Assembly (NCBI RefSeq): GCF_000725345.1
Contig: NZ_CP008852.1
Coordinates: 4,973,001 to 5,037,000 of the forward strand
From: Pelosinus sp. UFO1
GTDB lineage: Bacteria; Bacillota; Negativicutes; DSM-13327
DNA: 64,000 bases
Reading direction: 5' to 3'
The notes below the pieces were generated by a model. It saw only the letters and a program-made list of their open reading frames with translations, searched no databases and was not told the origin of the DNA. Positions 1 to 64,000 of the stretch are shown here, one piece after another. Within the stretch, counting starts at the first letter, position 1. Each line of letters opens with the position of its first letter. The translations under genes and the position numbers were made by a program.

Positions 1-310
1 GCCAGTAAAGGAACTACTGAGCGAGGCAAAAGAGCTTTTGATGTCATATGAATGGCCTGGTAACATTAAACAGTTACAAGGAGTGGTAGAGCAGGCCTTC
101 TTTAATACAGAAGGAAGTAAAATTGCTTTGAAGGATATTAGCCTGCTTGGTGAGACGGGCATTAGTTCTGCTTGGAAAGAAGATAAAGAGATCTTTGTAG
201 AGGCATGGAAGGTTGCCGGTGGTAACATTAGCCGTTTAGCGAATATGTTAGATGTTAGTCGTGTTACGTTGTACAGATATTTGAAAAAATTTGGTTTAGA
301 TAAAGAATAG
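1..310 (+). CDS. sigma-54-dependent regulator, C-terminal part (5' end outside window)
   Basis: The reading frame is open from the first bases, so the gene starts upstream of the window. The visible part begins just before YEWPGNIKQLQGVVEQAF, which matches the WPGN(V/I)(R/K)(E/Q)L motif closing the AAA+ domain of sigma-54 activators. It ends with a Fis-type helix-turn-helix, seen as GGNISRLANMLDVSRVTLYR. The product should be an enhancer-binding protein that drives open-complex formation by sigma-54 RNA polymerase. The GAFTGA loop and sensor domain are not visible, so the signal and targets are unknown. trmB starts 20 bases downstream with no visible terminator between them, so the two may be cotranscribed. 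Confidence 0.85.
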   Translation, partial: PVKELLSEAKELLMSYEWPGNIKQLQGVVEQAFFNTEGSKIALKDISLLGETGISSAWKEDKEIFVEAWKVAGGNISRLANMLDVSRVTLYRYLKKFGLDKE

Positions 311-330
311 AGGATATAGGTGGTATAGGA

Positions 331-1020
331 ATGCGACTAAGAAGAAAGCCGTGGGTAGACGCGGCCTTAGAAGAATATAAAGATATCGTAGTAATAAAAG
401 AAATTCCCTATGGTACTTATGGAAAGCCAGATCAGGAGAGAACGAATGTTCATGAGCATAGAAAAGGGCATTGGCATGAAGTTTTTGGTCGAAATGCGCC
501 TTTGCACGTTGAACTTGGAACAGGTAAGGGGAAGTTCATCACCCAGTTGGCAGAAGAAAATCCAGAAATTAATTTTATTGGAATTGAGGCCCAACAAGAT
601 GTTTTATACTATGCGGCCCTAAAGGCAAGGGAAAAGAACCTTACTAATGTTCGGTTGCTTGTTTTTGATATTAACCAAGTATTAGATATTTTCGCTCCAG
701 GTGAGGTAGATCGATTCTATATTAACTTTTGTGATCCATGGCCTAAGGCGCGGCATGCTAGACGACGTTTAACCCATGCCAACTTCCTGGACAAGTATCG
801 CCTACTACTAGCAAAGGGCGGAGAAATATTCTTTAAGACCGATAATAGGCCTCTATTTGATTTTTCATTAGAGCAGTTTGCAGCTTGTAATTTAGAAGTA
901 AACCAAGTAACTTTTGATTTGCATAAGAGTGATTATCAAGGAAATGTAATGACAGAATATGAGACGAAATTTAGTGGCATGGGTACAAGTATTAATCGGT
1001 GTGAGATAAAATTTCCATAG
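331..1020 (+). CDS. trmB: tRNA (guanine-N7-)-methyltransferase
   Basis: This 229-residue protein is the SAM-dependent enzyme that makes m7G46 in the tRNA variable loop. The SAM-binding loop is visible as VELGTGKGKF around residues 60-70, followed by the acidic strand end FIGIEA. The family signature FCDPWPKARHARRRL lies near residues 132-146. A C-terminal KTDN motif and the Y-TEYE-KF ending are also typical. The length matches the single-domain bacterial enzyme. The ATG is preceded by a purine-rich GGTGGTATAGG stretch. It is a housekeeping gene, and nothing in it is unusual. Confidence 0.95.
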   Translation: MRLRRKPWVDAALEEYKDIVVIKEIPYGTYGKPDQERTNVHEHRKGHWHEVFGRNAPLHVELGTGKGKFITQLAEENPEINFIGIEAQQDVLYYAALKAREKNLTNVRLLVFDINQVLDIFAPGEVDRFYINFCDPWPKARHARRRLTHANFLDKYRLLLAKGGEIFFKTDNRPLFDFSLEQFAACNLEVNQVTFDLHKSDYQGNVMTEYETKFSGMGTSINRCEIKFP

Positions 1021-1112
1021 AAAATATTGTTTTTAAAAAATTTTTATAACAGAAATCAAAGTTGCGGCATAGAATGTAACAAATGTAGTGGGAGCAAAAA
1101 GGGAGTGTTGCT

Positions 1113-2327
1113 ATGCCGCGTCAAAACATGTCTTATATGGTTCCTGAGCCCTTGGAACCACTCAACGTAGAAGAAATGAAATTTTGGTTGCGAATCATGG
1201 AAGAGCATGCCATATTTATTAAGTCCGGTTTACCTAAAGATAATTCTGACTTAATCGATGAGGCCGAATCTTTTCAACGTGAATTCGAATCCTTGCGCGT
1301 ACGCGCGGAAAGAGTACAAAATGACAAGAAATTCATGGAGATCGTTACTGACGCTCAGGTTTTAGTAAAGGACTTTTATACTTATAAACGTGGTTTATTA
1401 CATCAGATGCTCGAGTGCAAATTAGCGGGTTGTAATTTTCCCCTGTTCTTAGATCATATGGCTCGTGAAGCAGAATATTTCCTGCGTCTATTAGAAAAAA
1501 TGAAAAATTGCAGAGTGGCTTTAAGCGGGGGAACAAAGGCACAAGAAAATGTATTTTGGCTTCGTATTATGGCGGATCATACTTATTTTATTAGTCATTT
1601 ATTAGATCCTTCTGAACGTAAATTAATTCAGACTGCAAATGAGTTTTCCCAAGAATTTGATGAATTATTTTTGCAAGGAAGAGATTTCTCTAGTATGTTG
1701 CAGGGGTATCCTGAGGTTCCTTCTTTCAAACGGTTTATTCAAGATGTTCGTGTTTCCGTTTTGCGTCTGAGAGATTTTAAACGTGCCGCACAAGATATGA
1801 TCGAAGAGTGCCGTTTAGTAGGATTAATTCCTGCCTTGCTGGCAGATCATTTTAGACGAGAAGCCGAGCATTTTCTATTAATCTTGACGATGATGGAAAA
1901 AGGCGTCGTGAAAAACATGGCGGTTGCATCCTTGGAGGATATTGGAGAGACCCCTTTAATGGAAACAATAATAGACACGAATGATAAGTGTAAGATACCG
2001 ACTTTAATGAAACCAGGACGTGATGAGGATTTTCCAGAAGAAGTAAGAGAACCAGAAATAGAGCCAGTGCTTGAACCAAAAGTAGAAGTAGAAATGGTTA
2101 CGAATGAAAAGATGAACAGTAAAATTAAAATGAGTAAAGAGCCTAAGTACAGCAAACTGGAAAGCAAGGGGAAAGCATTCCAGGAAAAAGAAGTAGTAAA
2201 AGCGGAAGCCATTTTGCAAGAAGAAAATGTGAATCCTGTGATGGAAAAAGTAGAGAGCAAAACCAGTGATGTTAAATATAAATGGACCGGGAAATGGCCT
2301 CGTCAATTAGGGAAAAAACCTGAGTAA
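1113..2327 (+). CDS. DUF2935 protein with two repeated helical domains and a charged tail
   Basis: The 404-residue protein has two copies of a roughly 125-residue alpha-helical module, at about residues 18-140 and 145-270. Each begins with a motif of the type FWLRIMxxHxxFI and ends with DHxxREAExFLxxL. The paired His and Glu residues resemble a four-helix metal-binding arrangement, which is an inference. Such DUF2935 proteins are common in spore-forming Firmicutes and have no assigned reaction. Residues about 290-404 form a Lys/Glu/Pro-rich, low-complexity tail that looks disordered. The ATG has a GGGAGTG site upstream, and a bidirectional terminator follows the stop. Confidence 0.8.
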   Translation: MPRQNMSYMVPEPLEPLNVEEMKFWLRIMEEHAIFIKSGLPKDNSDLIDEAESFQREFESLRVRAERVQNDKKFMEIVTDAQVLVKDFYTYKRGLLHQMLECKLAGCNFPLFLDHMAREAEYFLRLLEKMKNCRVALSGGTKAQENVFWLRIMADHTYFISHLLDPSERKLIQTANEFSQEFDELFLQGRDFSSMLQGYPEVPSFKRFIQDVRVSVLRLRDFKRAAQDMIEECRLVGLIPALLADHFRREAEHFLLILTMMEKGVVKNMAVASLEDIGETPLMETIIDTNDKCKIPTLMKPGRDEDFPEEVREPEIEPVLEPKVEVEMVTNEKMNSKIKMSKEPKYSKLESKGKAFQEKEVVKAEAILQEENVNPVMEKVESKTSDVKYKWTGKWPRQLGKKPE

Positions 2328-2343
2328 GTAGTTTGCCAGGTAA

Positions 2344-2380
2344 TAAAAAAGGACTTGGCATTTAAGCCAAGTCTTTTTTA
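2344..2380. terminator. bidirectional rho-independent terminator
   Basis: GACTTGGC and GCCAAGTC (2352-2373) form an 8-bp stem with a six-base loop. It is flanked by seven A on the left and six T on the right, so it can stop transcription from both converging genes. The right flank overlaps the stop codon of the minus-strand gene. Confidence 0.85.
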
Positions 2381-3355
2381 TTCTGAAATTGGTAAGGGTA
2401 TTACTGCTATATATCCTAATAGTTGTCGCTCGGTATTTGTAGTTGATAATAAACGCCCATTTGCTAAATCAATCATACTAAGATCGGCGAAGATATGGCT
2501 AGTTGCGATCGCCAAGTTACTGCTTGGCAATAGATGTAGGCACGAGATAGAACGACCAAGCTTAATATGACGGGTGATCGTGGCACTCGGGAGATCAATT
2601 ACCGTAATTGAACCGCTTTCTTCATTCACAATATAGGCAACTTGTTCGGTAGAGGAGATTGCGACGTGGCAAGGGTAGGCAGGAGAGCTGCTTTTATCCT
2701 GAGGATAAAGACAAGTATCACTAATCATAGTACTAGGATTAGATTCATTTGCCTCTGTTGGTTTAAAGACTATAATTCCTTCTAATGTAAAAGCAGTACT
2801 AGTAAAGGGTATTAAAATGGTATATCCTGCATCATCTAAGATAATATTGGTTGGAATTCCTGGAATAGGAAACTCTTGTACTAATTCCCCCTTGGGAGTG
2901 AAAACTGCAAGGAAGCCTTGATTATCTTGTTCCCATACGCTGTAGACAGCCGTAGAACTGGCAGCTAGACCAACACAAGAAGCTTCTTCCGGGTTCCCCC
3001 AAGAAACTAGGGACATAGAAGGTATCGTAAGAGAGTATAGCCTGCCATTGGGATCGGCTATGTAGGCACAAGTATCATCCGGAGCTAAGGTGAATTGTGC
3101 GGGCGGAGGTAGTTGTACTGGCAAACGGTAAACTGATTTTTGTTCTAAATTGGCGACGAAAATTGCGCCAGTGCCGTTGGTACCGATCACTGGCATATAA
3201 GCTTTACTGTAATCAGAGGACAATCGTAGTTCGGTAGGGGTATATTCTAGGGGGTACGGCATTTCAGCTATGATTTCTCCTTGTTCGCCATCGACAAGGA
3301 GCAAGGCATGGGTAGTATCGTCAATTACTAATAGTTGATATGACAGACTTTCCAT
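2378..3355 (-). CDS. YncE/YVTN-type beta-propeller protein, no signal peptide
   Basis: The 325-residue protein is built of repeated blade-like segments such as LLVIDDTTHALLLVDGEQG, AYIADPNGRLYSL and AYIVNEESGSITVIDLPSA. The spacing is typical of seven-bladed propellers of the YVTN/YncE or lactonase type. No signal peptide or membrane segment is visible, so it is probably cytoplasmic. No catalytic residues can be pointed to, and the ligand or partner is unknown. The ATG at 3355 is preceded on the minus strand by GAGGTGAGC. It converges with the DUF2935 gene and diverges from the FtsW-like gene. Confidence 0.7.
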   Translation of the reverse strand: MESLSYQLLVIDDTTHALLLVDGEQGEIIAEMPYPLEYTPTELRLSSDYSKAYMPVIGTNGTGAIFVANLEQKSVYRLPVQLPPPAQFTLAPDDTCAYIADPNGRLYSLTIPSMSLVSWGNPEEASCVGLAASSTAVYSVWEQDNQGFLAVFTPKGELVQEFPIPGIPTNIILDDAGYTILIPFTSTAFTLEGIIVFKPTEANESNPSTMISDTCLYPQDKSSSPAYPCHVAISSTEQVAYIVNEESGSITVIDLPSATITRHIKLGRSISCLHLLPSSNLAIATSHIFADLSMIDLANGRLLSTTNTERQLLGYIAVIPLPISE

Positions 3356-3428
3356 GTGCTCACCTCGATTATCCCAGTTTAAGAGTGTTATTTCCTTATA
3401 TATTATTCATGTAATGGCAAATTGGTTA

Positions 3429-3457
3429 TTGGGTATGAAGAATTAATTTTGTATAAT
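3429..3457 (+). promoter_or_regulatory. sigma-A promoter for the FtsW/RodA-like gene
   Basis: TTGGGT at 3429-3434 and a perfect TATAAT at 3452-3457 are separated by 17 bases. The start codon lies 30 bases downstream. Confidence 0.7.
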
Positions 3458-3487
3458 AGGGGTAGAGAGTCGTGAAGGAGAAATAAA

Positions 3488-4678
3488 ATGAGTAGGTTAT
3501 CAAGATTGTGGAGAAGTAGCACAGAAGCTGTTATTTGCATTACCCTATTATTATTCCTTATTGGCACAGTTAATATTTTTAGTGCAAGCTTCGTAGAAGC
3601 AGGTCAAACAATAGGAGATGGCTATTATTATCTAAAACGGCATATTATGACCTTTGGTATTGGTATGATTGCTATGATGATGATGAGTCGGATTGACTAC
3701 CACCGTTTGAATCGGTTGTTAGGACCATTAATGTTGGTGACAGTATGTTTATTAATTGCGGTACATTTTGTTGGCGTGCAAGTAAATGGTGCTCGGCGTT
3801 GGTTAAACCTTGGTTTTCAGTTTCAACCCTCAGAACTTGCCAAATTGACAGGGCTGATGATAACAGCGGTTCATTTGGGGCCTTTAATTGATCGTAAACG
3901 TAGAATCACCTTGTTATCTGTACCTTTCTACATTGCAATCATATTGGGAGTTATGGTATTAAAACAACCAGATATGGGGACGGCAGTCATTATCGTAGGT
4001 GTGTGCCTTATTCTATATATTCTCGCAGGGCTACCTAAACAACAAGTATTTATTTTACTAGGACTCGGTGCTGCCCTATTTGTATATGCCACTTTTGCAG
4101 CTGCTTATCGTGCAGAACGGATTGCTGCATGGATTAATCCTTGGGCCTATCAACAGGGGATTGGTTATCAGACGGTACAAGGCTTACTGGCTATCGGTTC
4201 AGGTGGATTCTGGGGGACAGGATTTGGTATGGGATCGAGTAAGTTTCATTATTTGCCTGAGGCGCATACGGATTTTGCCTTTGCCGTATTGTGTCAGGAA
4301 ATGGGGTTTGTTGGTGCAATTGTAGTGTTGTCACTGATTGCATTATTAGCTTTTTATGGCGGCAAAATTGCATTAAAAGCTCCAGATGGATTGGGTAAAA
4401 TGCTAGCGATGGGCAGCATAGTTTTAGTCGGGGGACAGGCTGTCATTAACATTGCAATGGTTTCAGGTTTGTTACCCGTTGTTGGTGTACCTTTGCCCTT
4501 TATTAGTTTTGGCGGAACATCCTTAATTGTGAATCTAACGGCAATTGGCATTTTGCTTAATGTAGGGCGGCAAGCTGATCGGGCATTGCCACAAGGTCCT
4601 GTAATAGAATCCGATCCGAGTCGAGATATCCGGTTAAAAAAGGCTAGACAAGCGAGAAATCTAAATAGAATTAAGTAA
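3488..4678 (+). CDS. FtsW/RodA/SpoVE-family peptidoglycan polymerase
   Basis: This is a 396-residue SEDS-family integral membrane protein with about ten hydrophobic segments. The family polymerises lipid II into glycan strands and works with a class B PBP. Visible hallmarks are NGARRWL (about residue 98), FQPSELAK (about residue 112), KQPDMGTAV and the C-terminal VGVPLPFISFGGTS. The length and the ISFGGTS signature fit FtsW/SpoVE slightly better than RodA, but the exact paralogue cannot be settled. There is no neighbouring mur/fts cluster, so it may be a stand-alone paralogue. The start ATG has GAAGGAG eight bases upstream. Confidence 0.85.
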   Translation: MSRLSRLWRSSTEAVICITLLLFLIGTVNIFSASFVEAGQTIGDGYYYLKRHIMTFGIGMIAMMMMSRIDYHRLNRLLGPLMLVTVCLLIAVHFVGVQVNGARRWLNLGFQFQPSELAKLTGLMITAVHLGPLIDRKRRITLLSVPFYIAIILGVMVLKQPDMGTAVIIVGVCLILYILAGLPKQQVFILLGLGAALFVYATFAAAYRAERIAAWINPWAYQQGIGYQTVQGLLAIGSGGFWGTGFGMGSSKFHYLPEAHTDFAFAVLCQEMGFVGAIVVLSLIALLAFYGGKIALKAPDGLGKMLAMGSIVLVGGQAVINIAMVSGLLPVVGVPLPFISFGGTSLIVNLTAIGILLNVGRQADRALPQGPVIESDPSRDIRLKKARQARNLNRIK

Positions 4679-4684
4679 GTGATA

Positions 4685-4713
4685 AGAGGTAGTTACCAAA
4701 CTATCTCTTTTTG
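4685..4713 (+). terminator. rho-independent terminator
   Basis: AGAGGTAGTT (4685-4694) pairs with AACTATCTCT (4699-4708) with one mismatch-type pair. A T-run at 4709-4713 follows, directly downstream of the FtsW-like gene. Confidence 0.75.
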
Positions 4714-4739
4714 ATTAGAAAAATGTAAACCTGGTAATA

Positions 4740-4871
4740 ATAAAGAAGACTTGATTCAGATGGAGTTTTAACTCCAGCTGAATCTTAGCCCTTCTTATCC
4801 AGGGACTTAGCCGCTCTTAACTCCCACTTATCGAAGATGGGAGTCTTAGAGCGGGTTAGTCATCGGATAAA
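4740..4871 (-). repeat. 132-bp palindromic intergenic element, short form
   Basis: Read on the minus strand, it opens with TTTATCCGATGACTAA and closes with AAGTCTTCTTTAT. The same ends enclose the much longer element at 38342-38879 on the plus strand. The inner part is an imperfect long hairpin in which CCGCTCTAAGACTCCCA pairs with GTGGGAGTTAAGAGCGG. A second hairpin, centred on 4757-4786, pairs GATTCAGATGGAGTT with AACTCCAGCTGAATC. There is no ORF inside. It looks like a non-autonomous, MITE/REP-like mobile sequence. Confidence 0.75.
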
Positions 4872-4894
4872 AAGTAATAGGAGGTGGTAAGGTT

Positions 4895-5176
4895 GTGTTT
4901 GGAATATTACGTATAGGAGCTTATTTAGTGAGTGGACTGACTGTTTGGCAGTTCTTTCAAGGGGATATAGGAGGCATGAATGGTGCATTACATAAAGCCT
5001 TAACCCTTGATCCGAGCCATGGTATGCTTTTAGGTGTATGCGCAGGAGTTAGCAATTTTACAGGTATTGATGTAAGTTTGATTCGTTTCATTTGGGCTTT
5101 ACTGGCTTTCTATCGCGGGGCCGGCATAGCATTATATATACTCGCCTTTCTGATTATGCCAACATATGGGCAATAA
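4895..5176 (+). CDS. PspC-domain small membrane protein
   Basis: The 93-residue protein has an N-terminal hydrophobic stretch (about residues 3-22). Its PspC-type C-terminal half contains GVCAGVSNFTGIDVSLIRF followed by a transmembrane segment ending in LIMP. PspC domains belong to the phage-shock, envelope-stress family. Small stand-alone PspC proteins occur widely in Firmicutes, usually without an assigned role. It starts at a GTG with AGGAGGTGG nine bases upstream. It lies alone on its strand just before cotJABC and may be transcribed separately, since a candidate sporulation promoter follows it. Confidence 0.8.
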   Translation: MFGILRIGAYLVSGLTVWQFFQGDIGGMNGALHKALTLDPSHGMLLGVCAGVSNFTGIDVSLIRFIWALLAFYRGAGIALYILAFLIMPTYGQ

Positions 5177-5195
5177 TCAGATTTTTTTTGTAAAG

Positions 5196-5224
5196 TCACA
5201 TAAATATGACCAATTACATAAGAT
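5196..5224 (+). promoter_or_regulatory. candidate sigma-E-type promoter for cotJABC
   Basis: TCACATA at 5196-5202 and CATAAGAT at 5217-5224 are 14 bases apart. They resemble the B. subtilis sigma-E consensus KMATATT-N14-CATACAHT at 5 of 7 and 6 of 8 positions. The site lies 31 bases before cotJA, whose homologues are under mother-cell sigma-E control. This is an inference from consensus only. Confidence 0.4.
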
Positions 5225-5255
5225 ACAGTAAGTTAGTGACGAGGAGGGTGGATCA

Positions 5256-5489
5256 GTGAAACGGGATGAAGATATAAATTTAGCTGAAGAGATAGAGGAC
5301 CAAGAAGAACCGGAGAGAGTAAAGAAAGAAATGTGGAATTCTCACGGTCACAATGGACATAGTGGAATGCTATTAGCCCATGCTTATGTTTTATGGCAAT
5401 GTTATGATGACGCCTTTTGTCCTCAAGAGGCTTTGATGAAAGGAACATTATTCCCTGAATTGTATGGTGTGTATCCTATACCCAATTGA
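5256..5489 (+). CDS. cotJA: spore coat-associated protein CotJA
   Basis: The 77-residue protein has a charged N-terminal part. The conserved CotJA core is LAHAYVLWQCYDDAFCPQEA followed by ALMKGTLFPELY. CotJA is a small protein of the spore coat that assembles together with CotJC. The start is a GTG with GAGGAGGG upstream. cotJB starts 19 bases after the stop. The Glu/Arg-rich N-terminus (residues 1-30) is longer and more acidic than in B. subtilis CotJA. Confidence 0.88.
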   Translation: MKRDEDINLAEEIEDQEEPERVKKEMWNSHGHNGHSGMLLAHAYVLWQCYDDAFCPQEALMKGTLFPELYGVYPIPN

Positions 5490-5508
5490 AACGTTGGAGG
5501 TGAAAATA

Positions 5509-5766
5509 GTGAGTTGTGAACAGCAAATTAGTATGCTGAAAAAGATTCAGGAGATACAGTTTGTTGCGTTAGAGCTTAATTTATATTTAGATACCCATCC
5601 TATGGATAGGGATGCAATTAATGATTTTAATTGTGCTGCTGAGAGGTTAAGAAAACATGTAAAAGCGTATGAAGATGAATATGGGCCGCTTTTAAATTTT
5701 GGTTTTGGCGGATATTCCAATGAACCATGGCAATGGTCACAAGGTCCATGGCCATGGGAACTATAG
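5509..5766 (+). CDS. cotJB: spore coat protein CotJB
   Basis: The chosen GTG at 5509 has GGAGG eight bases upstream and gives an 85-residue protein. A longer in-frame ORF from 5464 would overlap cotJA and lacks a ribosome site. The core LKKIQEIQFVALELNLYLDT and DRDAINDF matches CotJB. The protein ends in an aromatic tail containing EPWQWSQGPWPWEL. It is the second gene of the cotJABC operon and is needed in the family for normal spore-coat composition. Confidence 0.88.
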   Translation: MSCEQQISMLKKIQEIQFVALELNLYLDTHPMDRDAINDFNCAAERLRKHVKAYEDEYGPLLNFGFGGYSNEPWQWSQGPWPWEL

Positions 5767-5782
5767 ATGGGGGAATCGCATA

Positions 5783-6376
5783 ATGTGGATATATGAGAAA
5801 AAATTACAGCACCCCGTAAAAGTTACTTGCCCTGACGTAGCTTTTGCCAAGCTAGTAGTTACTCAATATGGTGGACCAGATGGTGAGTTAGGTGCATCTT
5901 TGCGATATTTGAATCAACGATATTCTATGCCCACGGATAAATCGATAGCGTTACTTACTGATATCGGTACAGAAGAAATGGCCCATATGGAAATGATAGC
6001 AGCTTTGGTATATAAATTAACGGATGGGGCTAGTCCGAAGGATTATGAAGCGGCTGGTTGGGGTGGTCAGTATGTCCAGCATAATCACGGACTGTTTTGG
6101 ACAGATGCTAATGGAGTACCTTGGTCAGCAAAATATATTGCCTGCCTTGGTGACCCTATTGCAGATTTAACAGAGGATATGGCAGCAGAGCAAAAGGCTC
6201 GAGTTACCTACGAACATCTTATTGAGATGACGAATGACCCTTGTGTAAAAGATATGCTGCGTTTTTTATGGCAAAGAGAAGTAGTTCATTTCCAACGATT
6301 TGGTGAATGCTTGAATGATGTGCAAGAACACATGAGCAAAAAGAACATGTGGTGTGGCTGTGATAGAGAAAAATAA
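5783..6376 (+). CDS. cotJC: spore coat protein CotJC, manganese-catalase family
   Basis: The ATG at 5783 (MWIYEKKLQHPV) gives a 197-residue protein. Upstream in-frame ATGs lie inside cotJB and were rejected. Four-helix-bundle ligand motifs of manganese catalases are visible: DIGTEEMAHMEMIA (about residues 64-77) and REVVHFQRFGE (about residues 168-178). CotJC is a coat protein whose homologues retain a dimanganese-catalase fold, so it may detoxify peroxide at the spore surface. It closes the operon and is followed by a strong terminator. Confidence 0.92.
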   Translation: MWIYEKKLQHPVKVTCPDVAFAKLVVTQYGGPDGELGASLRYLNQRYSMPTDKSIALLTDIGTEEMAHMEMIAALVYKLTDGASPKDYEAAGWGGQYVQHNHGLFWTDANGVPWSAKYIACLGDPIADLTEDMAAEQKARVTYEHLIEMTNDPCVKDMLRFLWQREVVHFQRFGECLNDVQEHMSKKNMWCGCDREK

Positions 6377-6389
6377 AAGATCATAGGAT

Positions 6390-6433
6390 CGCCCTATCAA
6401 GGAGATTTTCTTCTTAATAGGGCGGTTTTTTTT
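6390..6433 (+). terminator. terminator of cotJABC
   Basis: CGCCCTAT (6390-6397) pairs with ATAGGGCG (6417-6424), followed by G and eight T at 6426-6433. Confidence 0.85.
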
Positions 6434-6552
6434 ATGGTAATAGAGGTCTATCAAATAGCAGCTATGGCAGTGAGTTGTATATTTTTGTGAAGAAGTAGAT
6501 TAATGTCGAAAAAACAGTGTATAGTGTTTTTGGTGAGATTTGTTGATCTCTT

Positions 6553-6638
6553 TAAATATATCTGGGAATCTATACCTTTTTCTAGAGGTAATGATTTGAA
6601 AAACCAGTTACTCTATAAAGAGTATTGAAGTAGGGTAA
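6553..6638 (+). repeat. dispersed upstream element, copy a
   Basis: The core GGGAATCTATACC, then TTTTTCTAGAGGTAATGATT, is shared with copies at 8486, 11490 and 17521. It contains an imperfect dyad TACCT-N8-AGGTA. After the core, GAAAAACCA and a weak hairpin around TACTCTATAAAGAGTATT resemble the tail of copy b. It lies about 130 bases before the MBL-fold hydrolase. The remainder of this 389-base gap shows no gene. Confidence 0.6.
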
Positions 6639-6707
6639 GATAAGTCTAAAGATCTGGATTTATCTATTAGGACAATCTCTAGGATGATTGTAGATAAGGA
6701 TTGTTGA

Positions 6708-6742
6708 AAAAAAACTAAGACACAACCACCGTCCCCGTTTCT
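6708..6742. repeat. REP-like GC-rich palindrome remnant
   Basis: CTAAGA and TCTTAG enclose a C-rich run containing ACCGTCCCCG, in an otherwise AT-rich gap. It resembles the GGGGACGG-type extragenic palindromes often seen in clostridial and Negativicutes genomes. It may be a degraded copy. Confidence 0.35.
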
Positions 6743-6765
6743 TAGAAAAATCAAAGGACAAGTTG

Positions 6766-7485
6766 GTGAATAGGATGCTTAAATTTATTGGTATTGGTAG
6801 TGCGTTCAATACTAAATGGGGTAATACAAGTGCTTTTATAAAAAAGAATAATGGCCTATTTCTGTTTGACTGTGGCGGAACCGTTTTTCACAGGCTGCAA
6901 GAATTAAGCATATTTGACGGGGTGAAGAATTTATATATTGTCATAACTCATACGCACCCTGACCATGTAGGAAGCCTTGGAGAAGTGATTTTTTATTGTT
7001 ACTATATCTTGGGATGTAAGCCGACTGTTTTTTTCCCTAATCGGGAATTAATAGAGAATTTCTTTGCATGCATCGGAGTTAGCAAGGATATGTACGTGCT
7101 TGATAGTCGTGAAAAGTCAGGTGTGATCGATAAAGACTTTGGAGATGTTAGCATTGAATTTTTGTCGGTTACACATGTAGAAACGATTCCTGCCTACGGT
7201 TTCATTATGAAGCAGAAAACAGGAGCATTCTATTATAGCGGAGATGCTAATAATATAAGCCAAGAAGTTCTAACTCGATTTCGAAATGGAGAGTTTGACC
7301 AAGTGTATCAAGATACTTGTGGACTAGATTATGAAGGAAATAGCCATATGTCGCTAAGGAAGTTGGAAGAAATTATTAGCATTGAGTTTCGGGATAAGGT
7401 GAACTGTATGCATCTAGATAACCATATTCATCCTAAAGAGGTCATAGACAAAGGTTTTAATGTGGTAGAAATATTTAGGGGATAA
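6766..7485 (+). CDS. MBL-fold metallo-hydrolase, RNase Z-like
   Basis: The protein has 239 residues. The metal-binding motif THTHPDHVG lies around residues 64-72. Later ligands appear as VTHVET, YYSGDAN and CMHLDNHIHP, so the fold looks complete. RNase Z-type and related metallo-beta-lactamase hydrolases share this layout, but the insert that holds the substrate in true tRNase Z cannot be recognised, so the substrate is open. GTG at 6766 was chosen because AAGGA ends seven bases before it. TTG 6763 and ATG 6775 are alternatives. It stands alone between accessory DNA and a terminator. Confidence 0.75.
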   Translation: MNRMLKFIGIGSAFNTKWGNTSAFIKKNNGLFLFDCGGTVFHRLQELSIFDGVKNLYIVITHTHPDHVGSLGEVIFYCYYILGCKPTVFFPNRELIENFFACIGVSKDMYVLDSREKSGVIDKDFGDVSIEFLSVTHVETIPAYGFIMKQKTGAFYYSGDANNISQEVLTRFRNGEFDQVYQDTCGLDYEGNSHMSLRKLEEIISIEFRDKVNCMHLDNHIHPKEVIDKGFNVVEIFRG

Positions 7486-7507
7486 CAGTGAGTCGGGAAG
7501 AAGAAAG

Positions 7508-7549
7508 AGTCAGTCCTACATTATTGAGTAATGCAGGACTGACTTTCGT
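7508..7549 (+). terminator. terminator-like hairpin after the MBL hydrolase
   Basis: AGTCAGTCCT (7508-7517) pairs with AGGACTGACT (7535-7544), and the arms extend inward. The T-rich tail is short (TTCGTT). Confidence 0.65.
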
Positions 7550-7567
7550 TATATTACGATGGTAATT

Positions 7568-7614
7568 AAAGCAGTAACTCAGAGCTGGTATTGCCAGCCC
7601 TGAGTTACTGCTTT
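7568..7614 (-). terminator. strong hairpin at the end of the 70-codon gene
   Basis: AAAGCAGTAACTCAG (7568-7582) pairs perfectly with CTGAGTTACTGCTTT (7600-7614), with a further small stem in the loop. It overlaps the stop codon of the minus-strand gene. The T-run is poor on both strands, so it may act in 3'-end protection rather than classical termination. Confidence 0.55.
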
Positions 7615-7825
7615 ATATGTGGGGCTGCAATAACCTTCCGTCTATAGTGTAGTAACCTGGATGATACGTTGCTCTGCCGTTTTTTATTCGATGTATATAT
7701 CTGCCATCAGGAGTTAAGCCCTTTAATGTACTGCTAAGATAAATACAACTCTTAGGGATGTGGCCTATGCAAACATTCGTATCATTTGGTGAATTTGTCA
7801 AATGGCCACAGACAGCACTTAGCAT
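7613..7825 (-). CDS. 70-residue orphan protein
   Basis: The ATG at 7825 is preceded by AAAGGAGGATTCTAAA, a near-perfect ribosome-binding site, so translation is likely. The protein is small and basic. It has three Cys (CGHL, NVCIGH, KSCIYL), several His and Tyr, and repeated motifs of the form DGRYIHRI and DGRLLQPHI. There is no signal peptide or membrane segment. I do not recognise a family. It lies alone in accessory DNA between an MBL hydrolase and a palindromic repeat. Cys and His spacing might support metal binding, but this is speculation. Confidence 0.55.
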   Translation of the reverse strand: MLSAVCGHLTNSPNDTNVCIGHIPKSCIYLSSTLKGLTPDGRYIHRIKNGRATYHPGYYTIDGRLLQPHI

Positions 7826-7996
7826 TTTAGAATCCTCCTTTTCAATATCGGGTTTTAATCATAAGAATATTTCAAGTTATTCATTAGTTTCTTTTAAGAT
7901 GGGTCTATTATTATAATGTATTGTACGATAGTAGCATCAAGAATATAACTCTTTTCATATAAGCAAAAGACTACGATTTTTGCCTGACTCAATAAG

Positions 7997-8057
7997 CAAG
8001 GGGACGGCAAAACATGTGGAAAGTAAGTTCATTTCCCCACGCTCTGACATCCCCTTG
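7997..8057. repeat. REP-like nested palindrome
   Basis: The outer arms are CAAGGGGA (7997-8004) and TCCCCTTG (8050-8057). The inner arms are GTGGAAA (8016-8022) and TTTCCCCAC (8032-8040). This forms a stable cruciform in AT-rich DNA with no ORF. The GGGGACGG segment resembles the remnant at 6708-6742 read in reverse. Confidence 0.5.
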
Positions 8058-8180
8058 TTTAATTTAAAAATATTTAACTGCCAATTCTTGCAATAAGAAC
8101 TGATTTTTAAGTCTAATTCGGAATAGTAAAATTGTAGGTCTTAGCGGAGGCTTAGCGTCTGCATGCAGTCAAGACGAAGC

Positions 8181-8220
8181 AAAGCGCATGTGTAGGTTAA
8201 AAAACCTCGCATGCGCTTTT
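8181..8220 (+). terminator. hairpin with T-tail, owner unknown
   Basis: AAAGCGCATG (8181-8190) pairs with CATGCGCTTT (8209-8218), and AGGTT/AACCT extends the stem near the loop. T residues follow. No gene precedes it within 350 bases on the plus strand, so it may end an unannotated transcript or a deleted gene. Confidence 0.5.
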
Positions 8221-8248
8221 AAAATTTCCCCTGAAACAAACTGTATGA

Positions 8249-8475
8249 TGGTTTCTTCTAGCCAGTGTTTCGGATAGAAGAAACCTCCTACAGGATGAAG
8301 ACGGGGGGATATAAATTGGTACTTGTCCAAGGGGGTATTTACGATCGTTTAAAAAATAATTAACGTCACCTAAAATGTCTCGCCAAACTTCAAAACCGTT
8401 TGCATCGGCTTAGCTGTCGCCGACAGGGATATCGGGAACTACCTTAGGGATGAAGCAGTGGGACTGCTCTTTTGT
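8249..8475 (+). other. structured non-coding stretch, possible IS200/IS605-type right end
   Basis: This lies in the 758-base gap between 7826 and 8584, where no ORF is supported. GGTTTCTTCTA (8249-8259) pairs with TAGAAGAAACC. Further on, CGGC/GCCG flank CTTAGCTGTC, then come a purine-rich GGGATATCGGGAACTACC and GATGAAGCAG. The segment ends in AGCAGT-GGG-ACTGCT with a T-rich tail (8454-8474). The last 90 bases recall the structured 3' ends of tnpB-type elements (GAAGCAG near the end), but no TnpB reading frame remains. It could equally be an unknown small RNA. Confidence 0.3.
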
Positions 8476-8485
8476 TTTGTTGGGT

Positions 8486-8576
8486 TAAAATATATTTGTC
8501 AATCTATACCTTTTGCTAGAGGCAATGATTTCAAAAACCACGTATTCTATAGAAAGATAGAATACGTGGTAGGGGG
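8486..8576 (+). repeat. dispersed upstream element, copy b
   Basis: AATCTATACCTTTTGCTAGA then GGCAATGATTTCAAAAACCA matches copy a closely. It is followed by a perfect 13-bp hairpin: CCACGTATTCTAT pairs with ATAGAATACGTGG around a six-base loop (8538-8569). The hairpin ends just before the ribosome site of the truncated lipase-like gene. Confidence 0.65.
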
Positions 8577-8584
8577 AATGTACT

Positions 8585-8947
8585 GTGGCAGTGACTAACG
8601 AAAAACATGGGGTAGTTTCTAATGCCTTATACCGTGAAGAGAACGATATTGATCTTACAAGTAACGGCTTTACCGAAATCGATTCGATGGGAAATGACAA
8701 GATCGGTTTCTATGCAGCAGCCTATAAACGAGGCGAAGATATTATCATTTCCTACCATGGTTCGGAGGATAATAAACCCCAGGAATGTGAGGACGCATTG
8801 GCATATTATAGTTATATTCGAAAAAGATATCCTGGGGCGAATATTATGACAGGTCATTCCCTAGGTGTAACGATGGTACAATACGTCGATAATACAATGG
8901 CTATTAGAGATGAAAATCAGGTATATGGGCCTGCTCAGTGGGTGTAA
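8585..8947 (+). CDS. truncated lipase-like (alpha/beta-hydrolase) protein
   Basis: The GTG start has AGGGGGA eight bases upstream and gives 120 residues. It shows YHGSED (about residue 56), which matches the oxyanion-side strand of class 3 lipases. MTGHSLGVTMVQYV (about residues 95-108) carries the GxSxG nucleophile elbow. The protein stops 13 residues later, well before the acid and His of the catalytic triad. The family normally exceeds 200 residues. The stop codon lies inside a terminator hairpin, so the truncation and its transcription end coincide. It is probably a gene remnant, although the upstream elements are intact. Confidence 0.55.
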   Translation: MAVTNEKHGVVSNALYREENDIDLTSNGFTEIDSMGNDKIGFYAAAYKRGEDIIISYHGSEDNKPQECEDALAYYSYIRKRYPGANIMTGHSLGVTMVQYVDNTMAIRDENQVYGPAQWV

Positions 8948-8959
8948 GCAGGCTTTTTT
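8929..8959 (+). terminator. terminator overlapping the end of the lipase-like gene
   Basis: GCCTGCT (8929-8935) pairs with AGCAGGC (8947-8953), then six T. The left arm is coding sequence and the stop codon is in the loop. Confidence 0.8.
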
Positions 8960-9087
8960 ACCCCGGAATGAAAACTGACACTATTGCTGTAAGACAACGA
9001 TCCAGGGTTACTGGAATAAGTAAATAAAAAACAAACACTTACTCCGCATCTATTGTTGGAGAAGGTTTGTTCTATACGAATCTCTCT

Positions 9088-9125
9088 GCCGTCTTTACCT
9101 TCAAGGTGAGACGACTCTTTTTTTT
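9088..9125 (+). terminator. terminator-like hairpin upstream of the diguanylate cyclase
   Basis: GTCT and ACCTT pair with AGGT and AGAC between 9091 and 9112, followed by eight T at about 9117-9125. Near-identical hairpins follow at 11447 and 17478. No gene lies between it and the previous terminator at 8929, so it may be an attenuator or a relic. The rest of 8960-9324 shows only a CTGGTT/AACCAG hairpin at 9149-9164 and the site at 9233. Confidence 0.6.
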
Positions 9126-9232
9126 GAAGCAGGGTAAAGCTAAACGACTGGTTTCCCAACCAGATAAAATCAAGTAAGTAAAGGCTTGTAGATTATAGTT
9201 GACTGTGTAAATAGCAGAGGAAAATTGAATAA

Positions 9233-9241
9233 TTTGTCGAA
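9233..9241 (+). promoter_or_regulatory. possible Spo0A box
   Basis: TTTGTCGAA matches the Spo0A-binding consensus TTTGTCRAA at every position. It lies 84 bases before the diguanylate cyclase start. A nine-base match can occur by chance in 64 kb, so support is weak. Confidence 0.3.
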
Positions 9242-9324
9242 ATAAAGAAGAATAATGCAAATGTGCTACGATGAAGTCGTCGAGTTTAAATTTTAGTTTA
9301 CGTAAGTGAGGGGGTGGCTTTTGA

Positions 9325-11412
9325 GTGCTTTTTGCCAAAATAGTACATAATGTTACTAAGCTGTGGAACAGACAAACTTTGAGGAAAACACTGAGTGTTT
9401 GTCTTGTTTGTATGACGATTTTTCCCTTGTTGCTATCTATGTTAATAACTGAAAATAAAAGTGAGAAAATTCTGACTAAATTAGCGTTTAATCAGAATCG
9501 CGATATTGCAGAGCAGACTGCTGAAGATATTGATCAGATGTTTAGTGAAAAAATTAAGGTGCTACGGATTGCCGTAAATACAGCTGAGATAAAGTCGATG
9601 CTGCCTGATAAGCAAAATGCCTTACTTAAGGCCATTACTAAGGCGGATGCTGATATTCAAATTGCGATTATAGCTGATAGTGCAGGCAATCAGATTGCTC
9701 GATCGGATGGGCGTGTAGTTGATGATGCGATTACGTATCGCGATCGGGAATATTTTCAAAGAATAAAACGAATCGGCGAGACAGTGGTTTCCGATGTTAT
9801 TATTGCGAAGAGCACTGGTTATCCGGGTGTTGTTATTGCTGAGCCAATCAAGGACGAAAATCAGCAACTGGTAGGCGTGCTGATTGTAAACGTGGAATTG
9901 AGATCCATTGTTGACCGGATTGACCAGATTAAGATTGGCCAAGCTGGTTATGCCTATCTGGTTAATGGAGATGGACGTATTTTGCTGCACCCAGATCGGG
10001 GAATGGTCGAGCAGGATGTCTCCTGGGTTGCACCAGTTAAGGCTGTGATGGATAAACAAACCGGTTTGGTAGAGTATGAATACAAGAAACAAAAGAAATG
10101 GGCTGCTTTCAGTTATATACCGCAAACGGGATGGGGCTTAATTGTTCAGCAGCCAGTAGAAGAAGCTTTAGCAGATGTAAGCGATGTTAAACGGACAACA
10201 TGTATGATTACGGTATTCTCCGCTGTTCTTGCAAGTTTAATTGGTATTGCCGTTGCCAATATGATGACAAGGCCAATCACTGATATATCAGAGGCCGCTG
10301 CCCGTTTAGCCAAAGGGGATTTGGATGCCAGAAGCTCGGTTACAACACGAGACGAAATAGGACAGCTAGCAGCTACGTTTAACTCTATGGCTGATAAGTT
10401 AGGTACAAGAACCAGTGCCTTGCTAGAAAGTGAAGAGAAATATCGCTCTTTGGTGGAGAATATCAGCATTGGTATCTACCGGGAAACAGGAGATGCCAAG
10501 TCCTTTATTAAATATGCAAATCCTGCACTTCTAAAGATGCTGGGATATGAGTCTATGGATGAACTATTAACGATTCCAGTATCAACGACATTTTGGAGTC
10601 AGGAAGAGTTCACTGCAGTTAGTGAATTGGTAGAGCAGGAAGGCACTGTGAAAAATAAAGAAATTCGACTGCGAAGAAAGGATGGAACAGCCCTCTGGTG
10701 TTCTATGACGGCGCTGAAGCATTATAATCATCAAACGGACACGTTTTGTATTGACAGTATGATTGAGGATATTACTGAACGCAAAATGGCAAACGAAAAA
10801 TTGTGTCAAGCTCACGCTGAGTTAGAACGGAAAGTAGCAGAGCGAACTAGAGAGCTGACGGTATTAAATAGAGAACTATGCCGGATCTCATTGCAAGATG
10901 GTCTTACTTGCGTCGCCAATCGGCGCTATTTTGACGAATTTCTAGAACGGGAATGCCAAGGAGCTAAACGAGAGCAAACGTCAATTGCTTTGATTTTGTT
11001 AGATGTCGATTTTTTTAAGTTGTATAATGATACTTATGGACATGTCGCAGGAGATGATTGTCTTAGACAAGTTGCCACTGCGCTAGGTGAGGGCGCGAAA
11101 CGTGGGACTGATCTAGTCGCGCGTTATGGTGGAGAAGAATTCGCTGTAATTTTGCCTGACACCGATCAAGCTGGAGCTGTTAAGGTAGGAGAACGTATTC
11201 TAACTCAGGTTAGAGAGTTGGCTATTCGACATAGGATGTCGCCAGTGGCTGAATTCGTTACAGTAAGTCTTGGTATTGCTGTCGCTATCCCTAGGGCAGA
11301 CTTGACACCAGAAAAGATGATTCTCGCCGCCGATCAAGCTCTTTACCAGGCGAAGCATTTAGGGCGAAACCAATTGCAGTTAGCGGGTGAACTAGATAGT
11401 ACCGAGTTTTAG
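9325..11412 (+). CDS. membrane diguanylate cyclase: dCache-HAMP-PAS-GGDEF
   Basis: The 695-residue sensor has a transmembrane helix near 20-42, an extracytoplasmic dCache-type domain to about 275 and a second helix near 292-312. HAMP (about 313-365), PAS (about 375-490, ending DITERK), a coiled segment and GGDEF (about 525-690) follow. The active-site motif is GGEEF at 602-606. The inhibitory site RGTD lies at 593-596, five residues before it, so the enzyme should make c-di-GMP under product inhibition. The signal is probably a small ligand bound by the Cache domain. The start is GTG with GAGGGGG upstream. The gene is monocistronic, bounded by two terminators. Confidence 0.92.
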   Translation: MLFAKIVHNVTKLWNRQTLRKTLSVCLVCMTIFPLLLSMLITENKSEKILTKLAFNQNRDIAEQTAEDIDQMFSEKIKVLRIAVNTAEIKSMLPDKQNALLKAITKADADIQIAIIADSAGNQIARSDGRVVDDAITYRDREYFQRIKRIGETVVSDVIIAKSTGYPGVVIAEPIKDENQQLVGVLIVNVELRSIVDRIDQIKIGQAGYAYLVNGDGRILLHPDRGMVEQDVSWVAPVKAVMDKQTGLVEYEYKKQKKWAAFSYIPQTGWGLIVQQPVEEALADVSDVKRTTCMITVFSAVLASLIGIAVANMMTRPITDISEAAARLAKGDLDARSSVTTRDEIGQLAATFNSMADKLGTRTSALLESEEKYRSLVENISIGIYRETGDAKSFIKYANPALLKMLGYESMDELLTIPVSTTFWSQEEFTAVSELVEQEGTVKNKEIRLRRKDGTALWCSMTALKHYNHQTDTFCIDSMIEDITERKMANEKLCQAHAELERKVAERTRELTVLNRELCRISLQDGLTCVANRRYFDEFLERECQGAKREQTSIALILLDVDFFKLYNDTYGHVAGDDCLRQVATALGEGAKRGTDLVARYGGEEFAVILPDTDQAGAVKVGERILTQVRELAIRHRMSPVAEFVTVSLGIAVAIPRADLTPEKMILAADQALYQAKHLGRNQLQLAGELDSTEF

Positions 11413-11446
11413 GCGAATAGCTTATCAAGTAAATATCCAACCCTTT

Positions 11447-11484
11447 GCCGTCTTTACCTTTCAAGGTAGACGGCTCTTTTTTTT
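11447..11484 (+). terminator. terminator of the diguanylate cyclase gene
   Basis: GCCGTC (11447-11452) and ACCTT pair with AAGGT and GACGGC (to 11474), with a two-base bulge. A T-rich run follows at 11475-11484. Confidence 0.85.
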
Positions 11485-11489
11485 GAATA

Positions 11490-11545
11490 AATTAAAATGT
11501 ATTTGGGAGTCTATACCTTTTGCGTTAATATGGGGCGGATCTAAG
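11490..11545 (+). repeat. dispersed upstream element, copy c (partial)
   Basis: AAAATGTATTTGGGAGTCTA followed by TACCTTTTGCGTTA aligns with copies a, b and d. The AGAGGTAATGATT half is lost or diverged. It sits directly after a terminator of the same sequence family as the one before copy d, about 150 bases upstream of the tolC-type gene. Confidence 0.55.
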
Positions 11546-11694
11546 TGTAATACTGTGTATGGACGTTGTATTTGTAAACGCTGAAAGAGTGGTAAGCGTT
11601 ATCCTAATATGTACATAATTGTAATAAAACTGAGTAAAAGCTGTCACCTTATATTGGTATAATTTAACGAAATCAATTTATTGGAGGTTGCTTT

Positions 11695-12987
11695 ATGAAC
11701 GTATATCAGCGATGTGTTGTAATGTTAATTCCTGTAATAGTATTCATGTCCTTTAGTCAATCCGTATTCGCGGCTCCTGTAGAACTATCCTTGGAAGATA
11801 GTATCACTTTAGCCTTAAAAAATAACTATGATATAAAATATGCGAAATCGGCTAGAGAGAAGTCTTATTGGGCTGTCAAAGAAGCAGCAAAGGCTAAAGG
11901 GGTTTCTATCAAATATGCTCATACAGACAGTCGTTACAATACTCCCCCTTCCTCTACATCATCGGTATACTCATATACCAGTAATTTTGACAACCAGATA
12001 TCCCTCAGCCTCCCCATTTATTCCGGTGGTAATTTAGAGAGCGTGATTGATCAGGCTAAACTTGATCTCAAAGTAGCCGATCTTGATGTCGACGCAGCGA
12101 AACAACAGCTTAAACTAACTGTCGTTACGGACTATTTCACCGTAATGGATTACCGTAATGCATTGCAAGTTGATCAAGAGACAGTAAATAACTATGTAAA
12201 TCACCTCAACCTGGTTAAGGCTAAGTTTGATTTAGGTTTGGTAGCTAAGACAGATATTTTATCAAGTCAGGTTAATCTGGCACAGGCTCAGGATAGCTTA
12301 ATTAAAGCAGAGAATAATTACAATAATGCGGTAGCGGCGCTTAATAATGCAATTGGATTATCTCATGGTACCGAGCTAAAGCTGAAGGACGAATTCAAAT
12401 ATGAAAAATATCCCTTAACGCTGGAAGAATGTATTCAATATGCCCAAATTCATCGACCGGAAATAGTCCAGTATGAAGCGAAAGTCGCTAGCGCGCAATA
12501 CGGTGTGAAAAGTGCCAAGAGTGGCTATCTGCCAACCGTCGATTTGACTGCTGAGCAAGATTGGTATGATAGTCATTTACCCGGTTCTAAGAACAGCAAT
12601 TGGCTGTTGAAACTTACTACTTCAATAAACGTTTTTGATTCCGGTGTAACCAACGCCAAAGTGAAACAAGCACAGCATAACGTGGACATGGTATTGGATC
12701 AGGCTGGGAAGGAACATGACTCCATCTTGTTGGATGTGCGTAAATACTATCTAAGTATGTACGAGGCAGAAAAACGAATTGAGACAAATAAAGTATCAGT
12801 GAATCAAGCGGAAGAAAATCTAATGATTCAGAAGACTCGATATGATGTGGGAGTAGGTACAAATCTTGACCTGCTTGATGCTGTATTATCCCTTGATTCA
12901 GCCAAGAAAGATCATATTCAAGCTTTATACGACTACAATACCAACAAAGCGGGGTTGGAACAAGCCATGGGTTTATTAGTGAAATAA
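11695..12987 (+). CDS. TolC-family outer-membrane efflux protein
   Basis: The 430-residue protein has a signal peptide (residues 1-26, cleavage near VFAAP). Two tandem OEP repeats follow, each with an LxxAIxxALxNN-type start (SLEDSITLALKNNYD and TLEECIQYAQIHRPE) and long coiled-coil helices. The family forms trimeric alpha/beta barrels that exit through the outer membrane, so the cell must be diderm. The ATG is preceded by TTGGAGGTT. It is the first gene of a three-gene operon with the adaptor and pump. Its length is normal. Confidence 0.92.
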   Translation: MNVYQRCVVMLIPVIVFMSFSQSVFAAPVELSLEDSITLALKNNYDIKYAKSAREKSYWAVKEAAKAKGVSIKYAHTDSRYNTPPSSTSSVYSYTSNFDNQISLSLPIYSGGNLESVIDQAKLDLKVADLDVDAAKQQLKLTVVTDYFTVMDYRNALQVDQETVNNYVNHLNLVKAKFDLGLVAKTDILSSQVNLAQAQDSLIKAENNYNNAVAALNNAIGLSHGTELKLKDEFKYEKYPLTLEECIQYAQIHRPEIVQYEAKVASAQYGVKSAKSGYLPTVDLTAEQDWYDSHLPGSKNSNWLLKLTTSINVFDSGVTNAKVKQAQHNVDMVLDQAGKEHDSILLDVRKYYLSMYEAEKRIETNKVSVNQAEENLMIQKTRYDVGVGTNLDLLDAVLSLDSAKKDHIQALYDYNTNKAGLEQAMGLLVK

Positions 12988-13031
12988 TTGTAAAAGATGC
13001 GTAGTAAGGTTGTAATCAGGAGGAATAGCAA

Positions 13032-14201
13032 GTGAATAGTAAACATTCAAATAAATTGTATTTTGGACTAATAATTTTGGTTGTTTTGATAGTTACTGCT
13101 GTTGTACGCAGCGGTTTGCTATCAAAAACTGAAGCGACTCAAATACCGAAGGCAGTAGAAGTAAAAGCTATGCAGGTAATACAGCAGGATGCTCGGACTA
13201 ACTACGAATTTGTAGGGCAAGTAAAATCGAAAAATGAAGTAAAAATAATGTCTAAAGTGTCTGGCAATATAGTGGAGAAGATGGTGAATGGCGGAGATAG
13301 CGTCTATAAAGGACAGCCATTGTTTCGAATTGATAATAAGCAATACAGGTCAGCCATAAATTCCGCTAGGGCGACCCTCAATAAGTCAAAGGCGACACTT
13401 AACAATGACCAAAAAGATGTGGAAAGATACAAGCAATTAACAGCTATCAATGGCATTGCTCAGCAAACGTTAGATACGCAGGTAGCCCAAGCAGAAGAAG
13501 ACGCTGCTACGGTCGCAGTTAACCAAGCTAGCTTGCAACAGGCAATCGAGGATGAACAAGATACTCTGATACTCTCACCTGTTGATGGCCGTATTGATGT
13601 GAATGATGTCAGCATGGGTTCTTATGTAGTAGCGGGGTCTACGACAATGGCTACAGTATCATCCGTAGATCCAGTGTGGGTGCAATTTAGTATGAGTGAA
13701 AATGAATATTTAGATCTTGTCCAGTTAGGAAACGGTACTTTACCAAGTACTTTTAAGGATAATCTTAAACTTACTCTTAGTAATGGAACCCAATATCCGT
13801 TGTTAGGGCGCATCGAACAAGTCGATAAAGGCGTTACTGATACAACAGGTACAATTACGCTAAAAGCCTCTTTTAGTAATCCGCAAAACATTCTCATGCC
13901 TGGTATGTTTGCTAGGGTAGTAACTCAGGGAGCATTACATCAGGGGGCTTTACTAATCCCGCAACGGGCAGTAACAGAATTGTTAAATAAGACGTTTGTT
14001 ACCGTAGTAACAGACGAGAATAAGGCAGAGAGCAGAGAAGTGACGATGGGAGAACGGATTGGCAATCTATGGTTAGTACAAAATGGACTAACTGTTAATG
14101 ATCGCGTTATTGTGGAAGGTACTAACAAAGTTAAAGCGGGAACCGCATTACAAGTAACGATGATACAAGCGGATGAATTGCAAATTCCGGCTAAGCGATA
14201 G
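13032..14201 (+). CDS. RND efflux periplasmic adaptor (membrane fusion protein)
   Basis: The 389-residue AcrA/MexA-type protein has an N-terminal anchor helix (about residues 8-27). A biotinyl-lipoyl half-motif follows (KIMSKVSGNIVEKMVNGGDS), then an alpha-helical hairpin, the second lipoyl half (LILSPVDGRID) and beta-barrel plus membrane-proximal domains. It bridges the inner-membrane pump and the TolC channel. There is no lipobox Cys, so it is anchored by the helix. The GTG start has AGGAGGA upstream. It lies 44 bases after the TolC gene and 12 bases before the pump gene. Confidence 0.92.
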   Translation: MNSKHSNKLYFGLIILVVLIVTAVVRSGLLSKTEATQIPKAVEVKAMQVIQQDARTNYEFVGQVKSKNEVKIMSKVSGNIVEKMVNGGDSVYKGQPLFRIDNKQYRSAINSARATLNKSKATLNNDQKDVERYKQLTAINGIAQQTLDTQVAQAEEDAATVAVNQASLQQAIEDEQDTLILSPVDGRIDVNDVSMGSYVVAGSTTMATVSSVDPVWVQFSMSENEYLDLVQLGNGTLPSTFKDNLKLTLSNGTQYPLLGRIEQVDKGVTDTTGTITLKASFSNPQNILMPGMFARVVTQGALHQGALLIPQRAVTELLNKTFVTVVTDENKAESREVTMGERIGNLWLVQNGLTVNDRVIVEGTNKVKAGTALQVTMIQADELQIPAKR

Positions 14202-14213
14202 GGGGGATTTTGA

Positions 14214-17200
14214 ATGGCACAATTCTTTATAAAACGACCTGTTTTTGCGATCGTTTTATCGATTATCATAACAATAATAGGCGTGACCGCTGCAGTAAAT
14301 TTACCTATAGCTCAGTATCCTCAGATCTCTCCGCCAACAGTTTCGATTAGTACAACGTACCAAGGAGCAAACGCTGAGGTCATAGATCAAACTGTAGCTC
14401 AGATCATTGAACAACAAGTCAATGGAGTGGAAGGAATGTCTTATATGTCTTCCACTAGTACAGATTCAGGTTCCTATTCGTTAAATGTTCAATTTGAGTC
14501 TGGGATCAATGCTGATACTGCAGCTGTACAGACTCAAAATCGGGTATCAGAGGCGACGTCAGCACTGCCAAGTGATGTTCAGACCGCCGGCATTACGACC
14601 AGGAAATCATCTCAAGATATGTCCCTGATTTTTAATCTCTATTCGGACGATGATACTTATGACGTAAATTTCTTGAAAAATTATGGCAGTATTTATCTTC
14701 TCGATCAGATAAAACGTGTCAGTGGTGTGGGAGAAGTATCGGAATTTGGTTCTGATTATGGTATGAGAATATGGTTGCAACCTGAGAAGATGGCAAATCT
14801 TGGAGTTTCTATAACGCAAGTGACTAATGCCATTACAAATCAGAATATCCAAGCACCTGCTGGCGCTATTGGACAAATGCCCGAAGATTCTCAGCAGGAA
14901 TTTCAATATAGTACCAGAATAAAAGGACGTTTATCTACTCCCAAAGAATTTGGGAATATCATTGTCACCGCCAAAGGAGACGGTTCGTTTATTCGTATAA
15001 AAGATATAGCGCGGGTGGAATTAGGAAGTAAATCCTACACGAATGCAAGCATGGTAAATGGTCATACTAGTGCAGGGTTTGCTGTTAAGCTAACAAGTGA
15101 TGCCAATGCTTTGCAGACAATTGGTAATGTAAAGACAGTTATTGCAAAGGCGTCAGAAAAATTCCCTGTTGGTATGCAATATAAAATTGTCGTAGATAAT
15201 ACTGAATTTATTAGGCAATCAATGATTGAAGTTATTAAAAGCTTTGCCGAAGCAATGCTGCTAGTTTTAGTTGTTGTATTTCTTTTCTTGCAGAGCTGGC
15301 GTGCTACATTGATTCCCATGCTAGCCATTCCAGTATCCTTGCTAGGAACATTTGCTGCTTTTACTGCATTAGGATTTACCATCAATACATTAACCTTATT
15401 TGCCATGGTACTTGCCATAGGGCTGGTAGTTGATGATGCGATTGTTGTTATTGAGGCTGTCGAGCATCATATGCGATACTCAGGACTTTCGCCGCTAGAC
15501 GCTACTAAGCGGGCGATGAGTGAAGTATCTGGACCAGTCGTTGCCATTGCCTTTGTATTAGCTTCCGTATTCATCCCCGTAGCTTTTTTTGGCGGGATGA
15601 TGGGGATTTTATACAAGCAATTTGCCTTAACCATTGCTGTAGCAATGGCTTTATCAGCTCTTATCGCTTTGTCTCTTACACCGGCTCTTTGCATATTATT
15701 ACTGAAGCCCTATGATTCAAATGCGCATAGTGGAATGGTCGGTAAATTTTTTGAACAGTTCAATCACTGGTTTGAAGGAAGAACTGAGAAATATGGAAAT
15801 GGTTTAATAAAGGTCATTTCCAAAGCGCGTTTATGCATGGTCCTATTAGTCGTTTTAAGTCTCTCGATTGGAGGATTGTATAAATTAGTGCCTACTTCTT
15901 TTGTGCCTGATGAAGATCAGGGATTCTACATAACATCAATTTCTTTGCCTGAGGCAGCGAGTCTAAATCGTACAACGGCAGCCATGAAAGAGTTTTTAAG
16001 CAAGGTAAGCTCTCAACCAGGAGTTGCGAATGTTATGTCCATAACGGGGTTAGATTTATTAGGGGGAGGATCTAAATCCAGTGCAGGGGCAATGTTTGTT
16101 TCATTGGATTCGTGGGAGCAGAGAAAAAGTCCCCAATTATTAGTAGGAGCCCAAATTGGGCAAACCTTTATGAGCGGCTCACATTTGCCTGAAGGATCTG
16201 TGATTGCTTTTGCTCCTCCTGCCCTACCAGGACTTGGTATGGTGGGTGGATTAACGTTAATGTTGGAAGATCAAAATGGGGGTTCATTGGATGATCTGGA
16301 TGATGTGTCCCAAGCTTTTGTCACTGCAGCGAAAGAAAGGCCTGAAATTGGATCGATTTCTTCAAATTTTAAATCCGATACACCAGGCTATCAATTTGAG
16401 GTCGACCGGGAAAAGGCTGAGAACATGGGCGTGGCCGTTGGAGATGTATTTACTGCCTTACAGGTGTTTCTCGGGGGATCGCAGGTTAATGATTTTAATG
16501 AATTTGGTCGTACGTACAAGGTTATTGTACAGGCAGAAACGGCTTTCCGTAGTGATATTAATGCGACACGGTACTTGTTTGTAAAAAGTTCTTCTGGGGC
16601 AATGGTGCCATTAAATACTCTGATAAAACCTACGAGTATCAATGCACCCGCGACCATCGTAAGATATAATGGTCTCAAAGCGGTTAAAATCAGTGCAACG
16701 CAGGCGTCGGGGTATAGTTCAGGTCAGGCAATGACTGCCTTGGAAGAAGTTGCAAAAACATTACCTAGTGGCTATTCTTATGAATGGTCAGGTCAAAGTC
16801 GTGAAGAAAGATTGTCAGGTAGTCGCACCCCCATCGTGTTTGGTATGGCGATTACATTTGCATTTTTATGTTTAGCTGCTCTGTATGAAAGTTGGAGTGT
16901 TCCCTTTGCAGTGTTGCTTACCGTTCCGGTAGGAATATTTGGTGCGTTCTTATCTCAGTATGCACGCAACTTAGAAAATAGCGTATATATGCAAATCGCT
17001 TTAGTTATGCTAATTGGCTTGGCAGCGAAGAACGCTATATTAATTGTAGAGTTTGCTAAAGTAAGAGTCGATAATGGTATGGATATCGTTCAGGCCGCCA
17101 TTGAAGCAGCCAAGATCCGTCTACGTCCTATTATTATGACCTCATTAGCGTTTATTATTGGTTGTGTTCCTTTGGCGGTTGCTACCGGTGCTGGCGCTGG

Positions 17201-17351
17201 TGCCAGAAATTCTATGGGAACGGCAGTGGTAGGGGGTATGTTTACAGCTACAGCACTAGGAATATTCTTAATACCCGTTCTCTTTGTAGTGGTAGAAAAG
17301 ATAACCGAAAAAGTTAATCGATTACGTAAAGGGAGAACTATAGACGTATAA
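14214..17351 (+). CDS. RND multidrug efflux pump, HAE1/AcrB family
   Basis: The 1045-residue protein has the two-fold RND layout with 12 transmembrane helices and two large periplasmic loops. The start FFIKRPVFAIVLSIIITIIG is canonical for hydrophobe/amphiphile exporters. The proton-relay motif GLVVDDAIVVIEAVEHH in TM4 carries the Asp pair, and GLAAKNAILIVEFAK in TM10 carries the Lys. NLPIAQYPQISPP is also conserved. It should export drugs, bile-salt-like compounds or other amphiphiles by proton antiport. It completes the operon, and a terminator follows at 17381. The substrate cannot be told from sequence. Confidence 0.94.
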   Translation: MAQFFIKRPVFAIVLSIIITIIGVTAAVNLPIAQYPQISPPTVSISTTYQGANAEVIDQTVAQIIEQQVNGVEGMSYMSSTSTDSGSYSLNVQFESGINADTAAVQTQNRVSEATSALPSDVQTAGITTRKSSQDMSLIFNLYSDDDTYDVNFLKNYGSIYLLDQIKRVSGVGEVSEFGSDYGMRIWLQPEKMANLGVSITQVTNAITNQNIQAPAGAIGQMPEDSQQEFQYSTRIKGRLSTPKEFGNIIVTAKGDGSFIRIKDIARVELGSKSYTNASMVNGHTSAGFAVKLTSDANALQTIGNVKTVIAKASEKFPVGMQYKIVVDNTEFIRQSMIEVIKSFAEAMLLVLVVVFLFLQSWRATLIPMLAIPVSLLGTFAAFTALGFTINTLTLFAMVLAIGLVVDDAIVVIEAVEHHMRYSGLSPLDATKRAMSEVSGPVVAIAFVLASVFIPVAFFGGMMGILYKQFALTIAVAMALSALIALSLTPALCILLLKPYDSNAHSGMVGKFFEQFNHWFEGRTEKYGNGLIKVISKARLCMVLLVVLSLSIGGLYKLVPTSFVPDEDQGFYITSISLPEAASLNRTTAAMKEFLSKVSSQPGVANVMSITGLDLLGGGSKSSAGAMFVSLDSWEQRKSPQLLVGAQIGQTFMSGSHLPEGSVIAFAPPALPGLGMVGGLTLMLEDQNGGSLDDLDDVSQAFVTAAKERPEIGSISSNFKSDTPGYQFEVDREKAENMGVAVGDVFTALQVFLGGSQVNDFNEFGRTYKVIVQAETAFRSDINATRYLFVKSSSGAMVPLNTLIKPTSINAPATIVRYNGLKAVKISATQASGYSSGQAMTALEEVAKTLPSGYSYEWSGQSREERLSGSRTPIVFGMAITFAFLCLAALYESWSVPFAVLLTVPVGIFGAFLSQYARNLENSVYMQIALVMLIGLAAKNAILIVEFAKVRVDNGMDIVQAAIEAAKIRLRPIIMTSLAFIIGCVPLAVATGAGAGARNSMGTAVVGGMFTATALGIFLIPVLFVVVEKITEKVNRLRKGRTIDV

Positions 17352-17380
17352 ACCCCAATTTATTATTAGAGTAAGGCAAT

Positions 17381-17421
17381 AAGAAAGGCTTGGGCGATGT
17401 AAAATCCAAGCCTTTCTTAAA
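17381..17421 (+). terminator. terminator of the efflux operon
   Basis: AAGAAAGGCTTGG (17381-17393) pairs with CCAAGCCTTTCTT (17406-17418). Confidence 0.8.
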
Positions 17422-17477
17422 TCGCCTCTATAACACATAGTTTAATGGTTGTGAAATTTATTTAGCAGTGCCTTATT

Positions 17478-17512
17478 GCCATCTTTACCTTTTGGGGGTA
17501 GATGGCTTTTTT
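17478..17512 (+). terminator. second terminator hairpin
   Basis: GCCATC (17478-17483) pairs with GATGGC (17501-17506) and the inner TACC pairs with GGTA. T residues follow to 17512. It belongs to the same sequence family as the hairpins at 9088 and 11447. Confidence 0.75.
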
Positions 17513-17520
17513 AATAACCA

Positions 17521-17575
17521 AAAAATATGTATTTTGGGAATCTATACCTTTCGTTAGAGGTAATAATATTGAAAA
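17521..17575 (+). repeat. dispersed upstream element, copy d
   Basis: TTGGGAATCTATACCTTTCG then TTAGAGGTAATAATATTGAA matches copies a and b at most positions. It follows the terminator at 17478 at the same spacing as copy c follows 11447, so terminator plus element form a composite repeat. It lies about 190 bases before the CsgG-like gene. The rest of the 409-base gap is AT-rich with no ORF. Confidence 0.6.
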
Positions 17576-17760
17576 TCATCTATAATTGGAAAGCAAATGG
17601 AAATCCAAAGGATGGTGTTTTTTAATTAATACCACCGAGATGTATATTTCTTTTTTTATTTTCCCTGAGACTGCTTTCCTAGTTTAGTAGAGATAGTCAT
17701 CTTTAGGAAAATAGTAAAGTAATATAAAAAGTTATAAATTAAGGAGTTGTAATTGTATTT

Positions 17761-18651
17761 ATGTTTAAAAAATCAAAAAAAGTATCTTTTCTAGTAGTGG
17801 TTGCTCTTTTATGTTTTATGTTTTCTTCAGTAATGGTAGCTGGTGCCTCACCAAAACGTATTGGTATTACCAAATTTGAAACAAACAACTTTACAGTAAG
17901 GGTTCCTGGCGGCGGTCATTATGATATTGGGTTAGGGGCTACGGATATGTTAACGAACGAGTTAGCAAAAAACAAGAGCTTTGAAGTAATCGAGAGGGAT
18001 CAAATTAGGTCGGTACTCGATGAACAAGCTTTTGGTGCATCAGGTGCTCTTGATGATAGTACAGCTGCTCAAATAGGCAAGTTAGTGGGTTTGAAATATA
18101 TTGTATACGGAAAAATTCTTTCGGCAGGGGCTGAAGAAAACCGGACTTCTGTCATGGGTGTAGCTGTGAATCAATTAAATATAAAGGTACAAATTAGTGT
18201 TCGCATGATTGACTCTACTACAGGTTCTATCGTTTGGGCAGACCAAGTGGATGGGAATGTGAAAAAAAGTGGTGGAGCAATACAAGGGATTGGCTCGGTA
18301 CAGACCGGTGTATCCGCTAGTGTTTATGACGAAGCATTGGGAATTGCAATTAAAAAAATTGCCACTAATATTAGCAAGCAATCCCCTCTTGAAGGTTGTG
18401 TAGCAAAAGTAAGCGGTCGTAAATTGTATCTGGACATTGGTAGAGAGCAAGGTGTTCAACCTGGTCAGTCCTTCATGGTATACAAAGAAGGCGAAACAAT
18501 TACTAATGCCGCTGGCGAAGTAATTGGCGTAGAAAAAGGCGATATTTGTAAAGTTAAAATTTCGAGTGTAGAAGGACAAATGTCAGTGGCTACTATTGAA
18601 GGCAATGGTGCTGCTCTAGTTGAGCAAGGCAATAAGGTTCGCTCACTCTAA
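17761..18651 (+). CDS. CsgG/FlgO-like outer-membrane assembly protein with FlgT-type C-terminal domain
   Basis: The 296-residue protein has a signal peptide (about residues 1-30, ending VAGAS). A CsgG-like domain follows (about 33-205), with KRIGITKFETN, DMLTNELAKNKSFEVIERDQ and LVGLKYIVYGKI. The C-terminal 85 residues (EGCVAKVSGRKLYLDIGREQ and GVQPGQSFMVYKEGE) look like the C-terminal domain of the flagellar protein FlgT. CsgG-like proteins form or decorate outer-membrane pores; the FlgO branch belongs to the sheathed-flagellum outer ring. The ATG lies 14 bases after AAGGAG, a long spacing. It is first in a three-gene cluster. Confidence 0.7.
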   Translation: MFKKSKKVSFLVVVALLCFMFSSVMVAGASPKRIGITKFETNNFTVRVPGGGHYDIGLGATDMLTNELAKNKSFEVIERDQIRSVLDEQAFGASGALDDSTAAQIGKLVGLKYIVYGKILSAGAEENRTSVMGVAVNQLNIKVQISVRMIDSTTGSIVWADQVDGNVKKSGGAIQGIGSVQTGVSASVYDEALGIAIKKIATNISKQSPLEGCVAKVSGRKLYLDIGREQGVQPGQSFMVYKEGETITNAAGEVIGVEKGDICKVKISSVEGQMSVATIEGNGAALVEQGNKVRSL

Positions 18652-18676
18652 TTCTTGTAGATAGGAGGTGGCGGTC

Positions 18677-19774
18677 ATTAAAAAGAAATTTTGTTGCTGT
18701 TTGGTAATCGTATTTACATTATTGTTGTGTAATATAGCCTGGGCCAACAGCGTAACTGTTGAGGGAAATGGTCCAACACGGGACGATGCCATTCGTGATG
18801 CTCTTCGTATAGCAGTAGAACAAGCTGTGGGGGCATTAGTTGATTCGAATACAATATCGAACAATAATCAGATTATCTCAGATGAGATCTACGTCCATTC
18901 CCAGGGATTTGTGCAAGATTATCACATCATTAGTGAACAAAGTAATCGAGGATCTTATACCGTTTCAGTTAACGTTACTGTAGATACAGAACCCCAATCT
19001 GCTCTTTATAACAAATTGCAAAAGTTAAAGCTTATTGAGGTAATGCTAAGAGATCCACGAATTGCTGTTATTATTCCTGAATTTCACCAGGCATCGTCAA
19101 TTGCCAATTCTGCAAGTGAGACGGTAGTTATACAAAAACTTCGAGATGCAGGCTTTAAACATGTCATTGATGCTCGTCAATTACAGCATGTTCAGGAAAA
19201 TCAATTGGTTCGTGCTATTTTGGATGATGATTTTGAATCAGCCAAAGTATTAGCTACTACAGAACAGCTTGATTACGTAATTGTTGGTGAGGCGACGAGT
19301 CAGTATGTTGGTGCTGTATATAGCAGTAGTATAAAGTCCAGTCGTGCCCATATTTCGGCAAAGCTGTTAAAAGTAGATACTGGTGAAATAATTGCTGCCC
19401 AGGGTGCTGACGCAAGTGGTGCTGATATTACACCGCTACTATCATCTAAAAAAGCACTAGCTGCATCAGGTGAAAAAATAGGCAGTTTTATGGTTCGTAA
19501 GCTTATGGAGTATGCTGGTGATTCGAATAAAACAGTAACGATTTTAATTAAACGGGCTAGTTTTGACAAAATTAGTTCGATTCAAAATTCTTTAAAACGA
19601 ATTTCCGGTGTTCAATCCGTTACCTTACATTCTTATAATAGTGGAATTGCCCAAATTGATGTTAATTATACTGGAGCACCGAAGCTATTAGCAGATGGGC
19701 TGCAGCAGACAGAAGGCATTTCCTTAGATATTCTCGGTATTACGAATAGCTCAATTGAGGTAATACTTAGGTAA
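18677..19774 (+). CDS. FlgT N-terminal-domain protein
   Basis: The protein has about 365 residues with a signal peptide (KKKFCCCLVIVFTLLLCNIA, cleavage near AWAN). SVTVEGNGPTRDDAIRDALR and IAVEQAVGALVD then match the N-terminal domain of the flagellar H-ring protein FlgT, ending near residue 115. The remaining region resembles the CsgG/FlgT middle fold. I chose ATT at 18677 because AGGAGG ends eight bases before it. The in-frame GTG at 18668 overlaps the ribosome site itself. It is the second gene of the cluster, probably periplasmic, binding the flagellar basal body or an envelope machine. Confidence 0.65.
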   Translation: MKKKFCCCLVIVFTLLLCNIAWANSVTVEGNGPTRDDAIRDALRIAVEQAVGALVDSNTISNNNQIISDEIYVHSQGFVQDYHIISEQSNRGSYTVSVNVTVDTEPQSALYNKLQKLKLIEVMLRDPRIAVIIPEFHQASSIANSASETVVIQKLRDAGFKHVIDARQLQHVQENQLVRAILDDDFESAKVLATTEQLDYVIVGEATSQYVGAVYSSSIKSSRAHISAKLLKVDTGEIIAAQGADASGADITPLLSSKKALAASGEKIGSFMVRKLMEYAGDSNKTVTILIKRASFDKISSIQNSLKRISGVQSVTLHSYNSGIAQIDVNYTGAPKLLADGLQQTEGISLDILGITNSSIEVILR

Positions 19775-19821
19775 GTAAGTTTTTTGTAAAATCTGTTAAA
19801 AAATAGTAAGGGGTGTATTGT

Positions 19822-20688
19822 ATGGAAAAAAGGATTAAACTTTTATGTACAGCTTTTTTATTGATGCTGGTGAGTTGTGTTCTAGTTCCATCAGTGACTA
19901 TCGCTCAAGGGGGGAGAAGCATTGGATGGGATCAAGGAGCACAAGGTACTATTCAAGCAGTAGGTTTTGGTGTGCCTCCGAACAATGTTACTTCTTCCTC
20001 GCAAGGTCGCCTGTTGGCGAGAAGAGCTGCCATTGTCGACGCATATAGAAATTTGCAGGAAATGATTCAAGATGTTCAGATTAATTCTGAGACAACCATG
20101 CAAAATTTGGTGGCTACCAATGATGTCGTTAGCACAAAGGTATCAGGAATTATTAGGGGAGCGCGGATTGTTGAAGAAGTTGAAAAGGCTGATGGAACGT
20201 ATCAAGTTGTTGTAAGTATTAATATGTACGGACCTAATAGTTTGGGTGAAATTGCGTATAATGCTACCAAACCTAGCGAAATTCAACAATTCCCTGTACC
20301 CTCTACTGATTATAAGGGCGACCAATTAGCTGGAAATATAACAATCAACGGTACTGGCTATACTGGTGTTATTGTTGATGCCCGAGGTCTTGGACTAGAG
20401 CCTACTTTTTCTCCTGTGATTCTTGATGAAAATGGACGTAGCATATACGGTAGTATGTATATTAATGCTGATTATGCTATTTCCCAAGGCATGGTGGATT
20501 ACACGTCAACCTCTGATGCCCGAGAAGGTCAATCCCGGGCAGGGGTTAAGGCAATCGTAGTAAAAGCTATTCGGGTTACAGGGAACAACTGTAATGTAGT
20601 GATTAGTAAATCGGATGCAGATAGAATTCTAGCTGCAAATGAATCTACGGATTTCTTAAGAAAGTGCGCCGTAGTATTTGAAAGATAA
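19822..20688 (+). CDS. LPP20/FlgP-like envelope protein
   Basis: The ATG at 19822 (MEKRIKLLC) has AAGGGG eight bases upstream and gives 288 residues. A signal peptide ends near VTIAQG; the Cys residues in it do not form a clear lipobox. Residues about 50-115 contain ARRAAIVDAYRNLQEMIQ and later GARIVEEVEKADGTYQVVVS, typical of the LPP20 fold found in FlgP. The rest (about 140-288) is a beta-rich domain of unknown role. In Vibrio and Campylobacter, FlgP forms an outer-membrane-associated flagellar ring or basal disk. The gene closes the FlgO/FlgT/FlgP-like cluster and is followed by a terminator. Confidence 0.65.
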   Translation: MEKRIKLLCTAFLLMLVSCVLVPSVTIAQGGRSIGWDQGAQGTIQAVGFGVPPNNVTSSSQGRLLARRAAIVDAYRNLQEMIQDVQINSETTMQNLVATNDVVSTKVSGIIRGARIVEEVEKADGTYQVVVSINMYGPNSLGEIAYNATKPSEIQQFPVPSTDYKGDQLAGNITINGTGYTGVIVDARGLGLEPTFSPVILDENGRSIYGSMYINADYAISQGMVDYTSTSDAREGQSRAGVKAIVVKAIRVTGNNCNVVISKSDADRILAANESTDFLRKCAVVFER

Positions 20689-20734
20689 TATGCCGAAAAG
20701 TTAAGTTTTGTTATAGGTATATGATATTGAAAAT

Positions 20735-20775
20735 TTGAGCCGTCTTATCTTTAGAGTAAGACGGCTCAACTTTTT
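20735..20775 (+). terminator. terminator of the CsgG/FlgT/LPP20 cluster
   Basis: TTGAGCCGTCTTA (20735-20747) pairs perfectly with TAAGACGGCTCAA (20757-20769), followed by C and five T. Confidence 0.9.
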
Positions 20776-20856
20776 AATGTAGAAAGATTTGATTTATAGT
20801 ATAATAAATAACAATAATATACTTTACTGATTAACATGATTTAGGGGGCGGAGTTA

Positions 20857-21546
20857 TTGGTTAATATTTTGTTGGTAGGCGGCGGTAGAAGCGGCGTTGC
20901 AATATTAGAAATGGCGAATCAAGTGCCACAAATGGAGATTGTAGGTGTGGTAGATGTAAAGACGGACGCTGTAGCAATTAAGATGGCACAAAACATGGGA
21001 ATCCGTACATTTACTGATGTTCGAGATGGGCTAAAAATGCCAAATGTGAATGTAGTATTAAATATCACCGGAAACCAACAGGTCAATCGTTTGATTGAAG
21101 AAAACAAGACTTCAAATGTTAAAGTTGTGGACGACTTTATTACGGGTATGTTATACCACCTTATTAAATCTCAAGTCTTAATGAGTGAAGAGTTGAATGA
21201 GAAGGTTGTTGTTCTTTCTGAATCTGTCAATGAAGCTAAAAACCATATTAATAATACTCATGAAGTAATTGGTTTTATTAATAAAGTATCACAACAAACA
21301 AATCTTTTAGGTTTAAATGCTGCGATTGAAGCAGCGCGAGCTGGTGAACATGGAAGAGGATTTGCGGTAGTAGCTACAGAAGTTCGTAAGTTGTCAGAGG
21401 ATAGTGTAGAGGCGACAAAAAAGATAAATGACATCTTAGGAAATATTGAAGCTTCTATGCAGCATATTATTGTTGGGATTGAAGAAACTGCCGCGGTGGC
21501 GGAAAAGCATACGAAACGAGAATTGATTACGGGTGAAAAAATATAA
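20857..21546 (+). CDS. Rossmann-fold domain fused to a chemoreceptor signalling domain
   Basis: The 229-residue protein has no transmembrane segment. Residues 1-110 begin with a strand and the dinucleotide-binding loop GGGRSG (8-13), then VVDVKTD at the second strand end, as in Gfo/Idh- or homoserine-dehydrogenase-like NAD(P) folds. Residues about 115-229 are a short MCP signalling hairpin with the conserved tip [20 protein letters not shown]. This suggests a soluble chemoreceptor reading NAD(P)(H) or another nucleotide-linked signal and acting on CheA/CheW. The receptor hairpin is much shorter than in classical MCPs. The start is TTG with GGGGGCGGAG upstream. The gene is monocistronic. Confidence 0.8.
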
Positions 21547-21556
21547 ATGAATAGAT

Positions 21557-21589
21557 GGAGCCTCCGAGTTTTCTCGCAGGCTCCTTTTT
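21557..21589 (+). terminator. terminator of the Rossmann-MCP gene
   Basis: GGAGCCT (21557-21563) pairs with AGGCTCC (21578-21584), with inner CGAG/CTCG, then five T. Confidence 0.85.
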
Positions 21590-21601
21590 AATGGAGGTTC
21601 T

Positions 21602-22879
21602 ATGAAGAGTGTTAAGGATCATCCGATCAAGCTATTACTACTGATAATGGTGTTAGTCGTAAGTCTCAGCAATGCAGTGAACATTGCTGAAGCGAAAGAA
21701 AAAGGAAAAGCCAAAAAAGAATTGGAAGTTGCTCAGCCGGTACCTGTAAGATTAGGAATTGATAGAATTAATGACTATATGCAGGTATTTGCAGGCAAAC
21801 GTGTTGGATTAATTACAAATTCTACAGGTATGAATAGCAATTTTCAAAGTACAGTAGATATATTATATGAAAAAACCAATTTGGTGGCCTTATATTCTCC
21901 GGAACATGGTATTCGGGGGGCGGTTAAGGCTGGTGATGCAGTCAGTGGTACGATTGATGAAAAGACGAAACTCCCTATTTATAGTTTATACGGTGCAACG
22001 AAGAAACCGACCCAGGAAATGCTGGCTGATGTTGATGTACTTGCCTTTGATATACAAGATGTAGGTGCCCGTTCCTATACCTATATCTACACAATGGCCT
22101 ATGCTATGCAAGCTTGCAAAGAATTGGGGAAAACCATGGTGGTTTTTGATAGACCCAATCCAATTGGTGGAATACAGGTGGAGGGCAATCTTATAAAACC
22201 TGGTTTTGAGTCTTTTATCGGCATGTATCCCATCCCGATTCGGCATGGGATGACGGTAGGAGAGTTGGCGAGATTATTTAATACGGAGTTTGGTATTGGT
22301 TGTGATCTAGTTGTGGTTGAAATGTCGGGCTGGAAGCGGGAGATGTATTTTAATGAAACCCACCTTCCCTGGGTTATGACATCACCTAATATTCCGACCC
22401 CTGATACAGCGCTATTATATCCAGGAACGGGCCTATTTGGTGGTGCTAATATTTCAGAAGGTGTGGGAACGACAAGGCCCTTTGAGCTCGTCGGTGCCCC
22501 TTGGCTTGATGCGCAAGAACTAGCAGATAAAATGACAGCAATGAAGCTACCTGGTGTTATTTTTCGCCCCGCTTACTTTGTGCCGCGTTTTGGCTTGTAT
22601 CAGGATACGGCTTGTGCAGGAGTGCAGCTGCATATCGTTGACCGAAAAGCATTTTTACCAGTCAAGACAGGCATAAGCCTGCTCTACACGATAAAAGAGA
22701 TGAGCGGTGATAAGTTCTCATTCCAGCGTGGCGCGAAGACGGAGGGGACCATGGATTTATCTACTGGTGATGATACTGTGAGGAAGGGGGTCTATTCTCT
22801 TTCTGAGTTGCAGGTTCTATGGGAAAAAGATGCTAGAGAATTTCAGGAAAGGTCTAAAAAATATTACTTATACAAATAA
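21602..22879 (+). CDS. exo-beta-N-acetylmuramidase NamZ family (DUF1343)
   Basis: The 425-residue exported protein has a signal peptide or anchor at residues 8-30. A mature domain with family hallmarks follows: GKRVGLITNSTG, LYSPEHGIRG (about residues 98-107), FDIQDVGARSYTYIYTM and DRPNPIGG. DUF1343 members such as B. subtilis NamZ release MurNAc from the non-reducing end of peptidoglycan fragments (GH171), so this one probably works in wall turnover or muropeptide recycling. The ATG has GGAGG seven bases upstream. The ribosome site sits immediately after the previous terminator. Confidence 0.88.
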   Translation: MKSVKDHPIKLLLLIMVLVVSLSNAVNIAEAKEKGKAKKELEVAQPVPVRLGIDRINDYMQVFAGKRVGLITNSTGMNSNFQSTVDILYEKTNLVALYSPEHGIRGAVKAGDAVSGTIDEKTKLPIYSLYGATKKPTQEMLADVDVLAFDIQDVGARSYTYIYTMAYAMQACKELGKTMVVFDRPNPIGGIQVEGNLIKPGFESFIGMYPIPIRHGMTVGELARLFNTEFGIGCDLVVVEMSGWKREMYFNETHLPWVMTSPNIPTPDTALLYPGTGLFGGANISEGVGTTRPFELVGAPWLDAQELADKMTAMKLPGVIFRPAYFVPRFGLYQDTACAGVQLHIVDRKAFLPVKTGISLLYTIKEMSGDKFSFQRGAKTEGTMDLSTGDDTVRKGVYSLSELQVLWEKDAREFQERSKKYYLYK

Positions 22880-22963
22880 GTAGGCAGATGTTTCCAATTG
22901 AAGCATTCTACTTATTGTTTCAAAAATGAAGTAGATTCAACTTTTTGTAACTGTTAGGGGGTG

Positions 22964-22998
22964 ACTAAGGCTTGGCATTTGCCAAGCCTTAGTTCTTG
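22964..22998 (+). terminator. terminator after the NamZ gene
   Basis: ACTAAGGCTTGGC (22964-22976) pairs perfectly with GCCAAGCCTTAGT (22981-22993) around a four-base loop. The tail TCTTGT is only moderately T-rich. Confidence 0.75.
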
Positions 22999-23115
22999 TA
23001 TTAAAGGGGGAAAGTCATTCGAAAAAAAATATGGGAAAATATTACATAAAGCTATTAAGAAAATATAGGAAACCTCCGATATATTTAATATATAGCACAC
23101 CAAAGGAGGGCGATT

Positions 23116-23265
23116 ATGATGATTACGAAGGTATCGTTTGTTTACCAAGTTGATACTCGAAGACATGAAAATCGGCAGCCCAAGGATGGAATGAAGAAGA
23201 AACAGCATAGTCTGTTTAAGGATATTTTAGAGAAAGCACTGGTTTGCCAAAAAAGCAAGATGTAA
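23116..23265 (+). CDS. 49-residue basic small protein
   Basis: The ATG at 23116 is preceded by AAAGGAGG at six bases, one of the strongest ribosome sites in the window. The frame runs 49 codons and is closed by a stop 11 bases before a terminator hairpin, so it looks like a complete transcription unit. The peptide is Lys/Arg-rich (MKKKQHSLFKDILEKAL in the second half) with one Cys near the end and no hydrophobic helix. I do not recognise a family. It might bind nucleic acid or a protein partner, but that is only charge-based inference. Confidence 0.6.
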   Translation: MMITKVSFVYQVDTRRHENRQPKDGMKKKQHSLFKDILEKALVCQKSKM

Positions 23266-23276
23266 GGGTATCGGGG

Positions 23277-23303
23277 ATAGAGCCTTTTGGGGCTCTATTT
23301 TTT
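23277..23303 (+). terminator. terminator of the 49-codon gene
   Basis: ATAGAGCC (23277-23284) pairs with GGCTCTAT (23291-23298), then a run of T to 23303. Confidence 0.85.
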
Positions 23304-23417
23304 CGTATAAGTATAGTTAGGTTATAGCAGGAATAATGATTGGCTTGATGAATAATAACAAGAATTAAACCCTATAGGATAACTTGTAGAACTGGATGGG
23401 AAAGAGGGGTGTGCAGG

Positions 23418-24968
23418 GTGTATTTGCGTATACTATATATAGACCGTATTGGAATTGTTCATGATGTTACAGGAATTCTAGCCAAGCGGAGAATTAATAT
23501 TATATCAATGGAATTAGAGGAAAATAAAGTATTCCTAGAATGCCAAAGCGTATGTGGGGATGAACGTAAAGAGTGCATTGAGGAATTAACGCGTATTGTT
23601 GGCGTGCAAAAAATAGAGGAAATCTCCTTTATGCCTTCTAAGGAAAAAACGGAGCAGCTCGATGCTATATTAACCTCAGTACATGATGGTATTCTGGCTG
23701 TTAATCAAGAGGGGATAATCACGCAATACAACCCGGCTGCGGCTCGTATTCTGAATTTGCCAATAAAGAAAGCATTAGGGCAGCCCTTAGGGGACGTCTT
23801 ATTTAAAAAACTACTCATACAGGAAACCTTACTAACTGGTAGTCACTATCATAATCGAGAAGTATATATTGAAAGCGGGGCTAGCTATTGTGTAGTTAGT
23901 ACCATACCCCTCAGGAATAATGGAAATGAGGTGGTAGGTGTTGTTGCCTTGATTCGTGATACCCAAGAGGTAAGGAGTCTGATGAATAATATGACGGCAT
24001 CCTTGCCAATGACGTTTGCTGATATTCCCTTTGCGAGTTCCATAATGGGACAGGTGGTTAATCAGGCAAAACGGTATGCTGCTAGTGATTCTACCATATT
24101 AATTCGCGGAGAAACAGGCACAGGCAAGGAGCTATTTGCTAGAGCATTACATAGTTCTTCTGCAAGGGCCAGTGCTGCCTTCGTGCCAATTAATTGCGCT
24201 GCGATTCCTGAAACTTTACTGGAAAGTGAGCTTTTTGGTTATGCCGAGGGTGCATTTACTGGTGCAGTTAAAGGTGGTAAGCCAGGTATGTTTGAATTAG
24301 CAAATGGAGGAACCTTATTCCTTGATGAGGTGGGGGAGATTTCGGCCCATTTACAAGTTAAATTATTAAGGGTGCTTCAAGAACACCGAGTAAGGCGGGT
24401 AGGTAGTACTAAGGAAGTAGAAATTGATGTACGGATTATTGCTGCTACCAATCGCAATTTGGAAGATATGGTAGCGGATAAAATTTTTCGTGAGGATCTA
24501 TATTATCGACTAAATGTAATACCGATATTAGTACCGCCTCTTAGAAAACGATTCGAGGACATTCAGCTCTTAGGGGAACTTTTTTTAAAACATTTTGCAG
24601 GAAAACTGCAACGTCCAGTCAAAGGGTTTTCGGCTGCGGCACTGGAACGTTTACAAGATTATAATTGGCCGGGAAATGTGCGAGAATTAAAAAACTGTAT
24701 TGAAAGAGCAGTTAATTTAGTTGATGGATCAGAAGTGCAGCCAGAGCATATATTTTTAGGAAGACCATCGGGCTCTCAGGCAGCACCACCTGCGGTACAG
24801 TTTGAAACCTATCAAACATTAGAAGAACGGTTAGCGGAGGTAGAAGTTGTTATTCTACAGGAAACCATGCGCCGTTTTCGTTCCTCTAGGCGCATGGGGG
24901 CCGTGCTAGGATTGTCCCATACTGCCGTATTAAAAAAAATGCGAAAGTATAATTTCCCTGTCAATTAG
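23418..24968 (+). CDS. TyrR-like sigma-54-dependent activator (ACT-PAS-AAA+-HTH)
   Basis: The protein has 516 residues from GTG 23418, chosen because AGAGGGG ends eight bases earlier; GTG 23409 overlaps that site. Residues 1-70 form an ACT domain ([19 protein letters not shown]), suggesting amino-acid sensing. A PAS domain follows to about 185. The AAA+ module shows GETGTGKE, the sigma-54 contact loop GAFTGA, and LFLDEVGE. A TyrR-type HTH ends the protein ([20 protein letters not shown]). It should activate sigma-54 promoters in response to an amino acid. Alanine dehydrogenase lies next, behind a -24/-12 promoter, and is its likely target. Confidence 0.9.
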
Positions 24969-25000
24969 ATAACAAGGTACATGACATAAATTTGCTTGTC

Positions 25001-25052
25001 TGTGGAAACTTTTCGTAACAGTGGAATGCATTGTGGAAACTAAAGTTTACAA
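25001..25052 (+). promoter_or_regulatory. two dyad operator sites (likely upstream activating sequence)
   Basis: TGTGGAAACTTTTCGTAACA (25001-25020) and TGTGGAAACTAAAGTTTACA (25032-25051) are related dyads whose left halves are 31 bp apart, about three helical turns. The second resembles the TyrR box TGTAAA-N6-TTTACA. They lie about 130 bp upstream of the -24 element, the usual place for an enhancer. The proposed binder is the TyrR-like protein encoded just upstream. Confidence 0.6.
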
Positions 25053-25177
25053 AATAGCCATCTGAAAGATAAAAAAGCAGGCTTGTTACTTTTTGAAGCA
25101 TAGTAGGCTGTCGTTGTAGGTAAGCAATCATTGGACCATACCAAAAGAAAATTGTAAATTCCTATTTTTTTATTAAT

Positions 25178-25193
25178 TGGCATGTTTTTTGCA
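25178..25193 (+). promoter_or_regulatory. sigma-54 (-24/-12) promoter of ald
   Basis: TGGCATGTTTTTTGCA matches TGGCAC-N5-TTGC. GG at 25179-25180 and GC at 25191-25192 are 12 bases apart as required. The ald start is 83 bases downstream. Confidence 0.75.
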
Positions 25194-25275
25194 ATATGGT
25201 ATAAGATAACAATGCTAATTGCATCGTTATATATATTACTGTAATTATGAAAACGAAAAAATAGGGGGACTTACA

Positions 25276-26394
25276 ATGATTATTGGCGTAGTTAAAGAAA
25301 TTAAAAACAATGAAAACCGTGTTGGATTGACTCCAGCAGGAGCAGAAGATCTTTGTAGAGCTGGGCATACTGTGCTTGTTGAGAAAAGTGCAGGTGTAGG
25401 CAGTGGCTTTTCCGATGAAAGTTATACCCAAGTAGGGGCTAAAGTGATTGCTGACAAGAAAGAATTGTTTGATTCCTCCGAAATGATTATTAAAGTAAAA
25501 GAGCCTTTGGCTCCTGAATATGATTTATTCCATGAAGGACAAATTTTATTTACCTATTTGCATCTAGCTCCTGAACCTGAATTGACGAAAGCGATGTTAG
25601 AGAAAAAAGTAATTGGTATTGCTTACGAAACCATCGTAGGCCGTAATAACACCTTGCCTTTATTATCACCGATGAGTGAAGTGGCTGGTCGTATGGCTGT
25701 ACAAATTGGTGCACAATTCTTAGAAAAACCTTGGGGTGGCAAAGGCATACTCTTAGGCGGTGTACCTGGAGTTGAGTCTGGTCAAGTCGTTATTGTTGGC
25801 GGCGGTATTGTAGGTACCAATGCAGCTAAGATGGCAGTTGGCATGGGAGCTCGTGTTACTGTTCTTGATAAATCTACTGATCGTCTTGCATACCTTGATG
25901 ATATTTTTGGAGGTAGAGTTACAACTGTAATGTCTAACAGCTATAATATTGCTAAATGGGTAAAACAAGCGGATCTTTTGGTAGGTGCTGTTCTGATTCC
26001 TGGTGCTAAGGCTCCTAAATTGGTAAGTGAGGAAATGGTTAAAACTATGGAAGCTGGTTCCGTGATTGTCGATGTAGCTATCGATCAAGGTGGCTCTGTA
26101 GAAACCATTGACCGTATTACAACCCATAGTGAACCTACTTATACGAAACATGGTGTAGTACACTATTCTGTAGCCAATATGCCTGGTGCAGTGGCTCGTA
26201 CTTCTACCTTGGCTTTGACGAATTCTACTTTGCCATATGCTTTACAGATTGCCAATAAAGGCTGGAAGCAGGCTCTTATTGATGATGCTGGATTAGCAAG
26301 AGGTCTTAATGTTTATCTCGGGAAAGTGACATTCAAGGCTGTAGCCGATGATCAAAACTTGCCTTATACTCCAGTAGCAGAAATACTGGCATAA
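25276..26394 (+). CDS. ald: alanine dehydrogenase
   Basis: The protein has 372 residues. ATG 25276 is preceded by AGGGGGAC; an upstream in-frame extension from 25219 was rejected because it crosses the promoter-leader region and lacks a ribosome site. Family features are [20 protein letters not shown] at the N-terminus, the YLHLAPE segment with the catalytic His, and the NAD-binding [14 protein letters not shown]. It interconverts L-alanine with pyruvate and ammonia using NAD. It is probably induced by an amino acid through the ACT-domain activator and sigma-54. Related enzymes supply carbon and NADH during growth on alanine and during spore formation. Confidence 0.95.
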
Positions 26395-26414
26395 AAATAA
26401 ATAACTATAAAAAA

Positions 26415-26437
26415 AACACCCTTACAGGGTGTTTTTT
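26415..26437. terminator. terminator of ald
   Basis: AACACCC (26415-26421) pairs with GGGTGTT (26427-26433), flanked by A-runs before and T-runs after. Confidence 0.85.
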
Positions 26438-26534
26438 CTTTTAAAAATGTGGACTGCTTTTTGGCAGGGAAATTCGCCAGTTGGGACGAATAGTTAGTCG
26501 TTGCAGTATTGTGTTTTTGGAAGGGTTGGTTTGT

Positions 26535-28496
26535 ATGGTAGAAAAAAACGTTGTGATCTTACAGCGGCGTATGGTTATATTTTTAAGTGTATTACTAGGA
26601 ATGGTCCTTATTTTGCTTGGACGCATTGGGTGGCTGCAATTCGTTAATGGTGAGCGTATGACAGCAAAGATGGCGATACAAGTAAAGGATAGTAAAGTGC
26701 TGCAGTCGCCGAGAGGGACTATTTACGATAGAAATGGACGAGAATTAGCTGTCAGCAGTCTAACAAAATCCTTGTATGCCAATCCATCAGAGATCAAAGA
26801 TCCAGATGCGATCGTTCCCCTATTGGCAACCTTATTAGAGATGAAGCCTGAAGATGTTCGAGAAAAGCTAACGGCAGGCGGGCAGTTTATTTGGCTTAAA
26901 CGTATGATTGAGCCAGCTATGGCGCAGAAGATACAAACAGCAATTAAAGAAGCAGATATTAAAGGATTAGGTTTTTTAGAAGAAAGCAAGCGTTACTACC
27001 CCAATGACAATTTAGCTGCCCAAGTTTTGGGTTTTGTTGGTACAGATGATATTGGTCTAGATGGAATGGAAATGGCTTTAGACAAGGTCATTAAGGGGAA
27101 ATCAGTGGAGCATTCCGTAGATACTGATAGCCGAGGTACTCCTATTTTTAAGTCAATTTTCACCTTTGCCCCTCCGAAGCAAGGGAAAAATGTATATCTT
27201 ACCTTAGATAGTGCGATCCAGTTTATTGTTGAGCAAAGTTTGGATAAAGCAATGATCACGAATAAACCGCGTGGGGCCACTGTAATTGTTATGAACCCTC
27301 ATACTGGAGAAATATTGGCGATGGCTAATCGTCCAACTTATAATCCTAACCAGTTTTACAAGTACAGTGATCAAGAGTGGAAAAATAGAGCGGTAGCATA
27401 TAATTACGAGCCAGGCTCCACATTTAAAAGTATTGTTTCAGCGGCCGCTTTGCAGGAAGGTAAATTAACCCCAGAAGAGCGATTTACGGATGCTGGTTTT
27501 GTGGAAGTATCTGGGCGTCGTATTCAGAATTGGAGCGGCGAAAGCTACGGCAATATTTCCTTTGTAGAGGTTATAAAACAATCCATTAATACTTGTTTTG
27601 TACAAATTGGTATGAGATTAGGAGCTTATAAGCTGACAGAATATGCAAAGTCCTTTGGCTTTGGCAAAGCAACAGGTATTGAATTACCTGGAGAAGAGGA
27701 AGGCTTGCTATTTGATCCAAAGGATATGCGGGATTCTGATGTGGCAACTATGTCTATTGGACAAAGTATTGCAGTAACACCATTACAGCTTATTACCGCT
27801 GTATCGGCTATTGCGAATGAGGGCGTTCTATTAAAACCTCATATTATAAAAGAAATTCGCAATGCGGATGGTTCTATTGATCAGGAGGTAACAACTCAAA
27901 CCGTCCGCCAAGCAATTACTCCTGAAACAGCAAGGATACTTACCGGATTAATGGAGAAAGTAGTATCAGAAGGTGGCGGTAAGAAAGCTTTCGTAAAAGG
28001 CTATCGTTTTGCTGGAAAAACAGGGACTGCAGAAAAACTGCAAGATAATGGCAGTGGTTATTCCGCGGGACGTTATGTGGCTTCCTTTGTTGGCTTTGGA
28101 CCGGTCGAGGATCCTCAGGTTGCTGTTTTAGTTGTGCTTGATGATCCGCAAGGTGTTTATTATGGCGGTGAAATTGCAGCACCAATAGCAGGTGAAATCT
28201 TAGGGCAGATTATGCGGCATCTTGCCATCTATCCTCAAATTACATATCAAGTACCTAGCCCCAAGGAAACCCCACAGGCTGAAAGAGATGTGTCAAAAGA
28301 GATTAAAGCACCTCCAGGAAAAGTAGTGGTGCCGAATGTCACTGGTAAAAGCATACGAGAAGCCGGTGATAAAATAACACAAGTCGGCCTATCAATAGTG
28401 CCTATAGGGACAGGAGTTGCCGTAAGACAAAGTATAGCCGAGAATACCATAGTTGATGCTGGAACAGAGATTACGATATATTTTGAACCACGGTAG
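26535..28496 (+). CDS. class B penicillin-binding protein with PASTA domain (SpoVD/FtsI type)
   Basis: The protein has 653 residues from ATG 26535, which has GGAAGGG nine bases upstream. A single N-terminal membrane helix (about residues 10-32) is followed by a PBP dimer domain and a transpeptidase domain. The latter has SxxK as STFK (295-298), SIN, and KTG (495-497). One PASTA domain closes the protein (VVVPNVTGKSIREAGDKI). A single C-terminal PASTA is typical of SpoVD, the spore-cortex D,D-transpeptidase. The division enzyme FtsI is the alternative. It is isolated from division genes, which favours a specialised role, perhaps with a SEDS partner such as the protein at 3488. Confidence 0.85.
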   Translation: MVEKNVVILQRRMVIFLSVLLGMVLILLGRIGWLQFVNGERMTAKMAIQVKDSKVLQSPRGTIYDRNGRELAVSSLTKSLYANPSEIKDPDAIVPLLATLLEMKPEDVREKLTAGGQFIWLKRMIEPAMAQKIQTAIKEADIKGLGFLEESKRYYPNDNLAAQVLGFVGTDDIGLDGMEMALDKVIKGKSVEHSVDTDSRGTPIFKSIFTFAPPKQGKNVYLTLDSAIQFIVEQSLDKAMITNKPRGATVIVMNPHTGEILAMANRPTYNPNQFYKYSDQEWKNRAVAYNYEPGSTFKSIVSAAALQEGKLTPEERFTDAGFVEVSGRRIQNWSGESYGNISFVEVIKQSINTCFVQIGMRLGAYKLTEYAKSFGFGKATGIELPGEEEGLLFDPKDMRDSDVATMSIGQSIAVTPLQLITAVSAIANEGVLLKPHIIKEIRNADGSIDQEVTTQTVRQAITPETARILTGLMEKVVSEGGGKKAFVKGYRFAGKTGTAEKLQDNGSGYSAGRYVASFVGFGPVEDPQVAVLVVLDDPQGVYYGGEIAAPIAGEILGQIMRHLAIYPQITYQVPSPKETPQAERDVSKEIKAPPGKVVVPNVTGKSIREAGDKITQVGLSIVPIGTGVAVRQSIAENTIVDAGTEITIYFEPR

Positions 28497-28511
28497 GATA
28501 AAATAAATAAA

Positions 28512-28529
28512 GGACGGCTTGCGCCGCCC
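28512..28529 (-). terminator. terminator of the SASP gene
   Basis: On the minus strand GGGCGGC-GCAA-GCCGTCC is followed by TTTATTTATTTT. The stem of seven pairs includes one G-U. Confidence 0.7.
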
Positions 28530-28541
28530 TAGGATACAAGA

Positions 28542-28805
28542 TTAAGATTGTTTGTTAGCGTCAAATTGAGCAGTAAGTGTGCTGTTAGTTGCTTGAGTAG
28601 TAGTGCCACTCATGCCAGATTCGTATTGCTCAATCATTCTGCGAACCATATGACCGCCGACGCGTCCGCAATCAGCAGAAGTCATAGTATTCCAGCCTTG
28701 AGAACGTACTCGATCAGCAATACCTAGTTCGCTAGCAACTTCTAGTTTCATGCGATCAAGAGCGTTTTCAGCACCTGGGTTTACAGGTCTGTTACTTCTA
28801 GACAA
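28542..28805 (-). CDS. alpha/beta-type small acid-soluble spore protein
   Basis: TTG at 28805 is preceded by AAGGAGGTGAT and gives 87 residues starting MSRSNRPVNPGAENALDRMK. The two SASP signatures are present: KLEVASELGI (about residues 20-29, containing the GPR germination-protease cleavage site E-(L/I)-(G/A)) and GRVGGHMVRRMIEQ near the middle. These proteins coat spore DNA, protect it from UV and heat, and are degraded at germination. The C-terminal 25 residues (Gly/Thr/Gln-rich) are longer than in B. subtilis SspA. The gene is monocistronic and should be expressed in the forespore. Confidence 0.93.
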   Translation of the reverse strand: MSRSNRPVNPGAENALDRMKLEVASELGIADRVRSQGWNTMTSADCGRVGGHMVRRMIEQYESGMSGTTTQATNSTLTAQFDANKQS

Positions 28806-28835
28806 TATAATCACCTCCTTATGTTGGTGTAATTC

Positions 28836-28865
28836 TAGTATCAACAAATTAGAAAATGATTATTC
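28836..28865 (-). promoter_or_regulatory. candidate sigma-G promoter of the SASP gene
   Basis: On the minus strand GAATA (28865-28861) and GATACTA (28842-28836) are 18 bases apart. This fits a GHATR-N18-CATWHTA-like forespore promoter at all but one position. It lies 30 bases before the TTG start. Confidence 0.45.
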
Positions 28866-28996
28866 TAGTTTATCTTATGTAAATAGTTCCAAAAATTTGT
28901 TGAGGAAATGTGAAGGACGAAACTTGTTGTTGTAGCAGGAATTTATCTTTTAGCGACGAAATTATTGTATGAAAATGGTAATATGGAGTGAGGCCT

Positions 28997-29338
28997 ATGC
29001 ATGAAATGTCCATTGCGCAAGGAATACTGGACATCGTACTAAAAACGGCCACAGAACATAGTGCGGTGAAGGTAACTTACATTAAGCTACTCATTGGACA
29101 GATGACGCAAGTTGAGCCTGAATCTCTCACGTTTGGATTTGCTGTTTTGTCTGCTGGTACAATAGCTGACGGTGCAAAAATAGATATTACAATTGTACCT
29201 CTTGTTGGAAAATGTAGTAGTTGTGAAGAACAGTTTACAGTGGAGCGCTATTCATTTTTGTGTCCCCATTGTCACTCTGCTAATGTGACAGTGGTATCTG
29301 GACGTGAATTAGCAGTTGATTACCTGGAGGTAGAATAA
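28997..29338 (+). CDS. hypA: hydrogenase nickel-incorporation protein HypA
   Basis: ATG 28997 (MHEMSIAQGILD) has GGAG eight bases upstream and gives 113 residues. His2, the nickel ligand of the family, follows Met1. The zinc ribbon is present as CSSC and CPHC (about residues 73-76 and 90-93). HypA delivers nickel with HypB to the [NiFe]-hydrogenase large subunit, or to urease in some bacteria. hypB follows one base after the stop. No hydrogenase structural genes or hypCDEF lie in the window, so the target enzyme is encoded elsewhere. Confidence 0.95.
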   Translation: MHEMSIAQGILDIVLKTATEHSAVKVTYIKLLIGQMTQVEPESLTFGFAVLSAGTIADGAKIDITIVPLVGKCSSCEEQFTVERYSFLCPHCHSANVTVVSGRELAVDYLEVE

Positions 29339-29339
29339 A

Positions 29340-30014
29340 ATGCAAATAAAGGTTATGGAAAGCATTCTAGATAAAAATGATCAAATTTCTGCTGAGTTGC
29401 AGGAACGATTTCGAGAATCTGGTATTCTAGTATTAAATTTACTTGGGTCACCTGGTTGCGGTAAAACGTCTTTGCTAGAAAATACCATTGGAGCATTGAA
29501 GAACAAACTTTCTATGGCTGTAATTGAAGGAGATCTGTTTACAGCAAAGGATGCAGAGCGTATAGAACAACATGGTGTTCCTGTAGTACAGATTAATACA
29601 GGTGGTGGCTGCCATCTAGATGCCAATATGGTTCGTAGTGCACTAGATTGTCTTGATCTTACAGCTTTAGATGTAATTGTTATTGAAAACGTAGGAAACT
29701 TGGTTTGTCCAGCCGAATTTAATATTGGAGAGGATGTTAAGGTAACTGTACTTAGTATTACTGAAGGTGATGATAAACCTTTAAAATATCCTTTGATATT
29801 TAAGCAGGCCAGTGCAGTCCTTTTAAATAAGGTGGATTTACTTCCCTATACTAATTTTGATATCCAAAGTGCAGTAGGGGATATTACTAGTATTCATCCG
29901 GGGGTTACCTTATTACAGGTTTCCTGCCAAAGCGGTACCGGGTTAGAGGATTGGTATAATTGGCTTATTGAACAGGCAAGAATGAAGCGGGCAAGGAGAG
30001 CTAGTAATGTCTAA
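29340..30014 (+). CDS. hypB: hydrogenase nickel-incorporation GTPase HypB
   Basis: The 224-residue SIMIBI-class GTPase has Walker A GSPGCGKTS (about residues 37-45), Walker B region VIENVGNLVCPAEFNIGED, and NKVD for guanine. INTGGGCHLD carries the metal-site Cys and His. It lacks the His-rich N-terminal nickel-storage stretch found in some HypB proteins. It hydrolyses GTP while loading nickel onto hydrogenase with HypA. Its last eight bases overlap the following Spo0E-like ORF, so translation is coupled. Confidence 0.95.
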   Translation: MQIKVMESILDKNDQISAELQERFRESGILVLNLLGSPGCGKTSLLENTIGALKNKLSMAVIEGDLFTAKDAERIEQHGVPVVQINTGGGCHLDANMVRSALDCLDLTALDVIVIENVGNLVCPAEFNIGEDVKVTVLSITEGDDKPLKYPLIFKQASAVLLNKVDLLPYTNFDIQSAVGDITSIHPGVTLLQVSCQSGTGLEDWYNWLIEQARMKRARRASNV

Positions 30015-30174
30015 TTTGCAAAAATTGGCGCAGGAGATTGAGAGGGTGCGTGTGCATCTTCATGAACTAGTAGACAAAAAATCAGGTAACTTAATTGACA
30101 AGGAAGTCGCAGCTGTAAGCATAGCGTTAGATCAGTTAATAGTACAATTTGAGAAAGCGAAAAATCAACAATAA
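30007..30174 (+). CDS. Spo0E-like aspartyl-phosphate phosphatase peptide
   Basis: This 55-residue protein starts with an ATG overlapping the end of hypB, with AAGGAGAG nine bases upstream. IERVRVHLHELV, a short linker and VSIALDQLIVQFEK form the two-helix Spo0E fold. The segment SIALD stands where the family has SQELD, the motif that dephosphorylates Spo0A~P; S and LD are kept while Q and E are changed. Spo0E peptides restrain entry into sporulation. Translational coupling to hypAB is unusual and could link hydrogen metabolism to spore initiation. The altered motif makes activity uncertain. Confidence 0.75.
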   Translation: MSNLQKLAQEIERVRVHLHELVDKKSGNLIDKEVAAVSIALDQLIVQFEKAKNQQ

Positions 30175-30190
30175 GAATACTAAGTGATTG

Positions 30191-30220
30191 AGGACTTGGC
30201 GAATATGCCAAGTCCTTTTC
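30191..30220 (+). terminator. terminator of the hypAB operon
   Basis: AGGACTTGGC (30191-30200) pairs with GCCAAGTCCT (30207-30216), then T residues. Confidence 0.85.
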
Positions 30221-30362
30221 TTTAAAATAATGTTGCCAATTCTGCTTCTTGGGAGTAGTATAGTTTTTATTAGCAATGTAAAAGATAAAGTCGGCAAGAG
30301 GCGAGTAGAGTGAAGGTTCCTTTGTCGTCTGTTTTTTCTTAGGTGAACAGGAGGGGCTATAC

Positions 30363-31475
30363 ATGAGTGAAAGGGCAGTTTGGGCAGAAATTGATTTATC
30401 AGCAATTGCGCATAACATGAAACAAATCAGAGCAGTCACAAGAAGAAGTGCAAAGGTTTGTGCAGTTGTTAAAGCTGATGCGTATGGACATGGGGCAATA
30501 GCAGTGGCAAAAACAGCATTACAGGCAGGTGCTGATCGGCTGGCGGTAGCCATTGTGGCGGAAGCGATAGAATTAAGACGGGCCGGAATTGAGGTCCCAA
30601 TTTTAGTGTTAGGATATACACCTACTTGTCAATCTAGGTTAGTGGCAGAGTATGATATTACCCAAACTATATTTTCTTTAGATACTGCTCAGGCATTATC
30701 TGGAGCTGCCGTGGCTCTAGGTAAAATAATAAAGGTACATATCAAAATTGATACAGGAATGGCGAGAATTGGCATTCCACCTCAAGAAGCAGGAGCATTT
30801 GCTGCGACGGTAGCTGCTTTGCCCGGCATTGAAATTGAAGGTGTATATTCACATTTTGCGGATTCAGATAGTCTAGATAAGACATTTACCTTTAAACAGT
30901 ATGATAGATTTATGGAAGGTATTGAATATGTTAAAGGGCACAACATTAATATACCAATCCGACATATTGCAAATAGCGCAGCCTTATTAGAATTGCCTGA
31001 GATGCATCTCGATATGGTAAGGCCCGGTATCATTCTATATGGGTTATGGCCTTCTGATGAGGTGAAAAAAACCGTTGAACTTAGACCCGCCATGAAATTC
31101 AAGACCCAAATAGGATTTATAAAGGATGTACTACCGCAAACTTCGATAAGTTATGGAAGAACTTACTTTACGCCAAAGGCAAGTCGTATAGCAACGTTAC
31201 CTTTGGGTTATGCGGATGGTTGGTCGCGTTTATTAGCCAATAAGGCAGAGGTCTTGGTACATGGCTATAGGGCGCCAGTAGTGGGGCGGGTATGTATGGA
31301 CCAGTGTATGATAGATGTGAGTCACATTCCTGGAGCCAAGATTGGTGATGAAGTACTTTTGTTTGGTGGGGCTTCGTTGCCGGTGGAAGAAGTAGCAGAA
31401 AAGATTGGGACCATTAACTATGAAGTTGTATGTATGTTAGGAAATAGGGTGCCTAGGATCTATGGAACGGAATGA
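30363..31475 (+). CDS. alr: alanine racemase
   Basis: The 370-residue fold-type III PLP enzyme interconverts L- and D-alanine for peptidoglycan. The PLP lysine lies in VVKADAYGHG (about residues 37-46). The second catalytic residue, Tyr, lies in SYGRTY, and the C-terminal PxxGRVCMDQCMIDVS is intact. The ATG is preceded by an ACAGGAGGGG site. It is monocistronic between two terminators. A D,D-carboxypeptidase gene follows 1 kb later on the other strand. In spore-formers Alr also influences alanine-triggered germination. Confidence 0.95.
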   Translation: MSERAVWAEIDLSAIAHNMKQIRAVTRRSAKVCAVVKADAYGHGAIAVAKTALQAGADRLAVAIVAEAIELRRAGIEVPILVLGYTPTCQSRLVAEYDITQTIFSLDTAQALSGAAVALGKIIKVHIKIDTGMARIGIPPQEAGAFAATVAALPGIEIEGVYSHFADSDSLDKTFTFKQYDRFMEGIEYVKGHNINIPIRHIANSAALLELPEMHLDMVRPGIILYGLWPSDEVKKTVELRPAMKFKTQIGFIKDVLPQTSISYGRTYFTPKASRIATLPLGYADGWSRLLANKAEVLVHGYRAPVVGRVCMDQCMIDVSHIPGAKIGDEVLLFGGASLPVEEVAEKIGTINYEVVCMLGNRVPRIYGTE

Positions 31476-31496
31476 GGTTCTATTGGTTAACAAAAG

Positions 31497-31531
31497 AGAT
31501 ACCCTCCCGATAATTGGGAGGGTATCTCTTT
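31497..31531 (+). terminator. terminator of alr
   Basis: AGATACCCTCCC (31497-31508) pairs with GGGAGGGTATCT (31516-31527), followed by a T-rich tail. Confidence 0.85.
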
Positions 31532-31671
31532 CTATTATTTTTATCGGTTATTACGTGATAAAACTTTCTATTAACGGGCATCTAAGTTCAAAGCAAAAGT
31601 CTTTTCGTTTTATATAGTAGGAAATTAATAGAATATGTCGAATATACTTAAAAACTAGTGGAGGTGTTGTC

Positions 31672-32454
31672 GTGGTAGATGAAAAGGATTGGGAATTGTT
31701 TAAACAAAAATTTAATGCTAAATCTAGCATTAATTTAAATGATTATAAACCAGCTCAAATGCAGCGTCGAATTAACAATTTAATGACTCGCTACGGGGCT
31801 AATACTTATGTAGATTTTTTTAATTTATTGGATAAAGATACAAAGATGTACAAAGAGTTCGTTGACTATATGACAATTAATGTTACAGAATTTTTTCGTA
31901 CACCAGAGAAGTTTTCCGAACTAGAGACCAAGGTGCTTCCAGATTTGTTAGCTCAAAGCCCGAAGCTTAATATTTGGAGCGCAGGTTGTTCTGTTGGTGC
32001 GGAACCTTATTCCTTAGCAATGATATTAAAGGATGCAACGCCGAATACAAAACATCGTATTCTAGGGACGGATCTCGATATTGAAATGTTGGCAAAAGCG
32101 AAAAGTGGTGTTTATACGAATACCGAATTTAAGAATATCTCAACTGGCCGAGCTACCAAATATTTTAAACAATCTGGTAGTACTTATACGATTGATGAAG
32201 ATATTCGCTCTCGTGTAGAATTTAAGAAACATAATTTATTATTAGATAAATTTGAAACAGGCTTTGATCTGATTTTATGCCGTAATGTAGTGATTTACTT
32301 TACTGAGGAAGCAAAAGATGGCTTATATCGAAGATTCTTGGCGGCCCTCAAACCTGGTGGGGTTTTATTTGTTGGTGGTACGGAGGCAATATTGAATTTC
32401 CGTGATATTGGCTTTGCTCACTATTTGCCATTTTTCTATCGTAAACCCTTATAA
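31672..32454 (+). CDS. cheR: chemoreceptor glutamate methyltransferase CheR
   Basis: The 260-residue protein has an N-terminal helical domain (about residues 1-75) and a SAM-dependent methyltransferase domain. NVTEFFRTPEKF, WSAGCSVGAEPYSLAM (SAM-binding loop), GTDLD and LILCRNVVIYF are all family hallmarks. It methylates glutamates on MCPs for adaptation. There is no tetratricopeptide or pentapeptide-binding extension. It starts at GTG with GGAGG six bases upstream. It is away from any che operon but shares the window with an MCP at 45448. It converges with the carboxypeptidase gene, with three bases between stops. Confidence 0.93.
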   Translation: MVDEKDWELFKQKFNAKSSINLNDYKPAQMQRRINNLMTRYGANTYVDFFNLLDKDTKMYKEFVDYMTINVTEFFRTPEKFSELETKVLPDLLAQSPKLNIWSAGCSVGAEPYSLAMILKDATPNTKHRILGTDLDIEMLAKAKSGVYTNTEFKNISTGRATKYFKQSGSTYTIDEDIRSRVEFKKHNLLLDKFETGFDLILCRNVVIYFTEEAKDGLYRRFLAALKPGGVLFVGGTEAILNFRDIGFAHYLPFFYRKPL

Positions 32455-32457
32455 GCT

Positions 32458-33618
32458 TTAGAGTACTCCCCAGCTAGAAAGAAAGCGGAAGGAACGAAGT
32501 AAATAGTCAAGAAATATCTTGCTATTTGTACGCTCGTCAACGGTCTGGGCAGAGACAATATCGACAGTCTTCACTGCTTGCTGGCGGACAAAAAAAACAA
32601 TTTCACCGATTTTTTGCCCCTGATACACAGGGGCATTTATTTTTTCAGGGACATCAACAGAGACTGTAATATGTTCATAATCAGCAGAGGGTACCACAAG
32701 GCTAGCTATGTTGCTAACCACTGCATCAATTGTTGGACTAAGACCACCTTCGACTGGAATTGAGCCTAAAATATCATTTTTATTGGCAAATTCATATAAG
32801 TCAAAGGATTCGAAGCCATATTTTAATAATTTCATGGAGTCAACCCACCGGGAATGATCATGAAGTACTACAGCAATTAATTTTTGATTACCACGGGTGG
32901 CACTGGCAATGAGGCAGGGCCCAGCTTGATTCGTCGTTCCCGTTTTTACGCCATCTGCTTCTTCTAGTAGCCAAAGTAATTTGTTGGTGTTTCTCAGACT
33001 TTGATCATGCTCTTTACCCCGGCGATCTAGCCATTCAATATTGGTTTCCTTTGTGTTGACAATGGTAGCAAAGATAGGATTTGTTAGTGCATATCTAGAT
33101 ATCCAGGCGAGATCAAAGGCAGTAGAATAATGTCCTGGCGCAGTAAGTCCATGAGGATTGGCAAAATGGCTTGCTGTTGCATCTAAGAGTTGAGCCTTTT
33201 GATTCATTAAAGTAACGAAATCTTCAACAGTGCCAGCTAGATGTTCCGCAATGGCTACAGCGGCATCATTTCCTGAACGTAATAAAAGTCCAGTAACTAA
33301 CTCCCGCATCGAGATAATCTGACCAGAGCTTAGATGCATAGAAGAACCTGCTGTATTAGCAGCCCGAGAGCTGACTTTTACCTCGTCGTCAAGATGACCA
33401 CTTTCAATTGCTATGATAGCTGTCAATACTTTGGTGGTACTGGCTGGTGCATTTCGGGCATGACTGTTTTTCTCATAGAGTATTTGGCCCGTTTTGGCAT
33501 CCATCAATATGGCAGCCTGGGCTTCAATCTTCGGTGGAGCACTATAAACTATTGAAATCGGTAGGTAAAATAAAAGGCAAAATAGGAGTATGACGTTATA
33601 AATAAACCGCATCCACAT
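32458..33618 (-). CDS. D-alanyl-D-alanine carboxypeptidase (DacF/PBP5 family)
   Basis: The protein has 386 residues from ATG 33618, preceded by AAGGAGGATGAA. A start at 33612 is nearly as good. The signal peptide spans residues 1-25. Active-site motifs are STTK (SxxK), SGND (SxN) and KTGTT, in peptidase S11 order. A beta-sandwich PBP5_C-like domain and a C-terminal amphipathic stretch probably hold it at the membrane face. It trims the terminal D-Ala from stem peptides; the DacF/DacB branches act on spore cortex. It should be a type 4 PBP but the precise paralogue is not assignable. Confidence 0.9.
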   Translation of the reverse strand: MWMRFIYNVILLFCLLFYLPISIVYSAPPKIEAQAAILMDAKTGQILYEKNSHARNAPASTTKVLTAIIAIESGHLDDEVKVSSRAANTAGSSMHLSSGQIISMRELVTGLLLRSGNDAAVAIAEHLAGTVEDFVTLMNQKAQLLDATASHFANPHGLTAPGHYSTAFDLAWISRYALTNPIFATIVNTKETNIEWLDRRGKEHDQSLRNTNKLLWLLEEADGVKTGTTNQAGPCLIASATRGNQKLIAVVLHDHSRWVDSMKLLKYGFESFDLYEFANKNDILGSIPVEGGLSPTIDAVVSNIASLVVPSADYEHITVSVDVPEKINAPVYQGQKIGEIVFFVRQQAVKTVDIVSAQTVDERTNSKIFLDYLLRSFRFLSSWGVL

Positions 33619-33746
33619 TTCATCCTCCTTGTAAAAGCTCTTATAGTATATTGCTGTAAGTATAGAATCATGCGAGTTGCCAGGCATATCTTTCTATTCT
33701 TTTGCGTAAGATCCAATGAATAAGAGTGAATTGGGAGGCTTTTTAT

Positions 33747-34448
33747 ATGGGAAGGAGAAGGTTAGGTTTTTTTGCCGGCATCTTTGGTGTAATGCTATCT
33801 GCTACGGTAATCATTCAGGGGATGGTAGCGCAGCAAAACGAAGTAATAAAAAAAGTGCCGACAACTCATAAAGTAGTGGCACTGACAATTGATGACGGCC
33901 CGCATTATAAAACTACGCCCCTCATGTTAGCCATTCTTAGAGAAAAAAAGGTGAAGCTCACCCTATTTATTCTCGGAGAAAATGCTGCTGCCCACCCTGA
34001 ACTTTTAGCGCAGGCAGTAGCGGATGGACATGAAATTGCTAACCATGCCTATAGTCATAAATCCTTAGCTAAGATGAGTAAGAGAGAGACCGAGGAAGAG
34101 CTGGATAAGGCAGAAAAAGCGATTACATTAGTGGCACCGAAGCCAACATTGTTTCGTCCTCCAGGGGGGGCTTATAATGACAATGTCCTAGCAGAAGCTA
34201 AGGAACGTGGTTATACTACCATCTTATGGTCTATTGATCCTGGTGATTGGCGCAGACCAAGTGTTTCGCAGGTCGTTGATAATGTCATGCAGCATGTGGA
34301 ACCTGGGAGTATAGTATTATTGCATGAGGGACAATATCCATTGCCTACACCAGAGGCGATCGGAATCATAATTGATAAGCTTCGTGAACAGGGTTATAGC
34401 ATTGTAACAGTGAGTGAGCTGCTGCAGTATTATGAAGTACGTAATTAG
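33747..34448 (+). CDS. NodB-type polysaccharide deacetylase
   Basis: ATG 33747 has GGGAGG eight bases upstream and gives 233 residues with an N-terminal anchor helix. Carbohydrate esterase 4 motifs are present: TIDDGPH (motif 1, catalytic Asp and metal Asp), HEIANHAYSH (motif 2, HxxxH), FRPPGGAYN (motif 3), WSIDPGDW (motif 4) and VLLHEG (motif 5). The full set suggests an active deacetylase of peptidoglycan or other N-acetylated glycan. The PdaA-type cortex enzyme is one option. It diverges from the carboxypeptidase gene, with about 128 bases between them. Confidence 0.9.
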   Translation: MGRRRLGFFAGIFGVMLSATVIIQGMVAQQNEVIKKVPTTHKVVALTIDDGPHYKTTPLMLAILREKKVKLTLFILGENAAAHPELLAQAVADGHEIANHAYSHKSLAKMSKRETEEELDKAEKAITLVAPKPTLFRPPGGAYNDNVLAEAKERGYTTILWSIDPGDWRRPSVSQVVDNVMQHVEPGSIVLLHEGQYPLPTPEAIGIIIDKLREQGYSIVTVSELLQYYEVRN

Positions 34449-34473
34449 GAGGTAGTTTGGAAAAAGTATTCTG

Positions 34474-34866
34474 CTACTCCGTCTTGTATGGCTTTAACTG
34501 TTGCCAATGAGATTGAATCAGTTGGTCATAGCGCATAATAGTAGCAGTACGCTCATTGCGTAAGCCTTGAATTGAGCTTAACACGTTAGGGTTAAAGGCA
34601 TATACTTTATGTTTAGGTACAGTAATCGGGTTAGAATATTCTTGGAGTTTCGTTGCTACTTTCATATTTACTTTTAATTGTTTGATGACAACCGCAGGTT
34701 CTAATAGATCTGAACCGTCATAACGATAAATGAGGCAGTTCGGATCTATGCGGTCAATCACATTTTTGTTTTCTCCTTCGAGATAAATGCTGGAATTGCA
34801 ATTGGGGCAATTTTTGACCTGTAAGGTCATCCAAGTATTACAGTTAGTACAAATCATTCCATCCAT
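34474..34866 (-). CDS. 130-residue zinc-ribbon protein of unknown function
   Basis: ATG 34866 has GGAGG nine bases upstream. The N-terminus holds a zinc ribbon: CTNC (about residues 5-8) and CPNC (about residues 19-22). The rest is a mixed domain (IDRIDPNCLIYRYDGSDLLE) that I do not recognise. There is no signal peptide. The gene converges with the polysaccharide deacetylase gene, leaving 25 bases, without an obvious terminator. It might be a small regulatory or scaffold protein. Confidence 0.65.
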   Translation of the reverse strand: MDGMICTNCNTWMTLQVKNCPNCNSSIYLEGENKNVIDRIDPNCLIYRYDGSDLLEPAVVIKQLKVNMKVATKLQEYSNPITVPKHKVYAFNPNVLSSIQGLRNERTATIMRYDQLIQSHWQQLKPYKTE

Positions 34867-35105
34867 GTAGTACACCTCCGATATTATATAAAACACACTA
34901 AAAATTTTCCATCAATGCACATATCATTTATGGTATTAAAAGCAGTACTTAGTGCGTTTTATATAGGTTACCCAATGAGTCAGTAAATATGAAGCATTAG
35001 TGTTAATTTTCTAGGTAAAAGGTTATCTTGTATTGACAGAGAAATAGGGACAAGTAGGGTTTGGTGTAGCGCTAAAAATAGTATTGATACAGAGGAGGTA
35101 TTGTA

Positions 35106-36071
35106 ATGTTTTGGAATCAACAAGTGGAAACGTTAGCTAAAAGTGATATGAAGGCTTGGCAACATTACAAAATAGCAAAGGTCATAGAGCGTGTTTATGA
35201 GAAAAGTATTTTATATAAAGAACGTTTTGACGAGTGTGGCGTGAAGCCAGAGGACGTTACAAAAGTAGATGAACTAGCTAGGATTCCTGTAACGACTTTT
35301 CAGGATATTGCTAATAACTATCCTTATGGATTATTAACTATGCCTGTCAGCGGGGTTTCCTATATTCATAAAAACCAAGAGGGGCCCCTTGCAAATAAGG
35401 CAATAAGCTATACAAAAAACGATATGAATATGTGGGCGGAGCTTATATCACGTTTGCTGGTTGCTGGGGGAGTAAATATGACCTCTATTTTTCAGATTCT
35501 TAGTAAAACAGGTGAATGCAATAATCATTATAGTATGCAGTATGGAGTACAGCAAACTGGTGCAACTTGGGTAACGGATGCTAGTAATATAGGACAGCAG
35601 ATTCAAGAAATGCAAGACTTCGGTGTTACTGCTGTATACTCGAAAGCTTCTCATTTAATGGACGTAGCACATGAGGCAAAAAAGGCCCAGGTCAACTTAG
35701 CAGAATTGCCATTGCAAGTTATTTTTTGCGATAGCCAGTCGATAACTCCACTCCAAGGACAGGAAATACAGGAAAATTATGGAATGAAACCGGTAGAGAT
35801 TTATGGATTGCAGGATCTTTGGGGGATGGCTATTGCAGGAGAATGTCATTGCCAAGAGGGGTTACATATTCAGGAAGATTGCTTTTATGCAGAAGTTGTA
35901 CATCCAATAAGTGGACAATCCTTATATATGGGAGAAGTTGGGGAGTTAGTTTTAACGAGTCTTACCTTAGAGGCGATGCCGTTAATTCGTTACTCCACCG
36001 GCATTCTTTGTTCTCTGGATGATAATCCATGTGCTTGTGGTCGGACGCTAGTACGTATGAAGAAAAAATAA
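35106..36071 (+). CDS. degenerate, truncated phenylacetate-CoA-ligase-like protein
   Basis: The 321-residue protein aligns by eye with PaaK-type adenylate-forming enzymes. It shows VIERVYEKSILYKERFDE, then ISYTKNDMNMWAELISR and the C-terminal PCACGRTLVRM. Key catalytic features are lost. The Ser/Thr/Gly-rich P-loop expected after YIH is replaced by KNQEGPLANK, and the RTGD-type hinge motif reads YSTGI. The protein ends where the mobile C-terminal domain (about 100 residues) should begin. It is probably non-catalytic, either decaying or a binding protein. The ATG has a GAGGAGG site. A hotdog thioesterase lies 112 bases downstream. Confidence 0.75.
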   Translation: MFWNQQVETLAKSDMKAWQHYKIAKVIERVYEKSILYKERFDECGVKPEDVTKVDELARIPVTTFQDIANNYPYGLLTMPVSGVSYIHKNQEGPLANKAISYTKNDMNMWAELISRLLVAGGVNMTSIFQILSKTGECNNHYSMQYGVQQTGATWVTDASNIGQQIQEMQDFGVTAVYSKASHLMDVAHEAKKAQVNLAELPLQVIFCDSQSITPLQGQEIQENYGMKPVEIYGLQDLWGMAIAGECHCQEGLHIQEDCFYAEVVHPISGQSLYMGEVGELVLTSLTLEAMPLIRYSTGILCSLDDNPCACGRTLVRMKKK

Positions 36072-36183
36072 ATTTGGTGGCAGGAAAAATAAAAATGTAT
36101 GCAGAATACAGTATATAATCTGAACGAATTTGAAAATTGCGACAATTTGCAAGGGGAAATCTTCAGGATTAGGAGCAACTATT

Positions 36184-36609
36184 ATGGAATTGAAAAAGTT
36201 TATTACGCATCACTTAGTAAAAGGGAAAGATCTAAATCACCACGGTACCCTATTTGCAGGACGAGGGGCAGAGTGGTTTGTAGAAGCTGGTTTTGTCGCT
36301 GCGTCAGCAATGACTGCTCCTGAGAACACTGTCTGTTTAAATATTCATGGTTTAGTTTTTACTCGCCCGGTGCCAAAGGGCAGTATCGTTCGTTATGAGA
36401 GTAAAGTAGCTTATGCCGGAAGGTCTAGTATGGTGGTGTATGTAAAAGTGCTAATGGCAAAAGATGATGATTTTGTCTTAGATGGTTTTATGACATTTAT
36501 TCATGTAGATGAAAATGGAAAATCTACTCCTCATAATCTGGTTGTTAATCCTACAGAAATAGAAGACATTGCTTTACACCAAAGAGCCAAGGATCTGCTA
36601 AAAAAATAA
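36184..36609 (+). CDS. hotdog-fold acyl-CoA thioesterase
   Basis: ATG 36184 has AGGAG eight bases upstream and gives 141 residues. The family pattern is DLNHHGTLFAGRGAEWFVEA with the catalytic acid position (Asp/Glu) in the helix, then VRYESKVAYAGRSSMVVYVK. Such YciA/BFIT-like thioesterases hydrolyse acyl-CoA. The chain-length preference is not predictable. It is close behind the degenerate CoA-ligase-like gene and ends at a strong terminator, so the two may be one operon dealing with acyl-CoA. Confidence 0.8.
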   Translation: MELKKFITHHLVKGKDLNHHGTLFAGRGAEWFVEAGFVAASAMTAPENTVCLNIHGLVFTRPVPKGSIVRYESKVAYAGRSSMVVYVKVLMAKDDDFVLDGFMTFIHVDENGKSTPHNLVVNPTEIEDIALHQRAKDLLKK

Positions 36610-36624
36610 TCTATGGAAGAGAAG

Positions 36625-36663
36625 AAAAGGGTTCTGAGATACTTATCTCAGAACCCTTTTTTA
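36625..36663. terminator. bidirectional terminator
   Basis: AAAAGGGTTCTGAGAT (36625-36640) pairs perfectly with ATCTCAGAACCCTTTT (36645-36660). It serves the thioesterase and the converging small gene. Confidence 0.9.
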
Positions 36664-36677
36664 TTATTAAAATCTTT

Positions 36678-36995
36678 TTAATAATAGTCGCCACTATCGC
36701 GATAGCTTTTTACGATATCGATCAGGTGGTTGCTGTCTGTATTTTTGCCTAAGAGTTCAAAGAAGTGATGAGAATCTTCGAAACTCACACTCCAGGAGAA
36801 GGCCCCGTCAGCAGAATAATAGGCGAAGATGATTTCTTGCTCTAAGTCTTCTGGCATTGTTCCATCGCCATCGGTAACTAAGGCGTAATCACCATTATTT
36901 AATGTTTCATAAAGAAGAGCAGTGCAGCCATCTTCAATCTCTGTTTCATAAAAGCCAAAGGGTTCATAAAAATCTACTATTGTCTTGTCGTCCAT
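36678..36995 (-). CDS. 105-residue acidic protein of unknown function
   Basis: ATG 36995 has AAAGGATGA upstream on the minus strand. The protein is strongly acidic, with many Asp/Glu and aromatic residues (FYEPFGFYETEIED, FAYYSADGAFSWSVSF). It is cytoplasmic and has no recognised domain. The pattern of alternating aromatic and acidic positions suggests a small alpha/beta domain. It is monocistronic, ending at the shared terminator. Confidence 0.6.
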   Translation of the reverse strand: MDDKTIVDFYEPFGFYETEIEDGCTALLYETLNNGDYALVTDGDGTMPEDLEQEIIFAYYSADGAFSWSVSFEDSHHFFELLGKNTDSNHLIDIVKSYRDSGDYY

Positions 36996-37148
36996 TTTGT
37001 TATCATCCTTTATTGTTAGTTGTAATAGTATAACCAACTGCTCTGGTTGGTATCTATTTTTTATCTTAATTTAGTACTGGTAATTTGACAAGAAAAATTT
37101 TGGAGATAATAGGAGGGAAATATGGTAAAATTCTGTAAGGAATTATAA

Positions 37149-37607
37149 ATGACAAAGGATGATGGGATGAAAATTTTAGTAGATGCCGATGCTTGTCCCA
37201 AGAATGCTCTACAGATATGTATGGAACTGGGACGTAGGTATTCTGTACCTGTGTGGACAGTAGCCAGCTTTAATCATAATATTGTGTCAGACCATCATGT
37301 GGTGGTAGGAGATGCTTCTCAAGAAGCGGATATTAAAGTACTTAATTTGACGGAGGCGAAAGATATCATCGTCACCCAGGATTGGGGATTAGCGGCAATG
37401 GTATTAGGGAAAAAGGCTAGTTGTCTTAGTCCTGTTGGGCGGGTGTTTACTAATGAAAATATTGAATTTTTGTTAGAGGAACGTGAGGTAAAAGCCAAGT
37501 TACGGCGTAGCGGTGGCCGCACCAAAGGACCGAATAAGAGAACAACGCAAGAGGATAGTCGATTTTATAGTTGTTTGGAAGAAATGTTGGCAGCCGCAAT
37601 CGTCTAG
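37149..37607 (+). CDS. YaiI/YqxD family protein (DUF188)
   Basis: This 152-residue protein has the family hallmarks [12 protein letters not shown] at the N-terminus, [15 protein letters not shown], and [10 protein letters not shown] near the C-terminus. DUF188 is a PIN-like fold with conserved Asp residues. A nuclease activity is suspected in the literature for PIN-like folds but not established for this family. ATG 37149 and ATG 37167 both have AAGGA at 7-8 bases; the second matches the usual family N-terminus. Confidence 0.88.
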
Positions 37608-37691
37608 ATAAGGGTAATATAAGGATTAGTATTCAGTTCGTTTAATAAAAATTGGACGATGTTGTGATATGCTAAGATCGAGGTGTAAAGA

Positions 37692-38336
37692 ATGTTGGAC
37701 TTTTATGTAACCGTTAACGGCTATGGTGATGCAGAAATTGAGATTCAAAAATCTCGATTTATATCCTATGTAAAACGGGTAGAGACAGAAGCGGCTGCCA
37801 CCGCTTTTATTGAAGAAATAAAGAAGAAGCATTGGAACGCGACTCATAATTGTTCTGCTTACGTGGTAGGAGAGAATGATCAATACCAAAAAGCGGATGA
37901 CGATGGTGAGCCATCAGGTACAGCAGGTAAGCCTATTTTGGAGATTATCAAAAAAAACCAGCTTAAGGATACGGTGATCGTAGTAACCCGTTATTTTGGT
38001 GGTATTAAACTTGGGGCTGGAGGTTTAATTCGTGCTTATGGCAAAAGTGCTAGTGCTGGTCTTAAGGCGGTTGGTACCACAGAACGGCAGAATCACACTT
38101 GTATAGAGGTAACCATTGATTATACCTTTATAGGGATGTTAGAAAACCAGCTTAGAATGCAAGGATATCGAATTGAAGACAAACAGTTTACCGATAAAAT
38201 AACCTTGATCGTGTTAGAGAAGGTAGGGCAAGAGGAAATATTGGAGAAAAAGATTATGGATTGGACAGCTGGACAAGCAATCTTGAATCGCGGGGGGCAA
38301 ATGTATGTAGATACTCCTATTTCTTTTCAGGAATAA
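37692..38336 (+). CDS. YigZ/IMPACT family protein
   Basis: The 214-residue protein has an N-terminal IMPACT domain with EIQKSRFISYVKRVETEA, DDDGEPSGTAGKPIL (about residues 73-87) and TRYFGGIKLGAGGLIRAYGK. A C-terminal DUF1949 domain starts near residue 140. The family is widely conserved and may bind the ribosome or translation factors, by analogy with eukaryotic IMPACT. The role in bacteria is unclear. The ATG has GAGGTG upstream. The 101-bp repeat element begins five bases after its stop codon. Confidence 0.92.
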   Translation: MLDFYVTVNGYGDAEIEIQKSRFISYVKRVETEAAATAFIEEIKKKHWNATHNCSAYVVGENDQYQKADDDGEPSGTAGKPILEIIKKNQLKDTVIVVTRYFGGIKLGAGGLIRAYGKSASAGLKAVGTTERQNHTCIEVTIDYTFIGMLENQLRMQGYRIEDKQFTDKITLIVLEKVGQEEILEKKIMDWTAGQAILNRGGQMYVDTPISFQE

Positions 38337-38341
38337 TTCGG

Positions 38342-38879
38342 TTTATCCGATGACTAAACCGCTCTAAGACTCCCATCTTCATCTCGTTAACAGCCTGTAA
38401 TATCCTGCCCTCTGGTCCGGATAACAGTCTGTAAACTCGAAGTAAGTTCGCTCTAAGGATTTTCGAATCCAAGGCTCACTTATCTCGTTAACAGCCTGTA
38501 ATATCCTGCCCTCTGGTCCGGATAACAGTCTGTAAACTCGAAGTAAGTTCGCTCTAAGGATTTTCGAATCCAAGGCTCACTTATCTCGTTAACAGCCTGT
38601 AATATTCTGCCCTCTGGTTAGGATAACAGTCTGTAAACTCGAAGTAAGTTCGCTCTAAGGATTTTCGAATCCAAGGCTCACTTATCTCGTTAACAGCCTG
38701 TAATATCCTGCCCTCTGGTTAGGATAACAGTCTGTAAAACTCGAAGTAAGTTCGTTCTAAGGATTTTCGAATCCAAGGCTCACTTATATAAGTGGGAGTT
38801 AAGAGCGGCTAAGTCCCTGGATAAGAAGGGCTAAGATTCAGATGGAGTTAAAACTCCATCTGAATCAAGTCTTCTTTAT
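38342..38879 (+). repeat. 538-bp palindromic element with four internal 101-bp repeats, long form
   Basis: It opens with TTTATCCGATGACTAA and closes with AAGTCTTCTTTAT, the same ends as the 132-bp element at 4740-4871 on the opposite strand. The left arm CCGCTCTAAGACTCCCA and right arm GTGGGAGTTAAGAGCGG would base-pair across the array. A perfect hairpin GATTCAGATGGAGTT/AACTCCATCTGAATC sits at the right end. No ORF is credible; a 64-codon minus-strand frame merely reads the repeats. The element fills the gap between the yigZ-like gene and sbcD. Confidence 0.85.
38383..38787 (+). repeat. tandem array, four units of 101 bp
   Basis: Units start at 38383, 38484, 38585 and 38686 (CTCGTTAACAGCCTGTAATA at each, one base changed in unit 3), giving a period of exactly 101. 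The last unit is 102 bp because of one extra A. Units 1 and 2 look identical; units 3 and 4 share GGTTAGG where 1 and 2 have GGTCCGG. Each unit contains imperfect dyads, including GGATT-TTCG-AATCC. There are no unique spacers, so it is not a CRISPR array. Confidence 0.95.
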
Positions 38880-38924
38880 CTTTGCAATGACAAGATAAAA
38901 AATAGCTGAAGGAGGATTGGGGTT

Positions 38925-40079
38925 GTGCGCTTTTTACATACTTCGGATTGGCACTTAGGCCGGCTGTTTCATGGGATTCATCTAACGGAAGATCAAGCTT
39001 ATATTTTGGAGCAGTTTAAGGACTTGGTGCGAGAAACAAAACCCGATGCTATTTTAATAGCTGGCGATATTTACGATCGGGCAGTTCCGCCAATTGAAGC
39101 GGTGGAGTTATTAAATGAGGTTCTAACCCAAGTTTTATTAGATTATAAGGTCCCGATTATTATGATAGCTGGAAACCACGACAGTGCAGAACGTTTAGGC
39201 TTTGGCAGCCGTTTATTGGCAGGTCAAGGTTTATATGTGGTAGGGTCTTTAGCAAAGGAAATTAAACCAATTACTTTGTATGACAAGTTTGGTCCTGTTT
39301 GTTTTGCGCCACTTACTTATGGAGAACCGGCATTAGTTAGGGAACGTCTTGCTTGCCCAGACATTAGCACCCATGAACAAGGGATGGAAGCTATGGTACA
39401 GCAAGTGAGAATGAAAATTCCTCAAGGCTGCCGTTCGGTGGCAGTAGCTCATGCTTTTATTGCAGGTAGTTTGGAGAGTGAATCAGAGCGTCCTTTATCT
39501 GTAGGTGGCAGCAGTATGGTCAGTCCGAGAGTATTTGAATCCTTTTCCTATACCGCTTTAGGACATTTGCATAACTCTCAACAGGCAGGAAGTCCTAGCA
39601 TTCGCTATAGTGGTTCGCTTTTAAAATATTCTTTTGCCGAAGCTTCTCAGCAGAAGGGTATTCAGATCGTAGAGATAAACCAAGAGGGTGAAGTTAAAAT
39701 AGAACAAATACCTTTATCCCCTCGCCATGATGTACGCCTGATAAAAGGATACTTTAAAGAAATAGTAGAGGGGCTACAAGATTCAGCTGATAGAGAGGAT
39801 TATATCTCAGTTACCTTGCTAGATACAGAACCAATTCTAGATGCAATGGGAAGGCTGCGTCAGGTTTATCCAAACGTACTGCAGATTGAATACCCTCGAT
39901 TTTCTAAAAGTGGTGTGCTGGCTGGACTAGGGGCAGACCATCGAAAACTTAGTGAAAAGGAATTATTCGCCTCTTTCTTCTCCCAAATGACTGGAGAGTC
40001 GATGACAGTGGAGCAGGAGGCCCAATTAGTAACGGTACTTGAGGAGTTATATCGGCAGGAAAGAGAGGCCGGTTTATGA
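38925..40079 (+). CDS. sbcD: SbcD nuclease subunit
   Basis: The 384-residue Mre11-type metallophosphoesterase starts at GTG with AAGGAGG nine bases upstream. Motifs in order are HTSDWHLGR (residues 5-13), AGDIYDRA, GNHDSAERL and ALGHLHN, giving a complete dimanganese site. With SbcC it forms the ATP-dependent nuclease that cleaves DNA hairpins and blocked ends. It overlaps sbcC by four bases (ATGA). It is notable that a long DNA palindrome lies just upstream, since SbcCD attacks such structures. Confidence 0.95.
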   Translation: MRFLHTSDWHLGRLFHGIHLTEDQAYILEQFKDLVRETKPDAILIAGDIYDRAVPPIEAVELLNEVLTQVLLDYKVPIIMIAGNHDSAERLGFGSRLLAGQGLYVVGSLAKEIKPITLYDKFGPVCFAPLTYGEPALVRERLACPDISTHEQGMEAMVQQVRMKIPQGCRSVAVAHAFIAGSLESESERPLSVGGSSMVSPRVFESFSYTALGHLHNSQQAGSPSIRYSGSLLKYSFAEASQQKGIQIVEINQEGEVKIEQIPLSPRHDVRLIKGYFKEIVEGLQDSADREDYISVTLLDTEPILDAMGRLRQVYPNVLQIEYPRFSKSGVLAGLGADHRKLSEKELFASFFSQMTGESMTVEQEAQLVTVLEELYRQEREAGL

Positions 40080-43000
40080 AACCGCTATGTTTAACGATGA
40101 CAGCCTTTGGTCCCTATGCAGGGCTGCAAAAACTTGACTTTAGGGAATTGCAAGACCGAAATTTTTTCCTGATTCATGGTCCAACCGGATCGGGGAAAAC
40201 TACAATTTTAGATGGCATGTGTTTTGCTCTCTATGGTGATGCCAGTGGTGTAGAGCGAGATGGGAAATCCATGCGCAGTGATCATGCAGAAGAGCTTGTT
40301 ATTACAGAGGTAGTCTTTGAGTTTGCGATTGGAGAGGCACGCTACCAAGTAAAACGTATTCCAGAGCAAGAACGCCCCAAGAAAAGGGGTGAAGGAAAAA
40401 TGACCATGCCACCTACGGCCGAGCTATGGAGCATTCCCCTGTCAGGCCAGCCTGCACTCTTGGCATCAAAATGGTTGGATGTTACTAAGCAAATCGAAGT
40501 GGTATTGGGATTCAAAAGCAGTCAATTTAGGCAAGTGGTATTATTACCACAAGGTGAATTTCGAAAATTACTGACTGCCAACTCAAGTGAACGGCAAGAA
40601 ATTATGCAAGCCTTGTTTAAGACTGATTTATATCGGACGATAGAGGATAAGTTAAAGGAAAATGCCCAGCAATTGAAGATAGCTAATGAAGAATTAACAA
40701 AACAGCACCAGTGGATCTTGCAGGAAGCAGGTGCTGCAGATGTAACTGAACTTTTGGATAGTCTTAAAGAAAATCAAAAAGAAGCAGTGCTTTTGCTTCT
40801 GGAGATAAAAAAGGCAAATGAACAACTACAACAGGCCCAGCAGGCAGTTAGCCAAGGCCGGGTTATACAAGATAAAATCAAAGAAAAAGAAAAAGCACTA
40901 CAAACGCTAGCCGAACTTACAGATCAAAAAAAGTTCATAGAAGAGGAAAGAGTGAATTTTGTTCGTGCAACTGCAGCTGCAACTCTGGGAGATTTAGAAA
41001 AAAACTTATTACAGTGTGCTCAAGATGTAATGGAATTAGAAGAGAAAAGCAAAACATATTTGCTGCAGTTAGAAGCAGATATAAAAAAAGAAAATGAGGC
41101 TCAACAAATATTTGAGACTGAAGCTAAGAAAGAAGTAGAACGAAACAACATTGCCCGCGAAATTCTAAGTTTGCAACAATTAGAAGGAAAAGTAGTGCTT
41201 CTGGAAGAGGCTTTGAAAGAATTGGCGAAAAATCACAAGGAGCTTACTAAAGTAGAGGGGAAGAAACAAGAAGTAATGCTAAGGTGTACTCAGGTGCAGC
41301 AGAAGAGGGATCAATTGTGCGTTGAACAAGAGCAATATCAGGTATTGGCCCTGCAGGTTGGTAATAGAGAGGCTCAGTGGCAGGAAGCAGAGCGCTTGCT
41401 AATAAAACGTAAATCATTAGATGAAGCCTGCCAAACTTTTGCCAACTTGGATCTGCAGGTAACTGCCTCCATAAATCAATTGGCTGGATTAGATGAAGAA
41501 TATGAAAATGCTAAAACATCATTGTTCCAGCTGCAGGATAATTGGGTTAAGGGACAAGCGGCCTTAATGGCGAGTCATTTAGTAACAGGTGCTAGCTGTC
41601 CTGTATGTGGTGCAACCAATCATCCGAGGCTTGCGCATTCCGTAGAAGACATGCCTGATGAAAAGCAGATCAAAAATGCGCAAGCACAGTTAGAACTTCT
41701 AGAAAAGAGACGGGAGAAATTCCGTAGTGAGCGTAGTTCTCTGCAAACGGAAAAGAATACTTGGGAACTTCGAATAAAAGATTTGAAGTCTGATCTAAAA
41801 GAGCACGCTGAACTTTCCGTGGCAAAGCTTGACGAAGCTACAAAAGGGTTAAGGGAACAATATGAACAAGCGGTGACCGGTGAGAAGAAATCCAAGGAAC
41901 TAGCCAAAGAATTAGAAGCAATGGTAAATGAGCACAGTAAAATAAATGAGACATTAGAGCAGGTAGAGGAAGAATGGCGACAGGCTGACACTCTTTTAAA
42001 AGCAGCGGAGACGGTTGTGGCAGAGAGGCGTTTGGCGGTACCACAAGAACTTCAGGACAAAGAAAAACTGGCAAGTATGTTAAAAGATACAGAACGGAAG
42101 TGCCAAGAATATAAGATGGCCTGGGAACAAGCACAACGGAATTTACAACAAGCCCAAGCACTTGTTATTAAAGATCAGACTATATTAGAAAATATGAAGA
42201 GCCGCTTGTTAGAATATAAAGAACGATATGAGAAAGAAAAATCACAATTTATGGTACGGCTAGGTGAAGCTGGTTTCCTAGATCAAGAAGATTATGAACA
42301 AGCTAAGAAGCCACAAGAAGGAATGCAGAGATTAAAAGAAAAGATTGCTGCTTTTGATCTAGAATTCAGTACAGCATCTATGAGAGTTGAGCAGACTACC
42401 CAAGCTGCAAAAGATTTAGTAGTGCCGGATTTGATGCAGCTAGAAGGGGTGGTCGCTCAGGGGCAGGAAATGTATAATGAAGTATTTGCCGCCCATACTA
42501 ATCTTGAGGCGCAAATTAAGCGGCAACAAGCTTGGATAAAAAGGATAGACCAGCTCGATGAAAAGGCGGACACGGTAAAAGCTGAGTATGCAGTGGTAGG
42601 GCGCCTTGCTGAGGTAGCCAATGGTGGTAATGAGCATAAATTAACGCTCCAGCGTTTTGTACTCGGAACCTTGTTAGATAATGTGATTGTAGCAGCGAAT
42701 GAACGACTCAAAATGATGAGCCGAAATCGATATTATTTGCAGCGGACCATGGATCGCGCAAGAAAAAATGCAGCAGGTGGCCTAGATTTAGAAGTCTTTG
42801 ATAACTATACAGGTATTGCTAGAGGTGTAGGGACCTTATCTGGTGGTGAGACATTTTTGGCCTCCTTGTCATTAGCCTTGGGACTCGCTGATGTTGTTCA
42901 ATCCTATTCAGGTGGGATACATTTAGATACGATTTTGGTAGACGAAGGCTTTGGCACCTTGGACCCTGAATCTTTAGATTTTGCCATTAAAGCATTAGTC

Positions 43001-43129
43001 GATTTGCAGCAGGGGGGACGTCTGGTGGGGATTATTTCTCATGTACCTGAACTGAAGGAGCGAATTGATGCCCGCTTAGAAGTTATGGCATCAGAACGGG
43101 GTAGTAAAGCTTGCTTTAGAATTGGTTAA
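40076..43129 (+). CDS. sbcC: SbcC ATPase subunit
   Basis: The 1017-residue Rad50-like SMC protein has Walker A GPTGSGKTT (about residues 35-43). Two long coiled-coil arms meet at a zinc hook, CPVCG, near residue 508. The ABC signature LSGGETFLASLSLALGLAD and Walker B ILVDEGFGTLD lie in the C-terminal lobe. It is the ATP-driven partner of SbcD in hairpin cleavage and double-strand-break processing. The start overlaps the sbcD stop, so expression is coupled. Length and architecture are normal. No terminator is evident before glnS. Confidence 0.95.
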   Translation: MKPLCLTMTAFGPYAGLQKLDFRELQDRNFFLIHGPTGSGKTTILDGMCFALYGDASGVERDGKSMRSDHAEELVITEVVFEFAIGEARYQVKRIPEQERPKKRGEGKMTMPPTAELWSIPLSGQPALLASKWLDVTKQIEVVLGFKSSQFRQVVLLPQGEFRKLLTANSSERQEIMQALFKTDLYRTIEDKLKENAQQLKIANEELTKQHQWILQEAGAADVTELLDSLKENQKEAVLLLLEIKKANEQLQQAQQAVSQGRVIQDKIKEKEKALQTLAELTDQKKFIEEERVNFVRATAAATLGDLEKNLLQCAQDVMELEEKSKTYLLQLEADIKKENEAQQIFETEAKKEVERNNIAREILSLQQLEGKVVLLEEALKELAKNHKELTKVEGKKQEVMLRCTQVQQKRDQLCVEQEQYQVLALQVGNREAQWQEAERLLIKRKSLDEACQTFANLDLQVTASINQLAGLDEEYENAKTSLFQLQDNWVKGQAALMASHLVTGASCPVCGATNHPRLAHSVEDMPDEKQIKNAQAQLELLEKRREKFRSERSSLQTEKNTWELRIKDLKSDLKEHAELSVAKLDEATKGLREQYEQAVTGEKKSKELAKELEAMVNEHSKINETLEQVEEEWRQADTLLKAAETVVAERRLAVPQELQDKEKLASMLKDTERKCQEYKMAWEQAQRNLQQAQALVIKDQTILENMKSRLLEYKERYEKEKSQFMVRLGEAGFLDQEDYEQAKKPQEGMQRLKEKIAAFDLEFSTASMRVEQTTQAAKDLVVPDLMQLEGVVAQGQEMYNEVFAAHTNLEAQIKRQQAWIKRIDQLDEKADTVKAEYAVVGRLAEVANGGNEHKLTLQRFVLGTLLDNVIVAANERLKMMSRNRYYLQRTMDRARKNAAGGLDLEVFDNYTGIARGVGTLSGGETFLASLSLALGLADVVQSYSGGIHLDTILVDEGFGTLDPESLDFAIKALVDLQQGGRLVGIISHVPELKERIDARLEVMASERGSKACFRIG

Positions 43130-43266
43130 TTTTTAGCTAAAATGGTTATTTTATCTATTATATACGTAGTAGCATGTTTGGCATAAGCAGGAAAAGGGCG
43201 ATAAATGCCGAACTGTGAATAAGATAAAAGGATAAAAGAATTAAAAATCGAGAAGGGGTTTCAAGG

Positions 43267-44952
43267 ATGACTACGACAAATGCTGTAATATCTTCAAATT
43301 TTATTGAAAATATTATTAACGAAGATTTAAAAACAAATAAAAATAATAGCAAAGTGCATACCCGTTTTCCACCAGAGCCTAATGGCTATTTGCACATCGG
43401 ACATGCAAAATCCATTTGCCTTAATTTTGGTATTGCGAAAGAATATCAGGGTTTGTGTAATTTGCGCTTTGACGATACGAATCCTAGTAAAGAAGAAGTT
43501 GAATATGTAGATTCGATTCAAGAAGATGTAAAATGGCTAGGTTTTGATTGGGATGACCGTATGTTTTATGCTTCTGATTATTTTGAGGAGATCTATAACT
43601 GTGCTGTGAAACTCATCAAAGCAGGAAAAGCATATGTGTGTGATTTGAGTCCTCAAGAAATGCGAGAATATCGTGGCACTTTGACAGAACCGGGTAAAAA
43701 TAGTCCTCATCGTGAACGTTCTGTGGACGAAAATCTTACTTTATTTGCCGGTATGAGAGCTGGTGAATTTGCCGATGGCTCTAGAGTATTACGGGCTAAA
43801 ATTGATATGGCATCGCCAAACTTAAACCTACGGGATCCGATTTTGTATCGTATTATGCGGGCACAGCATCATCGTACAGGCAATGCTTGGTGCATTTATC
43901 CTATGTATGATTTTGCACATCCTATTTCTGATGCTTTAGAAGGCATTACTCACTCTATTTGTACCTTGGAATTCGAAGATCATCGTCCTCTTTACGATTG
44001 GTTGATTTCCTCACTTGCAATGGAAGCCCGTCCCCAGCAAATTGAATTTGCCCGTTTAAATGTCACAAATATGGTAATGAGTAAGCGCAAACTTAGAATG
44101 TTAGTAGAAGAAGGTTTAGTAGATGGTTGGGATGATCCAAGGATGCCTACGATCTCAGGGCTGCGCCGTCGTGGGTATACTCCAGAAGCCATTCGTGATT
44201 TCTGTGAACGTATCGGGATTGCGAAAAGCAATAGTACTGTGGATATTGCTATGCTGGAACATTGTATTCGAGAAGACTTAAATAGCAAGGCAATACGGGC
44301 TATGGCTGTACTACGTCCTTTGAAGGTAGTCATTACGAATTACCCTGAAGGTCAAGTGGAAGAATTGGAAACAGAAAATAATCCTGAGCAACCTGAAATG
44401 GGCAGTCGCACGATTCCCTTTTCAAGAGAAATCTATATTGAACAGGATGATTTCATGGAAGTTCCAATCAAAAAATTCTTCCGTTTGGCTCCTGGGCAAG
44501 AAGTTCGTTTGAAAAATGCCTACTTTATCAAATGTGAAGAAGTAATAAAAGATGAAACAACTGGTGAAATCATCGAGCTGCGTTGCACATATGATCCAGA
44601 AACCAAGAGTGGCAGTGGAACAACTCGTAAGGTGAAAGGAACACTGCACTGGGTTTCTGCTTCTCAGGCTGCTCAAGCAGAAGTGAGATTATACGACTAT
44701 TTGCTTTCAGAAGAAGACGATGCTGAGCAAGGGGAAAAGGATTTTAAGGAAGCGATGAATCCTAATTCTCTGGTTCGACTGACAAATTGTATGGTAGAAC
44801 CTAGTCTGATAAAGGCTACTGCAGACCAGCGATATCAATTCTTACGCCAAGGCTACTTCTGCTTGGATGCTAAGGATTCAACAGCAGAGTTACCTGTATT
44901 CAATCGTGTTGTAGGGCTCAGGGATTCCTGGGCAAAAGCACAGAAGGCATAA
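43267..44952 (+). CDS. glnS: glutaminyl-tRNA synthetase
   Basis: The 561-residue class I synthetase has [16 protein letters not shown] (HIGH signature, about residues 35-50). The KMSKS-like MSKRKL lies near residue 276, and a C-terminal anticodon-binding beta-barrel pair follows. The RFDDTNP motif and lack of the discriminating GluRS helices favour Gln charging. Many Firmicutes use GluRS plus GatCAB instead, so a direct GlnRS fits a Negativicutes or clostridial genome that acquired it. It starts at ATG with AGAAGGGG upstream. No T-box leader is seen in the 137-base gap. Confidence 0.95.
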
Positions 44953-44993
44953 AAATAAGGGGCTCGTCATAAATGTGACGAGCCCCTTATTTT
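44953..44993. terminator. terminator of glnS
   Basis: AAAATAAGGGGCTCGTCA pairs with TGACGAGCCCCTTATTTT around a short loop, with A and T flanks suitable for both directions. Confidence 0.9.
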
Positions 44994-45015
44994 GGTTTAA
45001 GTCAGCGTGCTTATT

Positions 45016-45105
45016 TCAAATAATCCCCGCACTGTGAATCATTTGCAATAATACGAAGCAAACTGCAATGAAGAGAAAAGCAGCTGCTCCTAATTGTAGA
45101 ACCAT
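45016..45105 (-). CDS. 29-residue single-span membrane peptide
   Basis: On the minus strand ATG 45105 has AAGGAG eight bases upstream. The frame reads MVLQLGAAAFLFIAVCFVLL followed by nine residues, ending at TGA 45016-45018. Residues 3-22 form a plausible transmembrane helix with one Cys. Such short hydrophobic peptides resemble membrane-complex accessory peptides or type I toxin-like peptides, but the family is not recognised. It lies between the glnS terminator and an AT-rich region carrying the 102-bp repeat. Confidence 0.5.
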   Translation of the reverse strand: MVLQLGAAAFLFIAVCFVLLQMIHSAGII

Positions 45106-45282
45106 AATAAAAACTCCTTTTCTTGATATTTAATATAGAGTTTTTTCACGCTTCTAATTTATTGTATCCCTAGAAATTATAAAAATGTAAGATTTACAGA
45201 ATCAGAATAGATAGAGATAATAATTCAATAAAAAACATAAGAGTTGTCTGTCTGGTGAGGATCCAGCACTAGCGAGGCCTAT

Positions 45283-45384
45283 TTTTACGGAATCAGAAAG
45301 TATAACACTTTCTTGATTCCAAGTAAGAACGACTAAGGCTTCTGCCTGCGTCCGAGGACTTGGCACAAGCCAAGTCTTTTCTTA
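45283..45384 (+). repeat. 102-bp dispersed repeat, copy A
   Basis: It is nearly identical to 48797-48898, with three base differences noticed over 102. It contains a hairpin (GGAATCA-AAAGT pairing with ACTTT-TTGATTCC) and ends with the terminator-like GACTTGGC-ACAA-GCCAAGTC plus a T-tail. Both copies lie just beyond the 3' end of a minus-strand gene. The remainder of the gap 45106-45282 shows nothing recognisable. Confidence 0.9.
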
Positions 45385-45392
45385 TCGAGAAA

Positions 45393-45436
45393 AAGCTAGA
45401 AGCCCTATTCCTTTTGCGGAATAGGGCTTCTAGCTT
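45393..45436 (-). terminator. terminator of the MCP gene
   Basis: AAGCTAGAAGCCCTATTCC pairs with GGAATAGGGCTTCTAGCTT around a six-base loop. This 19-bp stem is followed on the minus strand by TTTTCTCG. Confidence 0.8.
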
Positions 45437-45447
45437 CAAATATAATA

Positions 45448-47451
45448 TTACATTTTAAACTTATGTACAGCCTTCTGCAATTCTTCAGCCATGTTGGCTA
45501 ATAGTTGGCTAGCATGAGAGATTTCCCCCATGGAAGCGGATTGTTCTTCCGTAGCTGCCGAGACGGTTTGTGTTTGGAGGGCAGTATCTTTGCTGATATC
45601 ATCAATTGTATGCATAGTAGCTACTACTTTTTGGCTACCACTTGCTATTTGCTGAATTGATGCGGATATTTCCTGTACCTGTCCAGACATTTGTGTAACA
45701 GAAGACGTGATTTGCTGGAAGGCTTGTCCTGCATTATTCACTACTTCGGTACCGATTTTAACTTCTTGGGTTCCATTATTCATAGATTCTACAGCTTTGT
45801 CTGCTTCCGTTTGAATACCACTGATTAAAGTAGTAATTTGTTTTGCCGCATCATGCGATTGTTCCGCTAGTTTTCTTACCTCATCAGCAACGACTGCAAA
45901 GCCCCGACCTTGTTCTCCGGCACGCGCTGCTTCAATAGCGGCATTTAACGCTAACAAATTTGTTTGTCCGGCAATTCCAGCAATGGTATCGATAATTTGT
46001 CCAATTTCTTTGGAACGATCACCTAAGGTAGCAACTACTTGAGCGGAATTTATGACAGTACTTTCAATGCGATTCATTTGTTCCATAGCAGTACTAATTG
46101 CTTTACCACCGTCTTTCGCAGTAGTTGCTGTTTGTTCCGAAGTGCTGGAAACCATATTGGCTTGTTCAGCAATATGATGGATACTAGTAGATATTTCAGT
46201 TACAATATCGGTTGCTTGATTAACAGCTGTAAGTTGTTTATCCGTAGCACCTGCTACTTGGGTAATGGAATGGGCAACTTGGTCAACGGCTTGCGCTGAC
46301 TGTTCGGCACCAGCCATTAATTGCTCAGAGGAGGAAGCAACTTGCTCAGATGTGGCTACAATATTTTGGATGATTTGTTTAAAATTAACTTGCATTTTGT
46401 TAAGGGCATGAGAAAGTTGATTAATTTCCAGTGCACCTTGGGCCTTGATTTCTCCAGTTAAATCTCCATTTGCCAACAAGTCAGCATTAACAGCTAATTG
46501 TTGCAATGGTCTAGAAATGCTTCGGCCAATAAAGTAAGCTGTGAATGCAGCGCATGCGACGGCCAATAAACTTAATAGTACAGTAAACAGTAACGACGAT
46601 AAGATGGTGCTGTTTATTTCCTTTGAGGGCATATAGGCAGCAATAGCCCAGTTGTATTTTGTAATAGGGGTAAATACAGTTAAGGCTTCTGCTCCGTTAG
46701 TTGCAATAGCAGTAGTACTGCCAGACTGTCCTTGAAGGGCCTTAGAGATATAGCTAAGATCGGCAACGCTTTCTTTTTGCAAAACCCGGTCTTTATTAGG
46801 ATGAGCAATAAGTACTCCTTGCTTGTCAACAATGTCGATATAGCCAGTATTGCCGATTTTGCCACTGTTAGCGATATCTTGAATGGAACTAAGGCTAATA
46901 TCAGCAGACATAAGTCCAATAACTGCTCCAGTATTGTCCTTGATAGGGGTGTAGATTGTTACACAGGGGGCCTGAGTGGAGGCTGATATGTATACATCGG
47001 AAAAGAAGGTTTTTCCCTGCAAAGCACTAATAATATTTGCCTTGCCGGACTGGTCTCGCAACTCTCCAGAAGTTCGAGCAATTTGCATTGCATTGCTATT
47101 GTTAGCGATTACTAACTCGAAAATTGGATTTTGTTTTTTCATCTCAAGTAGTGCAGTCTTTATAGCGACTGGATCTAATGTTTTGTTTGTCGATGACGCA
47201 CCAATTGCTGTGGCCGTTGTCACTAGCAATCCTTGAGAATCGTCTAAAAGACGCTCAATCTGATTAGAGAGCTGGGTAGTTAACACTATGTTATTTTGGA
47301 CAATTGCAGATTTCTTTTCGGTAATGTTTTGGTAGGCGTTCATTATGCCCACTATACAGGTAGGCAGTAAAGCAAATAGTACAAATAACACGATTAACCG
47401 GACTCTTAGACTGTTTGCTGTTTGTAATTTACTAAACGTGTAAGTTTGCAT
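45448..47451 (-). CDS. methyl-accepting chemotaxis protein, dCache-HAMP-MA
   Basis: The 667-residue receptor has a membrane helix at about residues 18-40, a dCache-type periplasmic sensor to about 280, a second helix near 285-308, HAMP, and a long signalling hairpin. The invariant tip [20 protein letters not shown], then [18 protein letters not shown], is intact. The Cache domain suggests an amino- or carboxylic-acid ligand, but the specificity is unknown. Methylation would be by a CheR such as that at 31672. The ATG is preceded by AGGAGGAAT. It is monocistronic. Its sensor resembles the one in the diguanylate cyclase at 9325. Confidence 0.94.
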
Positions 47452-47664
47452 AGTATTCCTCCTATAATGTATATTGTATTATGTTTAAAACTAGTTCGAA
47501 TTATATTATAACATGAAAAGGTTTGTTTTGCTAAAAGAGGAGTAATTTAGGGAATCTTATGGTATATTTTATCAAAATAATAGAAAAATAATCAATTACT
47601 GAAAAAGATAAGGAGAAGAATAAATATTTTTCTAAAAAAAGAAAAGTATTTTATAAATCTTTTC

Positions 47665-47693
47665 TTGCACACTAGACAAGAAAGGTTTAAAAT
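47665..47693 (+). promoter_or_regulatory. sigma-A promoter of the arginase-family gene
   Basis: TTGCAC (47665-47670) and TAAAAT (47688-47693) are separated by 17 bases, 46 bases before the start codon. Confidence 0.65.
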
Positions 47694-47738
47694 AAAATTC
47701 GCAGTGAATTAAAATTGGAAAAGATTGGGGCGGTGATA

Positions 47739-48698
47739 GTGAATTCCATGAAAAGAAGAATTTCAATTGTTGGTGTACCTATGTGGCTAGGACAGACACG
47801 TTATGGTACCAACTTAGGACCTCATAGTATCCGTAGCGCAGGTTTAGTAGAGCGTCTAAAGGGCGTAGGGCAACATGTAGTTGACGAAGGTAATCTTACG
47901 ATTGGCATTACGGGACGATTTAGGCAGACAGGTGAAAATATTAAAAATGTTAAGACCCTTGTTGAGTCAAGTGAGAAATTAGCAACAAAGGTTTCAGATA
48001 TTATACAAGAAGGACGTTTCCCTCTTGTTTTAGGGGGAGACCATAGTATTGCTATGGGGACACTGGCTGGCATTGCCAAACATTATAAAAATATAGGTGT
48101 AATTTGGTATGACGCTCATGCGGATCTAAACACACCTGAGACTTCACCTAGTGGCAATATTCACGGCATGCCTTTGGCGGCTAGCATGGGGCTAGGGCAC
48201 TCTGCTCTTACCTATATTGGTGGTTATCATGGGAAAGTGAAACCAGAGCACATTGTGTTGATTGGCGCCCGAGATATTGATGAGGGCGAAAAGCAATTAA
48301 TTGCAGAAAGAAATATAAAAATGTATACAGCTGAGGATGTAAAAAGACTAGGAATCGAAGTTGTCATAGCCGAAACCTTGCGGTATTTGTCTGAGCGCTG
48401 TGATGGAATTCATCTTAGTTTTGATGTAGATGGTATAGATCCTCAAGAATTCCCGGGAGTAGGTACCCCCGTTGCCGATGGTATCAGTTATAAAGAAAGC
48501 TTACAAGCTGTTAGACTGTTATCAGCATCCAATCAATTGATTTCCGCTGAATTTGTGGAGGTCAATCCCTTGTTAGACAAAGATGATACTACAGCTCGTT
48601 TAACCGTTAACTTAATCGGAGCATTATTTGGTGAAAGAGGAAAGAGCAGACAGGCGCAAAGAGCCTATGGCCGACGGAAAAGTGCTGAGGCAATGTAA
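47739..48698 (+). CDS. arginase family ureohydrolase, probably arginase
   Basis: GTG 47739 gives 319 residues. It was chosen because GGGGCGG lies five bases upstream; TTG 47715 and ATG 47748 are alternatives. Dimanganese-site motifs are LGGDHSIAMG, WYDAHADLNT and LSFDVDGIDP, all complete. FVEVNPLLD and SGNIHGMPLA favour arginase over agmatinase, so the likely reaction is arginine to ornithine and urea. The basic C-terminal tail (RQAQRAYGRRK) is slightly extended. It is flanked by its own promoter and a 23-bp-stem terminator. Confidence 0.9.
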   Translation: MNSMKRRISIVGVPMWLGQTRYGTNLGPHSIRSAGLVERLKGVGQHVVDEGNLTIGITGRFRQTGENIKNVKTLVESSEKLATKVSDIIQEGRFPLVLGGDHSIAMGTLAGIAKHYKNIGVIWYDAHADLNTPETSPSGNIHGMPLAASMGLGHSALTYIGGYHGKVKPEHIVLIGARDIDEGEKQLIAERNIKMYTAEDVKRLGIEVVIAETLRYLSERCDGIHLSFDVDGIDPQEFPGVGTPVADGISYKESLQAVRLLSASNQLISAEFVEVNPLLDKDDTTARLTVNLIGALFGERGKSRQAQRAYGRRKSAEAM

Positions 48699-48711
48699 TT
48701 ATAAATGAAAT

Positions 48712-48761
48712 AACAAAAATAGAGGGTTTCGCTTTATTAAGCGAAACCCTCTATTTTTGTT
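48712..48761. terminator. strong terminator of the arginase-family gene
   Basis: The sequence from 48712 to 48734 pairs perfectly with 48739-48761 (23 bp, core GAGGGTTTCGCTT/AAGCGAAACCCTC). The ends are A-rich and T-rich. Confidence 0.9.
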
Positions 48762-48796
48762 AAAGTACTCAAATTATTTTCGATTGCTAGCGTTAG

Positions 48797-48898
48797 TTTT
48801 ACGGAATCAGAAAGTATAGCACTTTCTTGATTCCAAATAAGAACGACTAAGGCTTCTGCCTACGTCCGAGGACTTGGCACAAGCCAAGTCTTTTCTTA
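48797..48898 (+). repeat. 102-bp dispersed repeat, copy B
   Basis: This is the partner of 45283-45384. Its last three bases overlap the stop codon of the minus-strand barrel gene, so the terminal hairpin sits immediately downstream of that gene. Confidence 0.9.
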
Positions 48899-49360
48899 AA
48901 ATTTAAATGTCGCACCCAACGCTGTACGATTACTGTTGCTGCCTTCATCTGGCATAAAGGAGCGGTAGTTTACATTAAGGTCAAGATTGTTAGTCAGGTT
49001 GTAATTAGCCCCAACTTGCAGTTCTTTAAAACCAGAAGCGCCGACTAGAGAGGCATAGCCATCTAAGGAAGGAGCTAATGGGCTTGTCACTGCTGCTCCT
49101 ACGTAGAGTTTTGAATTGGAATTATAATCTCTGCTACCAATAATAGCTCTAATATTATTATTGACATTAACTTGTCCGTAAATGTCGTTCTTTTGGAATC
49201 CAAGTGTAAGGTTATCCGACATCTTGTGTTCGAGATAGAAAGAGTCATCCACTACACCGACAGCTGTCTGACCTTGTGACAGATTATTAATAGGGGCGGC
49301 AAAACCAGTACTGATACCGAAGGCGAGTAGGGAAGCCACAGTAAGTGCGATTTTTTTCAT
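48896..49360 (-). CDS. small outer-membrane beta-barrel protein
   Basis: The 154-residue protein has a signal peptide (MKKIALTVASLLAFGISTGF, cleavage near FAAP). The mature part has alternating hydrophobic/polar beta-strands such as LTLGFQKNDIYGQVNV, LYVGAAV and LDLNVNYRSF. It ends in Phe (ATFKF), the terminal aromatic read by the BAM machinery. At about 130 mature residues it would form an eight-stranded barrel at most. The function is unknown. The ATG has CAGGAGG upstream on the minus strand. A porin-type remnant with a similar Lys-Phe end lies at 54810. Confidence 0.7.
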   Translation of the reverse strand: MKKIALTVASLLAFGISTGFAAPINNLSQGQTAVGVVDDSFYLEHKMSDNLTLGFQKNDIYGQVNVNNNIRAIIGSRDYNSNSKLYVGAAVTSPLAPSLDGYASLVGASGFKELQVGANYNLTNNLDLNVNYRSFMPDEGSNSNRTALGATFKF

Positions 49361-49610
49361 AATAAGTCCTCCTGGAATGTTTTAATTCTTAATTGGCACT
49401 TCATTTACTAAGTATCATTATGTAAGGTTAAATGAATGAATAGCCTATATTGAACTATATCATTTAAATAAGACAAAAGTGTGACAAGGGTAAGAGGCAG
49501 GAAATGTTTATCTTCGTGTAAATTGGTATTGTTGTCATACTTTCATCACAACTTTATAGTATCATATTGCCTATCTGTAAAAAATTACATACCAATAAGG
49601 AGTGCTTATT

Positions 49611-49952
49611 TTGAAAAACAACAGGATTTTGCTAATTATTTGTTCTTTTCTTCTAGTAAACATGCTTTATATCAATACTGCAACAGCAACCTCTAAATTC
49701 ACTATTTCTGGAAAAATAACGGATTCGGACTTGAAACCAATTAATGGAGCAAAAATAGTGTTCGAAATGGAAGGTGGCTTGAATGGCATACAAGTTGCAA
49801 AGACTAACTATCGAGGTAATTATACAATTTACTTACCATTAACAAGCAAAACGTATTGGGTAACGATAGGTAAAGATAAATACAGAACATACCGGGGAAA
49901 AATTCATCTAACGGATGATAGCGATAACTTTAATTTCACTGTTCATAAATAA
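49611..49952 (+). CDS. exported carboxypeptidase-regulatory-like domain protein
   Basis: TTG 49611 has AAGGAG eight bases upstream and gives 113 residues. The GTG at 49602 overlaps the ribosome site. The signal peptide spans about residues 1-28 (RILLIICSFLLVNMLYINTA). The mature part is one transthyretin-like beta-sandwich: FTISGKITDSDLKPINGAKI then GNYTIYLPLTSKTYWVTI. Such domains act as adhesion or stability modules in exported proteins. It stands alone; no catalytic part is present. Confidence 0.75.
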   Translation: MKNNRILLIICSFLLVNMLYINTATATSKFTISGKITDSDLKPINGAKIVFEMEGGLNGIQVAKTNYRGNYTIYLPLTSKTYWVTIGKDKYRTYRGKIHLTDDSDNFNFTVHK

Positions 49953-50339
49953 AAGTATCTCATCACAACAAGACGTGATTGTTCAAGGGGAGATAAAGGG
50001 GATCCGTCTTGTGACAAAAGTATATCCGCTTATTTCATTTTATATAACATGCAAAAAGAGATCATTAATGAAATCGGATTTCGAATAAAGGTTTTAAGGC
50101 TCAACAAGTAGTATCAGCTGCATGTTGAGCCTTTTGCGAGCAGCCACTTGATTGAACTCACCTTGATATCCTATTATTGCGGCTAAACCGTATTTTTTAC
50201 ACTTATTGTAACATTTAACATTTTCTTAATCATTCATTAACGTAAGATTTATATGATTCCATTATAATTGAATTAGCTTCGTATAATAAAAAATAAAGTA
50301 CCTACGGTATTATCAAAATCTGATAATGAGAGGTGTCTT
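49953..50339. other. intergenic region with one hairpin
   Basis: AAGGCTCAACA (50096-50106) pairs with TGTTGAGCCTT (50123-50133), followed by TTTG. It is a likely terminator for the gene at 49611. The rest is AT-rich with no ORF, and a TATAATTGAATTAG stretch near 50261 may belong to the next promoter. Confidence 0.6.
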
Positions 50340-51518
50340 ATGGCAATTAGGCCTATAAAGGTTATGTTCGCAATATCAGACACAGGCGGTGGACACCGCA
50401 GTGCTGCGGCATCGATAATAGCTGCACTTGATAAAGAACAGAGCATACAATCTACCATTGTCGATTTTTTACGTACAACGAATTTCCCAGGGCTGAAAAA
50501 AGCACCGGAAATTTATGATTACTGCTCCAAGAAACATGTCTGGCTAAACAATTTATTCTTTAAAGAAACTAACAGTATTGGTCGTATCAATGCACTAACG
50601 AAAATAGTATATTCTCAATCTCACTATAGTATTAAACGAACAATAGCGAATACCCAGCCTGATGCCGTTGTGGCCGTTCATCCATTAGTTATTGGTTTAT
50701 TACAGCAAACTCGTAAAGAGTCATGCGCCAATTGGCCAATCATAGCTGTCATTACAGATCTTGTTACCATACATGCATCATGGGCAACACCAGGAGCGGA
50801 TCTATACCTTGTTCCTACAAAAGAAGCATTTCAATCTTTAATAAAGTATGGGATTCCTTACAGTCAGATTATCTATACTGGTTTTCCAGTACACCCTAAA
50901 TTTTTAAATAGTAAATTATCAAAAAAGCAAGCATGTGATGAACTTGGCATAAAAAGCGAACCCTTTACAGTCCTCCTTACAGGTGGTGGAGTTGGGGCAG
51001 GCAATATAGGGGATTGGGTCCATACCTTAAAAAAACAGTGCCCTGATAAACAAATCCTTGTCATAACAGGTAATAACAAGGATTTATATAATGAACTTAA
51101 CAACCGAAAAGTCCATTCAGACCGATTGCACGTCTACGGCTTTGTGAATAATATGGAAACACTGATGGCAGCAAGTGATGTAATTGTCTCTAAGGCTGGT
51201 CCTGGTACTCTAATGGAAGGCGTAACGATGAAAAAAACGCTAATTGTTACGGAAGCGGTTGGTATCCAAGAGACAGGTAATATTGACTTTATTAATAAAA
51301 ATCAATTAGGTTATCATTGCCCGACCCCCATCGAAGCATGCACAATAATTAATGAAACTGCTATTTTTGCTTCTTGTGGTAATCTGACATACAATGATAC
51401 GATTCCTATAAACGGTTCCCAAAATATCGCTAACATTATTCTTGAAACAATCAACACAACAATAGCAATCAATAACCCTATGAAATCCCAAGAAGAACAT
51501 ATCTTTATTGGTGCATAA
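50340..51518 (+). CDS. GT28-type diacylglycerol/UDP-sugar glycosyltransferase (MGDG-synthase-like)
   Basis: The 392-residue GT-B protein has the N-terminal SDTGGGHRSAAASI loop, as in MGDG synthases and B. subtilis UgtP, and an N-terminal acceptor domain. The C-terminal donor domain has LLTGGGVGAGNIGDW, YGFVNNMETLMAASDVIVSK and AGPGTLMEG. These enzymes transfer a sugar from a UDP donor to diacylglycerol in glycolipid synthesis. The donor here is not predictable. The start ATG is weakly supported by AGAGGTGTC. The protein is single-domain and cytoplasmic or peripheral. Confidence 0.85.
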   Translation: MAIRPIKVMFAISDTGGGHRSAAASIIAALDKEQSIQSTIVDFLRTTNFPGLKKAPEIYDYCSKKHVWLNNLFFKETNSIGRINALTKIVYSQSHYSIKRTIANTQPDAVVAVHPLVIGLLQQTRKESCANWPIIAVITDLVTIHASWATPGADLYLVPTKEAFQSLIKYGIPYSQIIYTGFPVHPKFLNSKLSKKQACDELGIKSEPFTVLLTGGGVGAGNIGDWVHTLKKQCPDKQILVITGNNKDLYNELNNRKVHSDRLHVYGFVNNMETLMAASDVIVSKAGPGTLMEGVTMKKTLIVTEAVGIQETGNIDFINKNQLGYHCPTPIEACTIINETAIFASCGNLTYNDTIPINGSQNIANIILETINTTIAINNPMKSQEEHIFIGA

Positions 51519-51605
51519 CACGAGAAGTCATTTTCCTTTTAGCGAAAATGGGTTCTGTAGTTTTATAATATGACTTGCAGTCTTGAGTATTCGAGGGGGA
51601 GAGAC

Positions 51606-52562
51606 GTGAATATTCCAAAGAAGAGCCTTACCTTAATTACCTTGATTTGGATGCTTGTGTCCATTATGATACCTGTTTTTGCTTTTGCTGAACAGGCTCA
51701 GCCGCAAGTTTTCAAGCTAACCGTTATTCATACTAATGATTTCCATGATTATGAACCATATGCTTTAGCCAGAAAAGCAACTATTATAAAAAAGATACGA
51801 TCAGAAGTGCAAAATGTCCTTTTGGTTGATGCGGGTGATCTTTTTACTCGCGGACCATATCACAATATTTTTTACGGGGAAATGGAAATGGCTGCTTATA
51901 ATGGAATGAACTATGACGCGTGGGAATTAGGCAACAACGAATTTAAAGGTCACCCTGAGCAAGCTGTAAGTGATCAAAAGTTGTACAATTTAATTGAACA
52001 GGCAAAATTTCCTACCTTATGTTCCAACATTAAGACAACCAATGGCGAATATCTGCCAGGGGTGAAACCTTATATTGTTAAATCAATACAAGATGTTAGA
52101 GTAGGTATCATTGGTGTATCTTCTACCAAGGTAAGGAGATATTCCCAAGCTTCAAACAAGATTGTAGAAGATCCCCTCACAGCAGTGGCAGAGCTAATTC
52201 CTCAGGTGCGCAAGGAATCGGACATTCAATTGCTCTTGTCTCACGCTGGGCTTGCAGTAGATGTTCAAATGGATATGAAATTAGCAGGCAGTGGATTGTC
52301 TCTTATTATCGGGGCCGATGATCATTATGTCATTCAGCAGCCTATTTATCGAACAGGTGGTATTCCAATTGTTCAGGCTGGGGGAGAAGATAACATATAT
52401 CTCGGCAGAGTTGATCTGACATATGAAAATAGGGACGGACAATGGGCTTTAGTTTCTCAACATGGCATGTTGTACCCAATTAATGATAAAATTCCGATGG
52501 ATCTAGACATTAAAAAAATTATTGATGGATATTTGTCTACAGTCAAAAGGCCGGCTGCATAA
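51606..52562 (+). CDS. exported 5'-nucleotidase-like metallophosphatase with altered active site
   Basis: GTG 51606, with GAGGGGGAGA upstream, gives 318 residues and a signal peptide (about residues 1-28, ending FAFAEQ). The fold is recognisable by HTNDFHDYEP, LVDAGDLFTRG and LGNNEFKGHPEQ. Two metal-site motifs are changed. GNH(E/D) reads GNNE, losing the catalytic His. The GGHSH box reads GADDH near residue 240. LLSHAGLAVD is kept in place of the LSHLG motif. The C-terminal substrate-binding domain of 5'-nucleotidases is absent. It may be catalytically weak or a binding protein. Confidence 0.75.
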   Translation: MNIPKKSLTLITLIWMLVSIMIPVFAFAEQAQPQVFKLTVIHTNDFHDYEPYALARKATIIKKIRSEVQNVLLVDAGDLFTRGPYHNIFYGEMEMAAYNGMNYDAWELGNNEFKGHPEQAVSDQKLYNLIEQAKFPTLCSNIKTTNGEYLPGVKPYIVKSIQDVRVGIIGVSSTKVRRYSQASNKIVEDPLTAVAELIPQVRKESDIQLLLSHAGLAVDVQMDMKLAGSGLSLIIGADDHYVIQQPIYRTGGIPIVQAGGEDNIYLGRVDLTYENRDGQWALVSQHGMLYPINDKIPMDLDIKKIIDGYLSTVKRPAA

Positions 52563-52618
52563 TAAGATTCGGATGTGCAGAGGAGGCCCCAAAGAACTTT
52601 TATTCTTTTGTCCATAAA

Positions 52619-52669
52619 AACAGGGCTGCCTCGCTACGATTTTTTTAATCGTTTTGAGACAGCCCCGTT
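52619..52669 (-). terminator. terminator between convergent genes
   Basis: AACAGGGCTGCCTC (52619-52632) pairs with GAGACAGCCCCGTT (52656-52669) with two mismatches. An inner ACGAT/ATCGT stem adds to it. On the minus strand TTTTTATGG follows. Confidence 0.7.
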
Positions 52670-52679
52670 CTTATCGTTA

Positions 52680-52982
52680 TTAGTTTGTACGGATATAACC
52701 ATCATCTTTAAGATCCTTGTTTAACTGTTTCCAGATTAAATCTTTGAATTGTATGGCATCTTGCAATTCTTGTTTTGACTTTGTGTAGTAAATTGTATTT
52801 CGAAGACCTACTGATATTTTCATATCCTTTAGAGATTGATCTAACATATCGCAAATTCGAATCAGCTGAATTTTATCTTCTTCGTATTTACCAGTAAATT
52901 TCAAAGAAAACGTCTTACTACGTGTATTCATTATTGATTCATTTAATTTCAATAAATTATTATTCGTTACACTCGGAGTCAT
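52680..52982 (-). CDS. 100-residue protein of unknown function, possible ATT start
   Basis: The coordinates use the first ATG (52982), which has no ribosome site. An in-frame ATT at 53006 would add eight residues (MDDYTNGH) and has GAGGTGAT correctly placed seven bases upstream. The protein is helical and charged, with SLKFTGKYEEDKIQLIRI and QSLKDMKISVGLRN. No family is recognised and there is no signal peptide. The mixture of Lys/Asp and the C-terminal DLKDDGYIRTN suggest a small cytoplasmic regulator or anti-sigma-like helical bundle, but this is guesswork. The 53007-53311 gap holds no gene. Confidence 0.55.
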   Translation of the reverse strand: MTPSVTNNNLLKLNESIMNTRSKTFSLKFTGKYEEDKIQLIRICDMLDQSLKDMKISVGLRNTIYYTKSKQELQDAIQFKDLIWKQLNKDLKDDGYIRTN

Positions 52983-53311
52983 ATGACCATTCGTATAATC
53001 GTCAATGCTATCACCTCGCTCTCGTCCAACAGAGGATAATCGGAGTCGTTAGATGTAATCCATAAAAAGCATTACAATATTTACTAAAAATGAGATTTTT
53101 TGCAGGAATTTGCATTTTTAGGACAAATATATGCATTATTAGAAGTTAGAGGTTTCTTGTTATAAAGAAATCATATGACTAAACAGCTAAATAGATTTTG
53201 TGACATCATTCACATTCACAAGTCAAAGAACGTTGCTAAAAGACTTTAAAAAATATGGGTTATTTATTTCAAAAATGTTTCGGAGATGTGAAATCAGCAG
53301 GAGGAATGGGA

Positions 53312-54757
53312 ATGGATGATCAAGTCACAAGAACTGAACGTACAACAGTCAAAGTCAAAAACGGATTGGACTTAAGCAATATTCAATTATCAGATGTTAT
53401 AGATATTAATTTCCTGCAACGATTTCAAGATAGTTTTGCTAAAGGGGTAGGGGTGGCCAGTGTGACTGTAAATCTTGAGGGAGATGCTATCACTAACCCG
53501 AGTAATTATACTAGATATTGTATGGATTATATTCATGCAACATCTAAGGGCGATAAGCGATGTGCAGAATCGCATCGGAAAGCTGGAGAAGAGGCTGCAC
53601 GTCTTGGAAAACCGGTTGTATATGAATGTCATGCGGGGCTTATTGATTTTGCTGCTCCAATTATATTAGAAGGGCGGCAAATTGGGACTATATTAGGTGG
53701 ACAAGTGCTAATGGATATTCCAAATGAAGAAAAGTATCGTAAAATTGCTAAAGAGATTGGGATTAGCGAAGATGGATACTTTGAATCGGTCAAGGAAATT
53801 CGTCAGTTATCAAAAGAAAGTGTTGAAGCTGCAGCAGATGTGCTTTACATCGTTGCTAACAATATGTCGAAAGCAGAATATCAGCAGCAAATATTAACAG
53901 CGAAATCAAAGTTGCTTAGTGACAGTTTAGACAAAATATCGCTGTCAATGAAAAAATTAGCAGCCTCGGTCAGTATGGTAAATGTAAGTCAAGTACATTT
54001 GGATAAAGAAATGAATAATGTCAATACCATAAATAATAAAATTAATGAAATGATGGATTTAACTAAAAATATTGCTGATATGATATCTGCCCAAAAAATA
54101 GAAATGGCTCGTTTAGATCGACTGAATTTAGTTGGAGAAATGGCAGCTAGTATTGGACATGAAGTTAGAAATCCGCTTACCACCGTCAGAGGGTATCTAC
54201 AATTTCTTAATAAAAAAACTGAATTCAGTAAATATGCATCTAGCCTTGAGATGATGATTGAAGAACTAGACCGTGCAAATGAAATTATTACCGAATTCTT
54301 ATCATTGGCAAAAGATCGTAGAGTGGATTTAAAAGAATCGGATTTGAATAAAATAATAGCAAGAATAGTGCCCTTAATGCAAGCTGACGGGGTGCTTAAA
54401 GGTATACAAATTAATCTTGAACTTGGAGATATCCCTTCATTGATATTAGACGAAAAAGAAATTAGGCAACTAATTTTAAATTTAGTTAAAAATGCAATTG
54501 AGGCGACAGATGATGATGGGAGCGTGGCAATAGCAACATATATAACTGAAGATAGACCGGTTCTATCAATAGCCGATGAAGGATGTGGAATCCCCAAGGA
54601 ATTCTTAGATAAAATAGGTACTCCATTCCTATCGACTAAACCACAGGGAACTGGTTTAGGTTTAGCTGTATGCTACAGAATTGCAGAACGTCATTCTGCA
54701 TCGATAAATATTCATAGCAAAGAAGGCATAGGAACTACCGTGAAAGTCATATTTTGA
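53312..54757 (+). CDS. PocR-domain sensor histidine kinase
   Basis: ATG 53312 has AGGAGG seven bases upstream and gives 481 residues; the ATG at 53306 is too close. Residues about 15-175 form a PocR sensory domain with three Cys positions (YCMDYI, KRCAES, YECHAG). A coiled-coil linker follows. HisKA has the phospho-acceptor His in ASIGHEVRNPLT. The HATPase domain has NLVKNAIEAT, DEGCGIP and GTGLGLAVC. There is no transmembrane segment, so it senses a cytoplasmic signal. It is an orphan kinase with no response regulator beside it, like the sporulation kinases that feed Spo0A. Confidence 0.9.
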   Translation: MDDQVTRTERTTVKVKNGLDLSNIQLSDVIDINFLQRFQDSFAKGVGVASVTVNLEGDAITNPSNYTRYCMDYIHATSKGDKRCAESHRKAGEEAARLGKPVVYECHAGLIDFAAPIILEGRQIGTILGGQVLMDIPNEEKYRKIAKEIGISEDGYFESVKEIRQLSKESVEAAADVLYIVANNMSKAEYQQQILTAKSKLLSDSLDKISLSMKKLAASVSMVNVSQVHLDKEMNNVNTINNKINEMMDLTKNIADMISAQKIEMARLDRLNLVGEMAASIGHEVRNPLTTVRGYLQFLNKKTEFSKYASSLEMMIEELDRANEIITEFLSLAKDRRVDLKESDLNKIIARIVPLMQADGVLKGIQINLELGDIPSLILDEKEIRQLILNLVKNAIEATDDDGSVAIATYITEDRPVLSIADEGCGIPKEFLDKIGTPFLSTKPQGTGLGLAVCYRIAERHSASINIHSKEGIGTTVKVIF

Positions 54758-54809
54758 TTGTTCAGCTCATGCTAAATTAATAACGGGCTTATTAATTAGC
54801 ACTATTTAG

Positions 54810-54992
54810 ATTGGTGATGCAGCTTCTGATATTACTAACTGGAAAATTGGTCTATCTCAGGAAATTGCTCCTAATTTAGACTTTAATCTTGATTATCGTA
54901 ACATGAAGATTTTGGATATGAGTTATTTGGGAGTTGCCGGAAATTTTGATGTGACATCAAAAGGTATTGGCTATGGTATCTATAAATTCTAG
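54810..54992 (+). pseudogene. C-terminal remnant of an outer-membrane beta-barrel protein
   Basis: The open frame from 54810 to the TAG at 54990-54992 encodes about 60 residues with no start or ribosome site. It reads as barrel strands: NWKIGLSQEIAPNLDFNLDY and GVAGNFDVTSKGIGYGIYKF, ending in the Phe typical of outer-membrane barrels. The corresponding N-terminal part is absent in the preceding DNA, which is the end of the histidine kinase. It is most probably the tail of a deleted porin gene. A hairpin terminator follows at 55041. Confidence 0.65.
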
Positions 54993-55040
54993 TATGTAAG
55001 AAGTGCTAGTGGGTTCAATACAACCATATCTTAGTCTAAA

Positions 55041-55089
55041 TGAGAAGAAACGGAGAAAATCGTTTTTCGATTATTTCCGCTTCTTCTCA
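55041..55089. terminator. terminator after the porin remnant
   Basis: TGAGAAGAAACGGAGAAAAT pairs with the mirrored segment ending TTCCGCTTCTTCTCA, with two small mismatches and a T-rich loop. It may once have served the lost barrel gene. The rest of 55090-55192 is unremarkable. Confidence 0.65.
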
Positions 55090-55192
55090 TTCAGTTTAAT
55101 AGTACAATAATAAGCCTACCCGAAGTCTTAAGTTACGATAACTATCACTCATGAGGAGGCGGACACCTAAGCCGGGAATTGCAGTATGGTAC

Positions 55193-55738
55193 TCATGCCA
55201 ATATATTCAAAGACCGTTTTTTCTCTCTTTGCTTTACGGCTTTTGCTCCATTATTTTTGCTGTTATCATTTGTCGTATCAGCATCCATTTCATCTTTCTT
55301 TCTTTTACGCTCTACTTCAGCAGCTTCAATTCCCAATTTTTCCGCCGCGTTAACGTTTTCATCTACAGAAATATCTGCTTTGGCTAAAATTAAATGTCCC
55401 ATACTAGCGTTAAAAAGATACGTTTCATGCTCCCTTCTAATTTTCGCACGTTTACTAGGACTTTTAGCTGGGGATGATTCGTTTTTATACCAATCTTCTT
55501 GAAGTTTTCGTGCAGTTTTTGCATACTGAACCTGCTGTATTTGCTTTGTAACTCCTTGTAAGGCTACCATCGTTTCTTTTCTGCCTATATGAATAGAACT
55601 AGCATCGCCATTTCCATTATTGCCAGTTTTAGATTGTAACTTCTTTAGCATGTTATCTCTATATTTTTCTAGCGAATTTAACGTACTATTCGAATTAGTA
55701 TTTAATAAATTAGTAATTAGACCTCCGTTGTTAGACAT
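55193..55738 (-). CDS. 181-residue charged protein of unknown function
   Basis: ATG 55738 is preceded by TAAGGAGGGGATTCTTA, a strong ribosome site. The N-terminus is Asn/Ser/Gly-rich (MSNNGGLITNLLNTNSNSTL). The middle (about residues 25-90) is helical, and the C-terminal half is very Lys/Arg/Asp-rich and likely disordered (ERKRKKDEMDADTTND). There is no signal peptide. I do not recognise a family; low-complexity ends suggest a scaffold or nucleic-acid-associated protein. It is alone on its strand between a pseudogene region and addB. Confidence 0.6.
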   Translation of the reverse strand: MSNNGGLITNLLNTNSNSTLNSLEKYRDNMLKKLQSKTGNNGNGDASSIHIGRKETMVALQGVTKQIQQVQYAKTARKLQEDWYKNESSPAKSPSKRAKIRREHETYLFNASMGHLILAKADISVDENVNAAEKLGIEAAEVERKRKKDEMDADTTNDNSKNNGAKAVKQREKKRSLNILA

Positions 55739-55953
55739 TAAGAATCCCCTCCTTATCCATTGGAAAATATAACCATTATATTACATATCGAACAAATTAC
55801 CTGCAATGTTAAGTAGTAAGACTCAGAAAATGAAAAAGACAGTCAGTTTTTCACCTCGAAAGTATCCGAACAGCTAGGGAAAGGGTAGGACTTTTCCCTT
55901 CTTATACCGAATATCACTGCAATAGCAAGATATAAGTTAGAGGTGAAACACAA

Positions 55954-58900
55954 GTGAAGCTTCGTTTAATTATAGGAAGAGCTGGGTGTGGCAAGACCCA
56001 GTATTGTTTAGAAGAAATGGGTCAAATGTTAGCGGCATCACCAGAGGGACGGTCCATGATCATGATCTTGCCGGAGCACGCTACCTTTCAGGTAGAGCAT
56101 GAGTTAGCATCTACTCCTGGCATTGATGGTTTTACTAGGGCCTATGTCTTCGGTTTTCGTCGTTTGGCACATCGAATCTTAATGGAAACAGGTGGTGCGG
56201 TTCGCCCTCATATTACAGAACTTGGGAAACGGATCGTATTGAATAAATTATTACATGAGCATCGAGAAGATTTTAAGATATTTCATCGGGCGGCTGCCCA
56301 ACGTAGTTTCGCCGATATTTTAGTCAGTATGATTCAGGAGTTTAAAGCCTATGGTGTATCTCCAGAATCTTTGGCAGAGATAGAAGGGCAATGTGGTGAT
56401 TTGCCAATTGGTGATAAAATTCATGATTTAGCCTTAGTGTATCAAGGTTTTGAAAACTTTTTGCAAGGGCGTTATACCGATCCGGAAGATTATCTTACCT
56501 TATTGGCAAAGAAGATTCCCCAGTCTGCTATTTTGCATCAAGCAGAGGTGTGGATTGATGGCTTTACTTGGTTCAATCCGCAAGAAGCAGATGTAGTAGC
56601 TGGGCTATTAGCAAACTCTGCTAGTGTGACCATTACCTTGTGTTTGGCAGATGCCAAGTCTAGTGAGCAGGCAAGTGAGACAGCCTTATTTCATCGTCAA
56701 TGGGACACCCGAAGAAAGCTATTGGATATGGCAAGAAAAATGGGGGCTGAAATTGAAGAAGTGGAGTTAACCCAGAACCAACGATTTACGGCTCCCTTGC
56801 TAGGGCATATGGAAGCGCAGCTATTTACTTTTCCTTCCGCAGTTTGGGCAGGTGAAACCAAAGGAGCTGTGGTAACGGAGGCTGCCAATCGCCGGATAGA
56901 AGTCGAAGGTATGGCAAGGGATATGTTACGGTTATGTCGGGAAGAAGGATATCGTTGGCGAGATATTGGAATTCTGCTGCGTGATCCAGAAAGTTATGCT
57001 GAACTTGTGGAGACTGTGTTAGCTGACTATGAGATACCTTTCTTTAGTGATCGAAAACGCCAACCAGTGCATCATCCTTTAGCGGAATTGTTGCGTTCTA
57101 GTATAGAAGTGATCACGGAAAGATGGAGTTATGAACCTTTGTTTCGCTGTTTTAAGACAGATTTATTTGATTTGTCCCGGGATGATATTGATAAATTGGA
57201 AAACTACGTATTGGAGTTTGGTATTCGCGGTACAAAATGGACAAATGGTCAGCTGTGGACATTTATTCGCCGTTTTTCCTTAGGGGAAGATGCGGAACTA
57301 AATGAGGTACAACAAGAGCATCTTCAAACTATCAATGAGGTTAGAAGCAAAGCTTCTGCGCCTTTGCTGCTCTTGGAGCAACAGATGAAAGCCGCAACGA
57401 CGGTACTAGAGATGACGACAGCCTTATATGAATTTTTAGCAGGATTGATGGTGCCCGAAAAATTGGAGCAGTGGGCGGTGCATGCCGAAGAAATAGGGGA
57501 TTTGGAGCAGGCGAGGGAACATCGTCAGTTATGGGATCAAGTTATTCAGTTATTAGAACAAATTGTGGAGATCTGCGGCACAGAGGAGATGACAGTAGCC
57601 GATTATGGGATTATGTTGAGTGAAGGCTTGGAAGGTCTTACTCTCAGTCTCATTCCTCCAGGGCTTGACTATGTTACAGTATCTCCTATGGAGCAGACTA
57701 GCTTGGTAAATATTAAAAGTATTTATGTTCCAGGGGTAAATGATGGAGTATTGCCCATGCGCGGGCGGGGTGAAGGTTTATTAACTGATGCCGAACGAGG
57801 GCAAATGATTCAGTTTGGTTTAGAACTAGCCCCAGGTTCACAGTCGGATTCTTTTGCGGAGCGGTTTTTGGTATATACAGCCTTAACAAGAGCTAAAGAG
57901 TATTTATGGCTTAGTTATCCTCTAGCAGATGAAGAAGGCAAGGGGCTTAGTCCATCCTTGCTAATTAAACGGATTCGAGAATTGGCAAGAGTACCGTTTC
58001 ATTCTTTGCCTGTAGAGCCTATAACTGGGAGTGAACAGCAGTATATCGCTCATGGGAAACGCAGTATTTCCGCTTTGGCGGCCGTACTTCGAAGCTACAA
58101 GAGCGGTGAGAAGATTGCTGGCGTGTGGTGGGATGTTTATAACTGGGCAAGACAAGAACAAGGGCTGGAATGGTATGTGCAAAGAGCCGTAGCTGGGTTG
58201 TTTCATCACAATCAGGTAGAGTCATTGCCGGGGAATTTGGCGAATCGTTTATATCCGAAGCAAAATAAACTGCGGGGCAGTGTTACTCGTTTTGAATCCT
58301 ATCAGGCCTGTCCCTTCAAACATTTTGCGCAGTATGGCTTAAGCCTTAAGGAACGAGCCGTTTTTCGTTTACAGGCACCTGACTGGGGGCAGTTTTTGCA
58401 TGCTGCTCTCAAAGGATTTGGTGATAGCTTGCAAGATGCCGGGCGTGACTGGGGTAGTATGAGCGAAGGGGAATATAAGGAGATTGTCAACCAAGTGGTG
58501 GAAGAATTGGCGCCAAAACTGCAAAATGAGATTTTGTTAAGCTCGGAACAGCATAAGCACTTGGTGGGCAGACTGAAACGGACTGTGACTCGTGCCGTAC
58601 GTCGTCTAGTAGAATTTGATCGGGTAAGTACGTTTAAACCCATAGCCATGGAAAAATCATTCGGGCGGGGGGAGGATGCTTTGCCACCTCTCGTCTATAT
58701 GTTGCCAGATGATATTTCCTTGGAAATAGTCGGTCAGATTGATCGCTTGGACATTGCGGAATTGGAAGGCAAAAAGTATATGCTAATTATTGATTATAAG
58801 TCAGGGGGAGCTTGGCTTAAATTGGTGGATGTATATTATGGTTTGCGGCTCCAGTTATTAACGTATCTGTTGGTAGCGAGTAAAGCGTATAAGGACTGTT

Positions 58901-59406
58901 TACCTGCTGGAGTTTTGTATTATTTCTTAAAGAATCCGAATCTCTCAGATAAAATTAAGTTAGACGCCGATGAAATTTGTAAAAAAATTAATGGACTCTT
59001 AAAGATGCCAGGTTGGGTATTAGCCGACTCTCAAGTAATACGGTTATTGGATCACACCATTGATGGTTATTCTGAATTCTTAAAGGTTGCCTTGAAAAAG
59101 GATGATACCTTTTATAGCAATTGTTTGTCTTATGTCAAAGAACCTGAAGAGTTTCAATTATTACTTAGCTATGTGGAGCAAAAATTAGTCGATACGGCAC
59201 GGGAAATTATGGCGGGGAAAATCGAGATTAGTCCGTATGCTTTAGATAAACGGACACCTTGTGGCTTTTGTCAGTACAGTGCCGTATGTCAGTTTGATAG
59301 TTTGTTGCCAGAGAATCAATATCGTAGATTGGCAAAGCAAGATGAAAGTACTATTATGGGGGAAATTACCCAAGGCCAGGAGGTAAAACCAAATGAGTTG
59401 GTCTGA
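55954..59406 (+). CDS. addB: ATP-dependent helicase/nuclease subunit AddB
   Basis: The 1150-residue protein starts at GTG with TAGAGGTGAA upstream. It has an intact Walker A near the N-terminus (IIGRAGCGKTQ, residues 6-16). The C-terminal RecB-type nuclease has GQIDRLDI and IIDYKSG. The iron-sulfur cluster Cys set is visible as YQACPF (near residue 787) and CGFC...C at about 1106-1115. With AddA it forms the RecBCD-equivalent enzyme that resects double-strand breaks and recognises a Chi sequence. The stop overlaps the addA start by 14 bases, so translation is coupled. Confidence 0.95.
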   Translation: MKLRLIIGRAGCGKTQYCLEEMGQMLAASPEGRSMIMILPEHATFQVEHELASTPGIDGFTRAYVFGFRRLAHRILMETGGAVRPHITELGKRIVLNKLLHEHREDFKIFHRAAAQRSFADILVSMIQEFKAYGVSPESLAEIEGQCGDLPIGDKIHDLALVYQGFENFLQGRYTDPEDYLTLLAKKIPQSAILHQAEVWIDGFTWFNPQEADVVAGLLANSASVTITLCLADAKSSEQASETALFHRQWDTRRKLLDMARKMGAEIEEVELTQNQRFTAPLLGHMEAQLFTFPSAVWAGETKGAVVTEAANRRIEVEGMARDMLRLCREEGYRWRDIGILLRDPESYAELVETVLADYEIPFFSDRKRQPVHHPLAELLRSSIEVITERWSYEPLFRCFKTDLFDLSRDDIDKLENYVLEFGIRGTKWTNGQLWTFIRRFSLGEDAELNEVQQEHLQTINEVRSKASAPLLLLEQQMKAATTVLEMTTALYEFLAGLMVPEKLEQWAVHAEEIGDLEQAREHRQLWDQVIQLLEQIVEICGTEEMTVADYGIMLSEGLEGLTLSLIPPGLDYVTVSPMEQTSLVNIKSIYVPGVNDGVLPMRGRGEGLLTDAERGQMIQFGLELAPGSQSDSFAERFLVYTALTRAKEYLWLSYPLADEEGKGLSPSLLIKRIRELARVPFHSLPVEPITGSEQQYIAHGKRSISALAAVLRSYKSGEKIAGVWWDVYNWARQEQGLEWYVQRAVAGLFHHNQVESLPGNLANRLYPKQNKLRGSVTRFESYQACPFKHFAQYGLSLKERAVFRLQAPDWGQFLHAALKGFGDSLQDAGRDWGSMSEGEYKEIVNQVVEELAPKLQNEILLSSEQHKHLVGRLKRTVTRAVRRLVEFDRVSTFKPIAMEKSFGRGEDALPPLVYMLPDDISLEIVGQIDRLDIAELEGKKYMLIIDYKSGGAWLKLVDVYYGLRLQLLTYLLVASKAYKDCLPAGVLYYFLKNPNLSDKIKLDADEICKKINGLLKMPGWVLADSQVIRLLDHTIDGYSEFLKVALKKDDTFYSNCLSYVKEPEEFQLLLSYVEQKLVDTAREIMAGKIEISPYALDKRTPCGFCQYSAVCQFDSLLPENQYRRLAKQDESTIMGEITQGQEVKPNELV

Positions 59407-62400
59407 GCAGCAGTTATTGGCAATTGAAACACGGAATAAAAATCTATTAGTAGCTGCGGCTGCTGGTTCGGGTAAAACCTCTGTACTAGTTGAGCGGATT
59501 ATTTCCCGTATATTAGATAAAGAGCAGCCAGTTGATGTAGATAAGGTGCTAGTTGTTACCTTTACCAATGCGGCAGCGGCTGAAATGCGCGGGCGAATTG
59601 GCTCGGCTTTGAATGATGCATTAAAAAAACAGCCTCGTTCTGAGCATATTCAGCGGCAGTTAGCACTACTCAATTCTTCTGCCATTTCTACCATTCATGC
59701 CTTTTGTCAAAACATTGTACGGCAGAATTTTCATCTCTTAGATTTAGATCCTCAATTTCGCATTGCTGGCCAGGCAGAAGTGACAATTATGAAAACAGAA
59801 GTGCTGGAAAATTTATTTGAGGCGAAATACGCCCAAGGGGACGAGGCATTTTTAGACTTAGTAGAACACTATGGGGATGAGCAGAGTGACAATTCCTTGT
59901 ATCAATTGGTACTAGGATTATATAATTTCTCCCAGAGTCATCCTTGGCCAGAAAAATGGATAGCTGGTCTTTCACAAGAGTTTGCTTTGCCTGAAGCCGC
60001 TACTGTTGATCAAACTCCTTGGTCGAAGCTAATTCGGGAGAAAATAGTCTTGGATTTAGAACAGGCGGGGCAACAATTAGATACTCTTTGCCTAGAGGCT
60101 GGAAGACCTGGCAGCATAGATGCCTATGTAGATACCTTTATGGCAGATCGGGCTGTCCTTGATGAACTGCTGTCTGCAGCTAATCATTCCTGGGAAAGTC
60201 TGGCTAGTGCTATTGAAAGTTGTAAGTTTGAGAAAATTGCTGCCGTGCCAAAAGGTACAGATGAGTCCATGAAGAAATATTTTCAACGGGGCAGGCAGAA
60301 GGTCAAAGATAAAATCAATGACTGTAAGGTACATTTCTTTGATCGCCCAGCAGAAGAATTATTGGCAGATATGCGTCTAATTGCTCCTGTGGTAGATACG
60401 TTAGGTAAGTTGGTGATTGAATTTGGTCAGGAATTTGCCAAGGCAAAGCGTAGCAAAGATGTATTGGATTTCAATGACTTGGAGCATTTTTGTTTACAAA
60501 TTTTGCTTGCATCGGAAAGTCAGCTAGGAGAGATCATACCTTCTTCTGTTGCGATCCAATTGCAGGAGCGTTTTGCGGAAGTAATGGTGGATGAATACCA
60601 AGATACCAATGGGGTACAGGAAACTATTTTGCGTTTGGTAGCAAGTACGAAACAACCTAATTTATTTTTAGTGGGTGATGTTAAACAGAGTATTTATCGT
60701 TTTCGCTTAGCAGAACCGGAATTATTCATGGAAAAATATCGCCAGTATCCGACAGCTGGCAGTCAGTATGCTCGAATCGATTTATCCCAGAATTTTCGTA
60801 GTCGGGCGGGGGTGCTTCATGCTGTCAATTTTCTCTTTGTGCAGTTGATGTCGCCCCGGATTGGAGAACTAGAGTATGGGGAGGCGGAGAAACTTAATCC
60901 TGGTCCTGATTACCCAGGAGAGCAGGGCAAACTGCTAGAAGGGCCTGTGGAACTCTGCATTGTAGATCGGGATGAAGCGGAAGTACAAATGGGTTCTTCC
61001 GAAGGGGAGATAGATAGTGGGGAAGGCGTAGAAGCCGCTGATGGCCCTGCAGCCGAGTTAATGGAAGAGGCAGAACTAAGTGGTTTTGAATTAGAGGCTC
61101 GTTTAATTGCCAAAAAGATGAGCGAGTTTATGACAGGCAATTATCGAGTGTATGATAAAGGGTTAAAAGAGTATCGCAGCCTAGCTTGGCGAGATATCGT
61201 TATTTTACTCCGGTCAGTAAAAGGCAAGGCAAATGTAATGCTGGATGTACTAAGAAAAGCAGGTATACCTGCTTATGCTGAACTAGATGCTGGTTACTTT
61301 AGGGAAATCGAAGTACAGATCATGGTATCTTTATTAAGTGTGATCGATAATCCACGTCAAGATATCGCCTTGGCGGCGGTATTGCGTTCGCCTTTGGTAG
61401 GATTTACGACGGAAGAGTTAGCAGAAGTCCGTTTGTGCTGTCAGGGGGAGGAATTGTGGATCGCCTTGAGCCATGAGGTGGATAACGCAAGCCTAATCGA
61501 AAAAACACGGGAAAAAGTGAAAAGTTTTGTGAAACAGCTTGAACAATGGCGTAATTTATCTCGCCGTAAAGGTGTTCCAGAACTCATTTGGCAGATTTAT
61601 CGTGATACGGGGTACTATGATTATGTCGGAGGTATGCCTGGTGGCATGCTAAGGCAAGCCAATTTAAGAGCGCTGCATGATCGGGCTCGTCAATATGAAG
61701 GAACAAATTTTCGCGGCTTATTTCGCTTTTTGCGTTTTGTAGAGCGTATGCAGGATAAAGGATCTGACCTTGCTGTTGCCAGAGCCTTGGGGGAAAGTGA
61801 AAATGTAGTACGGATTATGAGTATTCATAAAAGTAAGGGACTTGAGTTTCCACTTGTATTTGTAGCGGACTTAGGCAAGAATATCAATCTGCAAGATAGT
61901 AAAGCGTTGGTGTTGTGTCACAAGGTCTTAGGGGTGGGGCCCTATGTTACCAATCCAGAACTGCGTTTTCGTTACCCTACATTAGCACGGCATGGCATTA
62001 GTCATAAGCTTATTATGGAGACCAAAGCAGAGGAATTACGTATTCTTTATGTAGCTTTAACAAGAGCAAGAGAAAAGCTGATTCTTGTAGGCTCTGTAAG
62101 TAAATTGGCTAAAAAGGCGGCTGGGTGGTGCCAATATACAGATCGCTCGCAACCTACATTGCCCGACGCACTCATTGCAGGGGCTAGTAACTATTTGGAT
62201 TGGTTGTGTCCTGCTGTGGCTCGGCATGAGGGTGGCACTGCTCTTCGGGTATATGGAGAGTGCGAGCAAGAACTGAGGCCAATTTTTTCTAAAGATCCGT
62301 CAAAATGGCAAGTAGATGTTTATTCTCGTAGTCAATTACTGGAGGTAGATGAGGAGCAATCTGAAGCTGCCACGCTGCTAGAGAATATTCGCAACTTGCA

Positions 62401-63118
62401 ACCCGTAGATGGTGGAGAAGATTATGCCTGGGTAGAGAAAACGCTAGGCTGGCAATATGGCTATCAGCATATTGTAGGAAAACCTGCTAAGTTGTCGGTG
62501 ACGGAAATCAAACGGCGTTTTGATACGCAAGTAGTTGAAAGTAGTCAGCAAAACTTTGCTAAAAAATCGATTGCTTTACGCCCACGGTTTATTCAACAGT
62601 CCGTGGGGTTAACTGGTGCAGAACGAGGCACATTAATGCATAGTATCATGCAACAGATGGATTTACAGGGGGATTTGTCTGAGGTTGGTATTAAAGAACA
62701 AATCGCCAATATGGTTGCTAAGGAAATGATCTTACCTGAACACGCTGACATTGTAGATAGTGCAGGTGTGGTAGCCTTTTTTCAAAGCAGCTTAGGTCAG
62801 CGGTTATGTTCTTCACCTAAGGTAAGGCGAGAATTACCTTTCAGCCTAGTTCTTCCCGCGGAAAAGTTCTATGATGATATGGCAGGTGCGGGTGAAGGAA
62901 TCTTCATTCAAGGGGTTATCGATGCCTTGTTTGATGAGGATGGTGGCTTAGTATTATTGGATTATAAGACCGACTGGGTCACAGATAGCAAAGATCTCAT
63001 TGAGCGCTATACTATACAGCTTAATCTATATGCTGATGCAGTAGAACGGATTTTCAAACAGCCAGTAAAAGAAAAATATTTATATGTATTTAGTACAAAA
63101 GAAGCTGTCAAGTTATAA
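59393..63118 (+). CDS. addA: ATP-dependent helicase/nuclease subunit AddA
   Basis: The 1241-residue UvrD-type helicase-nuclease has a Q motif at residues 6-7 and Walker A in AAAAGSGKTS (21-30). Motif II is VDEYQDTN and motif III/IV is GDVKQSIYRFR. Helicase motif VI is YVALTRAREKL. A C-terminal nuclease domain has GVIDALFDEDGG and LLDYKTDW. An acidic, low-complexity insertion occurs near residues 525-565 (SSEGEIDSGEGVEAADG). It supplies the 3'-5' motor of the AddAB break-processing machine. ATG 59393 lies within the addB end, with CCAGGAGG eight bases upstream. Confidence 0.95.
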   Translation: MSWSEQQLLAIETRNKNLLVAAAAGSGKTSVLVERIISRILDKEQPVDVDKVLVVTFTNAAAAEMRGRIGSALNDALKKQPRSEHIQRQLALLNSSAISTIHAFCQNIVRQNFHLLDLDPQFRIAGQAEVTIMKTEVLENLFEAKYAQGDEAFLDLVEHYGDEQSDNSLYQLVLGLYNFSQSHPWPEKWIAGLSQEFALPEAATVDQTPWSKLIREKIVLDLEQAGQQLDTLCLEAGRPGSIDAYVDTFMADRAVLDELLSAANHSWESLASAIESCKFEKIAAVPKGTDESMKKYFQRGRQKVKDKINDCKVHFFDRPAEELLADMRLIAPVVDTLGKLVIEFGQEFAKAKRSKDVLDFNDLEHFCLQILLASESQLGEIIPSSVAIQLQERFAEVMVDEYQDTNGVQETILRLVASTKQPNLFLVGDVKQSIYRFRLAEPELFMEKYRQYPTAGSQYARIDLSQNFRSRAGVLHAVNFLFVQLMSPRIGELEYGEAEKLNPGPDYPGEQGKLLEGPVELCIVDRDEAEVQMGSSEGEIDSGEGVEAADGPAAELMEEAELSGFELEARLIAKKMSEFMTGNYRVYDKGLKEYRSLAWRDIVILLRSVKGKANVMLDVLRKAGIPAYAELDAGYFREIEVQIMVSLLSVIDNPRQDIALAAVLRSPLVGFTTEELAEVRLCCQGEELWIALSHEVDNASLIEKTREKVKSFVKQLEQWRNLSRRKGVPELIWQIYRDTGYYDYVGGMPGGMLRQANLRALHDRARQYEGTNFRGLFRFLRFVERMQDKGSDLAVARALGESENVVRIMSIHKSKGLEFPLVFVADLGKNINLQDSKALVLCHKVLGVGPYVTNPELRFRYPTLARHGISHKLIMETKAEELRILYVALTRAREKLILVGSVSKLAKKAAGWCQYTDRSQPTLPDALIAGASNYLDWLCPAVARHEGGTALRVYGECEQELRPIFSKDPSKWQVDVYSRSQLLEVDEEQSEAATLLENIRNLQPVDGGEDYAWVEKTLGWQYGYQHIVGKPAKLSVTEIKRRFDTQVVESSQQNFAKKSIALRPRFIQQSVGLTGAERGTLMHSIMQQMDLQGDLSEVGIKEQIANMVAKEMILPEHADIVDSAGVVAFFQSSLGQRLCSSPKVRRELPFSLVLPAEKFYDDMAGAGEGIFIQGVIDALFDEDGGLVLLDYKTDWVTDSKDLIERYTIQLNLYADAVERIFKQPVKEKYLYVFSTKEAVKL

Positions 63119-63134
63119 CTGGCAGCTTCTTTTT
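63097..63134 (+). terminator. terminator overlapping the 3' end of addA
   Basis: AAAAGAAGCTGTCA pairs with TGGCAGCTTCTTTT (one mismatch-type pair), with the stop codon in the loop and T residues following. Confidence 0.8.
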
Positions 63135-63232
63135 CTTAATTTATCAAGATTTATAATTAAAAATATACCTGCTATCTATAGTTAGGATAGTTTTCATGTT
63201 ATTAACGCTACTTTTGAAATGTAACCCTACCT

Positions 63233-63267
63233 ATATTTTCTCTGTGTCCTCTGTATCTCTGCGGTTA
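63233..63267. repeat. CTCTGTGTCCTCTGT-type intergenic repeat
   Basis: TTCTCTGTGTCCTCTGTATC followed by TCTGCGGTTAA belongs to a low-complexity family (on the other strand, CCGCAGAGATACAGAGGACA). I recall it as widespread near GxxExxY-type genes in diverse bacteria. No such gene is present here, so it is a solitary copy. Confidence 0.4.
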
Positions 63268-63311
63268 AAAAAGATGCATCAAAGCCTTTCTTCATAATAT
63301 TGCTAAATCTA

Positions 63312-63638
63312 TCACCTAGGCCAGTACATAATAATTATTACGCCTACAAGGGAAATAAGCCCTCCGATCATATCAAACTTATCTGGGGCGATTTTATCAA
63401 TGCCCCAACCCCACAAGATAGAAAGGACGATAAAAATTCCTCCATATGCGGCATAAACTCGTCCAAAATTAGCAGGTTGTAATGTAGGGATGAATCCATA
63501 TGCTACTAAGATCATAGCGCCAAAGATTGCATAGCTAATACCTTTATCATCTCGAACCCAAAGCCAAATTAAGTAACCGCCACCAATTTCAAATAAGCCA
63601 GCTAAAACAAAAAAAATGATTGATTTTAAAACGTCCAT
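63312..63638 (-). CDS. YnfA/UPF0060 family small membrane protein
   Basis: The 108-residue protein has four transmembrane helices. The family hallmark is [14 protein letters not shown] (about residues 16-29), followed by [20 protein letters not shown] (about residues 47-66) and [16 protein letters not shown]. YnfA resembles SMR-type transporters in layout and has been linked to efflux, but the substrate is uncertain. The ATG at 63638 is preceded by AAAGGATG on the minus strand. A Fur-like box lies upstream of it. Confidence 0.92.
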
Positions 63639-63664
63639 TCGTATCCATCCTTTAAATCTTTATT

Positions 63665-63683
63665 GATAATTATTTTCATTATA
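63665..63683. promoter_or_regulatory. Fur-like box between ynfA-like and sod genes
   Basis: GATAATTATTTTCATTATA matches the Fur consensus GATAATGATAATCATTATC at 15 of 19 positions. It lies 27 bases from the ynfA-type start and about 190 bases from the sod start, so the former is the more likely target. Confidence 0.4.
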
Positions 63684-63870
63684 ACACGTAAAAAAAAGTA
63701 TACTGTATAAATGCTGTATTGATGAAGCAATGACAGCTGTAACGTGATATAATACAAAAACAATATCATATAATATAAAAAAGCGGATATGCTAGTAATT
63801 AATTACAAACATATCCATATAAAAAGAACGATTGCTTAGTGCAGAAATACTTAACGTGGAGGGAAGGCAG

Positions 63871-64000
63871 ATGTCATATCAAGCGCAGGACTATAGTGAT
63901 CTTTTGGGGATTCAGGGTTTTAGTGACACGCTCTTAATAAATCATTTTAACTTATACAATGGATATGTTAAAAACGCGAATGAAATTGTAGCGCATATTG
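63871..64000 (+). CDS. Fe/Mn-type superoxide dismutase, N-terminal part (runs off window)
   Basis: ATG 63871 has TGGAGGGAAG upstream. The visible residues read MSYQAQDYSDLLGIQGFSDT, then LLINHFNLYNGYVKNANEIV. This resembles the N-terminal helical hairpin of Fe/Mn superoxide dismutases, where a conserved His precedes the helix (NHFNLYNGYV for HF-LYxGYV). The metal-ligand set cannot be checked because only 43 residues are inside the window. If right, it would disproportionate superoxide in an anaerobe facing oxygen. Confidence 0.6.
   Translation, partial: MSYQAQDYSDLLGIQGFSDTLLINHFNLYNGYVKNANEIVAHI

Follow-up and report, generated by a model that had tools for sequence, protein, structure and literature searches.

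Do the FlgT- and FlgP-like proteins of a diderm Firmicute serve the flagellum or another machine of the envelope? The question is raised by three consecutive genes in a 64,000-nucleotide stretch of the Pelosinus sp. UFO1 genome (contig NZ_CP008852.1, positions 4,973,001 to 5,037,000), here called the window. In the Vibrio flagellum, FlgO, FlgP, and FlgT build a surrounding ring at the outer membrane, and the preliminary description of the locus proposed a rearranged version of it, used for flagella or for another envelope machine. The comparisons presented below suggest that the trio encodes envelope proteins most likely forming a ring or collar on the periplasmic face of the outer membrane, a reading to which we give about even confidence. 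Related operons occur in bacteria without detectable flagellin, and the trio is thus probably a ring kit with a wider outer-membrane job. No description of the trio in Negativicutes was found among the open-access papers searched, the nearest being an Acetonema longum FlgP that served as query according to excerpts of one study (PMC5758724).

Gene organization and domain composition

The three open reading frames are present on the + strand where they had been placed earlier, and encode proteins of 296 (P1, 17761..18651), 368 (P2, 18668..19774), and 291 or 288 (P3, 19822..20688) amino acids; for P3, the ATG at 19822 is a more likely start than the GTG at 19813. Signal peptides of all three were judged by eye, and the genes form a short operon of exported proteins whose domains are genuine. 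A terminator-like hairpin of 14 pairs lies 3' of the P3 gene (20735..20769, + strand); its stem is long, but the search gave 1 site against 2.1 ± 1.6 in shuffled sequence, so the hairpin count is within chance. The second gene downstream of the trio, past the hairpin and one other gene, encodes a NamZ muramidase. No flagellar gene was recognised adjoining the trio, and no sigma-28-like promoter was found upstream of it at 17340-17760 (window-wide, 23 matches against 22.6 expected). In the same genome flgH is about 506 kb away, a distance favoring a ring outside the flagellum. A mobile origin was rejected, as there was no phage DNA match and one distant plasmid protein match only, in Deinococcus, and the upstream efflux operon was discarded as a partner because it does not lie beside the closest named relative, L049.

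P1 carries a CsgG/LpoB/FlgT_M-type domain (residues ~29-209) followed by a FlgT_C-like domain (~210-296). Its Pfam matches exceeded the cut-offs for CsgG (E 1.9e-19; 70.2 vs 20.8 bits) and LpoB (9e-11; 42.3 vs 22.3 bits), and stayed under them for FlgT_M (7e-6; 26.8 vs 31.2 bits) and FlgT_C (2e-5; 25.3 vs 27 bits). P2, in which the previously quoted motif EGNGPTRDDAIRDALR was found, consists of a FlgT_N/SHS2 domain (~26-106; FlgT_N 4e-4, under cut-off with 21.2 vs 28.8 bits), a FlgT_M/TolB-N/PelC-type domain (~125-287), and a C-terminal domain (~289-367) of beta-alpha-beta-beta-alpha-beta-beta order. P3 has an LPP20/FlgP-like SHS2 domain (~43-132; LPP20 7e-9, above cut-off with 36.5 vs 25.9 bits), then a C-terminal domain matching Treponema pallidum Tp0624 (PDB 5jir; E 7.8e-5) in a region that corresponds by offset to D2. 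Unlike Tp0624, P3 is devoid of an OmpA-like domain; excerpts of PMC5104382 mention nearly 50 proteins with the D1-D2 pair and no OmpA domain.

The weak FlgT_N and FlgT_C calls in the window recurred among relatives (E up to 0.01), FlgT_C in 8/11 P1-type sequences (best 7.6e-9) and FlgT_N in 15/18 of P2 type (best 1.7e-6); FlgT_M reached 4.6e-7 among relatives, and CsgG was found in all 11 of P1 type. The earlier characterization of the trio as three exported proteins, one CsgG- and FlgT_C-like, one FlgT_N-like, and one LPP20/FlgP-like, is therefore upheld. The FlgO-like label given to P1 was not borne out: P1 had no Pfam match to FlgO (PF17680) at E up to 10, with HMMER filters that drop weak matches, and its FlgO identity is thus not established. 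Two of the 18 P2-type sequences matched PF17680 (best 6e-4).

Comparison of sequence profiles revealed an SHS2 domain common to P2 and P3, and a CsgG/FlgT_M-type domain common to P1 and P2 (hhalign probability 96, E 3.5e-9). These two sub-domain pairs were significant, in favor of a ring, and the other 19/21 pairs were not (best 8% probability). P3 matched chain 9hmf_C, from a structure of the C. jejuni motor (E 1.9e-12), which we take to be FlgP, and its profile scored 1.6e-20 with this chain and 4e-11 with FlgP of 8z5n. The P3 profile aligns to 9hmf_C without gaps, at the sequence level, from the SHS2 helix to the second strand, where FlgP has its ring-building hairpin; this shared segment likewise favors a ring. 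An insert at that place correlates with ring formation in the FlgP/LPP20 family, according to excerpts of PMC12222027. Past the SHS2 helix, the monomer model of P2 shows a helix rather than a hairpin, which speaks against a ring. P3 differs from FlgP by its extra C-terminal domain.

The C-terminal profile of P1 was closest to LysM/TsaP chains (3.5e-8 and 1.2e-7), ranked above FlgT (1.9e-5). These chains come from 3jc8, which contains TsaP, located at the secretin of type IV pili, and from 6ve2, labelled only as a LysM domain-containing protein; they share the C-terminal domain of P1 but have LysM in place of its CsgG/FlgT_M domain. P2 matched the LipL46 model of Leptospira over residues 37-347 (E 2.1e-12), far under the cut-off (46.5 vs 400 bits). 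Simple patterns, rather than trained predictors, served as signal-peptide and lipobox tests: no lipobox was detected in P1 or P2 of the window, and of the P1-type proteins 3/27 passed a permissive pattern and 24/27 had none. The P3 signal peptide contains LVSC, whereas 33/34 P3-type proteins show no such site and FlgP is annotated as a lipoprotein. P1 and P2 have the middle-domain fold of CsgG, GNA1162, and LpoB proteins, but mostly no lipobox, and bear additional FlgT-type domains.

Structural comparison with FlgT

The preliminary description implied that structure prediction should reveal FlgT_N and FlgT_C similarity, and this was found. AlphaFold2 models of P1 and P2, of moderate quality (pLDDT 78.6 and 70.9, pTM 0.51 and 0.56), which weakens the case for a ring, both had FlgT as first Foldseek match (E 1e-17 and 3e-11), with CsgG next, indicating that FlgT parts are spread over two proteins. 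A structural aligner also put FlgT first for P1; for P2 it ranked 16, after TolB, PelC, and CT253 entries that cover the middle domain only. Families absent from the aligner lists were not counted as evidence. The P1 model aligned with residues 94-353 of FlgT (3w1e; Z 14.7, rmsd 9.4 over 244) and with chain 0 of the LPHT-ring entry 8z5n, presumably FlgT (Z 15.1), and the P2 model with FlgT 1-265 (Z 10.9, rmsd 9.2 over 214).

With the FlgT domain borders that we assumed, the P1 model resembles FlgT in its middle and C-terminal part, whereas for the P2 model the resemblance is to the N-terminal and middle part. Full-length superpositions gave rmsd values of ~9 Å or more and low TM-scores, which supports domain content and order but not spatial arrangement. 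The domain order of Vibrio H-ring FlgT is kept, N-middle in P2 and middle-C in P1, but here in two proteins that both possess the middle domain, P2 with an additional, different C-terminal domain; neither chain unites all three of the N, middle, and C domains. FlgT had been described as divided, with its C-terminal domain moved to the CsgG partner. Its architecture over two proteins beside a FlgP-like one is retained, and a clean split, with FlgT_C on a CsgG or FlgO partner, is not supported since both P1 and P2 have the middle domain. This fold is widespread, in TolB, PelC, GNA1162, and LpoB, which counts against a ring.

Distribution and gene neighborhoods

In a survey of 250 Negativicutes genomes, with flagellin as a proxy for flagella, full-length P2 (best E at or below 1e-35) was found in 66; at E 0.001, 85/250 genomes matched, the other 19 more weakly, with positions taken among the matches listed. 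Full-length P2 occurred in 53/121 flagellin-positive and 13/129 flagellin-negative genomes (odds ratio 7). Outside four stratified families (110 genomes), the counts were 9/44 and 0/66, respectively. Flagellin was also present in 16/18 genomes behind named P2 loci, a raw count uncorrected for completeness or base rate; these were 18 of 21 such loci, L052, L054, and L057 being left out as survey genomes. Judged by size and best E, six of the 18 are again survey genomes, and 10 of the other 12 have flagellin. The class-wide and 110-genome associations and the 16/18 count favor a flagellar role in many hosts and so oppose a ring beyond flagella.

Other results point away from the flagellum. As many as 68/121 flagellin-bearing genomes are without full-length P2, including 5/8 of the same genus, and 8 of the 13 P2-bearing genomes without flagellin are at least 98% complete. 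No association existed in family f11 (P2 in 36/56 flagellin-positive vs 4/5 flagellin-negative genomes, p 0.65), and family f15, with flagellin in 0/57 genomes, keeps P2 in 9/57, several in enlarged clusters. In the P2 tree, proteins from flagellin-negative hosts are interspersed among those from flagellated hosts, forcing at least 4 changes. The possibility, raised earlier, that the trio occurs equally in non-flagellated Negativicutes is thus half borne out, by the 13/66 P2-bearing genomes without flagellin, the 68/121 flagellin-bearing ones without P2, and f11, against the strong class-wide association. Relatives also occur in Nitrospira, Deltaproteobacteria, and Hydrogenispora.

In favor of a ring, 26/66 survey loci have both P1 and P3 at no more than 3.5 kb from P2, 7 of these full trios being in flagellin-negative genomes, and P1 is that close in 44/66; P2 is alone in 17/66, which argues against a ring. 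The 68 loci fetched came from 65 genomes; L122 and L127 received no P2 call from the simple gene caller and are outside the 66-locus tally, and G241, with P2 in two pieces, counts among the 66 genomes while its locus is outside the locus set. Gene calls were longest ORFs, and neighbors not scanned with tools were named by eye. Signal peptides, by a crude predictor, were enriched among the other genes chained to the clusters (54/157 vs 60/511); such clusters are chains of same-strand genes with gaps of < 200 bases and may extend beyond a terminator, which is the case in the window.

Possible functions of the trio

The trio could build an accessory ring of the flagellum in diderm Firmicutes, equivalent to the H-ring and placed round the L-ring, with the copies in flagellin-negative genomes being relics or repurposed. 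FlgT and FlgP as best structural or sequence relatives, the flagellin associations, the Acetonema longum query, and the own genome, which has an L-ring gene and a single LPP20 match, P3 itself, all agree with this. The many flagellated genomes without P2, the behavior of f11 and f15, the nested flagellin-negative P2 sequences, and the lack of recognised flagellar neighbors tell against it, and we consider it rather unlikely. Between the alternatives named at the outset, the flagellar one is therefore weakened, and another envelope machine fits better.

Two further proposals appear improbable. P1 might activate a penicillin-binding protein as an LpoB-type regulator of peptidoglycan synthesis, with P2 and P3 as scaffolds; the Pfam LpoB score, an LpoB structure match (Z 11.6, rmsd 2.4 over 114), and the NamZ gene are in line with this, but the LpoB match spans only the shared fold, P1 is far under the NCBIfam LpoB equivalog cut-off (45.7 vs 110.55 bits) and shows no lipobox by pattern, and the muramidase lies beyond the hairpin and another gene. 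Little credence is likewise given to a surface-protein or amyloid export route with P1 as CsgG-like pore and P2 and P3 as periplasmic accessories. It would account for the constant CsgG matches and for large exported proteins near some loci, an inverse autotransporter in L012 and proteins of 885 and 884 aa encoded immediately 5' of P2 in L014 and L075. The best match of P1 is FlgT, however, not the lipoprotein CsgG, and lipoboxes are rare, which weakens a curli-type secretion reading; exported neighbors vary by host, none stands beside the window trio, and autotransporters or adhesins were rejected as partners, being close to few loci only.

The best reading is a putative collar at an outer-membrane channel, with the Vibrio H-ring as its flagellar relative. 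One ring would be built from the SHS2 domains present in P2 and P3, and another, similar in kind to those of PelC, CsgG, and FlgT, from the middle domains of P1 and P2; the barrel at the C-terminus of P1, which FlgT and the pilus protein TsaP also have, may touch the encircled channel. This channel could be the L-ring in flagellated hosts, and would have to differ in hosts without flagella, for example the secretin of type IV pili or some other exporter. The secretin is present in 11/13 flagellin-negative P2 genomes but also in 238/250 overall, and was thus dropped as an uninformative correlate of P2.

According to excerpts of PMC6375700, the H-ring is a component of the flagellum and accompanies sodium-driven motors in the Gammaproteobacteria examined there. 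Tentatively, a general outer-membrane ring module may be older and wider than H-rings, Vibrio FlgT being a fusion of P2-like (N-middle) and P1-like (middle-C) proteins within the shared middle domain, recruited to the flagellum with a FlgP-like partner. Should a FlgT/FlgP-like set work without flagella, the ring kit would belong to the envelope in general, and diderm Firmicutes would gain a candidate for the collar of an outer-membrane machine; the origin of the kit could then be tested by comparing flagellated and non-flagellated Negativicutes. A GNA1162-like gene adjoins P2 in two loci, L060 (25.2 bits, cut-off 25.9) and L066 (46.6 bits).

Domain composition of the trio

Three consecutive genes for exported proteins (export signals recognised by eye or by a crude pattern) lie on the forward strand: P1 (17761-18651), P2 (18668-19774) and P3 (19822-20688), separated by gaps of 16 and 47 bases and followed 3' of P3 by a terminator-like hairpin (20735-20769). 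Their G+C content (39.7%) equals that of the window (39.9%). In the stretch 18663-18680, the GTG taken as the start codon of P2 shares bases with the ribosome-binding site AGGAGGTG, and an ATT at 18677 is a possible start.

In Pfam comparisons, P1 matched CsgG (E 1.9e-19) and LpoB (9e-11), and P3 matched LPP20 above the cut-off; FlgT_M and FlgT_C in P1 and FlgT_N in P2 fell below it. Among relatives, CsgG was found in 11 of 11 P1 rows and FlgT_C in 8 of them, and FlgT_N in 15 of 18 P2 rows. CsgG and LPP20 matches (E <=0.01) in the own genome were confined to the trio, and flgH lies about 506 kb from it. Two of 21 sub-domain profile pairs were related: the middle parts of P1 and P2 (E 3.5e-9) and the N-terminal parts of P2 and P3 (E 3.6e-14). 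Judged from these profiles, the trio is composed of two repeated domain types and three different C-terminal domains. By sequence, the C-terminus of P1 matches two LysM proteins better than FlgT (3.5e-8 and 1.2e-7; one of the two carries the label TsaP), and that domain is therefore not specific to flagella.

Similarity to FlgT and FlgP

FlgT was the first Foldseek hit for the models of both P1 (pLDDT 70.9) and P2 (pLDDT 78.6). For P1, chain 0 of 8z5n, taken as FlgT (6.9e-18), and 3w1e (1.1e-17) were followed by CsgG (2.6e-7), and for P2, FlgT (E 3.3e-11) was followed by CsgG (4.4e-7). With VIA-align 2, P1 aligned with FlgT 94-353 (Z 14.7, rmsd 9.4 over 244) and with TolB and PelC (Z about 13.5), and P2 with FlgT 1-265 (Z 10.9, rmsd 9.2 over 214); TolB and PelC scored equal or higher for P2, on the middle domain alone. 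Since the rmsd is high, agreement with FlgT is limited to domain content and order and does not extend to domain placement. In these models, the parts of FlgT are distributed over P1 and P2, partly as the preliminary description had proposed, with the middle domain present in each.

The P3 profile matched 9hmf_C, a C. jejuni motor chain taken as FlgP (1.6e-20), and the FlgP of 8z5n (4e-11), in alignments that are gap-free from the SHS2 helix to the next strand. According to the available text of PMC12222027, the ring-forming hairpin of FlgP sits between these two elements, and ring formation correlates with that insert across the family. The remainder of P3 resembles the D2 region of Tp0624 (5jir; E 7.8e-5).

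Distribution in Negativicutes

Full-length P2 (best E <=1e-35, our own cut) occurred in 66 of 250 Negativicutes genomes and flagellin, used as a stand-in for flagella, in 121 (both 53, P2 alone 13, flagellin alone 68, neither 116; odds ratio 7.0, p 1.4e-9). Among the 13 P2-bearing, flagellin-negative genomes, eight are at least 98% complete. The association across the class is confounded by ancestry. Within family f11, P2 was present in 36 of the 56 genomes with flagellin and in 4 of the 5 without it (p 0.65); in f15, flagellin was found in 0 of 57 genomes and P2 in 9; in the own family, f1, flagellin in 10 of 10 and P2 in 3; and in f23, P2 in 5 of 11 flagellin-positive genomes and 0 of 1 flagellin-negative genomes.

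A tree of P2 comprised 69 rows, 12 of them from flagellin-negative hosts. To account for these 12, 5 changes are required, and supported branches force at least 4 of them; the 12 rows therefore do not form a single relic lineage. The own genus carries P2 from two separate clades, and one survey genome (G106) has three copies spread over two separate clades. The nearest named P2 (L049), from a metagenome-assembled genome called Pelosinus, is 64% identical, and is itself identical to that of G043, which taxonomy puts in another family than the own one.

Gene order in relatives

Survey loci were fetched for 68 cases, with a P2 call in 66. Within 3.5 kb of P2, both P1 and P3 were found in 26 loci (7 from flagellin-negative genomes), P1 only in 18, P3 only in 5 and neither in 17. 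Outside the class, the order is P3-P1-P2 in Nitrospira (L058) and P2-P3-P1 in Hydrogenispora (L065), and in Deltaproteobacteria P2 occurs with GNA1162-like and CsgG genes, in L066 also with a P3-like gene; no flagellar genes were recognised, mostly by eye, beside these loci. The trio of G026 stands on one contig with flagellins at a distance of about 20 kb, the closest trio-flagellin distance noticed among the matches listed; a secretin is encoded about 5 kb from this trio.

A second conserved context of P2, without P1 or P3, is found in one f11 group (L016, L089, L090, L098, L099, L101, L102, L103, L105, L107, L110), where a solitary P2 adjoins, or stands one gene off, ylxM and ffh look-alikes (by eye). 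In a flagellin-negative genome, L015 (3582-13975) holds eleven consecutive same-strand genes, most of which, judged by eye, encode signal peptides; two are P2 genes, one is a P3 gene, three are of CsgG type and the rest have no assignment. Enlarged clusters also occur in L083, L086, L088, L106, L113 and, in a flagellin-positive genome, L111. Exported proteins directly upstream of P2 in L014 (3606-6263, 885 aa; no Pfam match at E <=0.001) and L075 (884 aa) have an autotransporter-like C-terminus by eye. L104 has a P2-P3 pair next to look-alikes (by eye) of MacA, MacB and an outer-membrane factor, comparable to the genes upstream of the window trio.

Possible function

Beyond the shared domains, the FlgT- and FlgP-like folds or sequences, the co-location and the occurrence without flagellin, which are established, P1, P2 and P3 may assemble as a ring, which would be located at the outer membrane as a collar around a channel. 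In flagellated hosts the candidate partner would be the L-ring; in other hosts, the secretin of a pilus or some different exporter would be candidates. We give roughly even chances to a ring that is independent of the flagellum, against which stand the split among the other 110 genomes (P2 in 9 of 44 flagellin-positive and 0 of 66 flagellin-negative) and the presence of flagellin in 16 of the 18 genomes of named P2 loci. That the trio forms an accessory ring of the flagellum seems rather unlikely to us.

The FlgT, FlgP, CsgG and Tp0624-type domains are already known, and in the available text of PMC5758724 the FlgP of the Negativicute Acetonema longum served as query. In the open-access literature searched, no description was found of FlgT divided over two proteins beside a FlgP-like partner, nor of the occurrence of such a set in flagellin-less bacteria.

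Genomic surroundings

Directly upstream, on the same strand (11695-17351), are an outer-membrane factor, a membrane-fusion protein and, named by eye, an RND-type pump. Elsewhere in the own genome (G000:C1 3813166-3813969; L133 7167-7970, reverse strand) is a gene for a further exported protein, of 267 aa, that is FlgT_N-like but diverged; it adjoins the gene of another small exported protein, and the nearest flagellin among the matches listed is about 290 kb away. The 229 aa product of 20857-21546 combines a chemoreceptor signalling domain (1.6e-27) with a stretch that weakly matches NAD-binding Rossmann domains (GFO_IDH_MocA 2e-4, DapB_N 3e-4, both below the cut-off), and is possibly a soluble receptor for nucleotide or redox state.
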